A stretch of 64,000 bases of DNA. It comes from Micromonospora inositola (GTDB lineage Bacteria > Actinomycetota > Actinomycetes > Mycobacteriales > Micromonosporaceae). A program made the position numbers and the translations under genes. This document shows, piece after piece, positions 1 to 64,000 of this stretch. The stretch spans positions 1,860,001-1,924,000 of the forward strand of contig NZ_LT607754.1 of NCBI RefSeq assembly GCF_900090285.1, given 5' to 3'. Below the pieces are notes generated by a model. The model saw only the letters and a program-made list of their open reading frames with translations, was not told the origin of the DNA and searched no databases. Positions within the stretch are counted from its first letter, which is position 1, and each line of letters opens with the position of its first letter.

Positions 1-64
1 GCCGAAACGACGCCCGGCGGCCAGCCGTGCAGGGTGACCGCCGGACGCCGGTGGGAAGGTTGGC

Positions 65-2074
<2,010 letters not shown>

Positions 2075-2289
2075 CTCCCTACCTCCCTCCGACCGGCACA
2101 CGATCGTCCGCCCAGCGAGTCAGGCAGATCGACGATGACCGATCAAGCTGAGATTAGGTCAACGGGAGGAAGGTGGAACATGTCGAAGTTTCCATATCAC
2201 CGGTGGGATGCCCCCTACGGGCTGACGTACGGGACGGACCGGGGACGGCCCCGGATTCGGTGAACGTCGAATTCGGCAAGGCTGGCGGC

Positions 2290-2889
2290 ATGGATGACCA
2301 GCTCGCCGTGCTGCTCCCGGTCGCCGCCGTCTGGGTGGCCGCCGCCGTGGTCGCGGACGGACTGCCCCGGCTGGACAGCGCCCGCGCACTCCGCCGGCGT
2401 ACCGGATGGTTGTCCGTCCTGGTGCTGGCCGGCCTGGCGCTGACCGCCGCGCTGCTGCTCGCGGGCCTGCAGAGCGCGGGCGGGACGCCGGTCGACCGGG
2501 CCACCCCCGGACTCGCCCTCGCGGCGGCCCCGGCGCTGGTGGTCGCGGTCTGCACGGTCCGGCGGGTACGGCGGCTGCGGGCCGGCGCGGGGGCGTTCGC
2601 CCGGGCGCCGGAAACCCCGGCCCCGCACGGGCTGCGGGCCGCCGCGGCGCACCCGCTGATCGGGCTGCCGGTGCAGGTCACCGCCCTGACGACCGTCCCG
2701 GCCGTGGTCTCGGCCGCCGGCCTCGACCTCTTCGCCGGTGCCGGCGCGACCGGTGCCGCGGTCACCGTCGGCGCCCTGGGGATCGCCGCGATCGGGGTAC
2801 GCCACGCGCTGCGGCACAACCGGCTCGCCGAGCAGGCGATGCCGGCGGCCGTCACCTCACCGCGAGCGGCCGGCCCCCTGCACGTATAG
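2290..2889 (+). CDS. Hypothetical multi-pass membrane protein
   Basis: The product has about 199 residues with four or five hydrophobic segments separated by short Arg-rich loops, so it is probably an integral membrane protein. I recognise no family. The ATG at 2290 begins MDDQLAVLLPV, directly ahead of the first membrane segment. An in-frame GTG at 2260 and an ATG at 2173 are alternatives, but they add a polar stretch without obvious coding character. The 3' end overlaps the convergent gene on the minus strand by 33 bases. Function is unknown. Confidence 0.6.
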   Translation: MDDQLAVLLPVAAVWVAAAVVADGLPRLDSARALRRRTGWLSVLVLAGLALTAALLLAGLQSAGGTPVDRATPGLALAAAPALVVAVCTVRRVRRLRAGAGAFARAPETPAPHGLRAAAAHPLIGLPVQVTALTTVPAVVSAAGLDLFAGAGATGAAVTVGALGIAAIGVRHALRHNRLAEQAMPAAVTSPRAAGPLHV

Positions 2890-3258
2890 CAGTTCGAGGA
2901 TCGCCCGGGTCGCGTCGAACCAGCGGTCCAGCCAGCCGGGCGGCGGGACGCTGCCCTTCGGGGGCAGCTCCATCAGCAGGCCGCGCAGCAGCGGGTGGTC
3001 CACCAGGGACTCGGTGGGCTCCGGCGGCCAACCGGCCGGCGGGAACGACGGCTCGGTGAGCGGATTCGGGTCCAGCGACGGCAGGGACAGTGGCGGACCG
3101 GACTGCTCCGGCGGGGCAGCGTCCCGGCCGCCGATCTCGCTGTCGGCGGAGACCACCTCGGTGAGCACGGTGTCCCGGCGGGCTCCGCGGTACTTGCCGC
3201 CGAACCGCTCCGGCTTGCCCGGGCCGTTGGTGAGGTTCTCTGAACCGATCGTCGTCAT
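2857..3258 (-). CDS. Conserved-looking hypothetical protein, soluble
   Basis: This 133-residue protein has no signal or membrane segment. It is acidic and proline-rich in the middle, and its C-terminus contains a short amphipathic helix (WLDRWFDATRAILELLYVQ). The ATG at 3258 begins MTTIGSENLTNGPGK. Third-position GC is typical of a real gene. The last 33 bases lie inside the convergent membrane-protein gene, so the two genes share their 3' ends on opposite strands. I do not recognise the family. It is separated by about 170 bases from the DUF397 gene upstream of it on the same strand. Confidence 0.55.
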   Translation of the reverse strand: MTTIGSENLTNGPGKPERFGGKYRGARRDTVLTEVVSADSEIGGRDAAPPEQSGPPLSLPSLDPNPLTEPSFPPAGWPPEPTESLVDHPLLRGLLMELPPKGSVPPPGWLDRWFDATRAILELLYVQGAGRSR

Positions 3259-3373
3259 CCGTCTCGCCTGCCTCGCTCGGTTGCCGATCTGTGCGGTTCA
3301 ACGAGGCGGAGCGGAAGTGGCGACGGGTGACCCGTGCAGGTCCGCGTGAGCGGGCGCGGATGGACGAACTGGC

Positions 3374-3399
3374 CCCGCCCGGCCACGCTGCCGGGCGGG
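3374..3399 (-). terminator. Hairpin terminator behind the DUF397 gene
   Basis: A perfect 10-bp GC-only stem (CCCGCCCGGC / GCCGGGCGGG) with a 6-nt loop sits 28 bases past the DUF397 stop. It has no T-tract, which is usual for this GC-rich group. Confidence 0.6.
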
Positions 3400-3427
3400 A
3401 CCACGCTTTCAGGTCCGGATCGCCGGA

Positions 3428-3655
3428 TCAGGGCCGGGCGAACACACCGCCCCTGGCACCCGCGACGAAGGCGTGCCAGTCGTCCGGGGCGAAGACCAGG
3501 GCGGGGCCCGTCTTGTCCTTCGAGTCCCGGACACCGACCGCGCCGGTCACGTACGCGACCTCCACGCAGTTGTCACAGTTCGGCCCGCTCTTCGAGCTCT
3601 TGAACCAGGTCGCCTGCGTCAGGTCCACGGGGAACTCCTTGGTCGCCATTTCCAC
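3428..3655 (-). CDS. DUF397 domain protein
   Basis: The 75-residue product matches the DUF397 pattern: TWFKSSKSG near the start, a Cys-containing VEVA stretch, GVRDSKDKTGP, and an aromatic-rich end (APDDWHAFVAG). DUF397 proteins are small actinobacterial partners of XRE/DUF5753 regulators; some, such as WhiJ-linked proteins, are thought to antagonise the regulator and affect development. Its start (ATG at 3655, or 3649) lies inside the 3' end of the regulator gene, so the two overlap by 31-37 bases and are probably translationally coupled. The precise role is inferred from the family only. Confidence 0.9.
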   Translation of the reverse strand: MEMATKEFPVDLTQATWFKSSKSGPNCDNCVEVAYVTGAVGVRDSKDKTGPALVFAPDDWHAFVAGARGGVFARP

Positions 3656-4500
3656 AGTGGCTCCTCTGCCAGTTTTGCGATGTGTGCGATCGATTCCTCC
3701 GGGCGGATGGCAGCCGCTCGAACGTGATCGAAGATGAAGCTGTACTTCTGCAGTTCGTCGCTCTTCTCCAGGAAGAGCCCACCCGTGGCGTTCTCCGCGT
3801 ACACGACATCTGGATCACTCGGTTCCGGAAAGCTGAGGATCGTGAAGGTCCCGTCCATGCCGGCGTGCGCGCCCACCTCGAAGGGCAGGACCTGCAACGT
3901 CACGTTCGGCAGTTCGGCCACCTCCACCAGCCGTTTGAGCTGGCCACGCATCACCGCGTCGCCGCCCACCGGCCGGCTCAGCACCGCTTCATCGAGCACC
4001 ACCCACAGATCGACCGGATCGTCCTGGGTCAACAACGACTGACGGCCCAGACGGACACGCACCCGTTGGTGGACCTGGTCGGCGGTGAAGTCGGGCCGGG
4101 CGGCCCGGATCATCGCCCCCGCGTACTCCTCGGTCTCCAGCAGGCCCGGCACCACCTGCTGCTCGTACGCCCGGATCGAGCTGGCCGCCGCCTCCAGCCC
4201 CACGTACGCCCCGACCAGCACCGTGCTGTACGGGTGCCACCAGCCCTTCTGCCGGGCCTCCCGGGCGATCTGCACCAGCTCGTCGCTCTCGGCGCCCACC
4301 ACCCCGTAGATCCGGAGCATGTCCCGGACGTCGCGTGGGGTGGCGGAGGTGTGGCCGGTCTCGATGCGGGAGATCTTGGAGGCCGAGCACTCGAGCTGCT
4401 CGGCGACCGTCTCGATGGTGATGCCGGCGGACTCCCGCTGGCGGCGGAGTTCCGCCCCCAGGCGACGACGTCGGATGGTGGGGCTGCGTCGCTCGCTCAC
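3619..4500 (-). CDS. XRE-family transcriptional regulator with DUF5753 domain
   Basis: The GTG at 4500 follows a GGAG with 7-nt spacing and gives a 293-residue protein starting MSERRSPTIRRRRLG. Residues about 10-70 form a helix-turn-helix of the XRE/Cro type (AGITIETVAEQLECSASKISRIE). The rest is the DUF5753 ligand or protein-interaction domain, with the diagnostic YEQQVVPGLLETEEYA segment near residue 125. Together with the overlapping DUF397 gene this forms the WhiJ-like two-gene cassette that is multiplied in actinobacterial genomes. Regulators of this group usually control small loci near themselves and developmental genes; the target here is unknown. Confidence 0.92.
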   Translation of the reverse strand: MSERRSPTIRRRRLGAELRRQRESAGITIETVAEQLECSASKISRIETGHTSATPRDVRDMLRIYGVVGAESDELVQIAREARQKGWWHPYSTVLVGAYVGLEAAASSIRAYEQQVVPGLLETEEYAGAMIRAARPDFTADQVHQRVRVRLGRQSLLTQDDPVDLWVVLDEAVLSRPVGGDAVMRGQLKRLVEVAELPNVTLQVLPFEVGAHAGMDGTFTILSFPEPSDPDVVYAENATGGLFLEKSDELQKYSFIFDHVRAAAIRPEESIAHIAKLAEEPLWKWRPRSSPWT

Positions 4501-5131
4501 CGCGTCGCTCCGCGGGTCGTGGTGCGGGAACCCCGGCCCCTCGCGCTCACCCGGCCACCTCCGGTCGATCGCGCCCGGCTCGACCCCCGCCGGGGCGCGA
4601 CCGTGGTACGGCGGGCGATCGTTCGCGGCAGGGGTGGTGCCGGTCGTCGACCGGCCGCGACGGGCGAAACCGGCGTCCAGTGTGCCGCCCGGTGCCGAGG
4701 TCATCAAGCATGCCGTCCACGTGTCCTGCTCGCGTATCGGCAAAAGTCGACGTGCAACTTGCATGAAGCACGTCGCTGATGCACTCTGTCCGTATGGCAC
4801 GGGTTACTCACCGTCTCCACTTGATCTCCCGGCGTGGTGATCCCACCGGTCGCTGGTCGGTGGGGGGTGAGCCGGCCCGAACTGCCGTAACGAGACCTGC
4901 CCCGGGGTGATGACCCCGCCGCTGCACGCCCGACGACTGCGGCGGTGGGAGCGGTAACCGGGAGCAGCCGGGTGATGGTCGGGTGGCGGCGCGCCACCGC
5001 GGGTACGGCCCGACCAGCACCGAATAACTGATCAGCCGGTCCACGAGGCCACACCCCGTCACCGGGCCCGAACTGTCCCCCGATCAGCTCCCGCCGGCCC
5101 GCCCGCCGACCGACCCTTCCCAGGAGCCCAT
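4501..5131. other. Intergenic region, 631 bases, between divergent genes
   Basis: No gene could be supported here. The stretch around 4700-4810 is less GC-rich than its surroundings and probably holds the promoter of the XRE regulator. The remainder is GC-rich with short reading frames lacking recognisable motifs. I see no tRNA, riboswitch or repeat. Confidence 0.4.
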
Positions 5132-5416
5132 GTGCTTCCCCGCACCGGTGACGTACTGAACGTGACTCGCGCGGCGAGTGTCCAGTTCCTTCGTCCCATC
5201 ATGTTCCGGGTGATCCGGGTGCTCGACTGGCCGACCTACGACGGCTGGCTGTGGCTCGACGGCTACGAGTTGAACGCGGCGGGGGACGCGGTCAACCGGC
5301 GGTCGATCTTCGTGCAGTCGGCCGGCCTGACGCAGCTCCAAGCCGAGCCGGCACCCCGTCCGCACACCGTACGCACCCGGCGGCCGGTCGCCCGGACCCC
5401 GGTTCAGGTGGCCTGA
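5132..5416 (+). CDS. Small conserved hypothetical protein (Micromonosporaceae type)
   Basis: This 94-residue soluble protein contains a compact aromatic core (FRVIRVLDWPTYDGWLWLDG followed by YELNAAGDAVNRRSIFVQ) and a disordered Pro/Arg tail. From memory this core recurs as a small hypothetical protein in Micromonospora relatives, without known function. The GTG at 5132 lies 5 nt after AGGAG; a second GTG at 5162 is a possible start. The ATG at 5130 is in another frame and stops after nine codons. Confidence 0.65.
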   Translation: MLPRTGDVLNVTRAASVQFLRPIMFRVIRVLDWPTYDGWLWLDGYELNAAGDAVNRRSIFVQSAGLTQLQAEPAPRPHTVRTRRPVARTPVQVA

Positions 5417-5515
5417 CACCGCGATTGCCAGGTCGGGGGCGTGCCGCCGCCATAGAATCGGTACGCCCACCCCGGCGAAGTCTCCACCCCGCGCGTCCCG
5501 GACCCTGAACCTGGG

Positions 5516-5971
5516 ATGGCCATGGTCAATCTGCCCGCCGCGCGGCGGCACCACCGGTCCCGTGTCGGTTACGCCTTCGGGCTCCTCGCGCTCCTTGGGG
5601 CCGCCACCGCACTCGCGGTCGCGGTCAACCACCCCGCCCTTTCCTCCACCCAGCAGCTGGCTGAGCCCGTGCCGGCTCCGGAGATCACCGTGGCCGGGGA
5701 GGGCTCCGCACCGCCCGACGAGCCGGACGAGCCCGGCTGGGCCGGCGGGGTCGGCGACGCCCCCGGCGCCCAGCCGCGCGCGACCCCCGACCGGGCCGGC
5801 GGCGGAGCCGGGGAGGGCGCGGTGGCCGAGGGGCCGGCCGGCCCGGCCGGCGTACGGACGGCGGCGGCGGCGGCGGACCTCAGCCGGTCGCTGTTCTACT
5901 CGGGGCTCCTGGGGCTCGCCATCTCGCTGGCCGGGCTCGGCCTGGTCGGCACCAGACGACGGCAGTGGTGA
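5516..5971 (+). CDS. Hypothetical bitopic membrane protein with acidic linker
   Basis: The 151-residue product has an N-terminal membrane segment (about residues 18-37), a disordered Pro/Gly/Ala/Glu-rich linker and a C-terminal membrane segment (about 124-145) ending in the basic tail RRRQW. Both termini are probably cytoplasmic, with the linker outside. An ATG at 5522 is an equally possible start. The gene ends three bases before the end of the convergent PASTA gene. No family was recognised. Confidence 0.55.
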   Translation: MAMVNLPAARRHHRSRVGYAFGLLALLGAATALAVAVNHPALSSTQQLAEPVPAPEITVAGEGSAPPDEPDEPGWAGGVGDAPGAQPRATPDRAGGGAGEGAVAEGPAGPAGVRTAAAAADLSRSLFYSGLLGLAISLAGLGLVGTRRRQW

Positions 5972-5974
5972 GGA

Positions 5975-6685
5975 TCAGGGGGTTCCGCTGGCCGAGGGGC
6001 CGGGCGTGGGAGTGCCGGCGCCGGTCGTCGGGGCCGCGGCCTCGGCGACCACGACGGTGACCTGGTCACCTTCGGAGATCGGCTCCCCGGCGCCCGGATC
6101 GGTCTCGATCACCGTGCCGGCCGGCCGGTCCGACGTTCGGGTCACCACCCGGTAGTCCACGCCCAACCGGTCGAGGAGCGCCCGGGCGGCCGCCTCCGGC
6201 AGCCCCACCAGCGGCGGCATCGGCACCCGGGCCGGGGCCGTGGTGGTGGGCGGGGTGGTCGGCGGCTGGGTGCTCGGCGCCGCCGAGGTCGGCGCGGCCG
6301 TGGTCGCCGGGGCGGTCGTCGGCGCGGGCGAGGGGGACGGCTCGGGGCCCCGGTCCGCCGCCCGCAACGCCAGCCAGACGCCCACCCCGATCAGCGCGAT
6401 CAGCAGCAGCGCGAGGATGCCCAGCAGGATCGGCATCCACCAGCGTCGGCCGGCCTGCTCCTCGGTGTACCACTCGGTGCCGGGCTCCTGGTAGCCGACC
6501 GGTCGGGGCGGCGGCACCCCGGCTCGTCCGGACCACGCCGCCGGCAGGGGCGCCGTCCGGTCGACGGGCTGCCGCAGCCTTCGCGTGGCGTCGGCGTCCT
6601 CCCCGCCGGCGGCACGGTCCGGCGGCAGCGCCCGGGTGGCGTCGGCGTCGTCCCCGGCGGGTGGTTCCTGGCGGTCGTCGCTCAT
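5975..6685 (-). CDS. Membrane protein with a single extracellular PASTA domain
   Basis: The ATG at 6685 follows AAAGGA with 7-nt spacing and gives 236 residues. The cytoplasmic part holds two DADATR repeats. A membrane segment (about 83-107, after RRWWMP) is followed by a Thr/Pro/Ala linker and one PASTA domain (about 160-222, from VPMPPLVGLPEAAARALL to QVTVVVAEA). PASTA domains bind muropeptides or lipid II in kinases and penicillin-binding proteins. There is no kinase or transpeptidase domain here, so this is an orphan PASTA sensor or adaptor. The next gene upstream encodes another. Confidence 0.85.
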   Translation of the reverse strand: MSDDRQEPPAGDDADATRALPPDRAAGGEDADATRRLRQPVDRTAPLPAAWSGRAGVPPPRPVGYQEPGTEWYTEEQAGRRWWMPILLGILALLLIALIGVGVWLALRAADRGPEPSPSPAPTTAPATTAAPTSAAPSTQPPTTPPTTTAPARVPMPPLVGLPEAAARALLDRLGVDYRVVTRTSDRPAGTVIETDPGAGEPISEGDQVTVVVAEAAAPTTGAGTPTPGPSASGTP

Positions 6686-6785
6686 CGCACGTCCTTTCCC
6701 CACCGGGGCGGGCGCCCTGGCCCTCGATCATCCAAGTTAGCGGCCCGGACCGCCATCGGCGGGGATCAGCGCGGCGAGCCGTCGG

Positions 6786-7478
6786 TCAGGGGGTCGGCGG
6801 CGGACCGTCGGGCGTGGTCGACGGCGGGTCGCCGCAGACGAGTGCGACCGGGTCGTTCCACCGGGCCGGGGCGCGGGCGGCCGGATCCTGCGCGGTGACG
6901 GTGCCGCGCCGACCGGTGCGGTAGCGCGGGTAGAGGCCCGCTTCGACCAGGTCGTCCGCGGCGGCGGCGCAGTCGTCGCCGACCAGGTCCGGTACGGCCA
7001 CCGCCGGCGCCGGACCGGCCACCCAGAGGGTGACGGTGACGCCCCGCCGCACCGGCGTACCGGGCTCCGGCGAGGTGCGCTCGACGTTCCGGCCGGCGCC
7101 CGCGCCGAAGACCAGCCGCCAGCCGAGCTTCCGCTCGTGCAACTGCCTGCGGGCGTCCTCGAAGTCGACGCCGACCAACGCCGGCACGGTCAGCCCGCCG
7201 GCGGGGGTGGTCCGCGCGGTCGTCCGGGTCACCGGGGGCGTGGTGCGCGGTGCGTCCGTGGCCGGCGTCGCCTCGGTCGGGGCCGGCGCGGTGGTCGCCG
7301 CCGCGACCGGTCGGTCGGCCGGACCGGGGTCGCCACCGGCGATGATCCAGCCGCCGCTGGCACCGATCACGGCCAGCAGCGCCACCGCGAGGCCACCGCC
7401 GAGCAGCAGTCTGGCCCGGTCCGGCCCCGGGCCAGCGGGCCCGGGTGAGGTCTGCCGCTCGGGGTACCCGTCCGTCAT
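6786..7478 (-). CDS. Membrane protein with two extracellular PASTA domains
   Basis: The product has 230 residues if started at the ATG at 7478 (MTDGYPERQ). It consists of a short cytoplasmic tail, one membrane segment (about 24-45), a Thr/Ala/Pro linker and two PASTA modules: VPALVGVDFEDARRQL onward and VPDLVGDDCAAAADDL onward, each ending in a V-x-L strand. It lies 100 bases upstream of a one-PASTA paralogue in the same orientation. Neither carries an enzymatic domain. A role in sensing or binding peptidoglycan precursors is inferred from the domain only. Confidence 0.85.
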   Translation of the reverse strand: MTDGYPERQTSPGPAGPGPDRARLLLGGGLAVALLAVIGASGGWIIAGGDPGPADRPVAAATTAPAPTEATPATDAPRTTPPVTRTTARTTPAGGLTVPALVGVDFEDARRQLHERKLGWRLVFGAGAGRNVERTSPEPGTPVRRGVTVTLWVAGPAPAVAVPDLVGDDCAAAADDLVEAGLYPRYRTGRRGTVTAQDPAARAPARWNDPVALVCGDPPSTTPDGPPPTP

Positions 7479-7596
7479 CGCGTCCACCGCCTCATCACCG
7501 GCGACCGTAGCCGCCGCCACCAAACCCGCCTACGGCCGGTAACCGGCCGACCGCCACGACTCGCCGCGTCGACCCTGGGACGCTACGCTCCCCGGC

Positions 7597-9060
7597 ATGG
7601 CCAGACTGGGCTGGGGAGGATCGGTCGCCATCGCGATCGGCGTCGCTGCCGCTGCGGGCGCGGCGCAACTGGGCTTCGGCTACGGCCTGGGCATCATCAA
7701 CTGGACGCCGGCCGAGGCCGCCACGGTGGAGGCGGCGTGGGTGGCGAGCCTCGCCTGGGCCACCTGGATCTCGGCCACCTCGGTGGTCGCGGGCGCCGTC
7801 TGCGCGCAGCGGCTGCGGGCGCGGGGCGGCGAGGACGAGGAGCCGGGCGGGACGCTGGGGAAGATCACCCTGGCCGTCGCCGGGGCGGTCGGCGCGCTGA
7901 TCACGGTGCTCCTGGTCGCCGTGCCGGCCCGCGCGGCGCGGGTGCCGGACACCTTCTCGCCGCAGACCGTCGCCGCGGGCTACGCCGCCGTCGGACTGCT
8001 GGTCGGCGTGGTGGTGGCGACCTGGGCGCTGCATTCGCGGGCGGCCGCGACCAACCTGATCGCCACGACCGGGTGGCTCTGGCTGCTCGCCGTGGTCTCG
8101 GTGGTCGACAGCGTGCTCGCCGGGCGGGGCCTGACCAGCGCGCAGCTCGGCATCTGGCAGATCAGCGCGGACAGCGAGCGGTTCTGGATCCGGGACTACT
8201 TCTACTGGCCGGGGGCGCTCCTGGCGATGGGCTCCGCGCTGGTGATCGGCGTGCTGGCCGCTCGGCGTACCGCCCGGCTGCCGGAGCGGCGGGTCGGGGC
8301 GGCGGCGTCCGGCGCGGCCGGACCGCTGCTCGTGGCGGTGGCGTACCTGCTGGCCGTGCCGAGGCTCGCCGCGATCGCCGCCGAGCAGGTCTCGGCCCAC
8401 CTGATCGCCCCGTACGCGGTGCTTGCCGGGGTGGGCGGCTCGGTCCTGGTGGCCGCGCTGGCCCAGCGGGCGGAGCGCCGCAACGCCGCGCGGGCCGGGG
8501 TGATCCTGCCCCGGCAGCGCACCGCCGAGCACGACGACCTCTCGACCGGCACCGGCCGGGGAACCCTCGACCTTCCGCCCGCCGGCGACGCACCGGAGAA
8601 CGCCGACGCGGCGACGGGGACCGGTGAGCCGGCCGCCGGCGGCCGGACGGGCCGATCGAGCCGGCGGCCCGCCGCCGGAGCGACGCGTGGCGCCGGGGCG
8701 GCCGGCGCGACGGGAACCGCGGCGGGGCTGACGGTCGCGGAACCAGCCACCTCGCCCGGTCCGGCCACGGGTGCCGCCTCGAACCGCCCGGCCACCCGTC
8801 GCGGCCGCGCACAACCGCCCGAGCGGGGCGCGGCGGCGACCGGCCCGGCGGCGTCCGGCCCGGACACCGGGACGGCGTCCGACCGGAACGTCCCGCCCGC
8901 GGGCGACGCGGGGTCGGCGGAGGTCCCCGCCGCACCCGACACGGCATCGGCGGACGTCCCGGCGAAGGGCGAGGCGGGCGGACCCGACCAGCCGGGGAGC
9001 GGCCCGACGACCGCGCCGACGACCGGCCCGAAGACCCGACCCGGCCGCCGCGGCCGCTGA
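7597..9060 (+). CDS. Multi-pass membrane protein with long disordered C-terminus
   Basis: The 487-residue product has about seven hydrophobic segments in residues 1-295 and a low-complexity Ala/Gly/Pro/Thr tail of about 190 residues that is probably cytoplasmic and disordered. The segment ISADSERFWIRDYFYWPGALLAMG between membrane spans looks like a conserved loop. A TACGCT -10 element 7 nt before the ATG suggests a leaderless mRNA. I recognise no functional family. Confidence 0.7.
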   Translation: MARLGWGGSVAIAIGVAAAAGAAQLGFGYGLGIINWTPAEAATVEAAWVASLAWATWISATSVVAGAVCAQRLRARGGEDEEPGGTLGKITLAVAGAVGALITVLLVAVPARAARVPDTFSPQTVAAGYAAVGLLVGVVVATWALHSRAAATNLIATTGWLWLLAVVSVVDSVLAGRGLTSAQLGIWQISADSERFWIRDYFYWPGALLAMGSALVIGVLAARRTARLPERRVGAAASGAAGPLLVAVAYLLAVPRLAAIAAEQVSAHLIAPYAVLAGVGGSVLVAALAQRAERRNAARAGVILPRQRTAEHDDLSTGTGRGTLDLPPAGDAPENADAATGTGEPAAGGRTGRSSRRPAAGATRGAGAAGATGTAAGLTVAEPATSPGPATGAASNRPATRRGRAQPPERGAAATGPAASGPDTGTASDRNVPPAGDAGSAEVPAAPDTASADVPAKGEAGGPDQPGSGPTTAPTTGPKTRPGRRGR

Positions 9061-9245
9061 TCCCGCCGCGCGCGTCCGTCCCGGCCCGGAGGCCGGCGAA
9101 CAGCTGCCCGTCCGGTCGAGCTGAGACGGTCCGCCGGCGGGACGGCCTCGCCGCGCACCGACGTCGCGACCGGTGGCTCGGTGAGCCCGGGCCGGCGCGG
9201 TCGGTCGTACCGCCGGGGAAGCCGGCGTGGCGCGGACCCGGCGGC

Positions 9246-10724
9246 TCAGTCGACCGGCCAGGTGTGCACGGGCTCGTTGCCGCGCTGCAGCTCGGCGTAG
9301 CGCTGGAGCATGTGGTGCAGCGCGGCGTCCCGGTCCATGCCCCGGTGCCGCTCGGCCGCCCAGACGGTCTCGGTCTGCCAGACCGCCCCGTTGCGGCCGG
9401 TACGGCAGCGCTGCTCGATGACGCCGAGCAGCCGGTCCCGCTCGGCCGGGGCGACGCCGAACCGGTCCAGCCCGTCGGCGGCCTTCGGCAGCAGGACGTC
9501 GAGCACCAGTTTGGTCACCGGAACCTCGCCCAGCCGGGGCCAGTGCAGCACGGCGTCCATGCCGCGGCGGGCGGCGGCGTGGAAGTTCTCCTCGGCGGAG
9601 CTGAAGGTGAGCTGGCTCCAGATCGGCCGGTCCGACTCGGCCAGCCCCCGGGCCAGCCCGAAGTAGAAGGCGGCGTTGGCCAGCATGTCCACCACGGTCG
9701 GGCCGGCCGGCAGCACCCGGTTCTCCACCCGCAGGTGCGGGCGGCCGTTCATGATGTCGTAGACCGGCCGGTTCCAGCGGTAGACGGTCCCGTTGTGCAG
9801 CCGCAACTCGCTCAGCTCGGGCACCCCGCCGGCGTGCAGCACCTCGACCGGGTCCTCGTCCGCGCAGATCGGCAGCAGCGGCGGGAAGTACCGGACGTTC
9901 TCCTCGAAGAGGTCGAAGATCGAGGTGATCCACCGCTCGCCGAACCACACCCGGGGGCGTACGCCCTGCGCCTTGAGCTCGTCCGGGCGGGTGTCGGTGG
10001 CCTGCTCGAAGAGGGCGATCCGGGTCTCCGCCCAGAGCTGTCGGCCGTAGAGGAACGGCGAGTTGGCGCCGATCGCGACCTGGACCCCGGCGATGGCCTG
10101 GGAGGCGTTCCAGTAGTCGGCGAAGCTGTCCGGCGCGACCTGGAGGTGGAACTGGAGGCTGGTGCAGGCGGCCTCGGGGGCGATCGAGTCGGTGTGCGTC
10201 TGCAGCCGCTCGACCCCCCTGATGTCCAGCTCGATGTCCTCGCCCCGGGCGCCGACGATCTGGTCGTTGAGCACCCGGTAGCGCTCGTTGGTGGAGAGGT
10301 TGTCGGCGACCAGGTGGCGCTCGGTGAGGGTGGGCAGGATGCCCACCAGCACGATCCTGGCGTCCGACTTCGCCGCGCGTTCGTCGGCGCGGCTGAGGCT
10401 GCTGCGCAGGTCCTGCTCGTAGTCGGCGAGGCCGCCGCCCTCGATGAGCCGGGGTGGGGCGTTCAGCTCGAGGTTGAACTGCCCCAGCTCGGTCTGGAAG
10501 AGCGGGTCGGCGATGTCGGCGAGGATCTGGTCGTTGCGCATGGCCGGCTCGGCGGTCGGGTCGACCAGGTTGAGCTCGATCTCCAGCCCGGTCATCGGGC
10601 GGTCGGCGTCGAACCCGAAGTCGTCCAGCATCAGCGCGAAGACATCCAGGCACCGCCGGACCTTCTGCCGGTAGCGGACCCGGTCCTCCCGGGAGAAGGC
10701 GCCCTGCTCGACGTCCCTGCCCAT
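9246..10724 (-). CDS. Glutamate-cysteine ligase family (GCS2-type) ATP-dependent ligase
   Basis: The ATG at 10724 sits behind GGGAGG with 5-6 nt spacing and gives 492 residues. The N-terminal core contains GLEIELNLVD, the metal/substrate-binding strand typical of the carboxylate-amine ligase superfamily, plus LGQFNLELNAPP, and a central HLQVAPDSFADYWNASQAIAG segment. ENRVLPAGPTVVDMLANAAF toward the end is also typical. The family joins glutamate to cysteine or other amines with ATP. Actinobacteria use mycothiol rather than glutathione, so the substrate may differ (for example ergothioneine-related or another gamma-glutamyl amide). The fold is confident; the substrate is not. Confidence 0.8.
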   Translation of the reverse strand: MGRDVEQGAFSREDRVRYRQKVRRCLDVFALMLDDFGFDADRPMTGLEIELNLVDPTAEPAMRNDQILADIADPLFQTELGQFNLELNAPPRLIEGGGLADYEQDLRSSLSRADERAAKSDARIVLVGILPTLTERHLVADNLSTNERYRVLNDQIVGARGEDIELDIRGVERLQTHTDSIAPEAACTSLQFHLQVAPDSFADYWNASQAIAGVQVAIGANSPFLYGRQLWAETRIALFEQATDTRPDELKAQGVRPRVWFGERWITSIFDLFEENVRYFPPLLPICADEDPVEVLHAGGVPELSELRLHNGTVYRWNRPVYDIMNGRPHLRVENRVLPAGPTVVDMLANAAFYFGLARGLAESDRPIWSQLTFSSAEENFHAAARRGMDAVLHWPRLGEVPVTKLVLDVLLPKAADGLDRFGVAPAERDRLLGVIEQRCRTGRNGAVWQTETVWAAERHRGMDRDAALHHMLQRYAELQRGNEPVHTWPVD

Positions 10725-10930
10725 GTGTCCTCCCGGCGCGAGGCGCAACGGAACCGTACCGCTCCGGAACGCATTGTGAACCATTCACGTTAGGAGCGCC
10801 CGCATGGCCGAGACCAGGGGGACCCTCCCGCGATGCGCTCCCGGCGGCATCTCTACCCAGCCGGTGCCCGGAACACCGAGGGCGAGGCCGAATGAGTCGT
10901 GACAATTCACACCCGGACCGGCGCGCGCGA

Positions 10931-10967
10931 ACGGGCCCGCGCCGTCGAAGTGACAGCGCGGGCCCGT
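10931..10967 (-). terminator. Hairpin terminator behind yceI-like gene
   Basis: Perfect 12-bp arms ACGGGCCCGCGC and GCGCGGGCCCGT are separated by 13 nt, 18 bases beyond the stop of the YceI gene. Confidence 0.7.
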
Positions 10968-10984
10968 CGGATCGTACGGGTTGA

Positions 10985-11566
10985 TCAGGCCTGGCGGACG
11001 GCCTCGCCCTCGATCTCGATCTTGATCTTCTTGCCGACCAGGACGCCGCCGGTCTCCAGGGCGACGTTCCAGGTCAGGCCGAAGGCCTCGCGGTCGATCT
11101 CGGTGCTGGCGGAGAAGCCGAAGATGTCCTGACCGAACGGGCTGCGGCCGACCCCCTCGAACTCGACCTCCAGCTCCACCGGACGGGTGACGTCCTTGAT
11201 GGTCAGCTCGCCGGCGAGGATGAACTCGTTCCCGTTCCGGGACTTCACACCGGTGCTGCGGAACTCCAGCGTCGGGAACTTCTCCACGTCCAGGAAGTCC
11301 CCGCTGCGCAGGTGCGCGTCACGGTCGGCCATTGCGGTGTGGATGCTGGCCGCCTGGATGGTGGCGGTGACGGCGGACTCCATCGGGTCCTCCGCGACGG
11401 TGATCGTGGCGGCCGCCTCGGCGAACTCACCGCGCACCTTGCTGACCATCATGTGCCGGGCGACGAACCCGACCCGCTTGTGAGCCGCGTCCAGCAGGTA
11501 GGTGCCGGCGGCCGGGATGGTGAGCCCTGCCCAGTCGCGGGTAACCGCTTCGGTGCTGCTGGTCAT
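10985..11566 (-). CDS. YceI family lipocalin-like protein
   Basis: The 193-residue product shows the YceI pattern: GTYLLDAAHKRVGFVARHMM at the start, VRGEF, a SIHTAMADRDAHLRSGDFLD loop and FPTLEFRS, then LTIKDVTRPVELEVEF. YceI proteins form a beta-barrel that binds polyisoprenoids or amides and are often stress or acid inducible. No signal peptide is present, so this one is probably cytoplasmic, as in many actinobacteria. The ATG at 11566 has GGAGG with 8-nt spacing. It is divergent from a MarR regulator that probably controls it. Confidence 0.93.
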   Translation of the reverse strand: MTSSTEAVTRDWAGLTIPAAGTYLLDAAHKRVGFVARHMMVSKVRGEFAEAAATITVAEDPMESAVTATIQAASIHTAMADRDAHLRSGDFLDVEKFPTLEFRSTGVKSRNGNEFILAGELTIKDVTRPVELEVEFEGVGRSPFGQDIFGFSASTEIDREAFGLTWNVALETGGVLVGKKIKIEIEGEAVRQA

Positions 11567-11591
11567 GGGTGCTGTCCTCCAGGAGAGATGA

Positions 11592-11619
11592 TTGAGTAGC
11601 CCAACGACTGACTAAGCAA
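11592..11619. promoter_or_regulatory. Candidate MarR operator, imperfect inverted repeat
   Basis: TTGAGTAG (11592-11599) and CTAAGCAA (11612-11619) form an imperfect inverted repeat (6 of 8 pairs) with a 12-bp spacer. It overlaps the transcription-start region expected for the yceI-like gene, which would suit repression by the divergent MarR protein. This is inferred from position and symmetry. Confidence 0.45.
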
Positions 11620-11649
11620 CTATAAGCACAGCAATATTCCGTGTGTCAA
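11619..11649 (-). promoter_or_regulatory. Promoter of the yceI-like gene
   Basis: On the minus strand a perfect TTGACA (11649-11644) is followed after 19 bases by TATAGT (11624-11619). It is the best housekeeping-type promoter I saw in the window. Confidence 0.6.
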
Positions 11650-11656
11650 GTACTGC

Positions 11657-11662
11657 TAGGAT
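11657..11662 (+). promoter_or_regulatory. -10 element for leaderless marR transcript
   Basis: TAGGAT ends exactly 6 nt before the GTG at 11669, the spacing expected when transcription starts at the start codon. Confidence 0.6.
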
Positions 11663-11668
11663 GGGTGC

Positions 11669-12178
11669 GTGGACCAGAACGTGTTCGACGACCCCCGGAT
11701 CACCGCCGTGGGCCTCCTCCACGAGGCGCACGCCGGCCTGTCGGCGCGGTTCGCCGCCCAGTTGGAGAAATACGGCCTCTCCCCGGTCGAGTTCGAGGTA
11801 CTGACCCGGCTCGCCCGCTCACCCGGCAACCAGTTGCGGATGACCGACCTCGCCGCGCAGACCTCCCTCTCCACCAGTGGGGTGACCCGGGTGGTCGACC
11901 GGATGGAGCGGGACGGCCTGATCTGCCGCCGGGCCTGCCCCTCCGACCGACGCAGCTCGTACGCGGTGGTCACCGCCGCCGGCCTGGCCCGGCTGGACGA
12001 GATCCTCCCCGGGCACCTGCGGCTCATCGAGGAGTGGTTCACCGGACAGCTCGAACCGGCCGCGCTGGCGGCTCTCCTGGACGGGCTGCGCCGGGTCCGC
12101 GACGCGGTCCACCCGGGCGCGACCGCCGGCAGCACCGACCCCGCGCCGACCAAGACACCGGCGCAGACCGGCTCCTGA
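11669..12178 (+). CDS. MarR family transcriptional regulator
   Basis: The 169-residue protein has the winged helix-turn-helix of MarR proteins: LSPVEFEVLTRLARSPG, then LRMTDLAAQTSLSTSGVTRVVDRMERDGL (recognition helix) and the wing RRACPSDRRSSYAVVT. A C-terminal dimer helix and a disordered tail follow. The GTG at 11669 is favoured because TAGGAT lies 6 nt upstream. The gene is divergent from the YceI gene with a 102-base shared control region, so auto-repression and control of yceI are likely. The inducer is unknown. Confidence 0.93.
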   Translation: MDQNVFDDPRITAVGLLHEAHAGLSARFAAQLEKYGLSPVEFEVLTRLARSPGNQLRMTDLAAQTSLSTSGVTRVVDRMERDGLICRRACPSDRRSSYAVVTAAGLARLDEILPGHLRLIEEWFTGQLEPAALAALLDGLRRVRDAVHPGATAGSTDPAPTKTPAQTGS

Positions 12179-12310
12179 CCGGAATCCGCCGTCCCCGCCC
12201 ACCGGCAGAAAGACCGGCAGAAGCGACCTATTCCAGGTCTACACCCGTCTAAAACCCACCAAATAGCCCACCGGTGGCGGATAGGCTTCCGTCAGCGGGG
12301 GCGCACCGGG

Positions 12311-12374
12311 GGGTGCCGGCGCGAGCGATGAGCGAGGGGCAACACCAGGGGGCTTTTTCGCTCGCGCCACCCCC
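12311..12374. terminator. Long bulged hairpin between convergent genes
   Basis: Perfect 11-bp arms GGCGCGAGCGA (12318-12328) and TCGCTCGCGCC (12358-12368) are extended beyond a 3-nt bulge by GGGGGT/ACCCCC pairing. The 29-nt loop ends in TTTTT. It lies between the marR stop and the end of the STAND regulator, so a bidirectional terminator is likeliest. Confidence 0.5.
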
Positions 12375-12434
12375 GCGCCCCCTCCCCCCGGACACCGTCC
12401 CGGGTCGAGGTTCCCGCACCGACCAACGGCATGA

Positions 12435-15020
12435 TCAGCCCGGCGCACCCCGCCGGGCGTCGGCCGCGCGACGCGCCACCAACGCGTACAGCAGGGACTC
12501 CTCCTGCGGCAGCAGACTGATCCCGCCCGCCCGGCGGACCTCGTCCAGCCGAGCCAGCACCGTCACGTCGGCCGTGCTCGCCGCGAGCCCGACCAGCGCC
12601 TCCACCACGTCCCGCCGGTCCTGGCCGTCGGCGCCCGCCTCGGCCGCAGCGGCGAACCACTCGGCCGCCAACTCCCGGTCACCCTGGTACAGGGCGAGGT
12701 TGCCCTCGATCAGCGCGCACACCGCGTCCTCCGGTCGCCCGGCAGCGGCAACCCCCGCGCCCCGCGGCGGGCGGCGCTGCCCGGGCACCGGGGAATCGGC
12801 CGTTCCCGACCGCAGCTCGGCCACCACCTCCAGCGCCTCGGCGGCCCGGCCATCCTGAGCCAGCGCCAGCCCCACCGTGCCGAGGACCCGGCGGCGGTGC
12901 CCCGGGTCGCCCAGCTCGGCCAGCACCGTCGCCACCCGCCCGCCCTGCTCCACCGCGTCGGCGTACCGGCCCTCCAGGCGGTTCACCTCGGCCAGGTTCG
13001 CGCGGGCGAGCACCCGCAGCCGCCGCTCCCCGCACTGGGCGGCCAGCCGGTCCACCGCGGCCAGTCGACGTCGCGCCCCGGCCAGGTCGCCCACCCGGAT
13101 GTCGTGCCAGGTCAGGTTGTTCTGGGCGACCGCCATGTCCCGCACCCGGCCGTGCCGGGTGGCCAGCTCCAGCGCCGCCTCGGCGTGCTCCCTCGCCTCG
13201 TTGTGGCCACCGGTGGCGTGCAGCAGCGCGCAGAGCACCGACCGCGCGGAGAGTTCTCCGGACACCTCGTCGGCGTCCCGGAAGACGTCCAACGCGGCAC
13301 GCGCCGCCGGCAGCTCGTCCGCCCCCGCGCCGTGCTCGGCGGCCAGCTGGGCCACCCCGAGCAGCGCCCAGGCCCGCAGCACCGGATCGGCGTCGGCGGT
13401 ACGCGGATCGGCCAGCAACCGGTGCAGCCACCGGCGCCCGGAGACGTCCCGCCCCCGGAACCGCCACCACCGCGGCAGCGCGGCCGCCAGCCGCAGCGCG
13501 GTGACCGGATCGTCGACGGCGGCGTGCGCCAGGGCGGCGGTGATGTCGCTGGTCGCCTCGTCGAGCAGGTGCACGGCGACGGCCAGCTCCGCCCCCACCA
13601 GGTCCGGCGCGGTCCGGACCACCAGCCCGGTGACCACCCGGGCGTGCCGCCGCCGTACGCGGGTCAGCTCCCCCTCGCGGCCGGCCTGCTCGGTGGCGAA
13701 GTCGCGTACCGCGTCGAGGAGGCGGAACCGGAACGGAGCCGTACCCCGGACACTGAGCAGCCCGAGTTCGAGCAGCCGGTCCAGCAGCGGGACCGCGTCC
13801 GCCCGGTCGCCGCCGTCGGCCAGCAGCTCCTCGGCCAGCTCCACCGACCAGCGGTTGGCGAACACGGAGAGCCGGCGCAGCGCCGCCCGCTCCCCGGGCG
13901 CCAACAGGCGGTAACTGGTCGCCACCGCGTCGCGGAGGGTCACCGCGCCCTCCGCCGGGTCCCGGCCCGGCCGACCCTCGGATGTCGCCAGGTCGAGGAC
14001 GCGGTCGCCGTACCGGTCGAGCAGCTCCGTGACGTCGAGGATCCGGCCGCGGGCGGCCATCAACTCGATCGCCAGCGGCAGCCCGCCCAGCCGACGGACC
14101 AACGCGGCGACCGCGGGCAGCTCGGCGAGGGTGGGCGGCTCGCGGCGCACCTGGGCGAGGCGGGCGGTGAAGAGCGCCGCCGCCGGCCACCGGTCCAGCT
14201 CCGCCCGGCCCGCCGGCACCGTCCCCGCCGGCGGTACGTCCAGCGGCGCCACCGGCCGGACCAGTTCACCGCGCAGGCCGACCGGATGCCGACCGGTCAC
14301 CAGCACCCGCAGGGTCGGCGCCGCGGCGAGCAGCCGGCGCAGCGCCTCGGCCACCGGGTCGGGCGCCCGTTCCACCGCGTCCACCAACAGCAGCGCCGGT
14401 CGTCCGCCGAACCGGCCGGCCAGGTCGCGCAGCCGGTTCACGCCGAACACCGCGGCCGAGGCGGCGAGCACGTCCACCGCGTCGGAGCCCTCGCCGACCA
14501 GCACCCCGGCGACACCGGCGGGGTGGTCGGCGGCGACGGCGTGGGCCGCCGCCAGGGCCAGCGCGGTCTTGCCGACGCCGGCCAGCCCGATCAGGCTCAC
14601 CACCGGATGGTCGGCGGTCAGCAGGGCGGCGACCTCGGCGACGTCGCGATCCCGGCCGATCAGCGGGACCGGCTGCGGGAGCGCGATCGGCGTACCGGAG
14701 GGGTCGGCGCCCGGGCCGGTGACCGGGAGGTGGCGTCCGGCCGGGCGCGACCCGGCGGCGGGCGACGGCCGGGCCGCCGCGAGGAAGGTCGTCCGGGCGG
14801 CGTGGGTAAGGCCGAGGGCGTCGGCGAGCAGCTCGACCGTGGTGCGCTGGGGGCGCACGGACCGGCCCCGCTCCAGATCGCGGACGGTCCGCACCCCGAC
14901 GCCCGCCCGCGCCGCCAGCTCCGCCTGGGTGAGGCCGGCGGCGAGCCGGTGCCCGCGGAGCAGATCGGACAGCAGGGTACGACCGGCCGGGCTCCGCGAA
15001 CGATCATGATCCGGCGTCAT
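12435..15020 (-). CDS. STAND-type regulator: XRE HTH, NB-ARC-like ATPase and TPR repeats
   Basis: The 861-residue protein begins with an XRE helix-turn-helix (about 10-75; GLTQAELAARAGVGVRTVRDLERG). A P-loop ATPase core follows, with Walker A LIGLAGVGKTAL near residue 148 and Walker B-like ALLLVDAVE, then an LGGLPLAIEL motif typical of NB-ARC/AP-ATPases. The C-terminal 400 residues are helical Ala/Leu/Arg-rich TPR-like repeats. Such regulators are thought to switch with nucleotide and an unknown ligand bound by the repeat domain, often for secondary metabolism. ATG at 15020 is preferred over GTG at 15026; no clear Shine-Dalgarno is visible. The target is unknown. Confidence 0.85.
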   Translation of the reverse strand: MTPDHDRSRSPAGRTLLSDLLRGHRLAAGLTQAELAARAGVGVRTVRDLERGRSVRPQRTTVELLADALGLTHAARTTFLAAARPSPAAGSRPAGRHLPVTGPGADPSGTPIALPQPVPLIGRDRDVAEVAALLTADHPVVSLIGLAGVGKTALALAAAHAVAADHPAGVAGVLVGEGSDAVDVLAASAAVFGVNRLRDLAGRFGGRPALLLVDAVERAPDPVAEALRRLLAAAPTLRVLVTGRHPVGLRGELVRPVAPLDVPPAGTVPAGRAELDRWPAAALFTARLAQVRREPPTLAELPAVAALVRRLGGLPLAIELMAARGRILDVTELLDRYGDRVLDLATSEGRPGRDPAEGAVTLRDAVATSYRLLAPGERAALRRLSVFANRWSVELAEELLADGGDRADAVPLLDRLLELGLLSVRGTAPFRFRLLDAVRDFATEQAGREGELTRVRRRHARVVTGLVVRTAPDLVGAELAVAVHLLDEATSDITAALAHAAVDDPVTALRLAAALPRWWRFRGRDVSGRRWLHRLLADPRTADADPVLRAWALLGVAQLAAEHGAGADELPAARAALDVFRDADEVSGELSARSVLCALLHATGGHNEAREHAEAALELATRHGRVRDMAVAQNNLTWHDIRVGDLAGARRRLAAVDRLAAQCGERRLRVLARANLAEVNRLEGRYADAVEQGGRVATVLAELGDPGHRRRVLGTVGLALAQDGRAAEALEVVAELRSGTADSPVPGQRRPPRGAGVAAAGRPEDAVCALIEGNLALYQGDRELAAEWFAAAAEAGADGQDRRDVVEALVGLAASTADVTVLARLDEVRRAGGISLLPQEESLLYALVARRAADARRGAPG

Positions 15021-15150
15021 GGGCACGAAGAGTACGGATCGGGTGCGACGGCCGGCAGGTCATCGTCGGCCAGCCGACGTTCCGTCGCGGATATCCGACA
15101 GCAGCGCGACCCGCCCGGACCTCGACCGGCCCGGACGGGTCTGCTTCACC

Positions 15151-16305
15151 TCACATGCCGAGGTCGCGGGCGATGACCATGCGCTGCACCTCGCTGGTGC
15201 CCTCGCCGATCTCCAGGATCTTGGCGTCCCGCCAGAACCGGGCGACCGGGTACTCGTTCATGAAGCCGTAGCCGCCGTGAATCTGGGTGGCCTCGCGGGC
15301 GTTGTCCACCGCGACGGTGCTCGCGTGCAGCTTGGCGATCGCGGCCTGCCGCTTGAACGGCTCGCCGGCGAGCATCCGGGCCGCCGCGTCGTAGTACGCC
15401 AGCCGGGCGGTGTGCGCCTTCAGCTCCATGTCGGCGATCTTGAACTGGATCGCCTGGTAGTTGCCGATCGGCTGACCGAAGGCGTGCCGCTCCCTGGCGT
15501 ACCTGATCGACTCGTCGACGCAGCCCTGGGCGAGGCCGACGGCCAGCGCGGCGATCGCGATCCGCCCCTCGTCGAGGATCCGCAGGAACTGGGCGAAGCC
15601 CCGGCCGCGCTCGCCCAGCAGGTTCGCCGCCGGGACCCGGCAGTCGTCGAAGGTCAGCTCGTGGGTGTCCGAGGCGTTCCAGCCGACCTTGGAGTAGGCC
15701 GGCGCGACCGTGAAGCCCGGCGTGCCCGACGGCACGATGATGGTGGAGAGCTCCTTGGCGCCGTCCGGCCTGGTGCCGGTGACCGCGGTGACGGTGACCA
15801 GCGCGGTGATGTCGGTGCCGGAGTTGGTGATGAAGGCCTTGGCGCCGTTGATCACCCACTCGTCGGTCGTCTCGTCCAGCACCGCGCGGGTCTGGGTGCC
15901 GCCGGCGTCCGACCCGAAGCCGGGCTCGGTCAGCCCGAAGCCCGCCACGGCCTCGCCACTGAGCAGCTTCGGCAGCCACTGCGACTTCTGTTCGTCGGTG
16001 CCGAACCGGTAGATCGGCATCGCGCCGAGGGAGACCGCCGCCTCCAGGGTGATCGCCACGCTGGAGTCGACCCGCGCCAGCTCCTCCAGCGCCAGGCAGA
16101 GCGCGAAGTAGTCGCCGCCCATGCCGCCGTGCTCCTCGCCGAAGGGCAGGCCGAACAGCCCCATCTTGCCCATCTGCCGGACGATCTCGTACGGGAAGGT
16201 GTGCTGCTCGTAGTGCTCGGCGATGGTCGGGGCGACCACCTCGCGGGCGAACTCCCGCACGCTCTCCCGCAGCGCCTCTTGTTCCTCGCTGAGCCGGAAG
16301 TCCAT
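15151..16305 (-). CDS. Acyl-CoA dehydrogenase (short/branched-chain type)
   Basis: The 384-residue flavoenzyme starts MDFRLSEEQEALRESVREFA behind AGGAGG. It contains the FAD-binding signatures GFGLTEPGFGSDAGG and the C-terminal ARFWRDAKILEIGEGTSE. The candidate catalytic base is Glu368 in GEGTSE, the position used by short- and medium-chain enzymes; human isovaleryl-CoA dehydrogenase has a non-acidic residue there, so a broader branched or short-chain substrate range, as for Streptomyces AcdH, is plausible. It is the last gene of a minus-strand operon with carboxylase and HMG-CoA lyase genes, pointing to leucine or branched-chain acyl-CoA oxidation. Confidence 0.93.
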   Translation of the reverse strand: MDFRLSEEQEALRESVREFAREVVAPTIAEHYEQHTFPYEIVRQMGKMGLFGLPFGEEHGGMGGDYFALCLALEELARVDSSVAITLEAAVSLGAMPIYRFGTDEQKSQWLPKLLSGEAVAGFGLTEPGFGSDAGGTQTRAVLDETTDEWVINGAKAFITNSGTDITALVTVTAVTGTRPDGAKELSTIIVPSGTPGFTVAPAYSKVGWNASDTHELTFDDCRVPAANLLGERGRGFAQFLRILDEGRIAIAALAVGLAQGCVDESIRYARERHAFGQPIGNYQAIQFKIADMELKAHTARLAYYDAAARMLAGEPFKRQAAIAKLHASTVAVDNAREATQIHGGYGFMNEYPVARFWRDAKILEIGEGTSEVQRMVIARDLGM

Positions 16306-16421
16306 CGGTTCCTCCTGTCAAGGACGGCGCCGCCGGTCGCTCGTGACGCCGGGCGGTCGCTGGTTCTGGTCGCTGTGCCGGACGGTCCGGTGGGGTCGCG
16401 GGGTGCGGTGGGGCGGCGCGG

Positions 16422-17954
16422 TCAGACCGGGGTGACGCCGTGCCGGCGCCGGGAGAAGTGCCGGTCCTTGGTGCGGGCGGCGGCGAACCGGCGGACCAGC
16501 TCGGCGCGCAGCTCGTGCGGCTCGACGATCGCGTCGACCACCAGCTCGCTGGCCAGCCGGACGACGTCGATGTCCCGCTCGTACTCCTCGCGCTTGGCGG
16601 CGACGAAGGCGGCCCGCTCGTCGGCGTCTTCGATGGCGGCGATCTTGTTGGCGTAGACCGCGTTGACCGCCGCCTCCGCGCCCATCACCGCGATCTTCGC
16701 GGTGGGCAGGGCAATCGTGGCGTCCGGCTCGAAACCGGGGCCGGCCATCGCGTAGAGACCCGCGCCGTACGCCTTGCGGACCACCACGCAGATCTTGGGT
16801 ACGGTCGCCTCGGAGATCGCGGTGATCATCTTGGCGCCGTGCCGGATGATGCCCTGCTTCTCCACCGCGCTGCCGACCATGAACCCGGGCACGTCGCTGA
16901 GGAAGAGCAGCGGCACGTTGAACGCGTCGCAGAGCTGCACGAACCGGGTCGCCTTGTCCGCCGAGTCGACGAAGAGCACCCCGCCCTTGAACATCGAGTT
17001 GTTGCCGACCACGCCGACGACCTGGCCGTTCAGCCGGCCGAAGCCGATGGTCAGCTCCTTGGCCCAGAGCGCCTGGATCTCGAAGAACGAGCCGTCGTCG
17101 AGCAGGCCCTTGACGTACCGGCGCATGTCGAAGGCCTGCCGCTCGCTGGCCGGGACAAGCGCGGCCAGGTCGACCTTGTCGGACGCCTCGACGGCCTCGG
17201 CGACCGGCGGCTGCTGCGTCCAGTTCGCCGGCAGGTACGACAGGTAGCGCTTCACCACGTCGAGCGCGTCGGCCTCGGTCTTGCAGAGGAAGTGCCCGAC
17301 GCCGGACTCGGCGCAGTGCACCTTCGCCCCGCCCATCGCCTCCAGGGTGGTCTTCTCGCCGGTGACCATCTCGACCATCCGGTCGGAGCCGAGGTACATG
17401 CTGGCGTTGCCGTCCACCATGGCCACCACGTCGCAGAACGCCGGAATGTACGCCCCGCCGGCCGCGCTCGGCCCGAAGAGCGCGCAGACCTGCGGGATCG
17501 AGCCGGAGGCGCGGACCTGGTTCCAGAAGATCTTGCCGGCGCCGCGCCGACCGGGGAAGAGGTCGACCTGGTCGGTGATCCGGGCGCCGGCCGAGTCGAC
17601 CAGATAGACCATCGGCACACCGGTCGAGTACGCCCGCTCGATGATTCGGATGATCTTCTCGACGGTACGCGCGCCCCAGCTGCCGGCCTTGACCGTGGAG
17701 TCGTTCGCCATCAGGCAGACCTGGCGGCCGTCGATGGTGGCGGTGCCGGTGACCACGCCGTCGGCCGGCAGCCCGTCGGCCATGGCGTTGGCGTAGAGCC
17801 CGTCCTCAACGAAGGAGCCCTCGTCGACCAGGAGCGCGACCCGCTCCCGGGCGAAGAGCTTGCCCTTGGCGGCGTTCGCCGCATGGTACTTGTCCGCACC
17901 GCCGGCCCGGGCGCGCTTGCGCAGCTGCTCCAGTGCCTCACCGTCGAGCGTCAC
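16422..17954 (-). CDS. Acyl-CoA carboxylase carboxyltransferase (beta) subunit, methylcrotonoyl-CoA type
   Basis: The 510-residue protein has the two crotonase-like carboxyltransferase halves. The N half holds the acyl-CoA site (SAGARITDQVDLFPGR, then FGPSAAGGAYIPAFCD) and the C half the biotin site (GFMVGSAVEKQGIIRHGAKM, then AGLYAMAGPGFEPD). GTG at 17954 has GGGAG with 6-nt spacing. The VHCAESGVGHF stretch and the HMG-CoA lyase neighbour favour methylcrotonoyl-CoA over propionyl-CoA. It needs a biotinylated carrier, which is not encoded in this operon. Confidence 0.88.
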   Translation of the reverse strand: MTLDGEALEQLRKRARAGGADKYHAANAAKGKLFARERVALLVDEGSFVEDGLYANAMADGLPADGVVTGTATIDGRQVCLMANDSTVKAGSWGARTVEKIIRIIERAYSTGVPMVYLVDSAGARITDQVDLFPGRRGAGKIFWNQVRASGSIPQVCALFGPSAAGGAYIPAFCDVVAMVDGNASMYLGSDRMVEMVTGEKTTLEAMGGAKVHCAESGVGHFLCKTEADALDVVKRYLSYLPANWTQQPPVAEAVEASDKVDLAALVPASERQAFDMRRYVKGLLDDGSFFEIQALWAKELTIGFGRLNGQVVGVVGNNSMFKGGVLFVDSADKATRFVQLCDAFNVPLLFLSDVPGFMVGSAVEKQGIIRHGAKMITAISEATVPKICVVVRKAYGAGLYAMAGPGFEPDATIALPTAKIAVMGAEAAVNAVYANKIAAIEDADERAAFVAAKREEYERDIDVVRLASELVVDAIVEPHELRAELVRRFAAARTKDRHFSRRRHGVTPV

Positions 17955-18032
17955 GCCGACTCCCTCACCGTACCGACCTGAACGATCGTTAGGTTAGCGC
18001 ATCGGCGCGACGCTCGGCGACCCGCCGACGCG

Positions 18033-18953
18033 TCAGGCGGGCAGCGGGGTGAGGCGGGTGCGAGGGCCGGCGCGGAGGACACCGGAGGGGAGCTTCTTGC
18101 CGAGCAGCTCCTCGGCCAGCTCGGCGGCCTCGATCAGGGCGTCCAGGTCGATCCCGGTGTCGATGCCCATGTCGTGCAGCATGTGCACGGCCTCCTCGGT
18201 GGCCAGGTTGCCGCTCGCCCCCGGCGCGTACGGGCAGCCGCCGAGGCCGCCGACGCTGGCGTCGAACTCGGTGATCCCCAGCTCCAGCGCGGTCAGCAGG
18301 TTGGCCAGCGCGGTACCCCGGGTGTTGTGGAAGTGCAGCAGCACCGGGACGTGCGCGTTGCGGTCGCGTACCGCGGTGACCAGCTCGCGGACCCGGCGCG
18401 GGGTGCCCATGCCGGTGGTGTCGCCGAACGCCACCCGGTCCGCGCCGTCGCGGACCACCCGGTCCACGATGCCGGCGACCCGCTGCGGGTCGACGTCCCC
18501 CTCGTAGGGGCAGCCGAAGCTGGTCGCCACGATCACCTCGGCCCGGGCCCCGGCACCGTGCAGCAGGTCGATCAGCTCGGCGATGTCGTCGAGGGACTCC
18601 TCGGTCGAGCGGTTGACGTTGCGCCGGTTGTGCGTGTCGCTGGCCGAGACCACCACCTCGATCTCGGTGAAGCCGGCGGCCAGGGCGCGCTGCGCGCCGC
18701 GGGTGTTCGGCACCAGCGCCGAGTAGCGCACGCCGTCCGCCTTCGTGGCCCGCTGCCACACCTCGTCGGCGTCGGCCATCTGCGGGATCGCCTTCGGATG
18801 CACGAACGAGACCGCCTCGATCCGCCTGACGCCGGTGCCGGAGAGGGCGTCGAGCAGCCGCACCTTGGCATCGGTCGGGATCGGGTCCTCGTTCTGCAGC
18901 CCGTCGCGCGGCCCGACCTCACGGATGGAGACGAAGTCCGGCAGTTCCGCCAT
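18033..18953 (-). CDS. Hydroxymethylglutaryl-CoA lyase
   Basis: The 306-residue TIM-barrel enzyme cleaves HMG-CoA to acetoacetate and acetyl-CoA in the last step of leucine breakdown. It shows REVGPRDGLQNE at the N-terminus, the metal-binding HFHNTRG (about 207-213) and the family signature GGLGGCPYAPGASGN with catalytic Cys240. ATG at 18953 lies 7 nt after GAGGTG. It sits 88 bases downstream of the biotin carboxylase and 78 upstream of the carboxyltransferase, in the same direction. Confidence 0.95.
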   Translation of the reverse strand: MAELPDFVSIREVGPRDGLQNEDPIPTDAKVRLLDALSGTGVRRIEAVSFVHPKAIPQMADADEVWQRATKADGVRYSALVPNTRGAQRALAAGFTEIEVVVSASDTHNRRNVNRSTEESLDDIAELIDLLHGAGARAEVIVATSFGCPYEGDVDPQRVAGIVDRVVRDGADRVAFGDTTGMGTPRRVRELVTAVRDRNAHVPVLLHFHNTRGTALANLLTALELGITEFDASVGGLGGCPYAPGASGNLATEEAVHMLHDMGIDTGIDLDALIEAAELAEELLGKKLPSGVLRAGPRTRLTPLPA

Positions 18954-19041
18954 AAGGGGTCACCTCACTGTGACGCGTCGCTGTGCTGGGGTCCCCCCAG
19001 CCTCCCACTCCCACCCCGCCAGCCGCACCCAACGCGACGGG

Positions 19042-20379
19042 TCAGCGCATCCGGCCCACGATGCCGGTGTCGTAGTCGCCGGAGAGGAACTCCTCGTTCT
19101 CCAGGAGTTCGGCGAAGAACGGCAGGTTGCACTTCGGGCCGGCGATCTCGAACTGCGCCACGGCGGCCTTCGCACGCTCGACGGCCTCCGCCCGGTCCCG
19201 GCCGCTGACGATCAGCTTGGCCATCAGGCTGTCGTAGAACGGGGTGACCGTGTTGCCGGCGACGTAGCCCGAGTCGACCCGGACCCCGGAACCCGTCGGC
19301 TCGTTCCAGGTGGCGATCGCGCCCGGACCGGGCAGGAAGCGCTTCGGGTCCTCGGCGTTGATCCGGAGCTCGATGGCGTGGCCGCGCGGCGCCAGCGCGT
19401 CCGGGTCGAAGGTCGGGGCCAGACCGGCGGCCACCCGCAGCTGCTCCTCCACCAGGTCCACCCCGTAGACCAGCTCGGTCACCGGATGCTCCACCTGGAG
19501 CCGGGTGTTCATCTCCAGGAAGAAGAACTCGTTCGTCGCGGGGTCGAGCAGACACTCCACCGTCCCCGCGTTCCGGTAGCCGACCGCCTCGCCGGCCCGC
19601 ACCGCGGCGGCCAGGAAGCGCTCGCGCAGCTCCGGCGAGACCGCCGGGGACGGGGATTCCTCGACCAGCTTCTGGTTGCGCCGCTGGACCGAGCACTCCC
19701 GCTCGCCGAGGGCCACCACCCGGCCGTCGGCCAGGCCGAGGATCTGCACCTCGACGTGGCGCACCCGGGGGAAGTACCGCTCGATCAGCACCGAGCCGTC
19801 GCCGAACATCCGCTCGGCGAACGAGCGCACCTTGTCGTACTCGGTGCGGAGCGCCGCCTCGTCGGTCGCCACGCCCATGCCCATGCCGCCGCCGCCGGCC
19901 GCGGCCTTGACCATCACCGGGTAGCCGATCTCGGCGCCGGCCGCGACCGCCGCGGCCAGGTCGGCGGCCGGGTCGGTGGTGCCGGGCGCGACCGGCACCC
20001 CGGCCGCCGCCATCAGGTTCCGGGCGTTGATCTTGTCGCCCATCGCGGTGATCGCGTCCGCGCCGGGTCCGACCCAGATCAGGCCACTCGCCTCGACGGT
20101 ACGGGCGAAGTCCGCGTTCTCCGACAGGAAGCCGTACCCGGGGTGGATCGCCTGCGCTCCGGTGGACTTGGCGGCGGCGAGGATCGCCTCGACGTTCCGA
20201 TAGCTCTGCGCCGGGTTCGCCGGGCCGATGTTCACCGCCTCGTCGGCCTCGGTCACGAACGGCAGGCCGGCGTCGGCCTCCGAGTGCACCGCGATCGCGC
20301 GGATCCCGAGCCGCTTGGCGGTGCGGATGATCCGGCGGGCGATCTCGCCCCGGTTGGCGACCAGCAGTGACTCGATCAT
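19042..20379 (-). CDS. Biotin carboxylase subunit without a carrier domain
   Basis: The 445-residue protein is a complete biotin carboxylase: LLVANRGEIARRIIRTAKRL, HPGYGFLSEN, the ATP-grasp Gly-rich loop KAAAGGGGMGMG, and FLEMNTRLQVEHPVTE with the catalytic Glu/Arg region. It ends at NEEFLSGDYDTGIVGRM, where acyl-CoA carboxylase alpha chains normally continue through a linker into a biotinyl domain with a M-K-M motif. No carrier domain follows in any frame before the lyase 88 bases downstream. The enzyme must therefore use a carrier encoded elsewhere. Confidence 0.9.
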   Translation of the reverse strand: MIESLLVANRGEIARRIIRTAKRLGIRAIAVHSEADAGLPFVTEADEAVNIGPANPAQSYRNVEAILAAAKSTGAQAIHPGYGFLSENADFARTVEASGLIWVGPGADAITAMGDKINARNLMAAAGVPVAPGTTDPAADLAAAVAAGAEIGYPVMVKAAAGGGGMGMGVATDEAALRTEYDKVRSFAERMFGDGSVLIERYFPRVRHVEVQILGLADGRVVALGERECSVQRRNQKLVEESPSPAVSPELRERFLAAAVRAGEAVGYRNAGTVECLLDPATNEFFFLEMNTRLQVEHPVTELVYGVDLVEEQLRVAAGLAPTFDPDALAPRGHAIELRINAEDPKRFLPGPGAIATWNEPTGSGVRVDSGYVAGNTVTPFYDSLMAKLIVSGRDRAEAVERAKAAVAQFEIAGPKCNLPFFAELLENEEFLSGDYDTGIVGRMR

Positions 20380-20490
20380 GTTTCCTCCCAGCGTCCGATG
20401 GTGGGGACGGCTGCCAGGTAACCACGAGCCGCCGGTTACTCACGAGTCGCCAGGCGCCCGTGACCCGGTGATTGACCGGGTGGGATGCGG

Positions 20491-21117
20491 TCAGGCGGGG
20501 CCGGTGGGGGCGAGAAGGGCGGCGAGGGTGGCGGCGCGGAGCAGTTCGGCGCGGCGGCGGCGGTCGACCTCGCCCCCGAGGAATGGCGTCGAGTTCATCA
20601 GGCCGAAGGCGGCGTGGGCCAGCACCCGCGCCTCACCGTCCGGCAGGCCCGGGTGCAGCCCGGTCAGCACCGTCACCCACTCCTCGACGTAGAGCCGCTG
20701 AAGCCGGCGGATCCGGCGGCGCGGCTCGTCGGGGAGCCGATCCAGCTCGTGCAGGTGCAGGGCGATCACCGCCGGGTTGGCCAGCGCGAACTCGACGTGG
20801 AAGTCGATCAGCGACTCCAGCGTGCCGCGCGGGTCGTCGGGGTGGTTGGCGGCCCGCTCCCGACCACCGGCGAGCAGCCCCTCGCTGACCGGGATCAGCG
20901 CGGCGACCAGCATCGCCTCCTTGCCGGCGAAGTGGTGGTACAGCGCCGGACCGGTCACCCCGGCGGCGGCGCCGATGTCGTCCATCGACACGCCGTGGTA
21001 GCCCCGGGCGGCGAAGAGGCCGACTGCGATCTCCATGATCTCGTCCCGCCGGGACCGGCGTCGGCCCGCGCCCGTCGCGCCGTTCGCCGCACCCCGCGCC
21101 TGCTGTTCCACCGCCAC
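20491..21117 (-). CDS. TetR family regulator of the acyl-CoA operon
   Basis: The 208-residue protein has an N-terminal TetR helix-turn-helix (RDEIMEIAVGLFAARGYHGV, then MDDIGAAAGVTGPALYHHFAGKEAML) and a helical ligand domain. The GTG at 21117 has TAGGCT exactly 6 nt upstream, indicating a leaderless transcript. It is the first gene of the minus-strand cluster with biotin carboxylase 111 bases downstream, so autoregulation and control of the catabolic genes by an acyl-CoA ligand is the likely arrangement. Confidence 0.92.
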   Translation of the reverse strand: MAVEQQARGAANGATGAGRRRSRRDEIMEIAVGLFAARGYHGVSMDDIGAAAGVTGPALYHHFAGKEAMLVAALIPVSEGLLAGGRERAANHPDDPRGTLESLIDFHVEFALANPAVIALHLHELDRLPDEPRRRIRRLQRLYVEEWVTVLTGLHPGLPDGEARVLAHAAFGLMNSTPFLGGEVDRRRRAELLRAATLAALLAPTGPA

Positions 21118-21123
21118 CGGGCA

Positions 21124-21129
21124 AGCCTA
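21124..21129 (-). promoter_or_regulatory. -10 element for leaderless TetR transcript
   Basis: TAGGCT on the minus strand (21129-21124) is followed by exactly 6 nt and the GTG start codon at 21117. Confidence 0.6.
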
Positions 21130-21242
21130 GACCGCGACCGCGACGAGGTGGAGGCTCGGTTACCCGTCGGTTGCCTCACGTTCCCCACCCGGTCGCGATG
21201 CGCTTGACCCTCGACCGGGTGCAGGCCGCAGGGTCCATCGAC

Positions 21243-22508
21243 ATGACCGCTACCCCGCTCGGCCGCGACTACCGGCTGCTCTGGTCCGCCGCCGTCTCCT
21301 CCCGGTTCGGCGATGCCCTCCGTACGCCGGCCCTGGCCCTGCTGGCCGCGACGCTGACCCGCGATCCCCGCGCGATCGCCGCGGTGACCGTGGCGGGGCA
21401 GCTCCCGCCGCTGCTGTTCGGCCTGCTCGGCGGCGTGTACGCCGACCGCTGGGACCGCCGCCGCGCCATGGCGGCGGTGGACTGCCTGCGGGCCGCCGTG
21501 GTGGCCGGCCTGGCCGTGCTGGTCGCCACGGACCGGGCCGGCGTCCTCGTGCTCGCGGCAACCGCGGCGCTGCTGGCGGCCCTCGGCACCCTCTTCGACG
21601 CCGCCTCCTTCGCCGTGCTCCCGTCCCTGGTTCCCCGGGCCGCCCTCCCCACCGCCAACGGCCGCCTCCAGGCCGGCGCGGCGCTCGCCGGCGGCTTCCT
21701 CGGCGCCCCGCTGGCCGGCCTCCTCTTCGCCGTCTCCGCCGCGCTTCCCTTCACTCTCGACGCCTTCACTTTCGCCGCCGCCGCCCTCCTGGTCATCTCC
21801 CTCCGGCCCACCCCGATCCCGCGATCTTGCACTTGCCGTCCCGACGAGACGGATGACAAGGGGCGAATCAGGGGCCACCGCTGCAGGATCGACGCGAAGC
21901 GGGGGGTGTGGGCGGGAGTGCGGTTCATCAGGGGGGACGCGGTGCTGTGGCGGGTGGCGGTGCTCAGTGCGGGGACGAATCTGGCGATCAGCGGGCTGAT
22001 GGCGGTGTTGGTGCTCTACGCGCTGGAGGTGCTGCGGGTGCCGCCGGCCGGGTACGGGCTCTTCATGACGGCGGTCGTGCTGGGCGGCCTGCTCGGCGCG
22101 CTCGGGGCGGGCCGGATCGCCGCCCGGCTCGGTACGGTGCCCGCGCTCCGCGTGGTGCTGGCCGGGCAGACCGTCGCCCTGGCCGGCTTCGCGCTGGTCC
22201 GGCAGCCGGTGGCGGGCGGGTTCACGCTGGCCGTCTTCGCCGCCGGCAGCACGGTGTGGAACAGCCTCTGGGCCGCGTACGGCCAGGGGCGGGTGCCGGC
22301 CGAACTGCTCGGTCGGGTGGGCGCCGCGCAGCGGGTCGTCGCGCTGGTGACCGCACCGGTCGGCGCGGCGGTTGCCGGGCTGGCCGGCGCCGCGTACGGG
22401 GTGGCGCCGGTGGTGGGCGCGGCGGCGGCGGTCTTCGCGCTGGTCACGCTCGCGGCGTGGCGGGCGCCGAGGTCAGAGCGCGACGCCCGCTCCACCGTAG
22501 CGGCCTAG
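21243..22508 (+). CDS. MFS transporter, efflux-type
   Basis: The 421-residue product has about 12 membrane segments. The start ATG at 21243 (MTATPLGRDYRLLW) puts the usual short cytoplasmic tail before TM1; upstream in-frame starts add unlikely sequence. The loop between TM2 and TM3 has the MFS signature GGVYADRWDRRRAM. The central cytoplasmic loop after TM6 contains about 23 unusual residues (SCTCRPDETDDKGR onward) encoded by a palindromic repeat inserted in frame. Sequence resumes with normal TM7-12. It resembles drug or metabolite exporters, and the substrate is unknown. Whether the insert spoils transport cannot be told from sequence. Confidence 0.85.
   Translation: MTATPLGRDYRLLWSAAVSSRFGDALRTPALALLAATLTRDPRAIAAVTVAGQLPPLLFGLLGGVYADRWDRRRAMAAVDCLRAAVVAGLAVLVATDRAGVLVLAATAALLAALGTLFDAASFAVLPSLVPRAALPTANGRLQAGAALAGGFLGAPLAGLLFAVSAALPFTLDAFTFAAAALLVISLRPTPIPRSCTCRPDETDDKGRIRGHRCRIDAKRGVWAGVRFIRGDAVLWRVAVLSAGTNLAISGLMAVLVLYALEVLRVPPAGYGLFMTAVVLGGLLGALGAGRIAARLGTVPALRVVLAGQTVALAGFALVRQPVAGGFTLAVFAAGSTVWNSLWAAYGQGRVPAELLGRVGAAQRVVALVTAPVGAAVAGLAGAAYGVAPVVGAAAAVFALVTLAAWRAPRSERDARSTVAA
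21822..21891. repeat. Palindrome-ended repeat element inserted in the MFS gene
   Basis: The 70-base element has ends CGATCTTGCA (21822-21831) and TGCAGGATCG (21882-21891), pairing at 9 of 10 positions. The GC-rich interior includes CCGACGAGACGG. From memory, intergenic elements with GATCTTGCA ends are common in Micromonospora relatives; here one lies in frame inside a coding region. Confidence 0.6.
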
Positions 22509-23218
22509 CCGGGGCGGTGGTTCAGGCCGCAGATGCCGAGGTTCATCCCCTGCCCGCCGGCGGGGCTGTGCACGTGCGCGGCGTCCCCGGCGAGGAGCAC
22601 GGGCCCGGCCCGGAACGTCTCGGCGACCCGGTGGTGGACCCGGAACCGCGAGGCCCACAGCACGTCGGTCACCCGGTCCGGCCGGCGGGCCGGCCCCCGC
22701 TCGTCGAGCAGCGCCTGGAACCGTTCGGCGCCCGGGTCGCGGGGCGCGTCGGCCACCGCGGCGACCAGCCGGACCACGCCGTCCGGCAGCGGCGCCCAGA
22801 CCAGCGGCCCCGGTCGGGCCAGGAAGAGGGCGACCTGGTCGCGGGGCAGCGCGCTGTCCACCCGCACGTCCGCCAGCAGGAACGACTCGCCGGGGTCGGG
22901 GGACCCGCCGAACCCGATCCCGGCCAGCTCGCGCACCGTGCTGCGCATGCCGTCGGCACCGACCACCCAGCGGGCCCGCCCCGTCGCGCCGCCGGCGAAG
23001 CCGACCGTCGCGCCGGCGTCGTCGAGGGTCAGGCCGGTCATCTCGTACGGCCGGAGGACCCGGCCGCCGAGCGCGGTGAGCCGCTCGGCGAGCACGGCCT
23101 CGGTCTCCGACTGGGAGACCATCAGCGCGTACGGGTAGCGGGACGGCAGCGTGCCGAAGGGGACGGTGAGCAGCACCCGGTCCCGGTCCCGCACGGTGAA
23201 CCGCGGCGCGGGCAGCCC
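22505..23218 (-). pseudogene. Truncated FAD-dependent aromatic-hydroxylase-like monooxygenase
   Basis: The minus-strand frame keeps the middle of a UbiH/PheA-type monooxygenase: RYPYALMVSQSETEAVLAER, the VVGADGMRSTVRELAG (DG motif) and VLLAGDAAHVHSPAGGQGMN (GD motif). The N-terminal GxGxxG nucleotide-binding strand is missing, because upstream of about 23218 the frame runs antisense to a TetR fragment. The C-terminus stops a few residues after GGQGMNLGI, at the MFS stop codon. It is therefore truncated at both ends and should not be functional. Confidence 0.75.
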
Positions 23219-23466
23219 TCGGCGGCCGAACGGATGCGCGGCATCTTCGCCGACCAGCTCGGCGCGGCCGTGGCCCGGTTCGGCGCCGACCCGGCGACCA
23301 CCGCCCGCCGCGCCGGCCTGGTGGCCAGCCAGATCCTCGGCCTGGCCTTCACCCGCTACATCGTCGGCCTGCCGCCGATGGTGGACGCGGAGCCGGCCGA
23401 GCTGGTCGCCTGGCTCGCCCCGACCCTCCAGCGCTACCTGACCGGCCCCGCCCCGGACCCGGGTAC
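23219..23466 (+). pseudogene. C-terminal fragment of a TetR regulator
   Basis: The plus-strand frame around 23234-23450 matches a TetR ligand-domain end: MRGIFADQLGAAVARFG, RRAGLVASQILGLAFTRYIV, and ELVAWLAPTLQRYLTG. The whole helix-turn-helix half is absent and the frame has no stop at the expected end. It abuts the truncated monooxygenase head-to-head, so one deletion appears to have removed the 5' halves of a divergent regulator/enzyme pair. Confidence 0.7.
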
Positions 23467-23548
23467 CCCTGATCCGCCGGATCCCCGCGCGGACGGCGAC
23501 GGCCGCGGTCACCCGAGGGTGTCCGCCGCCGTCGACTGGTCGAGGCGG

Positions 23549-24451
23549 TCAGCCGGCGAGGCCGCTCGGCTGGTCGCCCTTCACGACGGGAACCCGGACC
23601 AGGTTGCCCCACTCGGTCCACGAGCCGTCGTAGTTGCGCACCTGCGGGTAGCCCAGCAGGTGGTGCAGCACGAACCAGGTGTGGCTGGACCGCTCCCCGA
23701 TCCGGCAGTACGCCACCACGTCGTCCGACGGGCTCAGCCCGAGCTGATCGGCGTAGATCGCCCGCAGCTCGTCGGCCGACTTGAAGGTGCCGTCGTCGTT
23801 CGCGGCCGACTTCCACGGCTTGCTCACCGCGCCCGGGATGTGCCCGCCGCGCAGCGCGCCCTCCTGCGGATAGTCCGGCATGTGCAGCATCTCGCCCGTG
23901 TACTCGCCGGGCGAGCGCACGTCGACCAGCGGCCGACCGGCGGCGATGTGCGCCATCACCTGCTCGCGGAACGCCCGCAGCGGCGCGTCGTTCCGCACCG
24001 GCACCGGGTACTCGGCGCGGGGACGGGTCACCTTCTCCCGGGTCAGCTCGCGCCCCTCGGCGATCCACTTCTGCCGGCCGCCGTCGAGCAGCCGCAGGTC
24101 CGGGTGGCCGAAGAGGGAGAAGACCCAGAGGGCGTACGCGGCCCACCAGTTGAAGTTGTCGCCGTAGAAGACCACCGTGTCGTCCCGGCCGATGCCCTTG
24201 GCGGCGCAGAGCTCGGCGAAGCTCTTCGCGTCCAGGTAGTCCCGGGTCACCTGGTCGTTCAGCTCGGTGTGCCAGTCGACCTTGACGGCGCCCGGGAGGT
24301 GGCCGGTGTCGTAGAGCAGCACGTCCTCGTCGGACTCGATAACGACGAGACCCTCGTCGCCCAGGTGCTCGGCCAGCCACTCGGTGGTGACCAGCCGCTG
24401 CGGGTCCGCGTACGACTGGAGGCGGGGATTCGGATCGCTCGGCACAGGCAT
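23549..24451 (-). CDS. Thiosulfate sulfurtransferase, rhodanese family
   Basis: The 300-residue protein has two rhodanese domains. The first is inactive-type with [11 protein letters not shown]. The second carries [11 protein letters not shown] and the active-site loop CRIGERSSH, with Cys239 as persulfide carrier. Actinobacterial SseA/CysA-type proteins move sulfane sulfur from thiosulfate or 3-mercaptopyruvate to acceptors. The ATG at 24451 has TACCTT 7 nt upstream (leaderless). SufE, which often neighbours this enzyme, is encoded about 13 kb away. Confidence 0.92.
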
Positions 24452-24564
24452 GAGCCCCAAGGTACGCCCGATCCCCGGCCGATTACCGGGCAACGCGGAT
24501 CGGGCGGGCGGATGTGGCGCCGCGCACGTGACCGTGCCGGAACCCGCCCACAGCGGATCGAACG

Positions 24565-24603
24565 CGACCGGCCCACCACCCGGTCGGGGTGGTGGGCCGG
24601 TCG
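24565..24603 (-). terminator. Strong hairpin terminator
   Basis: Perfect 17-bp arms (24565-24581 and 24587-24603) with a 5-nt loop end 9 bases past the stop of the large repeat protein. Confidence 0.85.
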
Positions 24604-24612
24604 GGTCAGCCG

Positions 24613-27552
24613 TCAGCCCTGCACGACGAACCAGTAGTAGGCGTAGTCCGACCGGTTGCCGTCCTTGTCGACGGCGTACACGGAGATCGGGTACCAGCGC
24701 GCCTCGGTCGGGGTGAGGGTCACCGAGGCGGTGCCGTCAGCACCCGCCGGCACGGTCACCTCCGGCCCGTTGTCGAACTGGTAGACGTACGTCGCCACGT
24801 CGGGCATGCGCGGGGCGAAGGTGAAGACACCCGGCGCCCCGACCCCGCCCGCCGCCTCACCGCTCGGGTAGGTCGGCGACGTCACGGTCGGCGACGTGCT
24901 GACCATGAAGCTGTACGTGGCCTCCGGCGACAGCTCACCCGAGGCCGAGCGCGCGCGCACGGTCAGGGTGTTCCGGAAGCCCCGGTCCGGGGTGACGGAG
25001 AGATCCGCGGCCGTGCCGTCGGTCACCGCCACAGTCTGCTCCGGCCCGTCGTTGAGGCGGTACACGAAGTCGACGGTGTCCGGCAGCTCCGAGCTGAACC
25101 GGAAGCCCCCCGGCACGCCGATCCCGCCCTGCGGGTCGTACTCGTTGTAGAGGTACGAGACGATCGTCGGCTTCGGGTCCCGCACGGTGAAGGCGTACTC
25201 GCGCGACTGGGTGACGGTGCCGTCGCCGGTCACGGCGCGCACGGTCAGCATGGTCCAGCCCGCCCGCTCCGGCGTCCACGTCACGGAGGCGGTGCCGTCC
25301 GTCGCCGCCTCGACGGTCTTCTCCTCCTCGCCGTAGAAGGCGTAGTGGTAGGTGACCACGTCGGGCCGCTGCGGCCGGAAGGTGAACACGCCCGGAACGC
25401 CGGGCAGCCCGCTGCTGGCGTCCTTCGGGTACTGCGCCGACTCGACCAGCGGCGCGTCGTTGACCAGGAAGGTGAACGTCCGCTCGGCCGAGACCGTGCC
25501 GTCCGCGGTGACGCTGCGCACGGTCAGCGTGTGCGTCCCGCCCTGGTCCGGCGTCCACGTGACGGAGGCGTTGCCGTTGCCGTCGGCACCGACGCCCTGC
25601 TCGGCCCCGCCGTCGAAGCGGTACCGGAACTCCACCGTGTCGGGCACCGCGGAGCTGAACCGGAACTCGCCGGCCTGACCGGGGCCGCCGGCGTAGTAGT
25701 TGTCGTTGTAGAGGACGCCGTAGATGGTCGGCAGCAGGTCCCGGACCTCGAAGAACCAGCTCGCCGGGTCGGACTCGGTGCCGTCGCGGCTGACGCTGAC
25801 CACCGAGAGGTACACGTAGCCGGCCTCCGTCGGCGTCCAGGTCACCGAGCCGGTGCCGTCGGCGCCCGCCGCCACGGTGCCGGTCTCGCCGGCGAAGGAG
25901 TAGCGGTAGCTGACGGTGTCGGGCAGGCGTGGGGTGAAGGTGAACACGCCGGGCACGCCCTGGCCGCCGCCGTAGCCGTACTCCTCGTAGACCGTGGCCG
26001 AGATCTTCGGCTCGGTGAGAAGCTGGAACGACAGCTGCGCGGTGGCCTCCACCCCGTCGGCGGTGACGCTGGTGACGGAGAGCGTCCGGTTGCCGCCCTT
26101 GGTGGCGGTGACCGTCAGCGAGGCGGTGCCGTCGGCGTTGGCCGCCACGGTCTGCTCCGGGTCGCCGTCGAGGCCGAAGCGGTAGCGAACCACGCCCTGC
26201 AGCCGCGGCCGTACCGCGAACGTGGTGGGCACGCCGACCTCGGTGAGGTTGCCGTCGACCAGCGGCGACACGTCGTCGCCGAAGAAGCTGTACTCGGCGC
26301 GGGGGGAGCGGTTGCCCGCCGTGTCGACGCTCCACACCTCCAGCCGGTTGACGGCGACCCGCGGCGTCAGGGTCACGGTGGCCGTGCCGCCCGGCCGGGC
26401 GGCCGGCACCGTGCCGGTCTTGACGTCGTTCAGCTCGTAATCGAAACCCACGACGTCCGATGCCCCGCTGCCGTCGAAGGTGAACTCACCCGCCAGGGCC
26501 GGGGCGTGCCCGTCGGCCGGGAAGTCGGTGGAGGAGACGACCGGCGCGGCCGCCGGACCCTGGAAGTCGGTGCGGAAGTAGCAGGTTGCGCTCCACTCGC
26601 CGGTGGCCCGGCTGTCTGCGGCGCGCATCTGCCAGGCGTACACCCGGTCGTGCTGGAACAGGTCGTAGCTGAACCGGCCGACGGCCCGCTCGCCGTCGCG
26701 GGCGTTGTCGGTCCGCTCGATCCGGGCGTCCGGCTGGTCGACCGGCCAGAGCGCGACGGTGGCGGTGAGCATGTCGGTGCCGCCGGTGTCGTTGCGGTCC
26801 TTGTCGTGCAGGATCCCCGAGAGGCCAAGGTCGCCCCGACGGACCAGCTGGTACGGCTCGGCGGCGGTGCAGCCCGTGCCGGAGGTCTGCAGGTCGGTCG
26901 GCACGCCGGGCCGGAAGTTGTGGTCGACGGAGAGGCCGACCTTGCTGGCGTACCGTCGGAGCAGCGCGGGGTCCGCCTCCACGGCGGCGGGCAGCCGCAG
27001 CGACAGGGTCAGCGTCCGCTGGCCCTCGGCGAGCGCCTGGCGCAGCCCGGCGGTGGCGTCGAAGCCCACGTAGGGCGCCGGGCAGCCGGACTGGTCGGGC
27101 AGCTTCGTGGTGTCGATCCTGGCCAGGTCGGCCGGCGGCTTCACCCAGCTTGACCCGGAGGTGTAGGGCGCGGTGCGCCACAGCTCCACCTCGGGACGCT
27201 TGGTGCAGTCCGCCGCCCCGGTCTCCTTGGCGTCGAACTTGGCGAACTCGATGTCAGCGCCCAGATAGCGGGAGATGTCGAAGGTGAAGTAGGCCCGCGC
27301 GGTGTGCTGGTGGCCCTTGGCGTCCACCCAGGACCCGACCGGCACATCGCCGGCCTCGTCAATGTTGATCTTCTTGGGTCGCTGGGAGTCGGTCCAGGCC
27401 CAGGACGTGTTGGTTTCGTAGCGCACGTCGTACGCGGCGGCCGGCGCGGCGGTCGTGACGACCGTTCCGGCGGCGACCAGCATGGACAGTGCGGCGGCCA
27501 GCAGAGAACGTCCAGCGATTGACGACGAATTCGTGCCAGGCAGGAGGGTCAT
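24613..27552 (-). CDS. Large secreted protein with six Ig-like repeats
   Basis: The 979-residue product has a Sec signal peptide (cleavage near PAAAYD, about residue 40). An N-terminal beta-rich domain (about 41-230; [19 protein letters not shown]) resembles DNRLRE-type modules. About 230-425 forms a fibronectin-like region with paired cysteines. From about 430 to the end are six repeats of roughly 93 residues with the core [17 protein letters not shown] followed by [11 protein letters not shown] and VTADGT. No LPxTG anchor or catalytic motif is visible. Adhesion, surface-layer or structural roles are possible. ATG at 27552 has AGGTGG with 7-nt spacing. Confidence 0.8.
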
Positions 27553-27691
27553 CCCTCATCCACCTTTCCCCGATTGTCCCCGTGCTCGATCGACGGGGGC
27601 AGCGGATGTTATCCGTCGGGGAGGACATTCGGCGATCCCGATTCCGGCCGGACCCGGGAAATCGCCCGGTCCGGCCATCAGGGACGGACCG

Positions 27692-28138
27692 TCAGGCGCG
27701 GCGGTGCACCAGCCGACCGGCCACCACGGTGGCGAGGCAGGCGCCGCCGGCGGCGAAGACGGCCAGGTCCGCCCGGCCGGCCGGGACCAGCGCCGGCGGC
27801 CGGGGTGAGTCCAGCACCGCGACCCCGTTGCGGACGGCCGCGGCGCGCAGCTCCGGGTCGGTCAGCTGCGCGGCGAGCACCGCGCCGACCCCGAGCCGGA
27901 ACAGCGCGTGCACCCGTTCGCGCGGGGTGGGGGCGGGCGGCAGCGGCCCGTCGTGCCGCAGCGCCGGCCCGAGGGTGCCGGGCCACCGCCGCATTCGCAC
28001 CCCCGGGTACGCCCGGACCAGCTCGTCCGTGGGCCCGATCGCGACGATCCGGTCCCCGTCGACCAGGACGGCCGCATCGGCGGTGGGCGCTTCGTCGAGG
28101 GTGCGCCGCAGCAGCGGCGCGGCGTGCAGGGTGCGCAC
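27692..28138 (-). CDS. Small protein resembling an amidohydrolase composite domain
   Basis: The 148-residue protein starts MRTLHAAPLLRRTLDE and contains AVLVDGDRIVAIGPTDEL, the beta-sandwich edge seen at the start of imidazolonepropionase-type amidohydrolases, and near the end GRADLAVFAAGG, which corresponds to the other half of that sandwich. The metal-binding TIM barrel is missing, so it is not a hydrolase by itself. It could be a stand-alone binding protein or a decayed enzyme. GTG at 28138 begins three bases after the stop of the SGNH hydrolase gene, implying coupling. Confidence 0.6.
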   Translation of the reverse strand: MRTLHAAPLLRRTLDEAPTADAAVLVDGDRIVAIGPTDELVRAYPGVRMRRWPGTLGPALRHDGPLPPAPTPRERVHALFRLGVGAVLAAQLTDPELRAAAVRNGVAVLDSPRPPALVPAGRADLAVFAAGGACLATVVAGRLVHRRA

Positions 28139-28141
28139 CGG

Positions 28142-28930
28142 TCAGTCGGCGAGCGGGCCGAGGAGCGGGCGCTTCGCGGTGACGGTGTCGCCGGAGGAGC
28201 GGCCGGTCAGCCGGCGCTTGATCCAGGGCGCCAGGTGCTGGCCGGCCCAGCGCAGGTCGGCGGCGCGCGCGGCCAGCCACGGGGTCGGCGCCGGGTGCGG
28301 CGGCACCAGCAGCCAGTCCTCGTCGCAGCCGACGCCGAGCGAGGTCAGTACCTGCGCGGCGACCCGCCGGTGCCCGGCCGCCGACAGGTGCAGCCGGTCG
28401 GTGCTCCAGAGCATCGGGTTGAGGTAGGTGTCGTCGGCGTACAGGTCGACCAGGATGGCACCGTGCCGCTCCGCGACCTCACCCACCACGCGGTTGAGCA
28501 ACGTGACGCGCGGTGCCACGAGACGCTGGCCGGGTAGCCGGGCCATCACGTCGGCGAACCGGAAGAGGATCACGTCCGCACCGCCGGAGCGCAGCTCGCC
28601 CACCACGTCGTCGAAGCGGGCGACGAACGAGTCCGGGTCGAAGGTCCGGCGCAGCACGTCGTTGCCGCCGGCGGCGAAGCTGATCAGGTCGGGCTTCATG
28701 GCCAGCGCGGCCGGCACCTGCTCGGCCACGACGCTCGGGAAGAGCCGACCCCGGATTGCCAGGTTCGCGTACCCGAAGTCCGGGCCGGCCTCGGCGGCGA
28801 GCCGGGTGGCCACCAGGTCCGCCCAACCGCGGTAGGTCCCGTCCGGATACGCGTCGTCCATGCCCTCGGTGAAGCTGTCGCCCACCGCCACGAAACTGCG
28901 CCAGCGCACCTGCTGCCCTCCGGTTCCCAT
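28142..28930 (-). CDS. SGNH/GDSL-family hydrolase
   Basis: The 262-residue enzyme starts at ATG 28930 (MGTGGQQVRWRSFVAVGDSF). Block I is GDSFTEG with nucleophile Ser19, block III is AGGNDVLR, and block V is TDRLHLSAAGHRRVA with the Asp/His pair. There is no signal peptide, so it is probably cytoplasmic. Family members deacylate esters, sugars or lipids; the substrate is unknown. The downstream small gene follows by three bases. Confidence 0.9.
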   Translation of the reverse strand: MGTGGQQVRWRSFVAVGDSFTEGMDDAYPDGTYRGWADLVATRLAAEAGPDFGYANLAIRGRLFPSVVAEQVPAALAMKPDLISFAAGGNDVLRRTFDPDSFVARFDDVVGELRSGGADVILFRFADVMARLPGQRLVAPRVTLLNRVVGEVAERHGAILVDLYADDTYLNPMLWSTDRLHLSAAGHRRVAAQVLTSLGVGCDEDWLLVPPHPAPTPWLAARAADLRWAGQHLAPWIKRRLTGRSSGDTVTAKRPLLGPLAD

Positions 28931-29130
28931 CGGTGCCCGCCATTCTGGCACCGCAGGTGGTGGACGGGCCGCCGGCCGCGTACGGACGTGGCGTGGCCCA
29001 CGCCGCCGACGGGTGTCACGGGGCAGAAAACCGGGCGCTCGGGCGGAAATAATGACGCGCGATCCCAATCGGGGACGGTCCGGAGTGGACGCCGCCCCCG
29101 ATCCGCCGGACACGAGCGAGGACGCACGCC

Positions 29131-30672
29131 ATGACCGAGGGACCGCCCTCCGTTCCCCCACCGGGACACCCCGGACCGTACGCCCCACCGCCCGCCGGAC
29201 CGCACGCCCACCCGGCGCCGGCCGGCCCGTACGGCCCACCTGCGCCGTACGGGCCGCCGCCCTACCCGCCACCGGCGACGTACGCTCCGCCGCCGTCACC
29301 GGGCCGGCGGTCCCGGCGCGGCCTCTGGATCGGGCTCGGCGCGGCGGTGCTCGCCCTGTCCCTGTGCTCGGCGGTCTCGCTCGTCGGCCTGAAGTCGTAC
29401 CTCGACGAGCGGAACGACGCCTCGGCCGCCGCGCTCGACGACGAGGACAACCCGATCAGGCAGGAGAAGATCGAGGCGCTGCTGGCTGAGCACACCAAGG
29501 CGCTCACGGAACGGAACGAGAAGACGTTCGTCGCGCCGTTCGATCCGACGACGAAGGGCCTGGTCGCGGAGCAGAGCAGCCTGTACCGGAACCTGAGCAG
29601 GCTGCCGCTGGCCGACGTCCGCTTCACGTACCGCCACAAGGGCGACTTCCGCCCGGTGGGCGGCGGGCACGAGGTCGACGTGACGGTGGCGTTCGTGCAC
29701 CGGTTCGACGGCTTCGACGTCGGCCCGGTCGAGGAGTGGTACCGGTGGACGATCGTCCAGGCCGACAAGGACGCCCCGCTGAAGGTCACCCGGGCCGGCG
29801 GCCTCCCGGAGGAGCGCAAGCGGGACGCGATCACCCACTACCCGGCCCCCTGGGACAAGTGGCGAAACCTCCACGTCGAGCGGACCCCGCACACCGTGCT
29901 GCTCGTCGATGCGTCGCTGCGGGCGGAGGCACAGCGGTACGCCCCGATCGCCGAGCAGGCCGCGGTGGACGACCTGGCCGCCTGGCAGGCCGGCGGGGTG
30001 AGCGCCAAGGCACCGTCGGGCTTCGTCATATCCCTGGTCAAGGGTCGTGCCGAGCTGGGTTCCCTCTACCGGACCACGAAGGAGACGCCCACCGAGTCCG
30101 GGGTCGCGATCCCGGTGCCGCCGGAGGGTGTGCTCAACAGCGACGAGAAGGGCCCCGTGGTCGGGGCCACCCGGGTGGTGATCGACGTCCGCGACGCGTA
30201 CCACTTCACCAGCGGCACCCGGGAGCGGCAGCTCAACCTCTTCCGGCACGAGATCGGCCACGCCCTGGTCGGCAACCTCAGCGCCCGCGCCCCGGGCTCG
30301 TACCTGCTCGGCGAGCGGGAGACGTGGCTGGTCGAGGGGTTCGCGGAGTACCTGGGTCACGGCCGGAAGCCGTGGCTGACCAGCGAGCGTACGGCCAACG
30401 CGCGGGCGGTGATCCGGGAGATCGGCTACCCGACTGCGCTGCCGGGCAGCCAATCCTTCGACATGGAGGGCCGGGGCGACTACTACTACTGGCTGGGTCA
30501 CTCCGCGATCGGCTTCATCGTCGAGCGGTACGGGGAGCAGAAGATGTTCCAGTTCGTGGCCGAGAACTACCGCAGCAGGAAGATCGGAGAGGTGACGCAG
30601 GACGTCCTCGGGGTGTCGTACGAGGAGTTCGAGAAGGCGTGGCTCGCCTACCTCAGGGCCGAGGTGCGCTGA
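29131..30672 (+). CDS. Membrane-anchored zinc metallopeptidase (peptidase MA-like)
   Basis: The 513-residue protein has a Pro/Gly/Tyr-rich cytoplasmic head of about 60 residues, one membrane segment (about 65-87), and a large extracellular part. The peptidase core has HEIGH (373-377) and a downstream glutamate ligand at about 402 in WLVEGFAEYLG, the gluzincin arrangement. The Pro-rich head resembles those of other actinobacterial membrane proteins that interact with cytoplasmic partners. ATG at 29131 follows GAGG. The substrate is unknown. Confidence 0.85.
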   Translation: MTEGPPSVPPPGHPGPYAPPPAGPHAHPAPAGPYGPPAPYGPPPYPPPATYAPPPSPGRRSRRGLWIGLGAAVLALSLCSAVSLVGLKSYLDERNDASAAALDDEDNPIRQEKIEALLAEHTKALTERNEKTFVAPFDPTTKGLVAEQSSLYRNLSRLPLADVRFTYRHKGDFRPVGGGHEVDVTVAFVHRFDGFDVGPVEEWYRWTIVQADKDAPLKVTRAGGLPEERKRDAITHYPAPWDKWRNLHVERTPHTVLLVDASLRAEAQRYAPIAEQAAVDDLAAWQAGGVSAKAPSGFVISLVKGRAELGSLYRTTKETPTESGVAIPVPPEGVLNSDEKGPVVGATRVVIDVRDAYHFTSGTRERQLNLFRHEIGHALVGNLSARAPGSYLLGERETWLVEGFAEYLGHGRKPWLTSERTANARAVIREIGYPTALPGSQSFDMEGRGDYYYWLGHSAIGFIVERYGEQKMFQFVAENYRSRKIGEVTQDVLGVSYEEFEKAWLAYLRAEVR

Positions 30673-30681
30673 GCGCGGGCC

Positions 30682-30713
30682 GGCGGTGGGGCCCCTCCGG
30701 TGGCTCCACCGCC
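30682..30713. terminator. Hairpin between convergent genes
   Basis: GGCGGTGG (30682-30689) and CCACCGCC (30706-30713) form an 8-bp stem with a 16-nt loop, ten bases after the metallopeptidase stop and before the convergent lipoprotein stop. It may act in both directions. Confidence 0.5.
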
Positions 30714-30739
30714 GCACGCCCTTCTGTCGGAGGTCGGGC

Positions 30740-31744
30740 TCAGGCCGCGTACGCGAGCAGCGTCAGGCCGCGCACGTCGGTCGGCTCCTCGACCGTGCCG
30801 AGCGGCTTGAAGGTGCTGTCCAGGACGGTGATGCCGGTCGCCCGGCGGACGATCACCTTGCCGTCGGCGGTGAACAGGATGCTCCGGACCTCGCCGGCGC
30901 CGGGCAGGTCGACCACCTTGCTGGTGGTGGTGTCGACGACCGCGAAGCTGCCGTCCTGGCGGGATGGGTCGGTGCCCTTCCAGCCGACCGCCACGTACCG
31001 GCCGTCCATCGAGACGCCGCGCGCCTGCCAGCCGTCGTGCTTCCCCGCCTCGGCCTTCGGCGGGGTGTAGCTGTACTTGCGTCCCCCCTTGCCGCCCGTC
31101 ACGAACGGCTTGCCGTAGTCGTCGACGGCGGCCAGCCACTTCCCGTCGGCGGACCAGTACCGGTCGGTCTCCTCGCCCGGGTCACCGTGGTGCGGCCCGC
31201 CGGCCACCAGGTCCATCAGCACCGAGCGGTTGCGCTGCTGCACCATCAGCCAGTCGTCGCCCTGCCAGACCAGCGCTCGGCTGCCGAGGCAACTGACCCC
31301 CTTCTCCAGGGTCCGTCGCTGCGAGCCGTCGATCGCCGCGGTCATCAGGGTGCCGGTGTCGTCGCCGTTCTGCACCCAGGCGATCCGCTTGCCGTCCGGG
31401 GAGACGGTGATGGTGTTCTCGGTGCAGGAGCCGGAGCCGAACGGGATCCGGGCGGTCACCTTGTCCGTGTCGCCCTGGACGGCGTGGATGCTGGCCTCCT
31501 TGCCGCTCGTCCCCAGGTAGTAGCGGGTGCCGGCGAGCGTCGCGGCGTCGGAGCTGACCGGAGCCGCGCTGGTGACGGCGGCCGGCGCGGCGGAGGAGGC
31601 GGCGGTGGGAGGGGTCGCGGTCTTGTCCCCGCCACAGGCGCTCAGGCCCACCACCGCGAGCGCGGCGGCCGACAGGGCCACGGCACGCCGGAGGGTACGG
31701 AGACGAGCGGTGCGGGTGGCGGCATCAGCGGCGAAAACGTTCAT
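30740..31744 (-). CDS. Lipoprotein with beta-propeller-like domain, paralogue of the adjacent sigma-linked sensor
   Basis: The 334-residue protein has a lipoprotein signal with lipobox LSAC (Cys37). A short linker precedes a TolB/WD-like domain with repeated SPDGKRIAWV and SADGKWLAAV blades. The domain is closely related, also at the DNA level, to the extracellular part of the next upstream gene (31914-33044), with shared SRQDGSFAVVD, SYTPPK/TYTPPK and KVVDLPGAG stretches. It lacks that protein's cytoplasmic and membrane segments. Its promoter contains the same GGCAACC-N17-CGTCT motif as the sigma-factor operon. I infer that it belongs to that sigma regulon and may bind the same ligand. Confidence 0.85.
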   Translation of the reverse strand: MNVFAADAATRTARLRTLRRAVALSAAALAVVGLSACGGDKTATPPTAASSAAPAAVTSAAPVSSDAATLAGTRYYLGTSGKEASIHAVQGDTDKVTARIPFGSGSCTENTITVSPDGKRIAWVQNGDDTGTLMTAAIDGSQRRTLEKGVSCLGSRALVWQGDDWLMVQQRNRSVLMDLVAGGPHHGDPGEETDRYWSADGKWLAAVDDYGKPFVTGGKGGRKYSYTPPKAEAGKHDGWQARGVSMDGRYVAVGWKGTDPSRQDGSFAVVDTTTSKVVDLPGAGEVRSILFTADGKVIVRRATGITVLDSTFKPLGTVEEPTDVRGLTLLAYAA

Positions 31745-31788
31745 GGTTCCTGTCCTTGGGGGTGGCGGTGCGTGTTCGACGTACCCCA

Positions 31789-31817
31789 AGACGTCAAGTT
31801 CTCGATGGGGGGTTGCC
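31789..31817 (-). promoter_or_regulatory. ECF-type promoter of the lipoprotein gene
   Basis: GGCAACC (31817-31811), 17 bases, CGTCT (31793-31789) on the minus strand, about 45 bases upstream of the ATG. The same elements and spacing precede the sigma gene. Confidence 0.7.
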
Positions 31818-31857
31818 GCCTCATCGAGAAAATTTCCGACGATGTTCGGCGACACGA

Positions 31858-31893
31858 CACAGGCCCCCGGCACCGAGGTGCCGAGGGCCTGTG
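31858..31893 (-). terminator. Hairpin terminator of the sigma/sensor operon
   Basis: CACAGGCCC pairs with GGGCCTGTG and, inside one mismatch, CGGCACC pairs with GGTGCCG around a 2-nt loop, 20 bases beyond the sensor stop codon. Confidence 0.75.
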
Positions 31894-31913
31894 GGAGGCA
31901 CCGGAAGGGCAGG

Positions 31914-33044
31914 TCAGGGCACGTACGCCAGCAGCCGCTGGCCGCGTACGGACGCCGGTTCAGCGACACTGCCGAGCTGCCGGAAGTCCCCGTCGAGCAC
32001 GGTGAGCGTGTTCTCCCGCTGGACGATCACCTTGCCGTCGAGGGTGAACAGGATGCCGCGTACCTTGCCGGCGCCGGGCAGGTCGACCACCTTGCTGGCG
32101 GTGACGTCGACGACCGCGAAACTGCCGTCCTGGCGGGACGGGTCGGTGCCCACCCAGCCGACCGCGACGTACCGGCCGTCGATCGAGACGCTGCGAGGCT
32201 GCCAGCCGTCGTGCAGCGCGGCCTCGTCCTTCGGCGGCGTGTAGGTGTACTGGCGCACCACGCCCTTGCCGGTCACCCAGTGCTTGCCGAACTCCGCGTC
32301 GAACGCCGCCAACCACTTCCCGTCGGCGGACCAGCACCGGTCGGTCTCCTGACCCGGGTCGCCGTTGTGCGGCTTCCCGGCGACCATGTCCATGAGCACC
32401 GAGCGGTTGCCGGTCTGCGCCATCAGCAGGTCACCGCCCTGCCATACCAGTGGCCGGGGCCCGAGGCAGGTGATGCCGGTGGCGACGGTCCGCTGCCGGG
32501 ATCCGTCGATGCGGGAGGTGACGAGCGTGCCGTTCATCCCGTCGGCGGCGCCGTCCTTCACCCAGGCCAGCCGCTTGCCGTCCGGCGAGATCGTCATCGT
32601 GTTGGCAGCGCAGCCGCTCTTGTCGAGCGGGAGCACGTTCGTCTCGTGCCGCCCGCTGCGTACCACGTGGATGCGGGCCTCGCTGTCGGTGAACTCCAGG
32701 TAGTAGCGGGTGCCGCCGAGCACGGCCGGCTTGGCCGGCGGGCTGCTGTGGCTCGTGCTCGCCGAGGCGGTCGCGGACGGCTGCGGGGTCGGGGTGACCT
32801 CGACCGGCGGCGCGCTGCTGGTGACCGACGTGGCGGGGGCGGGCAGGTTCGCCTGCCCGTTCGGCCGGATCGCCAGGGCGGTGCCGGTGGCGGCGGCGAT
32901 CATCACCAGGGCGGCGACCGAGGTGGTGACGGTCCGCTGGATGCCGATCCGGCGGGACGTCCGCAGGGCGCGGTCCCGCAGGTCGACCGGGGTGACCTCC
33001 TCGGCCAGGTCGGCCAGGTCGAACCGGAGACGGTCCTCGTTCAT
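31914..33044 (-). CDS. Transmembrane sensor, probable anti-sigma factor, with beta-propeller-like exterior
   Basis: The 376-residue protein has a 38-residue acidic/basic cytoplasmic head, a membrane segment (about 39-59), a Ser/Thr/Pro linker and an extracellular TolB/WD-like domain of about 270 residues. Its start overlaps the 3' end of the ECF sigma gene by four bases (ATGA type), so the two are translationally coupled. This layout is typical of membrane anti-sigma factors or sigma-coupled sensors. No classical zinc-anti-sigma HxxxCxxC motif is present in the short head, so inhibition of the sigma factor is inferred only from context. Confidence 0.8.
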   Translation of the reverse strand: MNEDRLRFDLADLAEEVTPVDLRDRALRTSRRIGIQRTVTTSVAALVMIAAATGTALAIRPNGQANLPAPATSVTSSAPPVEVTPTPQPSATASASTSHSSPPAKPAVLGGTRYYLEFTDSEARIHVVRSGRHETNVLPLDKSGCAANTMTISPDGKRLAWVKDGAADGMNGTLVTSRIDGSRQRTVATGITCLGPRPLVWQGGDLLMAQTGNRSVLMDMVAGKPHNGDPGQETDRCWSADGKWLAAFDAEFGKHWVTGKGVVRQYTYTPPKDEAALHDGWQPRSVSIDGRYVAVGWVGTDPSRQDGSFAVVDVTASKVVDLPGAGKVRGILFTLDGKVIVQRENTLTVLDGDFRQLGSVAEPASVRGQRLLAYVP

Positions 33045-33571
33045 CGGGCGCTCCCTTCCAGGACGTACAGCTCGGCGAGTTCCGGGGCGACGGTGCGCAG
33101 CTTGGCCAGGGCCTTCGAGGTCTGGCTCTTGACGGTGCCGACGGTCACGCCGAGCAGGTCGGCGGCCTCGGCCTCGGTGCGGTCCTCGAAGAACCGCAGG
33201 ACCAGCACGGCGCGCTGTTTGGCGGAGAGCTTCGCCAGCGCGGCCCGCAGGGTCAGCCGAAGCGTCGTCTGGTGGGCGTGGTCAGGGGCCGAGTCGCCTC
33301 CGCGCGGCTCGGGCAGGTCGCCTGGCATTGACTCGGGAACCCGGCGCCGTCGCCACCAGGAGACCTGGAGGTGGTACATGACCTTGCGGGTGTACGCCTC
33401 GGCGTTGCCGCTGTCGTGCAGCCGGCTCCAGGACCGGTGGGTCCGGGCCAGCGCCGACTGGACGAGATCCTCGGCCAGGTGCTGGTCGCCGGTGAGCAGG
33501 TAGGCCGAGCGCAGGAGCGCGGGGGTCCGGTAACGGACGAACGAGTCGAACTCACTCAGCAGAGGGTCCAC
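33041..33571 (-). CDS. ECF RNA polymerase sigma factor (SigE family)
   Basis: The 176-residue protein has region 2 (residues about 8-75; LLRSAYLLTGDQHLAEDLVQ and AYTRKVMYHLQVSWWRRRR) and region 4 (about 108-165; LSAKQRAVLVLRFFEDRTEAEAA, then GVTVGTVKSQTSKALAKL). GTG at 33571 follows AAGGA with 9-nt spacing. The gene is first in a two-gene operon with the membrane sensor. Its promoter carries GGCAACC-N17-CGTCT, shared only (as far as I could see) with the paralogous lipoprotein gene, suggesting autoregulation. The inducing signal is unknown. Confidence 0.93.
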   Translation of the reverse strand: MDPLLSEFDSFVRYRTPALLRSAYLLTGDQHLAEDLVQSALARTHRSWSRLHDSGNAEAYTRKVMYHLQVSWWRRRRVPESMPGDLPEPRGGDSAPDHAHQTTLRLTLRAALAKLSAKQRAVLVLRFFEDRTEAEAADLLGVTVGTVKSQTSKALAKLRTVAPELAELYVLEGSAR

Positions 33572-33619
33572 ACGAGCCGATCCTTGGGGTGAGGTGGTAC
33601 ATCATCCTGACGCCCTTCC

Positions 33620-33648
33620 AGACGTCACCCTCAGCCGCGGTGGTTGCC
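33620..33648 (-). promoter_or_regulatory. ECF-type promoter of the sigma-factor operon
   Basis: GGCAACC (33648-33642), 17 bases, CGTCT (33624-33620) on the minus strand, about 49 bases before the GTG. Similarity to the lipoprotein promoter extends upstream (TTCTC, GAGGC). Confidence 0.7.
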
Positions 33649-33674
33649 GTGCCTCGATGAGAAGTTTCGGCGAA

Positions 33675-33917
33675 TCATTCGTCGCAGGTGGGAGGCTCGA
33701 CCAACCCTTTCCGGTACGGACCCCAGGCGACGAACCGCTCGAACAGCTCGCGCGGGGTGGGGCCGTCGTGCGGGTTCAGCCGGAACAGGTCGTGGGTCGC
33801 CTCGTGATCGAGCCCGGACAGATAAATGGCCAGGTCGACGGGGCTGGCGTCGTACTCGACCTTGAGGAGCAGCCGGGCCTCGGCGCACGGCCACGGCAGC
33901 CCGCAGGCCCGGCACAT
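33675..33917 (-). CDS. Small Cys-containing protein of unknown function
   Basis: The 80-residue protein begins MCRACGLPWPCAEARL; the CxxC and third Cys could bind metal. It continues with LAIYLSGLDHEATHDLFRLNP and ends in an acidic tail. From memory, similar small actinobacterial proteins appear beside XRE/DUF397 genes and are sometimes labelled flavin reductase without evidence. Its ATG abuts the stop of the 34-codon gene upstream (TGA directly followed by ATG), so it is the third member of a coupled trio. Confidence 0.7.
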   Translation of the reverse strand: MCRACGLPWPCAEARLLLKVEYDASPVDLAIYLSGLDHEATHDLFRLNPHDGPTPRELFERFVAWGPYRKGLVEPPTCDE

Positions 33918-34022
33918 TCAAAGCGGCCGCAACGGCAGGTGCGGCGGGTGACCCGGCGGGTACGGCCTCGGCCGGTCCGGGTACGGCCCGAGGCGGGACA
34001 CCGGAAGCTGACCGGGGGGCAT
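33918..34022 (-). CDS. Tiny Pro-rich protein, 34 residues
   Basis: The frame runs from an ATG sharing its A with the upstream gene's stop (TGATG at 34024-34020) to a TGA touching the next ATG. The peptide starts MPPGQLPVSRLGPYPDRPRP and is dominated by Pro, Arg, Leu and His. Seamless junctions on both sides suggest translational coupling rather than chance. No family is known to me. Confidence 0.5.
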   Translation of the reverse strand: MPPGQLPVSRLGPYPDRPRPYPPGHPPHLPLRPL

Positions 34023-34120
34023 CACCAGCGCCCTCCGTTGGCCCGCCACTCCTGCGCCCGGGTCAACCGGCCGGGGCACCCCGGCCGCATCGTCGGGACG
34101 ACCCGGGTCGGCTCGCGCAT
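34022..34120 (-). CDS. Tiny basic protein, 32 residues
   Basis: ATG at 34120 begins MREPTRVVPTMRPGCPGRLT and the peptide ends in RAQEWRANGGRW. The stop overlaps the next start by one base. The Trp/Arg-rich C-terminus resembles small proteins I recall from Micromonospora relatives in the same position next to Cys-rich partners. A GGGAG lies upstream, but with only a 3-nt spacing. Function is unknown. Confidence 0.5.
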   Translation of the reverse strand: MREPTRVVPTMRPGCPGRLTRAQEWRANGGRW

Positions 34121-34230
34121 CCACTCCCGGAGGACGATCTGGCCGTCCTTCTGTCCCGGTGGGAGAGTGTGCGTAGCGAGGCACTACCTCGCGGACAGTC
34201 GGTCGACCTGATGAAGGAAGTGATGACGTC

Positions 34231-34413
34231 ATGGAGCTGATCGGCGCAATCTGGTACAAGTCCACCCGCAGCGCTCAGAGCGAGTGCCTGGAGGTCGCGC
34301 ACAACCTGCCTGGCGTCGTGGGCGTTCGCGACAGCAAGGACCCGACCGGCCCGGTGCTCACCTTCGAGCCGAACACTTGGCGAGTCTTCATCGACTACGC
34401 CAAGCGACGCTGA
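34231..34413 (+). CDS. DUF397 domain protein (second copy in the window)
   Basis: The 60-residue protein shows IWYKSTRSAQSECLEVAH and VVGVRDSKDPTGPVLTF, the standard DUF397 pattern, ending in IDYAKRR. An AAGGA lies upstream of the ATG at 34231. Unlike the first copy, no XRE/DUF5753 regulator adjoins it. It is divergent from the three tiny coupled genes, and the 110-base gap is a likely shared control region. Confidence 0.9.
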   Translation: MELIGAIWYKSTRSAQSECLEVAHNLPGVVGVRDSKDPTGPVLTFEPNTWRVFIDYAKRR

Positions 34414-34505
34414 CTCCTGAGCCGGGCAGCACTGCTGGTGCGCTGCGGCAAGGTCCGCTGCAGCCGTGTTGGAGTACGCGGACGGTACGGCGCAAACCAG
34501 CCCAG

Positions 34506-34511
34506 TACCCT
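34506..34511 (+). promoter_or_regulatory. -10 element for leaderless inositol-phosphate synthase transcript
   Basis: TACCCT is followed by exactly 6 nt and the GTG at 34518. Confidence 0.55.
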
Positions 34512-34517
34512 CGGGCC

Positions 34518-35459
34518 GTGGCCGAGAACGTGAAAGTCGCAGTCGTTGGCGTAGGCAACAACACGTCAGCGCTGGTGCAGGGGATTACCTTCTATCGCAA
34601 CACGGGCAGCCTGGTGGGCATCCGCCGGCCGGAGATAGTGGGGCTGGGCGTCGGCGACATCGACTTCGTCGCAGCCTTCGCCCTCTCTGACGGCAAGGTG
34701 GGCAGGGACCTGCACGAGGCGATTTTCGTGCCTCCCAACAACTTTCCCCGTCTCGACGTGGAGCTGCCGCCTTCCGGCGTGACAGTGCAGCGTGGTCTCG
34801 TGGACTCGACAGAGATCGAGCGGGTGGCGCACGCGCTGACAGGCGCCGAGGTGCTGCTCTACTCGGCGCCGAGCGGCAGGCCGGGAACAGCTCAGGCCTA
34901 CGCCGAGGCGGCCCTGATGGCGGGGGCGGCATTCATCAACACCACGTCGGACGCGGTTGCCCGGGAACCGTTATGGCTCAAGCGTTTTGAGGAAGCTGGT
35001 CTACCTCTCCTCGGCGACGACCTGGCCAGCCAGTTCGGCACCTCCGTGGTGCATCACGCACTGCTGCGGTTACTCGAGGAGCGCGGCCTTACCCTGGCCA
35101 GTTCCTATCAGGTCAATCTGGGGGGTACCGAAGACTTCCGCAACCTGGTCGAGAACTCCAACACCAAAAAGCAGTCCAAATTGAACGTTCTGGGCTCGGA
35201 CAAGGTTCAGATGGCTCCCCTCGGGTACCTCCCGCATCTGCAATCACAGAAGATCGCCCACGTCAACATCGAGGCGCAGGGCTGGGGTGAAACCGCGGTG
35301 AGCCTGGATGTGCGGCTGAAGGTGCATGACCCGAGTGGCGCGGCCGGCGTCAACATCGACCTGATTCGCATAGCGGCCACCGCTTTGCGAGCTGGGCGTG
35401 GCGGCTATCCAGCCGAGGCAGCGTCGTTCCTGAAGTCTCCGCCGGGGACGGCGATCTGA
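34518..35459 (+). CDS. Inositol-3-phosphate synthase family protein (divergent paralogue)
   Basis: The 313-residue protein has the NAD-binding [17 protein letters not shown] at the N-terminus, [27 protein letters not shown], the signature [20 protein letters not shown], and [11 protein letters not shown]. These match the actinobacterial/archaeal Ino1 enzymes that make inositol-3-phosphate from glucose-6-phosphate. It is about 45 residues shorter and quite divergent from the housekeeping enzyme as I know it, and its codon use is visibly less GC-biased than that of its neighbours, suggesting acquisition. It could supply a specialised cyclitol pathway. GTG start supported by a leaderless -10. 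Confidence 0.82.
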
Positions 35460-35535
35460 CGAGTCGTGGTCGACGCCGGACGGCCGCGACCCGAATAGAA
35501 TCGCCGCCCTCCCCGCATCGTCGTACGCTGCGGCA

Positions 35536-37305
35536 ATGCTGCTGCGCATGTCGACCCTGTTGCTCCGGACCCTGCGCGAGGACCCGGCGGACGCGGAGGT
35601 GCCGAGCCACCGGCTCCTGCTCCGCGCCGGCTACGTCCGTCGCGCCGCACCAGGCGGCTACACCTGGCTGCCGCTGGGCAAGCTGGTGCTGGACCGGGTG
35701 ACCGAGATCGTCCGGCGGGAGATGACCGCCATCGGCGACCAGGAGGTGCACTTCCCGGCGCTGCTGCCGGCGGAGCCGTACCGGACCAGCGGGCGGTGGG
35801 CGGAGTACGGCGACGACATCTTCACCCTCGCGGACCGGAAGGGCGCCGAGCACCTGCTCGCCCCGACCCACGAGGAGATGGCCGCGCTGCTGGTCAAGGA
35901 CGTCTTCTCGTCGTACCGGGACTTCCCGGTGACGCTCTTCCAGGTCCAGACCAAGTTCCGGGACGAGGCCCGGCCCCGGGCCGGCCTGCTGCGCGGGCGC
36001 GAGTTCCTGATGAAGGACGCGTACTCGTTCGACCTGGACGAGGCGGGTCTGCAAGCGGCGTACGACCGGCACCGCGATGCGTACACCAGGGTCTTCGACC
36101 GGCTCGGGCTGGCCTACACGGTGGTGCACGCGATGTCCGGGGCGATGGGGGGCTCGGCGTCGGAGGAGTTCCTGGCCGCCACGCCGGTCGGCGAGGACAC
36201 CTTCGTCGGCTGCACGGCCTGCGACTACGCGGCCAACACCGAGGCGGTGCTGACCCGCGCCCCGGCCGCCGGTGACCCGGACGTGCACCCGGCGCTGGAG
36301 GTGCACGACACCCCGGAGACCCCGACGATCGCCTCGCTGGTCGAGCTGGCGAACGTGCGCGGCCTCGGCGGTCGGCGCGACTGGACCGCGGCGGACACCC
36401 TGAAGAACGTGGTGCTGACCGTACGCCGGCCCGGCGCCGAGGAGTCCGAGCTGCTGGTGATCGGGGTGCCCGGGGACCGGGAGGTCGACCTCAAGCGGGT
36501 CGAGGCGGCCCTGCACCCGGCCGCGGTCGCGGTCTTCGACGACTGGGCGGCCCACCCCGAACTGGTCCGCGGCTACATCGGGCCGCAGATCCTGGAGAAG
36601 CTCGACGTCCGCTACCTGGTCGACCCCCGGGTGGTCACCGGCACCACCTGGCTGACCGGGGCCAACGAGCCGGGTCGGCACGCGGTCGACGTGGTGTGCG
36701 GTCGGGACTTCACCCCGGCGGGCACGATCGAGGCGGCCGAGGTGCGCGCGGGCGACCCGTGCCCGGTGTGCGAGGCCGGCGAGCTGACCATCCGGCGGGG
36801 CATCGAGATCGGGCACATCTTCCAGCTCGGCCGGCGGTTCACCGACGCGTTCGCCGTCGACGTGCTCGGGCCGGCGGGCAAGCCTGTCCGGCCGACGATG
36901 GGTTGCTACGGCATCGGAGTGTCCCGGGCGGTGGCGGCGGTCGCCGAGCAGCACCACGACGAGCGGGGTCTGGTGTGGCCGGCCGCGGTCGCGCCGTGCG
37001 ACGTACACGTGGTGGCGGCCGGGAAGGGGCCGCAGCTCGACGCGGCGCTCGACCTCGGCGGACGCCTGGCCGCCGCGGGCCTGCGGGTGCTGGTCGACGA
37101 CCGGACGCACGTCTCGGCCGGGGTGAAGTTCACCGACGCCGAGCTGATCGGCATCCCCCGCGCCGTCGTGGTCGGCCGCCGGCTCGCCGACGGGTACGTC
37201 GAGCTGCGCGACCGGGCCGGCGGCGAGCGGATCGAGCTGCCGTTGGACGGCCTGGTCGAGCGGCTCGCCGATGAGGTTCGCGCGGCGCGCGGCGACGGGG
37301 TGTAG
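35536..37305 (+). CDS. proS: Prolyl-tRNA synthetase, bacterial type
   Basis: The 589-residue enzyme charges tRNA-Pro. It has class II motif 1 and 2 ([13 protein letters not shown] and [25 protein letters not shown]), an inserted editing domain of the YbaK type between about residues 225 and 395, motif 3 ([18 protein letters not shown]) and a C-terminal anticodon-binding domain. ATG at 35536 has TACGCT 6 nt upstream, indicating a leaderless mRNA; the ATG four codons later is an alternative. A free-standing YbaK-like protein lies 1.7 kb downstream. Confidence 0.97.
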
Positions 37306-37362
37306 CGGACGCGCCACGGGGTACCGCTCCCGGATCGACTGAGGTGTTTTTCGGAGGCTCTC

Positions 37363-37782
37363 ATGTACCGGGTCAGCGACGTGATGACGAAGCAGGTGGT
37401 CTACCTGGCGGCGGAGACCATGCTGGACGAGGCGGCCAGGGTGATGAAGGAGGCGGACATCGGCGACGTGGTGGTCACCGACGGGGCCACCCTCGCCGGC
37501 ATGCTGACCGACCGCGACATCGTGGTGCGGGCGGTGGCCGAACGCGCCGACCCGGCGACCACCACCATCGGCTCGATCATCACCCGCGAGGTGGTGATGA
37601 TCGAGCAGCACTCCACCGCGAGCGAGGCGGCCGCGCTGATGCGCGAGCGCAACATCCGGCGGGTGCTGGTCTGCGACAGCGACCGCAAGCTGGTCGGCAT
37701 CGTCTCGCTGGGCGACCTGGCCATGCAGCTCGACCCGAACTCCGCCCTCAGCGACATCAGCGAGGCCGCCCCGAACATGTGA
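37363..37782 (+). CDS. CBS-domain pair protein
   Basis: The 139-residue protein consists of two CBS motifs: VSDVMTKQVVYLAAETMLDE ending at GMLTDRDIVVRAVAE, and the second starting GSIITREVVMI and ending LVGIVSLGDLAMQ. CBS pairs bind adenosyl ligands (AMP, ATP, SAM) and act as energy or stress sensors. It resembles hypoxic response protein HRP1 of mycobacteria in size. CGGAGG lies 6 nt before the ATG. Its partner is unknown. A second CBS-pair protein is encoded at 46694-47113. Confidence 0.92.
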   Translation: MYRVSDVMTKQVVYLAAETMLDEAARVMKEADIGDVVVTDGATLAGMLTDRDIVVRAVAERADPATTTIGSIITREVVMIEQHSTASEAAALMRERNIRRVLVCDSDRKLVGIVSLGDLAMQLDPNSALSDISEAAPNM

Positions 37783-37849
37783 CCCGGCCGACGCGGCGCC
37801 CCACCGCCGACCCCGGTGGGCGCCGCCTCGACGGCGGTAACCTGACGGG

Positions 37850-38275
37850 ATGCCCGAGATGCCGACCAAGCTGGCCGAGATCGTCGACGAGTTCGCCGCC
37901 GCGCCCCGCGACGTGGTGCTGGAGATGCTCCTCGAGTACGCCGACGTCATCCCGCCGCTGCCCGCGGAGATCGACCGGGAGGGCATGGAGCAGGTGCCCG
38001 AGTGCCAGACGGCGTTCTTCCTGCGCGCCCAGGTCCAGCCGGACGGGACGGTGCTCACCTGGTTCGACTGCCCGCCGGAGGCGCCCACCACCCGCGCCTT
38101 CGCCGGCATCCTCGCCGAGGGGCTGGCCGGGGCGAACGCCGAGCAGGTGCTGGCCGTGCCGGACGACCTCTACCAGCGGATGGGGCTGGCCCAGGCGATC
38201 AGCCCGCTGCGGGTGCGCGGCGGGACCGCGATCCTGGCCCGACTCAAGCGGCAGGTCCGGGAACAAGCCGGCTGA
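37850..38275 (+). CDS. SufE family sulfur acceptor
   Basis: The 141-residue protein has the SufE core with the persulfide-accepting Cys in VPECQTAFFLRAQ. SufE takes sulfur from a cysteine desulfurase (SufS) or a rhodanese for Fe-S cluster assembly. ATG at 37850 has TAACCT exactly 6 nt upstream, so the transcript is probably leaderless. The FrnE-like gene follows after 20 bases on the same strand. Confidence 0.93.
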   Translation: MPEMPTKLAEIVDEFAAAPRDVVLEMLLEYADVIPPLPAEIDREGMEQVPECQTAFFLRAQVQPDGTVLTWFDCPPEAPTTRAFAGILAEGLAGANAEQVLAVPDDLYQRMGLAQAISPLRVRGGTAILARLKRQVREQAG

Positions 38276-38295
38276 GCAGGGCGTTCATCCCCTTC

Positions 38296-38928
38296 ATGGA
38301 GATCGAGATCTACGCCGACGTGGTCTGCCCCTGGTGCTGGATCGGCAAGCGCCGGCTGGAGCAGGCCCTCGAGTCGTACGACGGTGAGGTGACCGTCCGG
38401 TACCGGCCGTTCCAGCTCGACCCGACGCCGGTCACCGAGCCGAGGCCGCTGGTCGAGGCGATGGGCGCGAAGTTCGGCGGCCGGGAGCGGGCCGAGGCGA
38501 TGTTCGCCCAGGTGTCGCAGGTCGCGGCCGGTGTGGGACTCGACATGCGCTTCGACCGGGCGATGCATTCCAACACCTTCGAGGCGCACCGACTGATCCG
38601 GTTCGCCACCGAGCGGGGCCGGGCCGCCGAGATGATCGACGCGCTCTACCGGGCGCACTTCACCGACGGGATCGACGTCGGTTCGAAGGACGCGCTGGTC
38701 AAGCTCGCCGCCGAGGTCGGCCTGGACGAGGCCGAGACCCGGGAGTACCTGGACTCGAACGTCGGCCGGCGCGAGGTCGCCGCCGATCTGGCCGCCGCCC
38801 ACCAGCTCGGGGTGACGAGCGTGCCGACCTTCGTGCTGGCCGGGAAGTACGCCGTCACCGGCGCGCAGGAGCCGGAGACGCTGCTCGCCGCCCTCCGCGA
38901 GGTCGAGCAGCGGGAGTCGGCGGCCTGA
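38296..38928 (+). CDS. DsbA-family oxidoreductase, FrnE-like
   Basis: The 210-residue protein begins MEIEIYADVVCPWCWIGKRR, with the CPWC active site in a thioredoxin fold. The helical insert (about 40-150) and the cis-Pro loop GVTSVPTFVLAGKYAVTGAQ are typical of the FrnE/2-hydroxychromene isomerase-like DsbA group. It has no signal peptide, so it is a cytoplasmic thiol-disulfide enzyme. It is close behind sufE, possibly co-transcribed. No good Shine-Dalgarno is visible. Confidence 0.92.
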   Translation: MEIEIYADVVCPWCWIGKRRLEQALESYDGEVTVRYRPFQLDPTPVTEPRPLVEAMGAKFGGRERAEAMFAQVSQVAAGVGLDMRFDRAMHSNTFEAHRLIRFATERGRAAEMIDALYRAHFTDGIDVGSKDALVKLAAEVGLDEAETREYLDSNVGRREVAADLAAAHQLGVTSVPTFVLAGKYAVTGAQEPETLLAALREVEQRESAA

Positions 38929-38933
38929 CGACA

Positions 38934-38959
38934 CGTCCGGTGTCGACCGCCACCGGACG
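38934..38959 (+). terminator. Hairpin terminator behind the FrnE-like gene
   Basis: CGTCCGGTG and CACCGGACG form a perfect 9-bp stem with an 8-nt loop, starting 6 bases after the stop codon. Confidence 0.75.
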
Positions 38960-38976
38960 CTCATCGATGATCATGA

Positions 38977-38992
38977 TGTTTCACGTGCAACC
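38977..38992. promoter_or_regulatory. Candidate parS centromere-like site
   Basis: TGTTTCACGTGCAACC matches the ParB-binding consensus TGTTTCACGTGAAACA at 14 of 16 positions, and 13 of 14 in the core. It is intergenic, between the FrnE-like terminator and the convergent YbaK-like gene, in a region near the origin. Confidence 0.75.
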
Positions 38993-39012
38993 GCATCGAC
39001 GGCCGCGATGAT

Positions 39013-39561
39013 CTAGGCCGGCCTGGCCAGCCCTTCCACCACCGTCGCCCCGGGCAGCGCGCCGAGCGCCGGCCCGGGCAGCGCGATCTTGCTGTGCCGG
39101 ACGCCCGATCCGATGATCACGTGCGGGGTGGCGATCACCCGCGAGTCGACCAGGATCGGCCACTGCTCCGGCAGGCCGATCGGCGTGATGCCGCCGTACT
39201 CCATGCCGGTCAGCTCCACCGCGTCGGCCATCGGCGCGAAGCTGGCCTTGCGGACGTCGAGCGCCCGGCGGACCACGCCGTTCACGTCGGCCCGAGTGGT
39301 GGCGAGCACGATGCAGGCGGCGTACCGGATCTCGCCCTCTCGCTTGCCGGCGATCACCACACAGTTGGCCGACACGTCGAGCCCCACCTCGTACGCCGCG
39401 CAGAACGCGGCCGTGTCGGCCAGTTCGGCGTCGATCGGCGCGACCAGCACATCGTCCACGTCGACCGGCGCCTCGGCCGGCCACCGCTCGATCGCGGCGG
39501 CCACCGGCGGTGCCAGCAGGTCCAGCCGGGCGCGGGCCGGCTCGGTCTTCAGCGTCCCCAT
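39013..39561 (-). CDS. YbaK/EbsC family aminoacyl-tRNA deacylase
   Basis: The 182-residue protein has the YbaK pattern: an N-terminal strand, VVIAGKREGEIRYAACIVLATTRADV with the conserved Lys/Arg region, and MEYGGITPIGLPEQWPI corresponding to the GG(I/V)-(S/T)P-G loop, followed by a C-terminal GSGVRHSKIALPG. These proteins hydrolyse mischarged tRNA (Cys- or Ala-tRNA-Pro). It lies close to proS. ATG at 39561 directly follows an 11-bp perfect hairpin; GTG at 39564 would lie within it. Confidence 0.88.
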   Translation of the reverse strand: MGTLKTEPARARLDLLAPPVAAAIERWPAEAPVDVDDVLVAPIDAELADTAAFCAAYEVGLDVSANCVVIAGKREGEIRYAACIVLATTRADVNGVVRRALDVRKASFAPMADAVELTGMEYGGITPIGLPEQWPILVDSRVIATPHVIIGSGVRHSKIALPGPALGALPGATVVEGLARPA

Positions 39562-39586
39562 CACGGGTGCGATCCTCGCACCCGTG
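39562..39586 (-). promoter_or_regulatory. Perfect hairpin abutting the start codon of the YbaK-like gene
   Basis: Arms CACGGGTGCGA (39562-39572) and TCGCACCCGTG (39576-39586) pair perfectly around 3 nt. On the minus-strand mRNA the AUG follows the stem immediately. It may control initiation or be a DNA operator. Confidence 0.55.
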
Positions 39587-39629
39587 ACCCGGTTGCGCTC
39601 GGTGGACCCTGCTCGCGGCTCGGCCGAGG

Positions 39630-39824
39630 TCAGCTGCCGGTGAGGAAGGCGTTCTCGCGGGCGAAGGTGCGGTCCTGGAACGAGGCGAGCTCCTCCGCCC
39701 GGGCCGCCTGGGCGCGGTGCGCTTCGATGTCCTCGATCCCGTGCCGGACACCCAGCCGGATCACGCCGTAGAGGAAGACGAAACCGAACACGTAGAGGAT
39801 CACCGTGGTGACGAAAACCAGCAT
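39630..39824 (-). CDS. Small single-pass membrane protein
   Basis: The 64-residue protein has one N-terminal hydrophobic segment (residues 1-25; MLVFVTTVILYVFGFVFLYG) followed by a charged helix rich in Glu, Arg and Ala. TAGCGT lies exactly 6 nt before the ATG, so it is probably a real leaderless gene. Function is unknown. Confidence 0.7.
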   Translation of the reverse strand: MLVFVTTVILYVFGFVFLYGVIRLGVRHGIEDIEAHRAQAARAEELASFQDRTFARENAFLTGS

Positions 39825-39861
39825 GCGGCCACGCTAAGGCGAAGGTGAATCGCCGACGCTT

Positions 39862-40048
39862 TCATCTCCGTCCGGTTCCCCCGTACGTGTCAGCGAGGTG
39901 ATCCGCCCAGGTCCGGGCACCGGTCGGGGTCGCCGCGGTCGTCAGCCCGCCGGACCGCAACGCCCGGCCCAGCCGCCCCGGGATCCGTACCGGCAGCAAC
40001 GGCCGGCGGGAGTCGCGGGCGGCCCGCCCCGGTGACCAGAACCCTCAT
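39862..40048 (-). pseudogene. Internally deleted NAD(P)-binding SDR (NmrA-like)
   Basis: ATG at 40048, behind AGGGGG with 6-nt spacing, opens MRVLVTGA, the start of a Rossmann-fold NmrA/SDR protein. After a +1 frame change the sequence becomes RRPLLPVRIPGRLGRALRSG and ends RTWADHLADTYGGTGRR with a stop at 39862, which looks like the C-terminus of the same family. Roughly 200 internal codons are missing. This appears to be a deletion relic. Confidence 0.6.
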
Positions 40049-40064
40049 CGACCGCCCCCTGTCC

Positions 40065-41462
40065 TCACCCGGACTGACGAGCCGGCATCGGAGTTCGTGA
40101 CGGCACCACGACCCGGCCGGCGAGCAGCACGCCGAGCAGCCCGCAGCCGGCCGCCACCGCGAGGGTGGCCGCGTACCCGGCCGGACCGGGCGCCGGGCCG
40201 ACGGCGAGCACGGCGCCGGTCAGCGCGAGCACGGTGGCGGCGAACAACGAGTCGCCCAGTTGCAGCGAGGAGCTGTTCCGGCCCTGCTCACCGGGGGCGG
40301 ACAGGGCCAGGGTGAGCACCGACAGGGACGGGTAGAGCAGCCCCATGCCGAGCCCGGCGACGGCCCAGCCGAGCACCGCGAACGGCACCGGCACGGCCGG
40401 CACGACGGTCAACGCCACGATGGCCGTACCGGCGGTGACGCAGCCCAGCCCGGCCCGGGGCAGCGTGGCGGCGGAGCGCGGGGTGCGCAGCCGCCCCTGG
40501 AGCCAGGAGCCGACCGACCAGGAGACCGCGCCCACGGTGAGCACCAGACCCGCCGCGGTCGGGGCGAACCCGCGCTCCCGGGAGAGCATCAGCGGGATCA
40601 CCACCTCCGCCCCGGCGAACGCCGCCGAGGCGAGGCCACGCAGGCCGATCACCGTCGGCAACCCGCGCCGGGCCCGCAGGAAACCGGCCGGCAGCAGCCG
40701 CGGCGCGCAGCCGAGCAGCCCGACCAGGGCCACCACCACCAGCCCGACCGCGAGCGCGCCGCGCTGCTGCCCCCCGTAGTGCAGCAGTGCGGCGCTCGCC
40801 CCCGCCCCGCAGGCCCAGCCGATCCGGGCCGGCGCGCCGGCCGGCGGCCGGACCGGCGCCGTCGCGCCGAGCGCCCGCAGCCCGGGCTGGATCAGCAGCA
40901 CCGCCGGCACCGCGACCGCCGGCACCGCCAGGAAGACCCACCGCCAGCCGAGGTGCTCGACGATCAGGCCGGCCAGCGCCGGACCGACCAGCGACGGTAC
41001 GACCCAGGCCGCCGCGAACGCGGCGAAGACCCGCCGCCGCAGCTCCTCCGGGTACGCCTGACCCACGATCACGTACAGCGCCACCGAGAGCAGGCCCGAG
41101 CCGAAGCCCTGCACCACCCGGCCGACGACCAGCACCCCCATTGCCGATGCGCCGCCCGCGACGAGCAGCCCGACCACGAACCAGGCCACCCCGTGCCACA
41201 TCGGCGCCTGGGGTCCCCGGGCGTCGCACCAGATCCCGGAGACCACCATCGCGACCACGCCGGAGGCGAACGGGCCACCGAACGCGAGCGCGTACAGGGC
41301 CAACCCGTCCAGGCTGCGGGCGACCGTCGGCATGGCGGTACCGACGGCCAGGGCCTCGAACGCCAGCAGGGACACCAGGGCGACACTGCCCACCGTCATC
41401 GCCGGCAGGCGCGGGGCGTACAGGTGCTCGGGCGGGGCGGCCGGAGCGGCGGTGGCGGTCAC
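40065..41462 (-). CDS. MFS transporter, 14-TM-like drug exporter type
   Basis: The product has 465 residues if started at GTG 41462 (MTATAAPAAPPEHLYAPRLP). About 12-14 membrane segments are visible, with GTAMPTVARSLDGLALYALAF as in EmrB/QacA-type exporters, and VVGRVVQGFGSGLLSVALYV as the motif C-like region. A -35/-10 pair with a 19-bp spacer holding an 18-bp palindrome lies upstream, typical of MerR-activated genes. A ten-codon leader ORF overlaps the GTG. The substrate is unknown; efflux of a toxic compound is likely. Confidence 0.88.
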   Translation of the reverse strand: MTATAAPAAPPEHLYAPRLPAMTVGSVALVSLLAFEALAVGTAMPTVARSLDGLALYALAFGGPFASGVVAMVVSGIWCDARGPQAPMWHGVAWFVVGLLVAGGASAMGVLVVGRVVQGFGSGLLSVALYVIVGQAYPEELRRRVFAAFAAAWVVPSLVGPALAGLIVEHLGWRWVFLAVPAVAVPAVLLIQPGLRALGATAPVRPPAGAPARIGWACGAGASAALLHYGGQQRGALAVGLVVVALVGLLGCAPRLLPAGFLRARRGLPTVIGLRGLASAAFAGAEVVIPLMLSRERGFAPTAAGLVLTVGAVSWSVGSWLQGRLRTPRSAATLPRAGLGCVTAGTAIVALTVVPAVPVPFAVLGWAVAGLGMGLLYPSLSVLTLALSAPGEQGRNSSSLQLGDSLFAATVLALTGAVLAVGPAPGPAGYAATLAVAAGCGLLGVLLAGRVVVPSRTPMPARQSG

Positions 41463-41491
41463 CGGCGGTCCGCGCGGGGGGCGATCGGCAT
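41459..41491 (-). CDS. Ten-codon leader ORF ahead of the MFS gene
   Basis: ATG at 41491 is 6 nt behind the predicted -10 and encodes MPIAPRADRR. Its stop overlaps the MFS GTG start (GTGA). If transcription starts at this ATG, ribosomes would load here and re-initiate at the MFS start. Confidence 0.4.
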   Translation of the reverse strand: MPIAPRADRR

Positions 41492-41497
41492 GGGCCC

Positions 41498-41528
41498 AGC
41501 CTCGGCCCTCAACCCGGGTTGAGGTCAA
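41498..41528 (-). promoter_or_regulatory. MerR-type promoter/operator of the MFS gene
   Basis: TTGACC (41528-41523) and GAGGCT (41503-41498) are separated by 19 bases. The perfect palindrome CCTCAACCCGGGTTGAGG (41507-41524) fills the spacer, the architecture bound by MerR/SoxR activators. No merR gene is in the window. Confidence 0.65.
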
Positions 41529-41545
41529 CCGTGAGGCTGGTCTCG

Positions 41546-41806
41546 TCAGGTCGACTCCAGCGCCTCGCCCACCCCCTTCACCAGCCCGGACATGTGCTGG
41601 TCGGCCAGCAGGTGCCCGGCCGTGATCACCAGGGCCAACGGCCACTCGATGACCTGCAACGCGGCCAGCACCCCGAGCCCCGCGTAGTAGGCGACCTTGT
41701 CCGGCGGCGGCACAGCCACCTCGCCGAGCATCGGGATCTCCACCCGCCGGCCGTACGTGCGGAGCGTCTCCTGCGCCCCACTGAGGTTTCGCGTCAGCGC
41801 GCTCAT
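41546..41806 (-). CDS. Small membrane-associated protein divergent from the P-type ATPase
   Basis: The 86-residue protein starts MSALTRNLSGAQETLRTYGR and has one or two hydrophobic helices (about 38-66; YYAGLGVLAALQVIEWPLALVI) followed by HLLADQHMSG. GGGAGG lies 4-5 nt before the ATG at 41806. It is divergent from the giant ATPase, and I recall similar small proteins near such ATPases in relatives, so it may be an accessory or regulator. Function is not established. Confidence 0.7.
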   Translation of the reverse strand: MSALTRNLSGAQETLRTYGRRVEIPMLGEVAVPPPDKVAYYAGLGVLAALQVIEWPLALVITAGHLLADQHMSGLVKGVGEALEST

Positions 41807-41964
41807 CCGGCCTCCCCCGGTTCACCAGTCATCGGCGTCCGACGGGCATTCCACCGGCAACCCCGTCCATGCCCGCGGTCAGCAGGGAAACTTCCCCTGC
41901 TCGGGGGGCATAACGGACTCTCCGCCGGGAAGCCAGGCCGCTGGGACGAGGCGCGGGAGGCGAG

Positions 41965-42033
41965 ATGGGGTACGGCGAGCGCGGCAGCGGCACCGGGGAG
42001 CAGGGCCGGCGACTCGGCCGTACCGCTCGATGA
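41965..42033 (+). CDS. Upstream mini-ORF coupled to the P-type ATPase
   Basis: ATG at 41965 follows GGAGG with 4-nt spacing and encodes 22 residues starting MGYGERGSGTGEQGRRLGRT. Its stop overlaps the ATPase start (ATGA at 42030-42033). The ATPase ATG has no Shine-Dalgarno of its own, so its translation probably depends on this mini-ORF. Confidence 0.55.
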   Translation: MGYGERGSGTGEQGRRLGRTAR

Positions 42034-45000
42034 CGTCGCTGGGCCGGGTCGCCGGCCGGCTCCTGCCGCCGGTCGGCGTGCCGGAAGCCGTCGCGCACGC
42101 GGTCCGTACCGTCGCCGCCGCCGTGCCGGACGCGGCCCGCGGCGTCGCGTCGGTCCTGCCGGACGCGGCCCGGGCCGCCACCTCGGCCGTGCCCGGCGGT
42201 AAGGCCGTGCCGGAGGCGGCCGCCGGCACCGCGCGCGGCGTGGGCGCCGCCGCGGCCCGGCTGGGCCGGGCGGCCGGGCTGACCCGCCGCCGGGTCTGGT
42301 CCTGGGACGGCCGGCATCACATCGAGGTGCACGGCGTCTGCCAGGACGGCGGAGACCCGCTGGCCCGCCAGGTCGAGCGGGCGTTGGAGCTGATGCCCGG
42401 GGTGGCCTGGGCCCGGGTGAACGCCCCCTCCGGCCGGGTGGTGGTGGCCGTCGAGGAGCCGAAGCCGAAGCTGCGCGACCTGATCGCCACGGTCGCCCGG
42501 ACCGAGCGGGTCTGCCCGTACGAGCCCGACCCGGAGGTCAGGCCGCCGCAACCGCCCGAGGAGGGGCCGCGCACTCCCCGCACCCTCGGCGCGCTGGCCT
42601 CCGACGCGCTCGGCCTGACCCTCTCGGCGGCCACCCGGATCGTGCCGTTCACCCCGGTCCCCGGCGAGGTCGCCGGCTTCCTCACCGCGGTCGACCTGCA
42701 CCCGAAACTGCACGCCCTCGCCGACCGGGGACTGCGCGCGGACCCCCGCGCTGCGCTGCTCTTCCCGCTCGCCGAGGCGGTCGCCCAGGGGCTCGCCGGA
42801 GGCTGGGCCGGGATCGTCCTGGACGGCGCGCAGCGGGTGGTGCAGTGGGGTGAGGCACGCGCCCAGCAAGCCGCCTGGTCGAAGGCCGAGCCGAGGCTGA
42901 CCGGCGACCCGGAGCGGGCGGTCGCCCGGGTACCCGCCGGCGGACGCCCCTGCCCGGCGCCGCCGGGCCCGGCCGAGCGGTACGTGAGCCGGTCGCTCGC
43001 CGCCGGCGCCGCGGCCGGCGCGGTCGCGGTGCCGGTGGCCGGCCCGAAGCGGGCCGCCGCGCTGGCGCTGTCCGCGCTGCCCAAGGCCCCGGGGAACGGC
43101 CGCGAAGGATATGCGGCCCAGCTCGGCCGGATGCTGGCCCGGCGCGGCGTGATCGTGATGGACCGCAGCGTGCTGCGGGAGCTCGACCGGATCGACACGG
43201 TGGTGCTGGACGCAGCGGTGCTCGGCTCGGACCGGGGCGTGCTGGCCGACCTGGCGCCGCTGCCCGGGGCGGACACCGGTCAGGTCGCCGCGCGGGCCTT
43301 CGCGCTCTTCGACCCGGAGGCTCCCGACGGGCTGCGGGAGGCCGACGGGTGGCGGCTCGGACCACTGGACCGGATCGACGCCGACGACCCCGGCGACACC
43401 CCGGACAGCCGCCGGCTCCGCGACGCCGGGGGCACCCTGCTCGGTCTCGCCGACGGCCACACCCTCGCCGCGGTGCTGCGGGTGGAACCCGCGCCGGCGC
43501 CTGGCGTCGACGCCCTCCCCACCGCCACCCGCCAGGCCGGACTGCGGCTGGTGGTGGCCGGTGACGACGACGGCCGGTACGACTTCGCCGACGCCGTGCT
43601 GCCCGGCGGCCCACAGCTCACCGAGTCGGTACGCGCCCTGCAACGCGACGGTGCGGTGATCATGCTGGTCTCCGGCGACCGCTCCGCGCTCGGCGCCGCC
43701 GACTGCGGCCTGGGCGTGGCCGACCCGGACGACCTCCCGCCGTGGGGCGCCCACCTGCTCGTCGGCGCCGACCTGCGGATCCCCGCGCTGCTGATCGAGG
43801 CGACCGGGGTGGCCCGCCGGATGACCGGGCAGAACATCCGGATCGCGATGGCCGGCAGCGGCCTCGGCGCGCTGGGCGCGTTCACCGCCGACCCGCGGCA
43901 GCTCCCCGGCCGGACCCTGGGCGCGGTCAACGGCGCCGCCGCGCTCGCCTTCGCGCACGGCGTGTGGCGGGCCCGGCGGCTGCCGGACCGGACCCGCCGG
44001 TCCGTGCCGGCGGTGACCGCCTGGCACCTGATGCCGGTGGAGACCGTACTGGGCCAGCTCGACACCGGCCCGGACGGACTCAGCTCGGCCGAGGCGGCCC
44101 GCCGGCGCAACGGGGTCACCGGCGAGGCGGCCGGACCGTCCGGGCTGCTCCGGGCGTTCGTCGACGAGCTGGCCAACCCGCTCACCCCGGTGCTCGCCGC
44201 CGGGGCGGTGCTCTCCGCCACGTTCGGCTCGCTGGTCGACGCCGCCCTGGTCGGCGGGGTGGTCGGCGGGTCGGCGCTGATCGGCGCGGTGCACCAGCGC
44301 AACACCGAACGCTCCCTGGCCGAACTGCTGTCCCGCGCGGCGGTGACCGCGCGGGTCCTCCGGGACGGCGCGGAGCAGGTGGTCGCGGCGGAGGAGCTGG
44401 TGCCGGGAGACGTGGTCGCGGTCGGCCCCGGCGACGCGATCCCCGCCGACTGCCGGGTGCTCAACGCCGACGGGCTGGAGGCCGACGAGTCGTCGCTGAC
44501 CGGGGAGTCGCTGCCGGTGGGCAAGACCGTGGACCCGGTGGTGGCCGCCGCCGTCGCCGACCGGCGGTCGATGTTGTACGAGGGCACCACCGTCGCCGCC
44601 GGGCACGGCACCGCCGTGGTCGTGGCGACCGGGGAGGAGACCGAGGCGGGACGCAGCCTCGCCCTGGCCCGCGAGGCGCCGCCGGCCAGCGGCGTGGAGA
44701 CCCGGCTGGGCAGGCTCACCAGTGCCGCCGTGCCACTCGCCGCCAGCTCGGCGATCGCGGTGGCCGGGGCGGGGCTGCTCCGGGGCGTACCGCTGGCGGA
44801 GACGGCGGCGACCGCCGCGAACCTGGCCGTCGCCTCGGTGCCGGAGGGGTTGCCGTTCCTGGTCAGCGCCGCGCAGCTGGCGGCGGCCCGCCGGCTCGCC
44901 GAGCACGGCGCACTGGTCCGCAACCCGCGCACCATCGAGGCGCTGGGCCGGGTGGACGTGCTCTGCTTCGACAAGACCGGCACCCTCACCGAGGGAAAGC

Positions 45001-46619
45001 TGCTGCTGGCCGGAGTGGGCGACGGCGGCGATCGGTACGCCCCGCCGGACCGGCTGGACGAGCCGTTGCGGCTGACGCTGGGCGTGGCGCTGCGCGCCAC
45101 CCCCGCCGCCCCCGACCCGGACGAGCTGCCCCAGCAGACCGACCGGGCGGTCCGCCGCGGCGCGGACACCGCCGGGGTGACGGAACGGAATGGCGCGGCG
45201 GGGTGGGAGGCGGTGGGCGGGCTGCCGTTCGAGCCGTCCCGGGGCTACCACGCCACGGTCGGGCGGACCGGGGGCCGGCTGCTGCTGAGCGTGAAGGGCG
45301 CGCCCGAGACGGTGCTGCCGCGCTGTGCGGCCCGGCGTACCGCCGCGGGGGACGAGCCGTTGGACGAGGCGGGCCGGGCGGAGCTGCACCGGATGCTCGC
45401 CGAACGGGCAGCGGCCGGTCACCGGATCCTCGCCGTCGGCGAGTGCGCGGTCGGCGCGGAGACGGTGACCGACGAGCAGGTCGAGGGGCTGGTCTTCGTC
45501 GGCTTCCTGGCGCTCGCCGACGGGGTCCGGGAGAGCGCCGCGCCGGCCGTGGAGCGGATCCGGCAGGCCGGCGTGCACACCATCATGATCACCGGGGACC
45601 ATCCGGCCACCGCCGAGGCGATCGCGTCGATCATCAGTCCCGACAACGGCGAGCAGCGCGTGGTCACCGCGACCGAGCTGGACCGGCTCGACGACAAGGC
45701 CCTGGCCGACCGGCTCACCAACACCGACGTGGTTGCCCGCTGCACCCCGGCCCACAAGGTACGCATCATCCAGGCGTTGCAGCGGCACGGCCGGACGGTG
45801 GCGATGACCGGGGACGGCGCCAACGACGCGCCGGCGATCCGGCTGGCCGACGTGGGCATCGCCCTCGGCCAGCGGGGCACGCCGGCGGCCCGCGCCGCGG
45901 CCGACCTGGTGGTCACCGACGACCGGCTGGAGACCATCATCGCGACCCTGGTCGAGGGGCGGGCGATGTGGTCCTCGGTCCGCCACGCGCTGAGCATCCT
46001 GGTCGGCGGCAACCTGGGCGAGATCGGGTTCAGCGTGCTGACCGCCGCGTCGACCGGCCGGTCCGCGCTGACCGGCCGGCAACTGCTCCTGGTCAACCTG
46101 CTCACCGACCTGGCGCCGGCGCTGGCCATCGCGGTCCGGCCGCCCGCCGCCGACGGCGCCGAAGACCTGCTGCGCGAGGGGCCGGACACCTCGCTGGGCG
46201 AGACGATGACCCGGGAGATCGCGCTCCGCGCCGCCGCCACCACGCTGGGCGCGACCGCCGGCTGGACGTTGGCCCGCTACACCGGGCGGCGGCAGCGGGC
46301 CGGCACTGTCGCCCTCGCCTCCCTGGTCGGCACCCAGCTCGGCCAGACGGTGCTGGCCGGCGGGACCAGCCCCGCCGTGCTGGCGTCCACCGCCGCGTCG
46401 ATCGGCGTGCTGGTCGCCGTGGTGCAGACGCCCGGAGTCAGCCAGTTCTTCGGCTGCACCCCGCTCGGTCCGGTGGGCTGGTCCATCGCCGCCGGCTCCG
46501 CGCTCGGCGCCACCGTCGCGAACGGCGCGCTGACCCGGCTGGTCGACCGCCTCCCGCAGCCCGGCGTCCGCCCCCGGGCCGGCGACGGCGACGGCGACGA
46601 GCCGGCGTCGGACCGCTGA
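42030..46619 (+). CDS. Giant cation-transporting P-type ATPase with degenerate N-terminal ATPase half
   Basis: The 1529-residue protein resembles mycobacterial CtpI/CtpH-type ATPases. The C-terminal 880 residues form a complete P-type ATPase: SLTGESLPV (about 823), PEGLP in the ion-binding membrane helix, the phosphorylation motif FDKTGTLTEG with Asp981, and MTGDGANDAPAI (about 1260). The N-terminal part begins with an Ala/Pro region and a heavy-metal-associated-like domain, then a decayed ATPase core in which the phosphorylation motif is reduced to VVLDAAVLG (Asp394 kept, KTGT lost). PEGLP rather than CPx in the pump half suggests Ca, Mg or Mn type ions rather than copper. Translation is probably coupled to the mini-ORF upstream. 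Confidence 0.9.
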   Translation: MTSLGRVAGRLLPPVGVPEAVAHAVRTVAAAVPDAARGVASVLPDAARAATSAVPGGKAVPEAAAGTARGVGAAAARLGRAAGLTRRRVWSWDGRHHIEVHGVCQDGGDPLARQVERALELMPGVAWARVNAPSGRVVVAVEEPKPKLRDLIATVARTERVCPYEPDPEVRPPQPPEEGPRTPRTLGALASDALGLTLSAATRIVPFTPVPGEVAGFLTAVDLHPKLHALADRGLRADPRAALLFPLAEAVAQGLAGGWAGIVLDGAQRVVQWGEARAQQAAWSKAEPRLTGDPERAVARVPAGGRPCPAPPGPAERYVSRSLAAGAAAGAVAVPVAGPKRAAALALSALPKAPGNGREGYAAQLGRMLARRGVIVMDRSVLRELDRIDTVVLDAAVLGSDRGVLADLAPLPGADTGQVAARAFALFDPEAPDGLREADGWRLGPLDRIDADDPGDTPDSRRLRDAGGTLLGLADGHTLAAVLRVEPAPAPGVDALPTATRQAGLRLVVAGDDDGRYDFADAVLPGGPQLTESVRALQRDGAVIMLVSGDRSALGAADCGLGVADPDDLPPWGAHLLVGADLRIPALLIEATGVARRMTGQNIRIAMAGSGLGALGAFTADPRQLPGRTLGAVNGAAALAFAHGVWRARRLPDRTRRSVPAVTAWHLMPVETVLGQLDTGPDGLSSAEAARRRNGVTGEAAGPSGLLRAFVDELANPLTPVLAAGAVLSATFGSLVDAALVGGVVGGSALIGAVHQRNTERSLAELLSRAAVTARVLRDGAEQVVAAEELVPGDVVAVGPGDAIPADCRVLNADGLEADESSLTGESLPVGKTVDPVVAAAVADRRSMLYEGTTVAAGHGTAVVVATGEETEAGRSLALAREAPPASGVETRLGRLTSAAVPLAASSAIAVAGAGLLRGVPLAETAATAANLAVASVPEGLPFLVSAAQLAAARRLAEHGALVRNPRTIEALGRVDVLCFDKTGTLTEGKLLLAGVGDGGDRYAPPDRLDEPLRLTLGVALRATPAAPDPDELPQQTDRAVRRGADTAGVTERNGAAGWEAVGGLPFEPSRGYHATVGRTGGRLLLSVKGAPETVLPRCAARRTAAGDEPLDEAGRAELHRMLAERAAAGHRILAVGECAVGAETVTDEQVEGLVFVGFLALADGVRESAAPAVERIRQAGVHTIMITGDHPATAEAIASIISPDNGEQRVVTATELDRLDDKALADRLTNTDVVARCTPAHKVRIIQALQRHGRTVAMTGDGANDAPAIRLADVGIALGQRGTPAARAAADLVVTDDRLETIIATLVEGRAMWSSVRHALSILVGGNLGEIGFSVLTAASTGRSALTGRQLLLVNLLTDLAPALAIAVRPPAADGAEDLLREGPDTSLGETMTREIALRAAATTLGATAGWTLARYTGRRQRAGTVALASLVGTQLGQTVLAGGTSPAVLASTAASIGVLVAVVQTPGVSQFFGCTPLGPVGWSIAAGSALGATVANGALTRLVDRLPQPGVRPRAGDGDGDEPASDR

Positions 46620-46693
46620 CCGCCGCACGGCCGCACCGATCCGCCCTCCCCGGCCTGGGCCGGAGAGGGCGGCGACGGGTCGTCCGGGGCCGG

Positions 46694-47113
46694 TCAGCCG
46701 CGCTCGGAGATGGCCTCGATCAGGTCACCCACCGGGCGTTCCGGCAGCGAGCGGGCCACGTCGGCGACGGCGACGATCCCGACGAGCTCGTGCCCGTCGA
46801 TCACCGGCAGCCGGCGTACCTTGTGCTTGCCCATGGTCCGCAGGATCTCCGCCGCGTCGTCGTCCGCGCCGATGGTCACCGCCTCGCCCTGGGCCAGCTC
46901 GCCGGCGGTCACGCTGCCCGGGTCGCGGCCCTCGGCGAGCACCTTCACCACGATGTCGCGGTCGGTCAGCATGCCCTTGAGCCGGTTGTCGTCGCCACAG
47001 ATCGGCAGCGAGCCGACGCCGAGCTCGGCCATCCGCCGGGCAGCGGACCTGAGGTCGTCCTGCTCCCGGACACAGGTCACGTCACTGGTCATGATCTCGC
47101 GTGCGGTCGGCAT
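46694..47113 (-). CDS. CBS-domain pair protein (second copy)
   Basis: The 139-residue protein has two CBS motifs: ARRMAELGVGSLPICGDDNR followed by LKGMLTDRDIVVKVLAEG, and EILRTMGKHKVRRLPVIDGH followed by LVGIVAVADVAR. Its starting MPTAREIMTSDVTCVREQDD is typical. It is the same length as the CBS protein at 37363 but clearly diverged. GAGGTG lies about 10 nt upstream of the ATG. It is adjacent to the cation ATPase, convergent with it; CBS pairs can sense adenylates or Mg-ATP, but a link is speculative. Confidence 0.92.
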   Translation of the reverse strand: MPTAREIMTSDVTCVREQDDLRSAARRMAELGVGSLPICGDDNRLKGMLTDRDIVVKVLAEGRDPGSVTAGELAQGEAVTIGADDDAAEILRTMGKHKVRRLPVIDGHELVGIVAVADVARSLPERPVGDLIEAISERG

Positions 47114-47329
47114 TACCCTGACACCTCACTTTCGGGGGGATGTTGCCTGTTCTCCTACCCACGTCGGGCGCAGGCATGCCGACCCGCCGATGCCCGCAGG
47201 TGCCCGCCGCCGGGCGACACATTGACTAGCTTGAGGGGATGGTCCACGACGAGGAGATCCGGATGATCGCTCCGAAGACCGCGGTTCGGATCGCCCCGTG
47301 TAGCGGGGACCGCGGCTGGAAAAAGTAAC

Positions 47330-48838
47330 GTGGTGCTGAGACGTCTGCTGGATGGCCGCTACCAGGCCGAGGAGCTGCTGGGCATCGGCGGCATGGGCGA
47401 GGTGTGGCGCGGACGCGACCTGCGACTCGACCGGCCGGTGGCGATCAAGTTGCTCACCGCGGCCGGCCTCGACGAGCCGATGGCCGCCGAACGGTTCGAC
47501 CGGGAGGCTCGCGCGGCGGCGCGGCTGAGCCACCCCCACATCGTCGGGGTGTACGACTTCGGCACCGAGGAGGACGACTCCTACCTGGTCATGGAGCTGG
47601 TGGAGGGGCGGAGCGTGTCGGCGCTGATCGCCGACGGCCCGCTCCCGATCGGGCAGGCGCTGTCGATCGCCGCGCAGGCCTGCGACGGGATCGCCGCCGC
47701 GCACGCGGTCGGGGTGGTGCACCGGGACGTCAAGCCTGGCAACTTGATCGTCACCCCGTCCGGCACGGTGAAGATCTGCGATTTCGGCATCGCCCGCCTT
47801 CCCGGGACGGCCGGCCAGAACACCCTCACCGGCCCGGCGACCAAGCTGGGCACCAGCTCGTACATGGCACCGGAACAGGCGCTGGGCAGGCCGGTGGATC
47901 TCCGCACCGACCTGTGCGGCCTGGGCTGCACCCTCTACGCCATGCTGGCCGGCACCCCGCCCTTCGCGGGTGACCCGCTGAGTGTCCTGCACCAGCACGT
48001 CAACGAACCGCCCACGCCGCTGCGTACCCGCCGTCCGGACGTACCGGCCGAACTGGACGCCCTGGTGTCGGAGCTGCTGGCGAAAGACCCGGCCGACCGG
48101 CCGGCCGACGCCGGTGCGGTCCGGAACCGGCTCGCGGCGCTGCTGCCTTCGGTGGGTTCCCCCGCGACCGCCGCCCCGGCCCTGGTGGGGGCGGTGCCGC
48201 CGACCGGACCGGCGGGGTCGTCCCGCGCGCCCGGGTCCGGCGCGGACGGGGTGGGTCCGCCCCTGGCCGGTGCCGCGGCGGCCGGTGGCGGCGACATCCG
48301 CGACCGGCCGGCGCGGCGGCGCCGGCGTGGCCTGGTGCTGGCGGTGGTCGCCGTGCTGGGCGTCGCGCTGGCGCTGGCCACGGTGGCCCTGCTGGCCCGC
48401 GACACCGGCTCGTCGGTCGCCGGGCCCACCGCGGCGCCCACCCCGGCCGCCACGGGGAGCCGACCCGACGCGCCGGTCGTGCCGGTCACCGTCGCCCCGA
48501 CCACCCCGACGCTGCGGACGCTCGCCCCCACCACCCGGCCGCCGGCCAGCCGGACGCCGAGCCCGGCCCCACCCGCGGATCCCCTCGTGGCGATGCGCAT
48601 GTCGATCCAGGAACAGGTGGACACGGGCCAGCTGAGCCCGGACGCGGCCAAGGACCTGCACGCCAAGGTGGACGCGATCGCCAAGGAGCTCGCCGAGGAC
48701 GACGTGGACCAGGCCCAGGAGCAGATCAAGAAGCTGCGTGACAAACTCGCCGAACTGCTGCGGGGCGGCAAGCTGACCGCGGCCGGCTACGACGACCTGA
48801 CCGCCGACGTCGACCGGATCGCCGCCGAACTGCCGTGA
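47330..48838 (+). CDS. Transmembrane Ser/Thr protein kinase (PknB-like)
   Basis: The 502-residue protein has an intracellular kinase domain (about 10-270): GIGGMGEVWRG, Lys40 in VAIKLL, catalytic HRDVKPGN (131-138), DFG (151-153) and the activation-segment end GTSSYMAPEQ. A Pro/Ala linker, one membrane segment (about 333-355), a Thr/Pro stalk and a C-terminal extracellular helical domain (about 425-502; LSPDAAKDLHAKVDAIAKEL) follow. It has no PASTA repeats. The exterior resembles FIVAR-like or coiled helical modules seen on other actinobacterial kinases. GTG at 47330 or 47333 is the start. Confidence 0.94.
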   Translation: MVLRRLLDGRYQAEELLGIGGMGEVWRGRDLRLDRPVAIKLLTAAGLDEPMAAERFDREARAAARLSHPHIVGVYDFGTEEDDSYLVMELVEGRSVSALIADGPLPIGQALSIAAQACDGIAAAHAVGVVHRDVKPGNLIVTPSGTVKICDFGIARLPGTAGQNTLTGPATKLGTSSYMAPEQALGRPVDLRTDLCGLGCTLYAMLAGTPPFAGDPLSVLHQHVNEPPTPLRTRRPDVPAELDALVSELLAKDPADRPADAGAVRNRLAALLPSVGSPATAAPALVGAVPPTGPAGSSRAPGSGADGVGPPLAGAAAAGGGDIRDRPARRRRRGLVLAVVAVLGVALALATVALLARDTGSSVAGPTAAPTPAATGSRPDAPVVPVTVAPTTPTLRTLAPTTRPPASRTPSPAPPADPLVAMRMSIQEQVDTGQLSPDAAKDLHAKVDAIAKELAEDDVDQAQEQIKKLRDKLAELLRGGKLTAAGYDDLTADVDRIAAELP

Positions 48839-48895
48839 GCTGGGCCGGGGCAAACCGGTCGAGCGGGTGGCGGGTCGACCGGTAGCGTGCCGCGG

Positions 48896-49351
48896 ATGCC
48901 GCGCCTCGAACCGATAACCACCGACAACGTCCTCGCCGCCTGTGCGATCGCGGTCCGCCCCGACCAGGCGGGCCTGGTCGCGCCGGTCGCGCGATCGCTC
49001 GCCGAGGCGTACGTGCAGCCCGACGTCGCCTGGCCCCGCCTGATCGTCGACGGCGACAACCCGGTCGGCTTCCTGATGGCCTTCTTCGACGTGCCGTGGC
49101 GGGACGACGACCCCACCGACCTCCGCTCCGGCCTCTGGCGGCTCAACATCGACGCCGCCCAGCAGGGGAAGGGGTACGGCCGGTTCGCGGTGGAGTCGCT
49201 GGCCGGGGAGGTCCGGCGGCGCGGCGGCAGCCGGCTGTTAACCACCTGGGTGCCGGGCGAGCACGGCCCCGAGCTCTTCTACCGGCGACTCGGCTTCCGG
49301 CTCACCGGCGAGACGAGCGGCGACCAGGTGGTCGGCGAGCTGGAGCTCTGA
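48896..49351 (+). CDS. GNAT family acetyltransferase
   Basis: The ATG at 48896 is favoured because TAGCGT lies 7 nt upstream and overlaps the alternative GTG at 48887. The 151-residue protein has the GNAT core with LRSGLWRLNIDAAQQGKGYG, the Q/R-x-x-G-x-G acetyl-CoA loop being QGKGYG, and the C-terminal ELFYRRLGFRLTGE. It is of the spermidine/N-acetyltransferase-like type by its LAEAYVQPDVAWPRLI stretch, but the substrate is unknown. Confidence 0.9.
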   Translation: MPRLEPITTDNVLAACAIAVRPDQAGLVAPVARSLAEAYVQPDVAWPRLIVDGDNPVGFLMAFFDVPWRDDDPTDLRSGLWRLNIDAAQQGKGYGRFAVESLAGEVRRRGGSRLLTTWVPGEHGPELFYRRLGFRLTGETSGDQVVGELEL

Positions 49352-49358
49352 TCCTGGC

Positions 49359-50336
49359 TCAGTGCCAGGTGGCGGCCGCCCGCCGCAGCCGGTCGTTGAT
49401 CGCCCGGCCGACTCCGACGTCGGGGACCGGCTCGGCGACGATCTCGGCCACCCCGGCCGCGTCCAAGCGGTGCAGGGCGTCGAAGAGCCGAGCGGCCGCC
49501 GCGGTCAGGTCGCCCTCCGGCGAGAGCACCTCCACCGCAGCCCACCCACCGGCCGTGGGGGCTTCCCGGAAGGCGAGGAAACCCCGCCGGCCGCCGCCGC
49601 CCGGCGCCGACTCCGCCGCGCCGAACTTCAGCGGCGTACGCGGGGCGTAGTGCGCCGCGAGGGTCCCGGGCGCCACCGGCCGGCCGGAGCTGCCCGGCCG
49701 TACGGTGACCTCCCCGACCGCCTCGACCAGCGCCTCCACCGGCAGCGCGCCCAGCCGCAGCACCACCGGCCGGTCGCCCCGCGCGTCCACGATGGTCGAC
49801 TCGATGCCGCACCGGGTGGGGCCGCCGTCGAGCACCACGTCCACGGCGTCGCCCAGTCCGGCCACCACGTGCTCGGCCCGGGTCGGGCTGAGCTGCCCGA
49901 ACCGGTTGGCGCTGGGGGCGGCCACCGGCACGCCGGCGGCGGCGATCAGCGCGCGGGCGGCGGGCTCGTCCGGCACCCGGACCGCCATGGTGTCCAGCCC
50001 CGAGGTGACGATCGGCGGGATCGCCGCCGGCCGGTCCACGATCAGGGTGAGCGGGCCGGGCCAGAAGCGCTCGACCAGCGCGGCGACCACTGGCGGCACC
50101 GCGCCGACCAGTGCCGGCAGGTCGGCCGCGTCGGCCAGGTGGGTGATCAGCGGGTCGAAGCTCGGCCGCGCCTTCGCCTCGAAGATCCGCGCCGCCGCCC
50201 GGGCGTCCAGGGCGTTCGCGCCCAGCCCGTAGACCGTCTCGGTGGGGAAGGCGACCAGCCCTCCGGCACGGAGGACGGCGGCGGCTTCGGCGATGCCGCT
50301 GTCGGCCGGCAGGACGCGCGGGGATCCGGTGGTCAC
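49359..50336 (-). CDS. Threonylcarbamoyl-AMP synthase (Sua5/YrdC/YciO family)
   Basis: The 325-residue protein makes threonylcarbamoyl-AMP for the t6A37 modification of ANN-decoding tRNAs. The YrdC domain has GLVAFPTETVYGLGANAL, KARPSFDPLITHLAD, RFWPGPLTLIV and PVAAPSANRFGQLSPTRAEH. A C-terminal Sua5 domain (about 215-325; APGTLAAHYAPRTPL) is present, so this is the two-domain form. GTG at 50336 has TAGCGT exactly 6 nt upstream (leaderless). It lies 7 bases from the convergent GNAT gene. Confidence 0.94.
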   Translation of the reverse strand: MTTGSPRVLPADSGIAEAAAVLRAGGLVAFPTETVYGLGANALDARAAARIFEAKARPSFDPLITHLADAADLPALVGAVPPVVAALVERFWPGPLTLIVDRPAAIPPIVTSGLDTMAVRVPDEPAARALIAAAGVPVAAPSANRFGQLSPTRAEHVVAGLGDAVDVVLDGGPTRCGIESTIVDARGDRPVVLRLGALPVEALVEAVGEVTVRPGSSGRPVAPGTLAAHYAPRTPLKFGAAESAPGGGGRRGFLAFREAPTAGGWAAVEVLSPEGDLTAAAARLFDALHRLDAAGVAEIVAEPVPDVGVGRAINDRLRRAAATWH

Positions 50337-50470
50337 GCCCCGACGCTAGCCTGCCGCCGTCCGCCCGCTGCCACGGGTCGGCGGAGGCCCCGCCGGTCGA
50401 TCTACCCGCGCCGCATGGGGAGGCGGGTCGCGCTGGCGCTGGCCGCGGTCGCCGTGACCGGCCCGCCGAG

Positions 50471-50707
50471 GGCTACCCCTTTGCCTGGTCGGTGTGCGAG
50501 TGGCTGCCGGGCGAGAACGCCAACGGCACCATCAACGACCTGGGGCACGCCGCCGTCGACCTCGCCGCGTTCATCACCGCGCCGCGGCGGATCGACACCA
50601 CCGGCGCGTTCCCCCGTAAGCCCCACGGCAGAGGCGGGGCGATGGCCGAGTTCGACGACGCGGTACGCCGGTACGATCGGCCCGCTTACCAGGGCTTCCG
50701 GGGTTGA
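50471..50707 (+). pseudogene. Fragment of an aminoglycoside phosphotransferase family gene
   Basis: The frame reads GYPFAWSVCEWLPGENANGT followed by INDLGHAAVDLAAFITAPRR and IDTTGAFPRKP, the middle of an APH-type kinase (the W-LPGE-A and DLA-F motifs). The N-terminal ATP-binding part and the catalytic HxDxxxxN loop are absent, and the frame ends with unrelated residues. It is a remnant about 78 residues long without a plausible start. Confidence 0.7.
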
Positions 50708-50805
50708 TCGCAAGCACGTATCGTGCACCTGCCGCGGTGTGCCGCGGACGCGATCGTCCGCCATGGCCCGGCCTCCCCTGACTGCCTCTCGCGAGGAGAT
50801 CCTCT

Positions 50806-52704
50806 GTGCCCCGACATCATCCCCGACGAGCGCTCGCCGCGACGATGGCGTCGGTCCTGGCCACCGCTGCCGTGACGTTCACCGTCGGCCCGGCCCCGGC
50901 CCTGGCCTCCACCGGCGTTTTCGCCAACCCCTTTGGGCTGACGTCCAGCAACGCCAGCGACTCGATCACCTTTTCCGACGGGCGGGTCCTCACCAACTCC
51001 ACCGGAGAAAAGATCAACTACGCCTCCTGGTCACCCGACGGCAGCCGCGCCGCCTTCGTCAACCAGGACGGCGCGATCCTCACCCTGCGCTATGACGACC
51101 CGGACGACGTCCACACGGTGGTCTGGCCCGAGACCGACACGGTACGCCGCGACCCGCAGTGGATCGGGCGCACCGATCAGGTCATGTGGGCGGCAAAGCC
51201 GCTGGGCCGGCCCTGGCGGATCGAGTCCACCAGCAATCTCAACGGCATCCAGACCGACGCCCTCAACCCGGACGACGGCTGGAACTACACGAACCCGGAC
51301 AGCGACAACGCCGGTCACGTCGTCGTGCAGCGCCAGCAGACCGACGGCGCCGGCAACCCGACCGGCGTTCCGGAGATCGGGATGCTCACCGACGGGCGCT
51401 TCGAGGCGATCACCACCAACGCCAGCAACCCGACGATCTCGCCCGACGGGCGCTGGGTGGCGTTCGTCCGCGACGGCGACATCTGGAACATCTACCCCTA
51501 CAGCGGGAGCCAGAACCGCATCACTGCGAACGGCGGGAGCCACGACGACCCGCACTTCTCGCCGGACGGCACGTACGTCATGTTCACCCAGACCGTGGAG
51601 GGCTCCGGCACCCCGGTCGTGGCCATCGCCTACGGGATCGGCGGCACGCAGGACCTGATCCGCGTCATCGACGGACTCAGCGGCGTGCCGGCGTACCAGC
51701 CGCAGGCCCAGGACCGGACGGTGCGGGTCGCCGGCCAGGACCGGTTCGGCACAGCGGTGGCCGCGTCCCAGGCGCACTGGGGCAAGTACGACGACCCCGC
51801 CGACGTCCGGCCGCGGGCCGGCGCCGTCGTGCTGTCCCGCTCCGACACGTACGCCGACGCGCTCGGCGGCTCGGCGCTCGCCGCGGCGAAGAAGGGTCCG
51901 CTGCTGCTGACCCCGCCCACCGCGCTGCAGCCGCAGACCGCCGACGAGATCCGTCGGGTGCTCCCGGCCGGTGGCACCGTCTACCTGCTCGGCAGCGAGG
52001 GCGCACTGTCCAACACCGTGCGCGACGCGGTCGCTCGGCTCGGCTTCAAGGTCGTGCGGCTGGCCGGCGCCGACCGCTTCGGCACCTCGATCGCGATCGC
52101 CAACGCGATCGACTCGACCCCGGACCAGGTCCTCGTCGCGACCGGGATGAACTTCCCCGACGCGCTGGCCGCCGGGGCCGCGGCCGGTTCCCGCAACCGG
52201 CCCGGCACCGACACCTCGGCCGTGGTGGTGCTGACCAACGACGACAAGCTGCCGCCCGCGATCAAGGCCTACCTCGACGCCCGCGAGATCGGCGGCAGCG
52301 AGCTCATCGCGGTGGGCAAGCAGGCGGCCACGGCGATCGACCCGTACCCGACCATCAACTTCGCCGGGCAGGACCGCTTCGAGACCGCCAGCGCCGTCAA
52401 CGTCTACTTCTTCGGCAGGGGCGGCACGGTCGGTCTCGCCACCGGGATGGACTGGCCGGACGCCCTCGCCGGCGGTGCGCTGATGGCGACACTGAACGGC
52501 CCGCTGATGCTGACCTTCGGCACCCAGGACACCCTGCACCCGAAGGCAAAGACGTACGCCGACCTGCTCAGCGGCTCGATCGACACCGCCGTCGTCTTCG
52601 GCTCGGCGGCCGTGGTCAGCGAGCCGCAGGCGGCCGAGCTCGGCAAGTGGATCAGCGGCCCGATGGGCAGCTCCATGGCCACCAACGGAACCTACCTGAA
52701 GTAA
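50806..52704 (+). CDS. Secreted protein with TolB-like propeller and three cell-wall-binding (CWB2) repeats
   Basis: The 632-residue protein has a signal peptide (cleavage near ALAS, about 35). Residues 40-300 form TolB/PD40-like blades (SWSPDGSRAAFV, ISPDGRWVAFV, HFSPDGTYVMFT). Residues about 305-632 contain three CWB2 repeats beginning RVAGQDRFGTAVAAS, RLAGADRFGTSIAIA and NFAGQDRFETASAVN. CWB2 repeats bind anionic wall polymers. The combination suggests a wall-attached sensor or scaffold. GTG at 50806 follows AGGAG. Confidence 0.88.
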   Translation: MPRHHPRRALAATMASVLATAAVTFTVGPAPALASTGVFANPFGLTSSNASDSITFSDGRVLTNSTGEKINYASWSPDGSRAAFVNQDGAILTLRYDDPDDVHTVVWPETDTVRRDPQWIGRTDQVMWAAKPLGRPWRIESTSNLNGIQTDALNPDDGWNYTNPDSDNAGHVVVQRQQTDGAGNPTGVPEIGMLTDGRFEAITTNASNPTISPDGRWVAFVRDGDIWNIYPYSGSQNRITANGGSHDDPHFSPDGTYVMFTQTVEGSGTPVVAIAYGIGGTQDLIRVIDGLSGVPAYQPQAQDRTVRVAGQDRFGTAVAASQAHWGKYDDPADVRPRAGAVVLSRSDTYADALGGSALAAAKKGPLLLTPPTALQPQTADEIRRVLPAGGTVYLLGSEGALSNTVRDAVARLGFKVVRLAGADRFGTSIAIANAIDSTPDQVLVATGMNFPDALAAGAAAGSRNRPGTDTSAVVVLTNDDKLPPAIKAYLDAREIGGSELIAVGKQAATAIDPYPTINFAGQDRFETASAVNVYFFGRGGTVGLATGMDWPDALAGGALMATLNGPLMLTFGTQDTLHPKAKTYADLLSGSIDTAVVFGSAAVVSEPQAAELGKWISGPMGSSMATNGTYLK

Positions 52705-52724
52705 GGACGTCCCGAGGACGGACG

Positions 52725-52754
52725 AAAGGGCCCGGCGCCATCGCCGGGCCCTTT
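52725..52754 (+). terminator. Strong intrinsic terminator
   Basis: Perfect 13-bp arms AAAGGGCCCGGCG and CGCCGGGCCCTTT with a CCAT loop lie 20 bases after the stop. Confidence 0.9.
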
Positions 52755-53048
52755 CCCGTATCAGACATTGAGCGGGCAGGCTGCCGACATGGTGTGGAGT
52801 GGGCTGCCAGCGACTCGAACCCTAGGCCGCAGGCAAGTCGTGGGGGCCAGCCTGCTCGTGTTGTCGTCTCGCGTCAGCCTTTGACCACGTCCGCCAGCCG
52901 GCTTGCCGGTACGAATGGCTGCACAGCCAAGCAGCTCGCCCGGTGCCGACGTAACGGTGATCAATACCATGGCGCTTCATCAGGGGACGCCGACGATCTC
53001 GAGGACCGGGCCGCCGGGCCCGGCCGATCCCTCCGACGTTAGGATCTG
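52755..53048. other. Intergenic region with a weak tRNA-end-like scar
   Basis: No gene is supported. Bases 52814-52839 (GACTCGAACCCTAGGCCGCA then GGCAAG) resemble the junction at 54773-54799 (about 22 of 27 positions), where a tRNA-Ala 3' end meets element DNA. It may be an old integration scar. Confidence 0.35.
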
Positions 53049-54314
53049 ATGTCCGTTCATTCCCGCTCCACCCGCCAGCACCTGCTCCGTAGCAGCCTCG
53101 CGGTCGGTGCGCTGGCCGCGCTCGGCACCGGCCTGCTGCCCGCCGCCCCGGCCGGTGCCGCCCCCGCCCGGACCGACCTCGTCGTCGGGACCTCCGTCGA
53201 CCCCGTCGAGGTGCCAGCCGGGGGCGGCTCGTCGACCCTGACCCTCGACCTGCGCAACTCCGGCACGAAGGCCAGCCAGGACGTGACCGTGGCGTTCACG
53301 CTGCCGGCGGGCACCTGGTTCTTCACCGACGGGTTCGTGGTCCCGCCGAGCTGGCACTGCGACCTGCTGGGCACCGCGACCTGCAGCTACGCCCCGCTCG
53401 CCGCCGGGGAGGTCGCCGACACGCTGAGCATCCCGTTCGGGATCCCGGCTGGTACCGCCGGCGACACGCTGACCATCACAGCGACGGCGTCGACCCGCAT
53501 GGAGTCGTCGCTCACCAACAACACGGGCCAGGCGACCGTGCACTACATCCCCAGCACGGTGGATCTGGACTTCGTGCCCGCCGCCACCACCCAGCAACTG
53601 CTCCCGAACGAACAGGCGCAGCTCGTCACGTCGGTCCGGAACACCGGGAATTCGCCCTCGGGCGAGGTCACCGTCACCACCCCCGTGCCGGCCGGCATGC
53701 GCGGCTGGGAAACCTACAACGAGGGGTGGGACTGCGCGTTCGGCAACGGCGTGGCCGACGGCCGGACCGGCTGGCGCTGCGTCCACGGCCCGCTGCAGCC
53801 GGGCCAGACGAGCGAGCCGCTGACCTTTGCCGCGGACCTCACCGACACCACGGTCGGCGACATCGTGACGCTTGAGGCGACCGCGTCGACAACGTCGACG
53901 GAGACCATCCTGGACAACAACATGGCACGGGACACCGTCACGGTGGAGCAGGGCGCCACCGTGCGCGGCACCGTCTGGGTGGACAACAACCGCAACGGCG
54001 TACGGGACGCGAATGAGGGGGGTGCCCCGGTCGGCAACGGCGGGATCGACCACATCGAGCTGATCCCGCAGACCTCGGGCCAACCCGGCTACACGGTCAC
54101 CGTCAACCCCGACGGCACCTACGTCGCGTACGCCCGCCCGGGCACCTACCGTGCGGAGTTCTACGTGCAGGACCCGCACGAGTTCATTGACTCGGTCGAC
54201 TCGGACCTGATCTATCACTGGAACGAGACCGGTGGTTACAACAACTACGGCTACACCGACTGGTTCACCGTGACGACGAGTGACCAGGTCACCCTGGACG
54301 CGGGCGTGAACTGA
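53049..54314 (+). CDS. Secreted surface protein with DUF11-like and SdrD_B-like domains
   Basis: The 421-residue protein has a Tat/Sec-like signal (SRSTRQHLLRSSLAVGALAA, cleavage near AGAAP). Two DUF11/CARDB-like modules (about 42-165 and 170-300; SSLTNNTGQATV and ETILDNNMARDTV endings) are followed by an SdrD B-like module (GTVWVDNNRNGVRDANEGGA). There is no LPxTG anchor, so it is released or bound non-covalently. The start follows AGGA with short spacing. It is probably a structural or adhesive surface protein. Confidence 0.85.
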   Translation: MSVHSRSTRQHLLRSSLAVGALAALGTGLLPAAPAGAAPARTDLVVGTSVDPVEVPAGGGSSTLTLDLRNSGTKASQDVTVAFTLPAGTWFFTDGFVVPPSWHCDLLGTATCSYAPLAAGEVADTLSIPFGIPAGTAGDTLTITATASTRMESSLTNNTGQATVHYIPSTVDLDFVPAATTQQLLPNEQAQLVTSVRNTGNSPSGEVTVTTPVPAGMRGWETYNEGWDCAFGNGVADGRTGWRCVHGPLQPGQTSEPLTFAADLTDTTVGDIVTLEATASTTSTETILDNNMARDTVTVEQGATVRGTVWVDNNRNGVRDANEGGAPVGNGGIDHIELIPQTSGQPGYTVTVNPDGTYVAYARPGTYRAEFYVQDPHEFIDSVDSDLIYHWNETGGYNNYGYTDWFTVTTSDQVTLDAGVN

Positions 54315-54557
54315 CAATCTTCGGCCGTACCGGTAACACCCGGGCGGTCCGGCCTCCGCGGCCGGACCGCCCGATCTCGTCGTAGGCCCGGATCCGTTCG
54401 GCAACGGCCCGGAGGCGGTCGCGAACCGGCTGCACGAAGCGGTGGCGGGTCGGATCTCATGCCCGTAGCTGTCTACGCCCGTGCTGTCGAGTCCGAGTCT
54501 GTTGCCGTCACTGGCCGTGGGGATGGAGCCCGCGGTGTCCAACCGCCGGCTGGGCCA
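54315..54557. other. Intergenic stretch between the surface-protein gene and the first direct repeat
   Basis: After the terminator (54341-54373) no convincing gene is visible. Short frames on both strands carry fragments with coding-like composition but no recognisable family. This may be decayed sequence at the chromosomal edge of the accessory segment. Confidence 0.3.
54341..54373 (+). terminator. Strong hairpin terminator
   Basis: Perfect 14-bp arms CGGGCGGTCCGGCC and GGCCGGACCGCCCG with a 5-nt loop, 26 bases after the surface-protein stop. Confidence 0.85.
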
Positions 54558-54787
54558 GCAGCTTGTCCGCCCACGCTCGTACGACTTCAACAGCCTGCGA
54601 ACGAAGGGCGCCCTGAGCGACTTCCTCGCGTAGCGACCGGCGCGGGCTCGTCAGGCTTCCTCGGCCATCGACCGGCTGCTCGGCGGGGAGGGCACGGGGT
54701 GAGCGCTTGGCTGTACGGATTGCTGCACTCGGGACCGTGGTCAACCGGTGTTTGTGCTGGTGGAGCACAGGGGACTTGAACCCCTAA
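54558..54787. repeat. 230-bp direct repeat, copy 1
   Basis: This copy aligns without gaps to 57556-57785, with about six mismatches in 230 bases. Its right end (54758-54787) is the 3' part of a tRNA-Ala gene. Beyond 54787 the copies diverge at once. It marks one boundary of the accessory segment. Confidence 0.9.
54758..54787 (-). pseudogene. tRNA-Ala 3' end fragment
   Basis: On the minus strand the T-arm, acceptor 3' strand and CCA of tRNA-Ala are kept (GGGGTTCAAGTCCCC, then GCTCCACCA, one mismatch to the intact gene). The 5' half is replaced by unrelated sequence. This is what an att half-site looks like. Confidence 0.8.
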
Positions 54788-54935
54788 GCCGCAAGCGAGC
54801 CCCAGACCGACTGGAGAGGGACCGATCGGCGCTCCGACCTCCGCCGGACCCGTCACCGCCTCTCGACGTTTCACAGCTCCTGCGGCACTCATCTGTACTG
54901 GCGTTGTACTAGTTGATCTTTGAGAATCGTGGCTT

Positions 54936-55601
54936 TCAGGGCTGGAAGTACTCAGAACCCCAGCAGCTCGCGTCCGCCGGCAACTCCCACCAGTGCGGCA
55001 TCATCGTCGGCCGCCACGCCGGATCCGGCTGGAAGTCCATCCACTGGCCGTCGAAGGGCGCGGCCCCGGCGCGGGCCAGGGCAAGCAGTCGTTCGCCCTC
55101 GGCCCGGACCTCGGCGGCCTCGACTTCATCCCAGAACGCCGGCTCGCCGGTGTACTCGGCGAACGCGTCCTCGTCCTTCCACGACCACCTACCATCCGGA
55201 TAGACGAGAAGGTCGAGCTCCTGGTCGTAGACGTCGACCCCGCCAGCCCACCGGGTGACCGGACGCTCCAGGTTGACATACCAGCCGTCGAAGTCGCCGT
55301 CCGGTCGCCAACTCCACCAAACCGAGTGCGCCGCCCCAGGCGGCATCAACATCAGAGTCCGGAAAGGCTGCCACGTATCCAGGCTGAGCATCGTAGTCAT
55401 CCGCAGCGACGTGAGCAGCGACAGCTTCCGCGTCGACTGGCCAGCGCCGTCAACCCGACGCATGGCCTGTGAGCCAGCCTCGATCCACAGCGCCAGCCCG
55501 CGCTCGTCGTCGCTGACCACTCGCCCGCACAGCACCGAGCCGACCCGGCCGTCCGGATACAGGTGCCGGCGGACGATCGTCTGCCCCCGCTCAAAAATCA
55601 T
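54936..55601 (-). CDS. DUF402 domain protein
   Basis: The 221-residue protein starts at ATG 55601 (MIFERGQTIVRRHLYPDGRV), chosen because TATCGT lies exactly 6 nt upstream. The DUF402 core has WSWRPDGDFDGWYVNLERPV and VDVYDQELDLLVYPDGRWSWKDED. DUF402 proteins include nucleotide phosphatase-like enzymes; residues in the acidic cluster could bind metal. It is in the segment between the direct repeats and is less GC-rich than the flanks. Confidence 0.85.
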   Translation of the reverse strand: MIFERGQTIVRRHLYPDGRVGSVLCGRVVSDDERGLALWIEAGSQAMRRVDGAGQSTRKLSLLTSLRMTTMLSLDTWQPFRTLMLMPPGAAHSVWWSWRPDGDFDGWYVNLERPVTRWAGGVDVYDQELDLLVYPDGRWSWKDEDAFAEYTGEPAFWDEVEAAEVRAEGERLLALARAGAAPFDGQWMDFQPDPAWRPTMMPHWWELPADASCWGSEYFQP

Positions 55602-55942
55602 CCGAGCACGATACCCGCCAAGGTCCGGTAATCGTTGCCCCAAACTCGCCAACTCGAACGCCTGCCATCACACCGCAGACCGCCTAAGCCTCGGGCCAGC
55701 AAGCACGGCAAGGTTCAATGACAGCTCCTGCGCCTGAGGGATAGCAACGCTCTGAGGTTTTGTCGTCTGGACGAACGGTCACCGCCCCCTGCCTTGCAAA
55801 GATCAGGACTGCTGTCTGCCGGCGTCGGTGGCCGGCAGCGGCCATTTCGCCATTCGACTATCCGACAAATTAGTGCCGATCCCGGCCCGCCCCACATTTT
55901 GGGGCTACGCGCACTTCCGGCTCATGTGTCACGATCTTGGCC
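55602..55942. other. Intergenic region between divergent genes, 341 bases
   Basis: The sequence is less GC-rich than the window average and contains no supportable gene. It should hold the promoters of the DUF402 gene (TATCGT at 55613-55608) and of the membrane-protein gene. No repeat was seen. Confidence 0.4.
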
Positions 55943-56788
55943 ATGCGTCTTTCGTTCGGCCTGCTCGTTGCATCCGTCGCGGCTGGTCTGCTCTCGGTTG
56001 CGGCGGCGCTGCTCGCCATGCCAGCCGCGGCGCTGCAGTTCGGCCTAGTCATGCTGCTCGCACTGCTCGGCTACGTCCTGATGGATCGAGGTGCGCGCCG
56101 CGTGAGGTGGGCCGTCGCCGCCGGTGTCGGGCTACTTGCCGTGGTCGCGGCGATGAGACTGCTCTGGTACCAGGAACAGGTCGATGAAGCAGGCTGGCTG
56201 GCATACGGCCAAGGGGTAGCGAAGACGTCCATGTTGGCGCGTTGGCGGGAGATGATCGACCGGGAAAGGCTCGCCGCGCTGGGTCTGACGCTTGGCGTTC
56301 TCTGTCTCGCGGCCGGTGTATTGGCGTTACCGTCACGCGGCAGGCGGCGGGGTGTGGCGACCACAGTCCTCGCGCTGCTGCTACTCGCCTGGTTCGGGCT
56401 GAGCTTCGCGCGGGAGTTCGGCCGTTATCCGCTGCTCGACCTGCTCGGGACGGTGTGGCCGGCGCTGCTCGCTGGCCTGGTGACCATGGGGGCGCTCGCG
56501 CTGTCAGGGTGGCGGGCCGACCGGCGTTGGCTGCTCCCGGTGGGGTTGTTCCTGCTGTCACTCGTAGCGGCTCACGCCTACTCGGATCTCGCCGCGCAGT
56601 GGTCAGGCTGGTGGGTTATGGCCAAACCTGCCGACGGCGCCTTCCTGGAGCCAGGGGTGAGGGTGAGCACGTCAACGGAAGGCTTCCCTCAGGTGTCGTG
56701 GGCCATAGAGGCGGCAATCGCGCTCGCCGGCGCGGGACTGGTGGCCGTCGGCGCATTGCGCAGCTCCCGCGAGTCTGACGCTTCATAG
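55943..56788 (+). CDS. Hypothetical multi-pass membrane protein
   Basis: The 281-residue product starts MRLSFGLLVASVAAGLLSVA and has about seven membrane segments. A larger extracellular or cytoplasmic loop (about 75-105; WYQEQVDEAGWLAYGQGVAK) and a loop near 220-250 lie between. No known motifs were seen. It lies within the accessory segment and may be cargo. Third-position GC is lower than in the flanking housekeeping genes. Confidence 0.65.
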   Translation: MRLSFGLLVASVAAGLLSVAAALLAMPAAALQFGLVMLLALLGYVLMDRGARRVRWAVAAGVGLLAVVAAMRLLWYQEQVDEAGWLAYGQGVAKTSMLARWREMIDRERLAALGLTLGVLCLAAGVLALPSRGRRRGVATTVLALLLLAWFGLSFAREFGRYPLLDLLGTVWPALLAGLVTMGALALSGWRADRRWLLPVGLFLLSLVAAHAYSDLAAQWSGWWVMAKPADGAFLEPGVRVSTSTEGFPQVSWAIEAAIALAGAGLVAVGALRSSRESDAS

Positions 56789-56951
56789 GTTGAGGCTGGG
56801 CAAGGTGGATCTCTCGGGGAGCGAATCTCCGAGGAGGGTCGGGGTTCGGGGCGGAGCCCCGAGGTCTTCGAGTCCTGGTCGTCCCCAACTTTGGCCGGCC
56901 GGCGCGGCCGATGCCGGCCGGAGGTCGCCAGCAGGCCGGGGCCGGGCCGGC

Positions 56952-56972
56952 GCGGCCCGCTTCGCGGGCCGC
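56952..56972. terminator. Hairpin between convergent genes
   Basis: Perfect 9-bp arms GCGGCCCGC and GCGGGCCGC with a TTC loop. A second smaller hairpin (TCGGGGC / GCCCCGA, 56846-56862) lies upstream. They may end transcription from both sides. Confidence 0.55.
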
Positions 56973-57016
56973 CTTGATCCGATAGAGGCTAGTTCGGCAG
57001 TGGACGGCGGAACGGG

Positions 57017-57508
57017 TTACTGGTCCTCGTCGTCATCTTCGTAGGCCTCGCACGAGACCAAGCCATTCATGAACTCCCCGAACGAGTCTGCGATCCGTCG
57101 AGGAACTTTGTCTTCGTCGACGTATACGACCGCCGGCTCCCCGCCCGGTCCGGACTCGGAGTAGTCGAGCATGACCGTGTCAGGGCCAGCCGCAGGTGTC
57201 ACACCGAGCACGACCCCGACCTTCGGGTAGTCCCACTCGGAGATCAGGTTAGCGGACTGTGCGTCGACCCCCTCCTCATATCCGATGCCCATGATGACGT
57301 CTACCCCGAAGTGGTCGGCAGCCCAGGACGTCCGGAAGCTCGTGGGATAGCAGCTGTTCTTCAGAACACCGCCGTTCTGCCGATACATCAGCTCCACGTA
57401 ACTCCGCGGCAACCGAACTCCGAGAGTTTCCTCGGCCCGCCGAACCATGTCCTCGGTCAGAGGTGGTCCGATCCATGGCGACGGACCGACTTCGAATGGA
57501 CCAGTCAT
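57017..57508 (-). CDS. SMI1/KNR4 (SUKH) family protein, possible toxin immunity protein
   Basis: The 163-residue acidic protein shows the SUKH pattern: IGPPLTEDMVRRAEETLGVR followed by LPRSYVELMYRQNGG, a central DVIMGIGYEEG and the C-terminal VPRRIADSFGEFMNGLVS. Bacterial SUKH proteins are best known as immunity proteins for polymorphic nuclease toxins. No toxin gene is visible nearby, so this may be an orphan immunity gene. It lies next to repeat copy 2 inside the accessory segment. Confidence 0.88.
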   Translation of the reverse strand: MTGPFEVGPSPWIGPPLTEDMVRRAEETLGVRLPRSYVELMYRQNGGVLKNSCYPTSFRTSWAADHFGVDVIMGIGYEEGVDAQSANLISEWDYPKVGVVLGVTPAAGPDTVMLDYSESGPGGEPAVVYVDEDKVPRRIADSFGEFMNGLVSCEAYEDDDEDQ

Positions 57509-57555
57509 TTCAGCGAGCCCTTTTCATCGTCAGAACTTGGGCTGGACCGGTACGG

Positions 57556-57785
57556 GCAGCTTGTCCGCCCACGCTCGTAGGACTTCAACAGCGTGCGAAC
57601 GAAGGGCGCCCTGAGCGACTTCCTCGCGTAGCGACCGGCGCGGGCTCGTCAGGCTTCCTCGGCCATCGACCGGCTGCTCGGCGAGGAGGACACGGGGTGA
57701 GCGCTTGGCTGTACGGATGGCTGCACTCGGGACCGTGGTCAACCGGTGTTTGTGCTGGTGGAGCCCAGGGGACTTGAACCCCTAA
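57556..57785. repeat. 230-bp direct repeat, copy 2
   Basis: This copy is about 97 percent identical to 54558-54787, in the same orientation and without gaps. It covers the 3' 30 bases of the intact tRNA-Ala gene and 200 bases beyond its 3' end. Confidence 0.9.
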
Positions 57786-57831
57786 CCCCTGCCTTGCAAA
57801 GGCAGTGCTCTGCCAGTTGAGCTAGGGCCCC
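57756..57831 (-). tRNA. tRNA-Ala (anticodon TGC)
   Basis: The minus strand folds as a complete tRNA of 76 nt including an encoded CCA: acceptor GGGGCCC/GGGCTCC, D-arm GCTCAACTGGCAGAGC, anticodon stem-loop CTGCC-TTTGCAA-GGCAG, T-arm GGGGTTCAAGTCCCC. The loop centre TGC reads alanine codons. The 3' part is duplicated at 54758-54787. Confidence 0.96.
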
Positions 57832-57877
57832 GAGGGCGGGCGGAGCCGCCTGGTGCTGGCAGTCGGGAGGCGGACGG

Positions 57878-58006
57878 TCAGCGCAGGTCGGGCGCCGTGG
57901 TCGCCTCGTGCCACAGAGCGCGCTCGTCGTTCGAGGCCTTGACCTTCTTGGCCACGACGGCGGCAACGCCGATGACGCCGACCAGGATCAGAAGCTTCTT
58001 GAACAT
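57878..58006 (-). CDS. DLW-39 family small membrane protein
   Basis: The 42-residue product starts MFKKLLILVGVIGVAAVVAK and continues KVKASNDERALWHEATT, matching the short DLW-39 family found beside tRNA-Ile/Ala and gyrA in actinobacteria. One membrane segment is followed by a charged tail. GAGGGG lies 8 nt before the ATG at 58006. The function of the family is unknown. Confidence 0.88.
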   Translation of the reverse strand: MFKKLLILVGVIGVAAVVAKKVKASNDERALWHEATTAPDLR

Positions 58007-58047
58007 TGGGGCGACCCCTCGCGCTCGACTACCGTCGGACGGTGCGG

Positions 58048-58121
58048 TGGGGCTAGCTGGAATCGAACCAGCGACCTCAGAGTTATCAGCTCTGCGCTCT
58101 AACCGACTGAGCTATAGCCCC
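58048..58121 (-). tRNA. tRNA-Ile (anticodon GAT)
   Basis: The minus strand folds as a full tRNA: acceptor GGGGCTA/TAGCCCC, D-arm GCTCAGTCGGTTAGAGC, anticodon stem-loop with CTGATAA (GAT), and T-arm GCTGGTTCGATTCCAGC. CCA is not encoded. Position behind gyrA is the usual one in actinobacteria. Confidence 0.96.
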
Positions 58122-58271
58122 GCGTAGCGACGAGCAAGGTTAACCCATCGCCGCGGCCCGCCCCAAATCGGGGTGGCCGTGGCGCGGCACTCGCCCGCAC
58201 CAGATCGAACCTACCCGGATGCGCGACGCCGGGGCGACCGCTTTACGCGGCGCCCCGGCGGCCCCGCTGGT

Positions 58272-59180
58272 TCAGTCCCGCTCGGCGAGCGTCAGCTCGA
58301 TCCCGCCGACCAGGTCGGCACAGACGTTGTAGACGAACGCGCCAAGCGTGGCGAGCGCGGTGAAGAGCACGACGTTGACCAGGCCGATCAGCGCCGAGCT
58401 GAGGATGACGCCCTTGGCGGTGATCTGGAAGCCGCTGGCGCTCTGACCGCCGGCGTTGACCAGGTCGGACAGGCTGTCGTTGACGCTCTGGAACACGCCC
58501 ATGGCATCCAGGGCCAGGTAGAGCACCGAGGTGGCGACGACCACCACGATGAAGAGCACCACCGAGACGGCGAACGCGAACTTCATCACGGACCACGGGT
58601 CGATCCGCTTGAGGTTCAGCCGGGCCCGGCGCGGCCCACGGGACGCGGCCGAGCTGACCGAGCTACGCGCGGCGCGTACCGCCTCACCCACGCGCGCGGC
58701 GCCGACGGCCGCCGCGCCGCTGATGCCCGGCGGCAGGCCGCCGCCGTTGGCCGGGCGGCTCGGCGTGCCCGGGCGGGCGCCGTCCGGCAACGGCCTGGTG
58801 GCGGTGCCGACGCCCGACGCGACCCGGGGCTGGGTGCCGGTGGTACCGGTCGACGGTCGGGCCGCGCCCGCCGCGACCGGCCGTGTCGTGGCGGGCTTTG
58901 CCGTAGGGGCCGCCGGGGCGGCCATGCCGTCGGCGGAGGTGGGCGCGTCGCCCTTGGCGTTCTCGGTCTTGTCGCTCGCCCCCGAATCCTCCGTGGGCTT
59001 CTCCGGCGGGGGTGTCATGCCGGGGGCCCGGGTGAATTTCGGGGCAGGCGCGTCGGCGGGGACGGTGGCCCGGCCCACGGCCGCGCGGCCGGTCGCTGGT
59101 GTGCCGCCCTTGGCGGCCTCCTCGTCGACCGGGTTGGCCGAGGTCCCCGTGTTCCCCGACTTCGCCTGTGTCTCCGTCAT
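58272..59180 (-). CDS. DUF3566 transmembrane protein downstream of gyrA
   Basis: The 302-residue protein has a disordered Ala/Pro/Thr-rich N-terminal 190 residues and a C-terminal DUF3566 domain (about 195-302): LKRIDPWSVMKFAFAVSVVL, a first membrane helix, GVFQSVNDSLSDLV, and a second membrane helix near LIGLVNVVLFTALATLGAFV. The gene starts four bases after the gyrA stop and is probably co-transcribed with gyrBA. The family is conserved at this locus in actinobacteria; function is unknown. Confidence 0.93.
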   Translation of the reverse strand: MTETQAKSGNTGTSANPVDEEAAKGGTPATGRAAVGRATVPADAPAPKFTRAPGMTPPPEKPTEDSGASDKTENAKGDAPTSADGMAAPAAPTAKPATTRPVAAGAARPSTGTTGTQPRVASGVGTATRPLPDGARPGTPSRPANGGGLPPGISGAAAVGAARVGEAVRAARSSVSSAASRGPRRARLNLKRIDPWSVMKFAFAVSVVLFIVVVVATSVLYLALDAMGVFQSVNDSLSDLVNAGGQSASGFQITAKGVILSSALIGLVNVVLFTALATLGAFVYNVCADLVGGIELTLAERD

Positions 59181-59184
59181 TCAA

Positions 59185-61704
59185 CTAGTCCTGTTCGTCA
59201 GGCTCGTCGGCATTGCGAGCAATCGCCACGATAGTCACGCCGTCCGGGAGGTCCATCAGCTTGACCCCCATTGTGTTCCGGTCACGCGTACGGCGTACAG
59301 GCTTCACCGGAGTCCGAATGACGCCACCGTTGCTGGTAATCGCGAACAGCTCGTCGTCCGGGTCGATCACCACCGCACCGACCAGACCGCCGCGTCGCTC
59401 GGTGATCTTCGCAGTCAGTACGCCCTTACCTCCCCGGCCCTGGACCGGGTATTCCTCGATCGGGGTGCGTTTCGCGTATCCCCCGTTCGTCGCGACCAGC
59501 ACGTCCAGGCCCTCGCGGACGACCTCCATGGCCAGCAGGACGTCGTCCTCGCTGAACCGCATGCCGATCACGCCCGAGGTGGCCCGGCCCATCGGCCGCA
59601 GCGCCTCGTCGCTGGCGTTGAACCGGATCGCCTGCGCGTTCTTGGAGACCAGCAGCAGGTCGTCCTCCGGCGCGACCAGGGCAGCACCGACCAGCTCGTC
59701 CTCATCGCGCAGGTTGATCGCGATGATGCCGCCGGAACGGGGGGAGTCGAACTCCTCGAGCCGCGTCTTCTTCACCAGGCCGTTCTTCGTGGCCAGTACC
59801 AGGTAGGGAGCCACCTGGTAGTTCGGAATTTCGATGATCTGCGCGATCTGCTCGTCCGGTTGGAACGCAAGCAGATTGGCCACGTGCTGGCCCTTGGCCA
59901 CCCTACTGGCTTCGGGAAGCTCGTACGCCTTCGCCCGGTAGACCCGACCCTTGTTCGTGAAGAACAGCATCCAGTCGTGGGTGGAGCATACGAAGAAGTG
60001 GCTGACGATGTCGTCCTGCCGCAGCGTCGCGCCGCTGACACCCTTGCCGCCCCGCCGCTGGGAGCGGTACAGGTCGACCTTGGTCCGCTTGGCGTACCCG
60101 GTGCGGGTGATGGTGACCACCACGTCCTCGCGGGCGATCAGGTCCTCCATCGAGACCTCGCCCTCGAACGGCATGATCTTCGTACGCCGCTCGTCGCCCC
60201 ACTTCGCGACGATCTCGCCGAGCTCCTCGGAGACGATCTTCCGCTGCCGCTCCGGCTTGGCGAGGATGTCCTTGAGGTCGGCGATCTCGATCTCGAGCTT
60301 GGCCAGGTCGTCCAGGATCCGCTGCCGCTCCAGGGCGGCGAGGCGGCGCAGCTGCATGTCCAGGATCGCGGTCGCCTGGATCTCGTCGATCTCCAGCAGC
60401 CGGATCAGGCCCTGCCGGGCGTCCTCGACCGTCGGCGAGCGCCGGATCAGGGCGATCACCTCATCGAGGGCATCGAGGGCCTTGGACAGACCGCGCAGGA
60501 TGTGCGCCCGCTCCTCCGCCTTGCGCAGCCGGAACGCGGTCCGCCGCCGGATCACGTCGATCTGGTGCTCGACGTAGTAGCGGAGGAACTGGGCCAGGTT
60601 GAGCGTGCGCGGCACCCCGTCGACCAGGGCCAGCATGTTGGCGCCGAAGGTCTCCTGGAGCTGGGTGTGCTTGTAGAGGTTGTTCAGCACCACCTTGGCG
60701 ACCGCGTCGCGCTTGAGCACGAGCACGATCCGCATGCCGGTACGCCCGGAGGACTCGTCCCGGATGTCGGCGATGCCGGCGAGCTTGCCCTCCTTGATCA
60801 GCTCGGCGATCCGCTCGGCCAGGTTGTCCGGGTTGACCTGGTACGGCAGCTCGCTGACCACCAGGCAGGGACGGCCACGCTTGTCCTCCTCCACCTCCAC
60901 CACGGCGCGCATCCGGATCGAACCCCGCCCGGTCCGGTACGCGTCCTGGATCGCCTGGGTGCCGACGATCAGGCCGTGGGTGGGGAAGTCCGGGCCCTTG
61001 ACGATCTCCAGCAGCGCGTCGAGGGTGGTGGCCTCGTCCTCCTCCGGGTGCTCCAGGCACCACTGCACCGCCGCGCCGATCTCGCGCAGGTTGTGCGGCG
61101 GGATCTTGGTGGCCATGCCGACCGCGATGCCCTCGGAGCCGTTCACCAGCAGGTTGGGGATCCGCGACGGCAGGATGGTGGGCTCCTTGGCCCGGCCGTC
61201 GTAGTTGTCCTGCAGGTCGACGGTGTCCTCGTCGATGTCCCGCAGCATCTCCATCGCCAGCGGGTCGAGCTTGCACTCGGTATACCGCATCGCCGCGGCC
61301 GGATCATTACCCGGCGAGCCGAAGTTGCCGTTGCCGTCGACCAGTGGGTAGCGCAGCGACCATGGCTGGGCCATCCGGACCAGCGCGTCGTAGATCGCCG
61401 AGTCGCCGTGCGGGTGGAACTGACCCATCACGTCACCGACGACGCGGGAGCACTTCACGTAGCCACGGTCCGGCCGGTAGCCGGAGTCGAACATGGCGTA
61501 GAGGATCTTGCGGTGAACCGGCTTGAGCCCGTCCCGGACGTCCGGCAGGGCCCGCCCCACGATGACGCTCATCGCGTAGTCGAGGTACGAGCGCTGCATC
61601 TCGACCTCGAGGCCGACCGGCTCGATCCGGTCGTGCGCCACGACGGCGGCGGCTGTCTCCGGGATCTCCGGCTCGCTCGGGGTGGACTCGGGAGTATCGG
61701 TCAC
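59185..61704 (-). CDS. gyrA: DNA gyrase subunit A
   Basis: The 839-residue protein starts at GTG 61704, 6 nt after AAGGG. It has the breakage-reunion domain with [39 protein letters not shown] (Ser102 and Asp106, both at the usual fluoroquinolone-sensitivity positions) and catalytic Tyr141 in [10 protein letters not shown]. The C-terminal domain has the GyrA-box QRRGGKG near residue 560, which distinguishes gyrase from topoisomerase IV. The acidic tail DEPDEQD is typical. With GyrB it introduces negative supercoils. Confidence 0.98.
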
Positions 61705-61740
61705 TGTTAACCCTTATCAGACTCAGAGTCGTTTTCGTGC

Positions 61741-61792
61741 TGTGGATAACGGCTGTGGAAACCGGCCAGGCTGTGGATAACTCTGTGGATCG
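61741..61792. promoter_or_regulatory. Cluster of DnaA boxes between gyrB and gyrA
   Basis: Two perfect DnaA boxes TGTGGATAA (61741-61749 and 61772-61780) and two near matches (TGTGGAAAC 61754-61762; TGTGGATCG 61784-61792) lie in the same orientation within 52 bases of the gyrB-gyrA spacer. Confidence 0.75.
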
Positions 61793-61834
61793 CCGAGCCG
61801 GCCGGTGGATGTCCGACTGGCCCGGCGAGGTCCG

Positions 61835-63787
<1,953 letters not shown>

Positions 63788-63967
63788 CCTCGGCCACTTT
63801 CTCGCGCCGACCGCGCCAAGGCGCGGGGGCGCGGGTTCGGCGGACAGGACGCGACGTCGGCGCGCACGGACCGGCCCCGGATTCTCCAGGTCACGGATCG
63901 CGTACGCCGGTCGCCGCGGTTGCCCGCGGATCGCGATCGGCTAGACCCGATCCGGGACAATGATCAA

Positions 63968-63983
63968 GGGCCCTCGGGGGCCC
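63968..63983. terminator. Weak hairpin upstream of gyrB
   Basis: GGGCCC-TCGG-GGGCCC can pair as a 6-bp stem near the right edge. It might end the transcript of the gene before gyrB, which lies outside the window. Confidence 0.3.
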
Positions 63984-64000
63984 GTGTCCGTCGCTCCGGC

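Follow-up and report, generated by a model that had tools for sequence, protein, structure and literature searches.

Within the window, the 64,000-nucleotide stretch of the Micromonospora inositola genome that we analyzed, genes coding for a sigma factor, a membrane sensor and a lipoprotein lie together, all three on the minus strand. The first of these (33041..33571, GTG start, 176 aa) specifies an ECF sigma factor whose best NCBIfam match is TIGR02983; its score of 184.2 bits against a curated cut-off of 141.55 places it in the SigE family. It shares an ATGA with the gene for the one-pass sensor (31914..33044), an overlap noted in the original prediction, which had also correctly delimited the sensor gene and the lipoprotein gene (30740..31744, 334 aa). 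Extended open frames seen in G129 and in G075 (genomes and their loci are designated by our own handles) were considered as sigma-sensor fusions and proved in both cases to be ordinary ATGA overlaps. The sensor proceeds from a short cytoplasmic N-terminus through a single hydrophobic segment (approximately residues 37-60, located by eye) and a Pro/Ser/Thr linker to a propeller at residues 105-375, this exterior being encoded by 31917..32732. In its AlphaFold model, with a pLDDT of at least 90 at 236 of 375 residues, the propeller matches the fold of TolB and belongs with the TolB-like beta-propellers; the likeness to TolB of the Tol-Pal system is one of fold alone, identity being about 16%. 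The sensor is presumed to be an anti-sigma factor, an activity that both the ATGA overlap and the one-pass layout fit. Zinc-binding (ZAS) class I anti-sigma domains are defined by an HxxxCxxC motif within the cytoplasmic domain; His and Cys were sought in the cytoplasmic part of the sensor (approximately residues 1-36) and none was found, so that it does not belong to this class.

The lipoprotein, which gives a PD40 match of 30.8 bits (Pfam) and has no fasciclin model among its Pfam hits at E<=0.1, carries a propeller that is a paralogue of the sensor's exterior. Over 353 aa the two proteins share 55% identity (E 2e-123), and the sensor as a query against the 6.7 Mb genome recovered at E<=0.001 only two matches, itself and the lipoprotein. 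The close paralogy at the DNA level that had been claimed for the pair holds insofar as their identity is 62-90% in 150-column windows, but the sensors of some other species are equally close; gene conversion between sensor and lipoprotein within the genome is therefore not supported, as the identity of the pair in these windows does not rise above that to other species' sensors. The leader of the lipoprotein (31637..31744, minus strand) contains the lipobox LSAC with its cysteine at position 37, as in bacterial lipoproteins, and resembles the membrane segment of the sensor, aligning to sensor residues 11-62 with a z of 4.1 (1/500 shuffles as high). Between the sensor gene and the lipoprotein promoter lies a strong, terminator-like hairpin without a T run (31858..31893, minus strand); the region 31840-31913 folds at -44.8 kcal/mol (z -6.39), with 0/200 shuffles as low.

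The sigma operon and the lipoprotein gene are preceded, as originally predicted, by the identical element GGCAACC-N17-CGTCT (33620..33648 and 31789..31817, respectively, both on the minus strand), which likely comprises the -35 and -10 boxes. The further upstream similarity also claimed is present in the window (CTTCTCATCGAGG versus TTTTCTCGATGAGG) but is not general among relatives, which widely share CGGCAACC and CGTCTGG and mostly also have a GTCA some 10 bases further along. Throughout the window genome GGCAACC-N15..18-CGTCT has five matches, three of them with N17: these two promoters and a site before another ECF sigma gene. A sigma match at >=80% identity occurs in 64 of 160 genomes of the genus, the window genome included. 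A motif scan of the orthologous promoters, a check that shared regulation could have failed, found GCAAC[CT]-N17-CGTC before the sigma gene in 64/64 Micromonospora loci examined, starting 64-80 bases upstream of the site that corresponds to the sigma start in the window; within the genus, 22/22 of the companion propellers identified by similarity have the motif before them as well (N17 in 20, N16 in 2). Both strands of the 64 loci (1,014,556 bases) yielded 89 matches to the N17 pattern, comprising 64 before sigma genes, 20 before similarity-found companions, two before companions found by the motif, one at the edge of a contig, in the place expected of a companion (G055), and two others that are unexplained. 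In ten companion-less genomes, GGCAACC-N15-GRCGTCTGG matched the sigma promoter alone in eight and had no match in two. A conserved promoter of its own, with AAC at -35 and CGT at -10 in 64/64 loci, marks this by sequence as a probable autoregulated ECF/anti-sigma pair under the definition of PMC8103513.

A family-wide search encompassed 101 genomes from a larger group, and of the 15 hit loci outside the genus that were examined, eight possess a second propeller, which in G227 and G208 is about 3 kb away and without the shared element; the g18 element pattern as searched has no match in G243. In another genus, g16, the altered element GGCAACC-N16-CATCTTG is found at the sigma promoter in 4/4 cases and at the adjacent lipoprotein in 2/2, and nowhere else in these four loci. 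In three further loci, from g18/g44, the lipoprotein gene comes first and is followed immediately by those for sigma and sensor, all behind one shared element. The orthologous promoters and the concerted change in g16 together lend strong comparative support to the autoregulation and shared lipoprotein control that had been proposed.

The strict form GGCAACC-N15-GRCGTC has ten further sites in six genomes scanned. Seven are situated just before two other ECF sigma genes, each accompanied by its own membrane partner: set X is orthologous in G000, G113 and G047 (3/6 genomes) and is also present in the window's genome, and set Y is orthologous in G021, G113, G047 and G052 (4/6). The corresponding sigma factors are 31% (X) and 34% (Y) identical to that of the locus. 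Of the remaining three sites, one precedes a maltose O-acetyltransferase-like frame in G113 and two are in G047, and none has a counterpart among the ten loci. As seven of ten sites form two orthologous sets before ECF sigma genes, chance is ruled out as their explanation, and so is an exclusive two-promoter regulon; the X and Y operons may be members of the same regulon or be read by their own sigma factors. Given that the motif also lies before other ECF sigma genes, a different sigma could recognise the lipoprotein promoter too, or in place of the locus sigma, which would then not be its main regulator, and AAC at -35 and CGT at -10 are described as generic for ECF factors (PMC8103513). We consider this improbable, as in every locus examined the site goes with the sigma operon and its companions, the two promoters have changed in concert in g16, and CGTCTGG, a feature of most sigma promoters of the studied locus, is missing from the X and Y operons. 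These two operons nevertheless reduced our confidence from very high to high, and we predict that the companion is probably transcribed by the sigma factor of the same locus.

What the companion does is less straightforward. Among 57 loci with an intact sigma gene and enough downstream sequence, 34 have no companion, which is hence dispensable. This bears on the idea of a co-receptor, in which the lipoprotein would capture the cue or present it to the sensor, or dock on its propeller, and be needed for activation, constituting positive feedback. The two proteins are under the same control and on the same surface, the lipoprotein heads the sigma locus in g18/g44, and CseA offers a precedent for a lipoprotein in an ECF system (PMC8999054); yet the 34 loci with sigma and sensor and no companion nearby imply that it is not generally required, and we regard such a role as unlikely. 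The lipobox pattern is present in 17/22 similarity-found companions (G116 has PSAC) and in 0/4 of class C. Similarity of the leader to the sensor membrane segment is supported in 5/10 class A and 2/2 class C companions tested, unsupported in the other five of class A and unclear in the two of class B tested; a sensor-derived leader was dropped as a general rule because the support extends to only part of the companions tested.

Of 79 positions that hardly vary among 21 type I sensors, 67 are each retained by nine or more of the ten class A companions, which counts in favour of binding the same signal. Thirteen of the 22 companions found by similarity are 20-42% identical to the sensor beside them (20-23% in eight genomes, 36-42% in four and 24% in G026), making a shared cue doubtful there, and most companions are not closest to the sensor of their own genome. 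Alternatively, the lipoprotein might perform a surface job unrelated to the sensor's cue, in the envelope, in adhesion or in binding a rival's product, with the paralogy reflecting only the source of the domain. Consistent with this, classes B and C and G026 retain both the promoter and the companion despite the low identity, and a companion can exceed the sensor exterior in conservation (89.6% versus 62.9% between G099 and G033). The repeated association with sensor-type propellers, and the mosaic in G052 described below, would be unexpected if any surface protein sufficed, and we find this account rather doubtful.

A single clade of all class A companions is rejected (p-AU 1.3e-154), and the arrangement looks to have arisen more than once. 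The second companion of G052 is a mosaic of a lipoprotein leader and a sensor-lineage propeller: its promoter and leader are 79-87% like those of the first G052 companion, while over four windows its propeller is 81-95% like the G047 sensor and 52-60% like the first companion. This fits transfer from sensor to lipoprotein, not the reverse. Between G026 and G113 the cytoplasmic and membrane part of the sensor is 95% identical, its exterior 30.5% and the companion 89%; G158 and G045 have an unrelated exterior on the same sensor chassis, and in one case the substituted exterior resembles that of another ECF system. By these comparisons, the chassis of the sensor is conserved and its whole exterior is exchanged. 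Such replacements, along with the mosaic, would be in keeping with companions retained mainly as a reservoir of propeller cassettes, which by recombining with the sensor would alter its specificity. This is very improbable, as the conserved dedicated promoters, and the lipoboxes of classes A and B, imply expression and export, there is no excess own-genome similarity of the sort gene conversion leaves, and the mosaic runs in the direction opposite to that required. Companion dN/dS is 0.16-0.54 in seven pairs of relatives, and the value of 0.998 for the lipoprotein between the window and G116 counts against our main explanation. Plasmid spread was set aside, as the search for it gave one weak match only, and a contig scan with the sensor as query found two loci, of which one is only distantly related.

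Gene order, promoter identity and conservation, multiple origin and domain exchange come from comparison of sequences, and the free propeller is of the sensor type and the only conserved non-regulatory output detected. In light of this, we tentatively propose, with somewhat less than balanced confidence, that the locus is a cell-surface signalling module with a free propeller as its cue-binding output. The ECF sigma factor would be held by the one-pass sensor until a cue meets the outer beta-propeller and frees it; the freed sigma would transcribe its own operon, a positive feedback, and, from the promoter copy behind the hairpin, the lipid-tethered free propeller. The latter would bind the same class of extracellular cue and remove it from circulation, serving both as the protective output and to feed back negatively on the sensor. 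That the companion acts in this manner, as a sponge plus feedback, is conceivable, and we advance it with reserve. The decoy originally suggested is too narrow, as the companions are not one clade, are mostly not nearest to their own sensor and include a mosaic. A more speculative possibility, which we deem on the unlikely side, is a polymorphic recognition system in which a fixed ECF sigma and chassis bear exchangeable, fast-changing exteriors, some common to other ECF systems, with a free surface version of the receptor as dedicated output and cassettes moving from the sensor lineage to the lipoprotein. Rapid change and swapping of exteriors would suit recognition of changing partners such as phages, rivals, predators or kin.

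If the module operates as proposed, it would be a circuit that typically puts out, in free form, the kind of receptor domain with which it senses, a design reached on more than one occasion and a bacterial counterpart of soluble decoy receptors. With a single promoter motif, a single sigma and only a few proteins, it would be testable in ordinary Micromonospora strains such as M. soli, in which the locus has two companions, and the swapped exteriors on one chassis would provide a natural series for finding the cues of ECF systems and building chimeric sensors.

A literature search found no published description of a layout combining sigma, sensor and paralogous lipoprotein. The nearest printed precedent, the mpt83-sigK-rskA cassette, differs in having an MPT83-type lipoprotein, with a fasciclin-type domain, and a SigK-type sigma, of a different ECF group, where the locus has a PD40 match and TIGR02983; that lipoprotein is not known to be a copy of the anti-sigma exterior. 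The original claim that no such system had been described is nonetheless only nearly right, as this conserved minimal cassette of Mycobacterium and Yersinia likewise places beside an ECF sigma and its membrane anti-sigma a gene for a lipid-anchored surface protein with its own sigma-binding site, a sigma-driven lipoprotein gene as our locus, by its lipobox and promoter sequence, also appears to have; the passages describing the cassette do not mention cassette exchange (PMC7509140). The SigE-CseA-CseBC system of Streptomyces coelicolor is similarly an ECF sigma system influenced by a lipoprotein, and sensor-lipoprotein paralogy is not mentioned where that system is outlined (PMC8999054). Its sigma is under a two-component system, whereas that of the locus is under a presumed one-pass anti-sigma. 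In the SigI-RsgI systems of Clostridium thermocellum, a sigma/anti-sigma chassis is fitted with extracellular domains that differ according to the cue. That organism is reported to have at least six sigma/anti-sigma systems for distinct regulons (PMC10766802). Those are parallel systems in one genome with enzyme regulons; the locus studied here is one orthologous system, with an exterior that varies from species to species and a free propeller as its output.

In the window, GGCAACC-N17-CGTCT precedes both the ECF sigma gene (33041-33571, - strand; motif at 33620-33648) and the lipoprotein gene (30740-31744, - strand; motif at 31789-31817), and a genome scan returned five matches with spacers of 15 to 18 bases, three of them with N17. 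When the sigma factor was searched against 160 genomes of the genus, 64, the window's included, matched at 80% identity or higher; in all 64 loci GCAAC[CT]-N17-CGTC lies upstream of sigma, beginning 64-80 bases before a start set by alignment to the window's sigma. In the 1,014,556 bases of these loci, both strands counted, this pattern occurs 89 times: at the 64 sigma promoters, 20 companions found by similarity, two companions found by the motif, one contig edge (G055) at the expected position of a companion, and two other places.

By companion we mean a free propeller gene downstream of the one-pass sensor (31914-33044 in the window) and paralogous to sensor-type exteriors, here the lipoprotein. 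Setting aside five loci with interrupted or truncated sigma (G013, G103, G049, G053 and G094) and two ending less than 500 bases after the sensor (G051 and G055) left 57, one of them with a frameshifted sensor (G076); a companion was found in 23, and none in the sequence downstream of the sensor in 34. They comprise class A (nine genomes, ten genes, G052 having two), class B (eight genomes), class C (four) and class D (G096 and G037, in the latter 2.4 kb downstream). The 22 genes of classes A-C were detected by tblastn with sensor exteriors, without use of the motif, and all 22 have it upstream, with N17 in 20 and one base less in two (G004 and G075), two of the 22 sites having been placed by hand; class D was detected via the motif, so its promoters are not independent evidence. 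The original prediction that the lipoprotein belongs to the sigma factor's regulon has good support from sequence, although the promoter may also be shared by other ECF factors. About 10 bases past the -10 box, GTCA is conserved in most promoters of both kinds (64 sigma loci, 22 companions) and may belong to the initially transcribed region. A lipobox pattern is matched by 17 of the 22 similarity-found companions; the G116 protein has PSAC at that place, and the pattern is absent from all four class C proteins.

Across the family, 24 of 101 sampled genomes gave matches, and 15 loci from other genera were fetched. The sigma promoter of genus g16 reads GGCAACC-N16-CATCTTG in four genomes, the same altered element precedes the lipoprotein in both genomes with an adjoining lipoprotein propeller (G242 and G254), and the four loci hold no further match to it. 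With the identical altered element before sigma and lipoprotein, the two promoters have changed together. In G228, G209, G243 and G237 the gene immediately before sigma and sensor is a lipoprotein propeller; G228, G209 and G237 match the element pattern CGAACGG..GTC..CGCGTCTT, and G243 does not.

Scanning six companion-bearing genomes with the strict motif GGCAACC-N15-GRCGTC recovered every genome's sigma site, plus six of seven companion sites, the one missed (G113) reading AACGTC. Extra sites numbered one in the window's genome (G000), one in G052, four in G047, none in G116, one in G021 and three in G113. Seven of these ten are not due to chance: they form two orthologous sets (G000/G113/G047 and G021/G113/G047/G052). 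Each set directly precedes a different ECF sigma gene (163-204 aa; L121:977-1468 in the window's own genome, L132:1582-2139 and L139:875-1462 elsewhere, orthologues on L122, L140, L124 and L134), backed by a membrane partner in the four loci inspected. The four of these sigma factors that were scanned score 137-141 bits against TIGR02983, slightly below cut-off; the members taken for comparison with the window's own sigma, one from each set, are 31% and 34% identical to it. These two operons, X and Y, are possible targets or sharers of the motif promoter; more likely they serve themselves via a similar promoter rather than being further targets, and either way the motif is not private to this sigma. 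The longer GGCAACC-N15-GRCGTCTGG found the sigma promoter alone in eight of ten companion-less genomes and no site in two. At the stringency of the motifs used, then, no conserved non-regulatory targets other than the companions were seen.

On a tree built from 80 propellers, four label changes are needed to account for the companions, three of them forced by well supported branches; its bootstrap is not fully settled, and such counts cannot separate gain from loss. A single clade of all ten class A companions is rejected within type I (p-AU 1.3e-154), and nine are compatible with one clade when the second G052 gene is left out (p-AU 0.42). That gene is a mosaic: its promoter and leader are 79-87% identical to those of the first G052 companion, and beyond the leader four windows show 52-60% identity to that companion vs 81-95% to the G047 sensor. 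The leader resembles the sensor's membrane segment in five of ten class A and both class C companions tested, and the likeness is not clear in the two class B companions tested. In lines with this likeness it is as if a sensor had lost its sigma-binding tail and its membrane segment had become a signal peptide. Two sensor-type propeller proteins (P0044 and P0072) have an additional C-terminal domain of ~150 aa.

The sensor exteriors are themselves exchanged. G026 and G113 share 91.5% identity in sigma, 95.2% in the cytoplasmic and membrane part of the sensor and 89.1% in the companion, vs 30.5% in the exterior; for G099 and G033 the values are 99.4, 98.4 and 89.6% vs 62.9%. G158 (L152) and G045 (L169) likewise combine the same chassis with a different exterior. 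That of G158, in which Pfam shows an FG-GAP stretch short of its cut-off (E 0.007), resembles the operon Y membrane partners of G052 (34% over 230 residues, E 8e-29) and G021 (39% over 116); exteriors thus seem to be traded between ECF systems as well. Over nine pairs of relatives dN/dS was 0.30-1.13 in the exterior vs 0.04-0.37 in sigma, the highest exterior value belonging to the swapped pair; those values that approach saturation are rough. Companion and own sensor are often mismatched, at 46-73% identity in class A, except G026 (24%), 20-23% in class B and 36-42% in class C.

The sigma gene itself is an integration site. In G049, G013 and G053 its first part ends near nucleotide 445 and its second part starts again near 436, giving a short shared core, the halves lying ~35 kb apart, ~4 kb apart and on two contigs, respectively; in G103 the left junction alone was observed (interrupted loci: L179:1974, L183:11870, L184:7732, L182, L178:1975 and L086). 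A serine recombinase (Resolvase 2.8e-21) begins ~60 bases inside the G049 insert, and a 518 aa frame of G103 is similar to it. In G013 (L086) a second sensor gene, preceded by a 24-base sigma remnant, lies upstream of the interrupted sigma, and the downstream sensor is frameshifted. In G094 (L180) the sigma gene is truncated at nucleotide 437, with an SGNH-hydrolase-like gene resembling that at 28142-29299 of the window joined directly to it, probably by deletion. Also in the window, a 979 aa protein (24613-27552, - strand) has several Ig-like domain matches.

The proposal that the lipoprotein may bind the sensor's signal as a decoy fits class A, where nine or more of the ten companions retain 67 of the 79 positions that are nearly invariant in sensors, but does not obviously fit the other classes. 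Most cases are covered if the locus is read as a receptor module with a free surface propeller as its dedicated output: the propeller would bind something the cell meets and, where it still matches the sensor, would damp the signal as well.

The layout of sigma, sensor and paralogous companion was not found described in the literature searched. To our knowledge, the lipoprotein of the mpt83-sigK-rskA cassette is not derived from the anti-sigma factor. The wiring of that cassette is the same as here (PMC7509140), and the S. coelicolor SigE system also includes a lipoprotein, CseA (PMC8999054). AAC/CGT boxes and positive autoregulation are general among ECF factors (PMC8103513), so the sigma operon alone is ordinary; the novelty lies in the paralogous companion, which has more than one origin.
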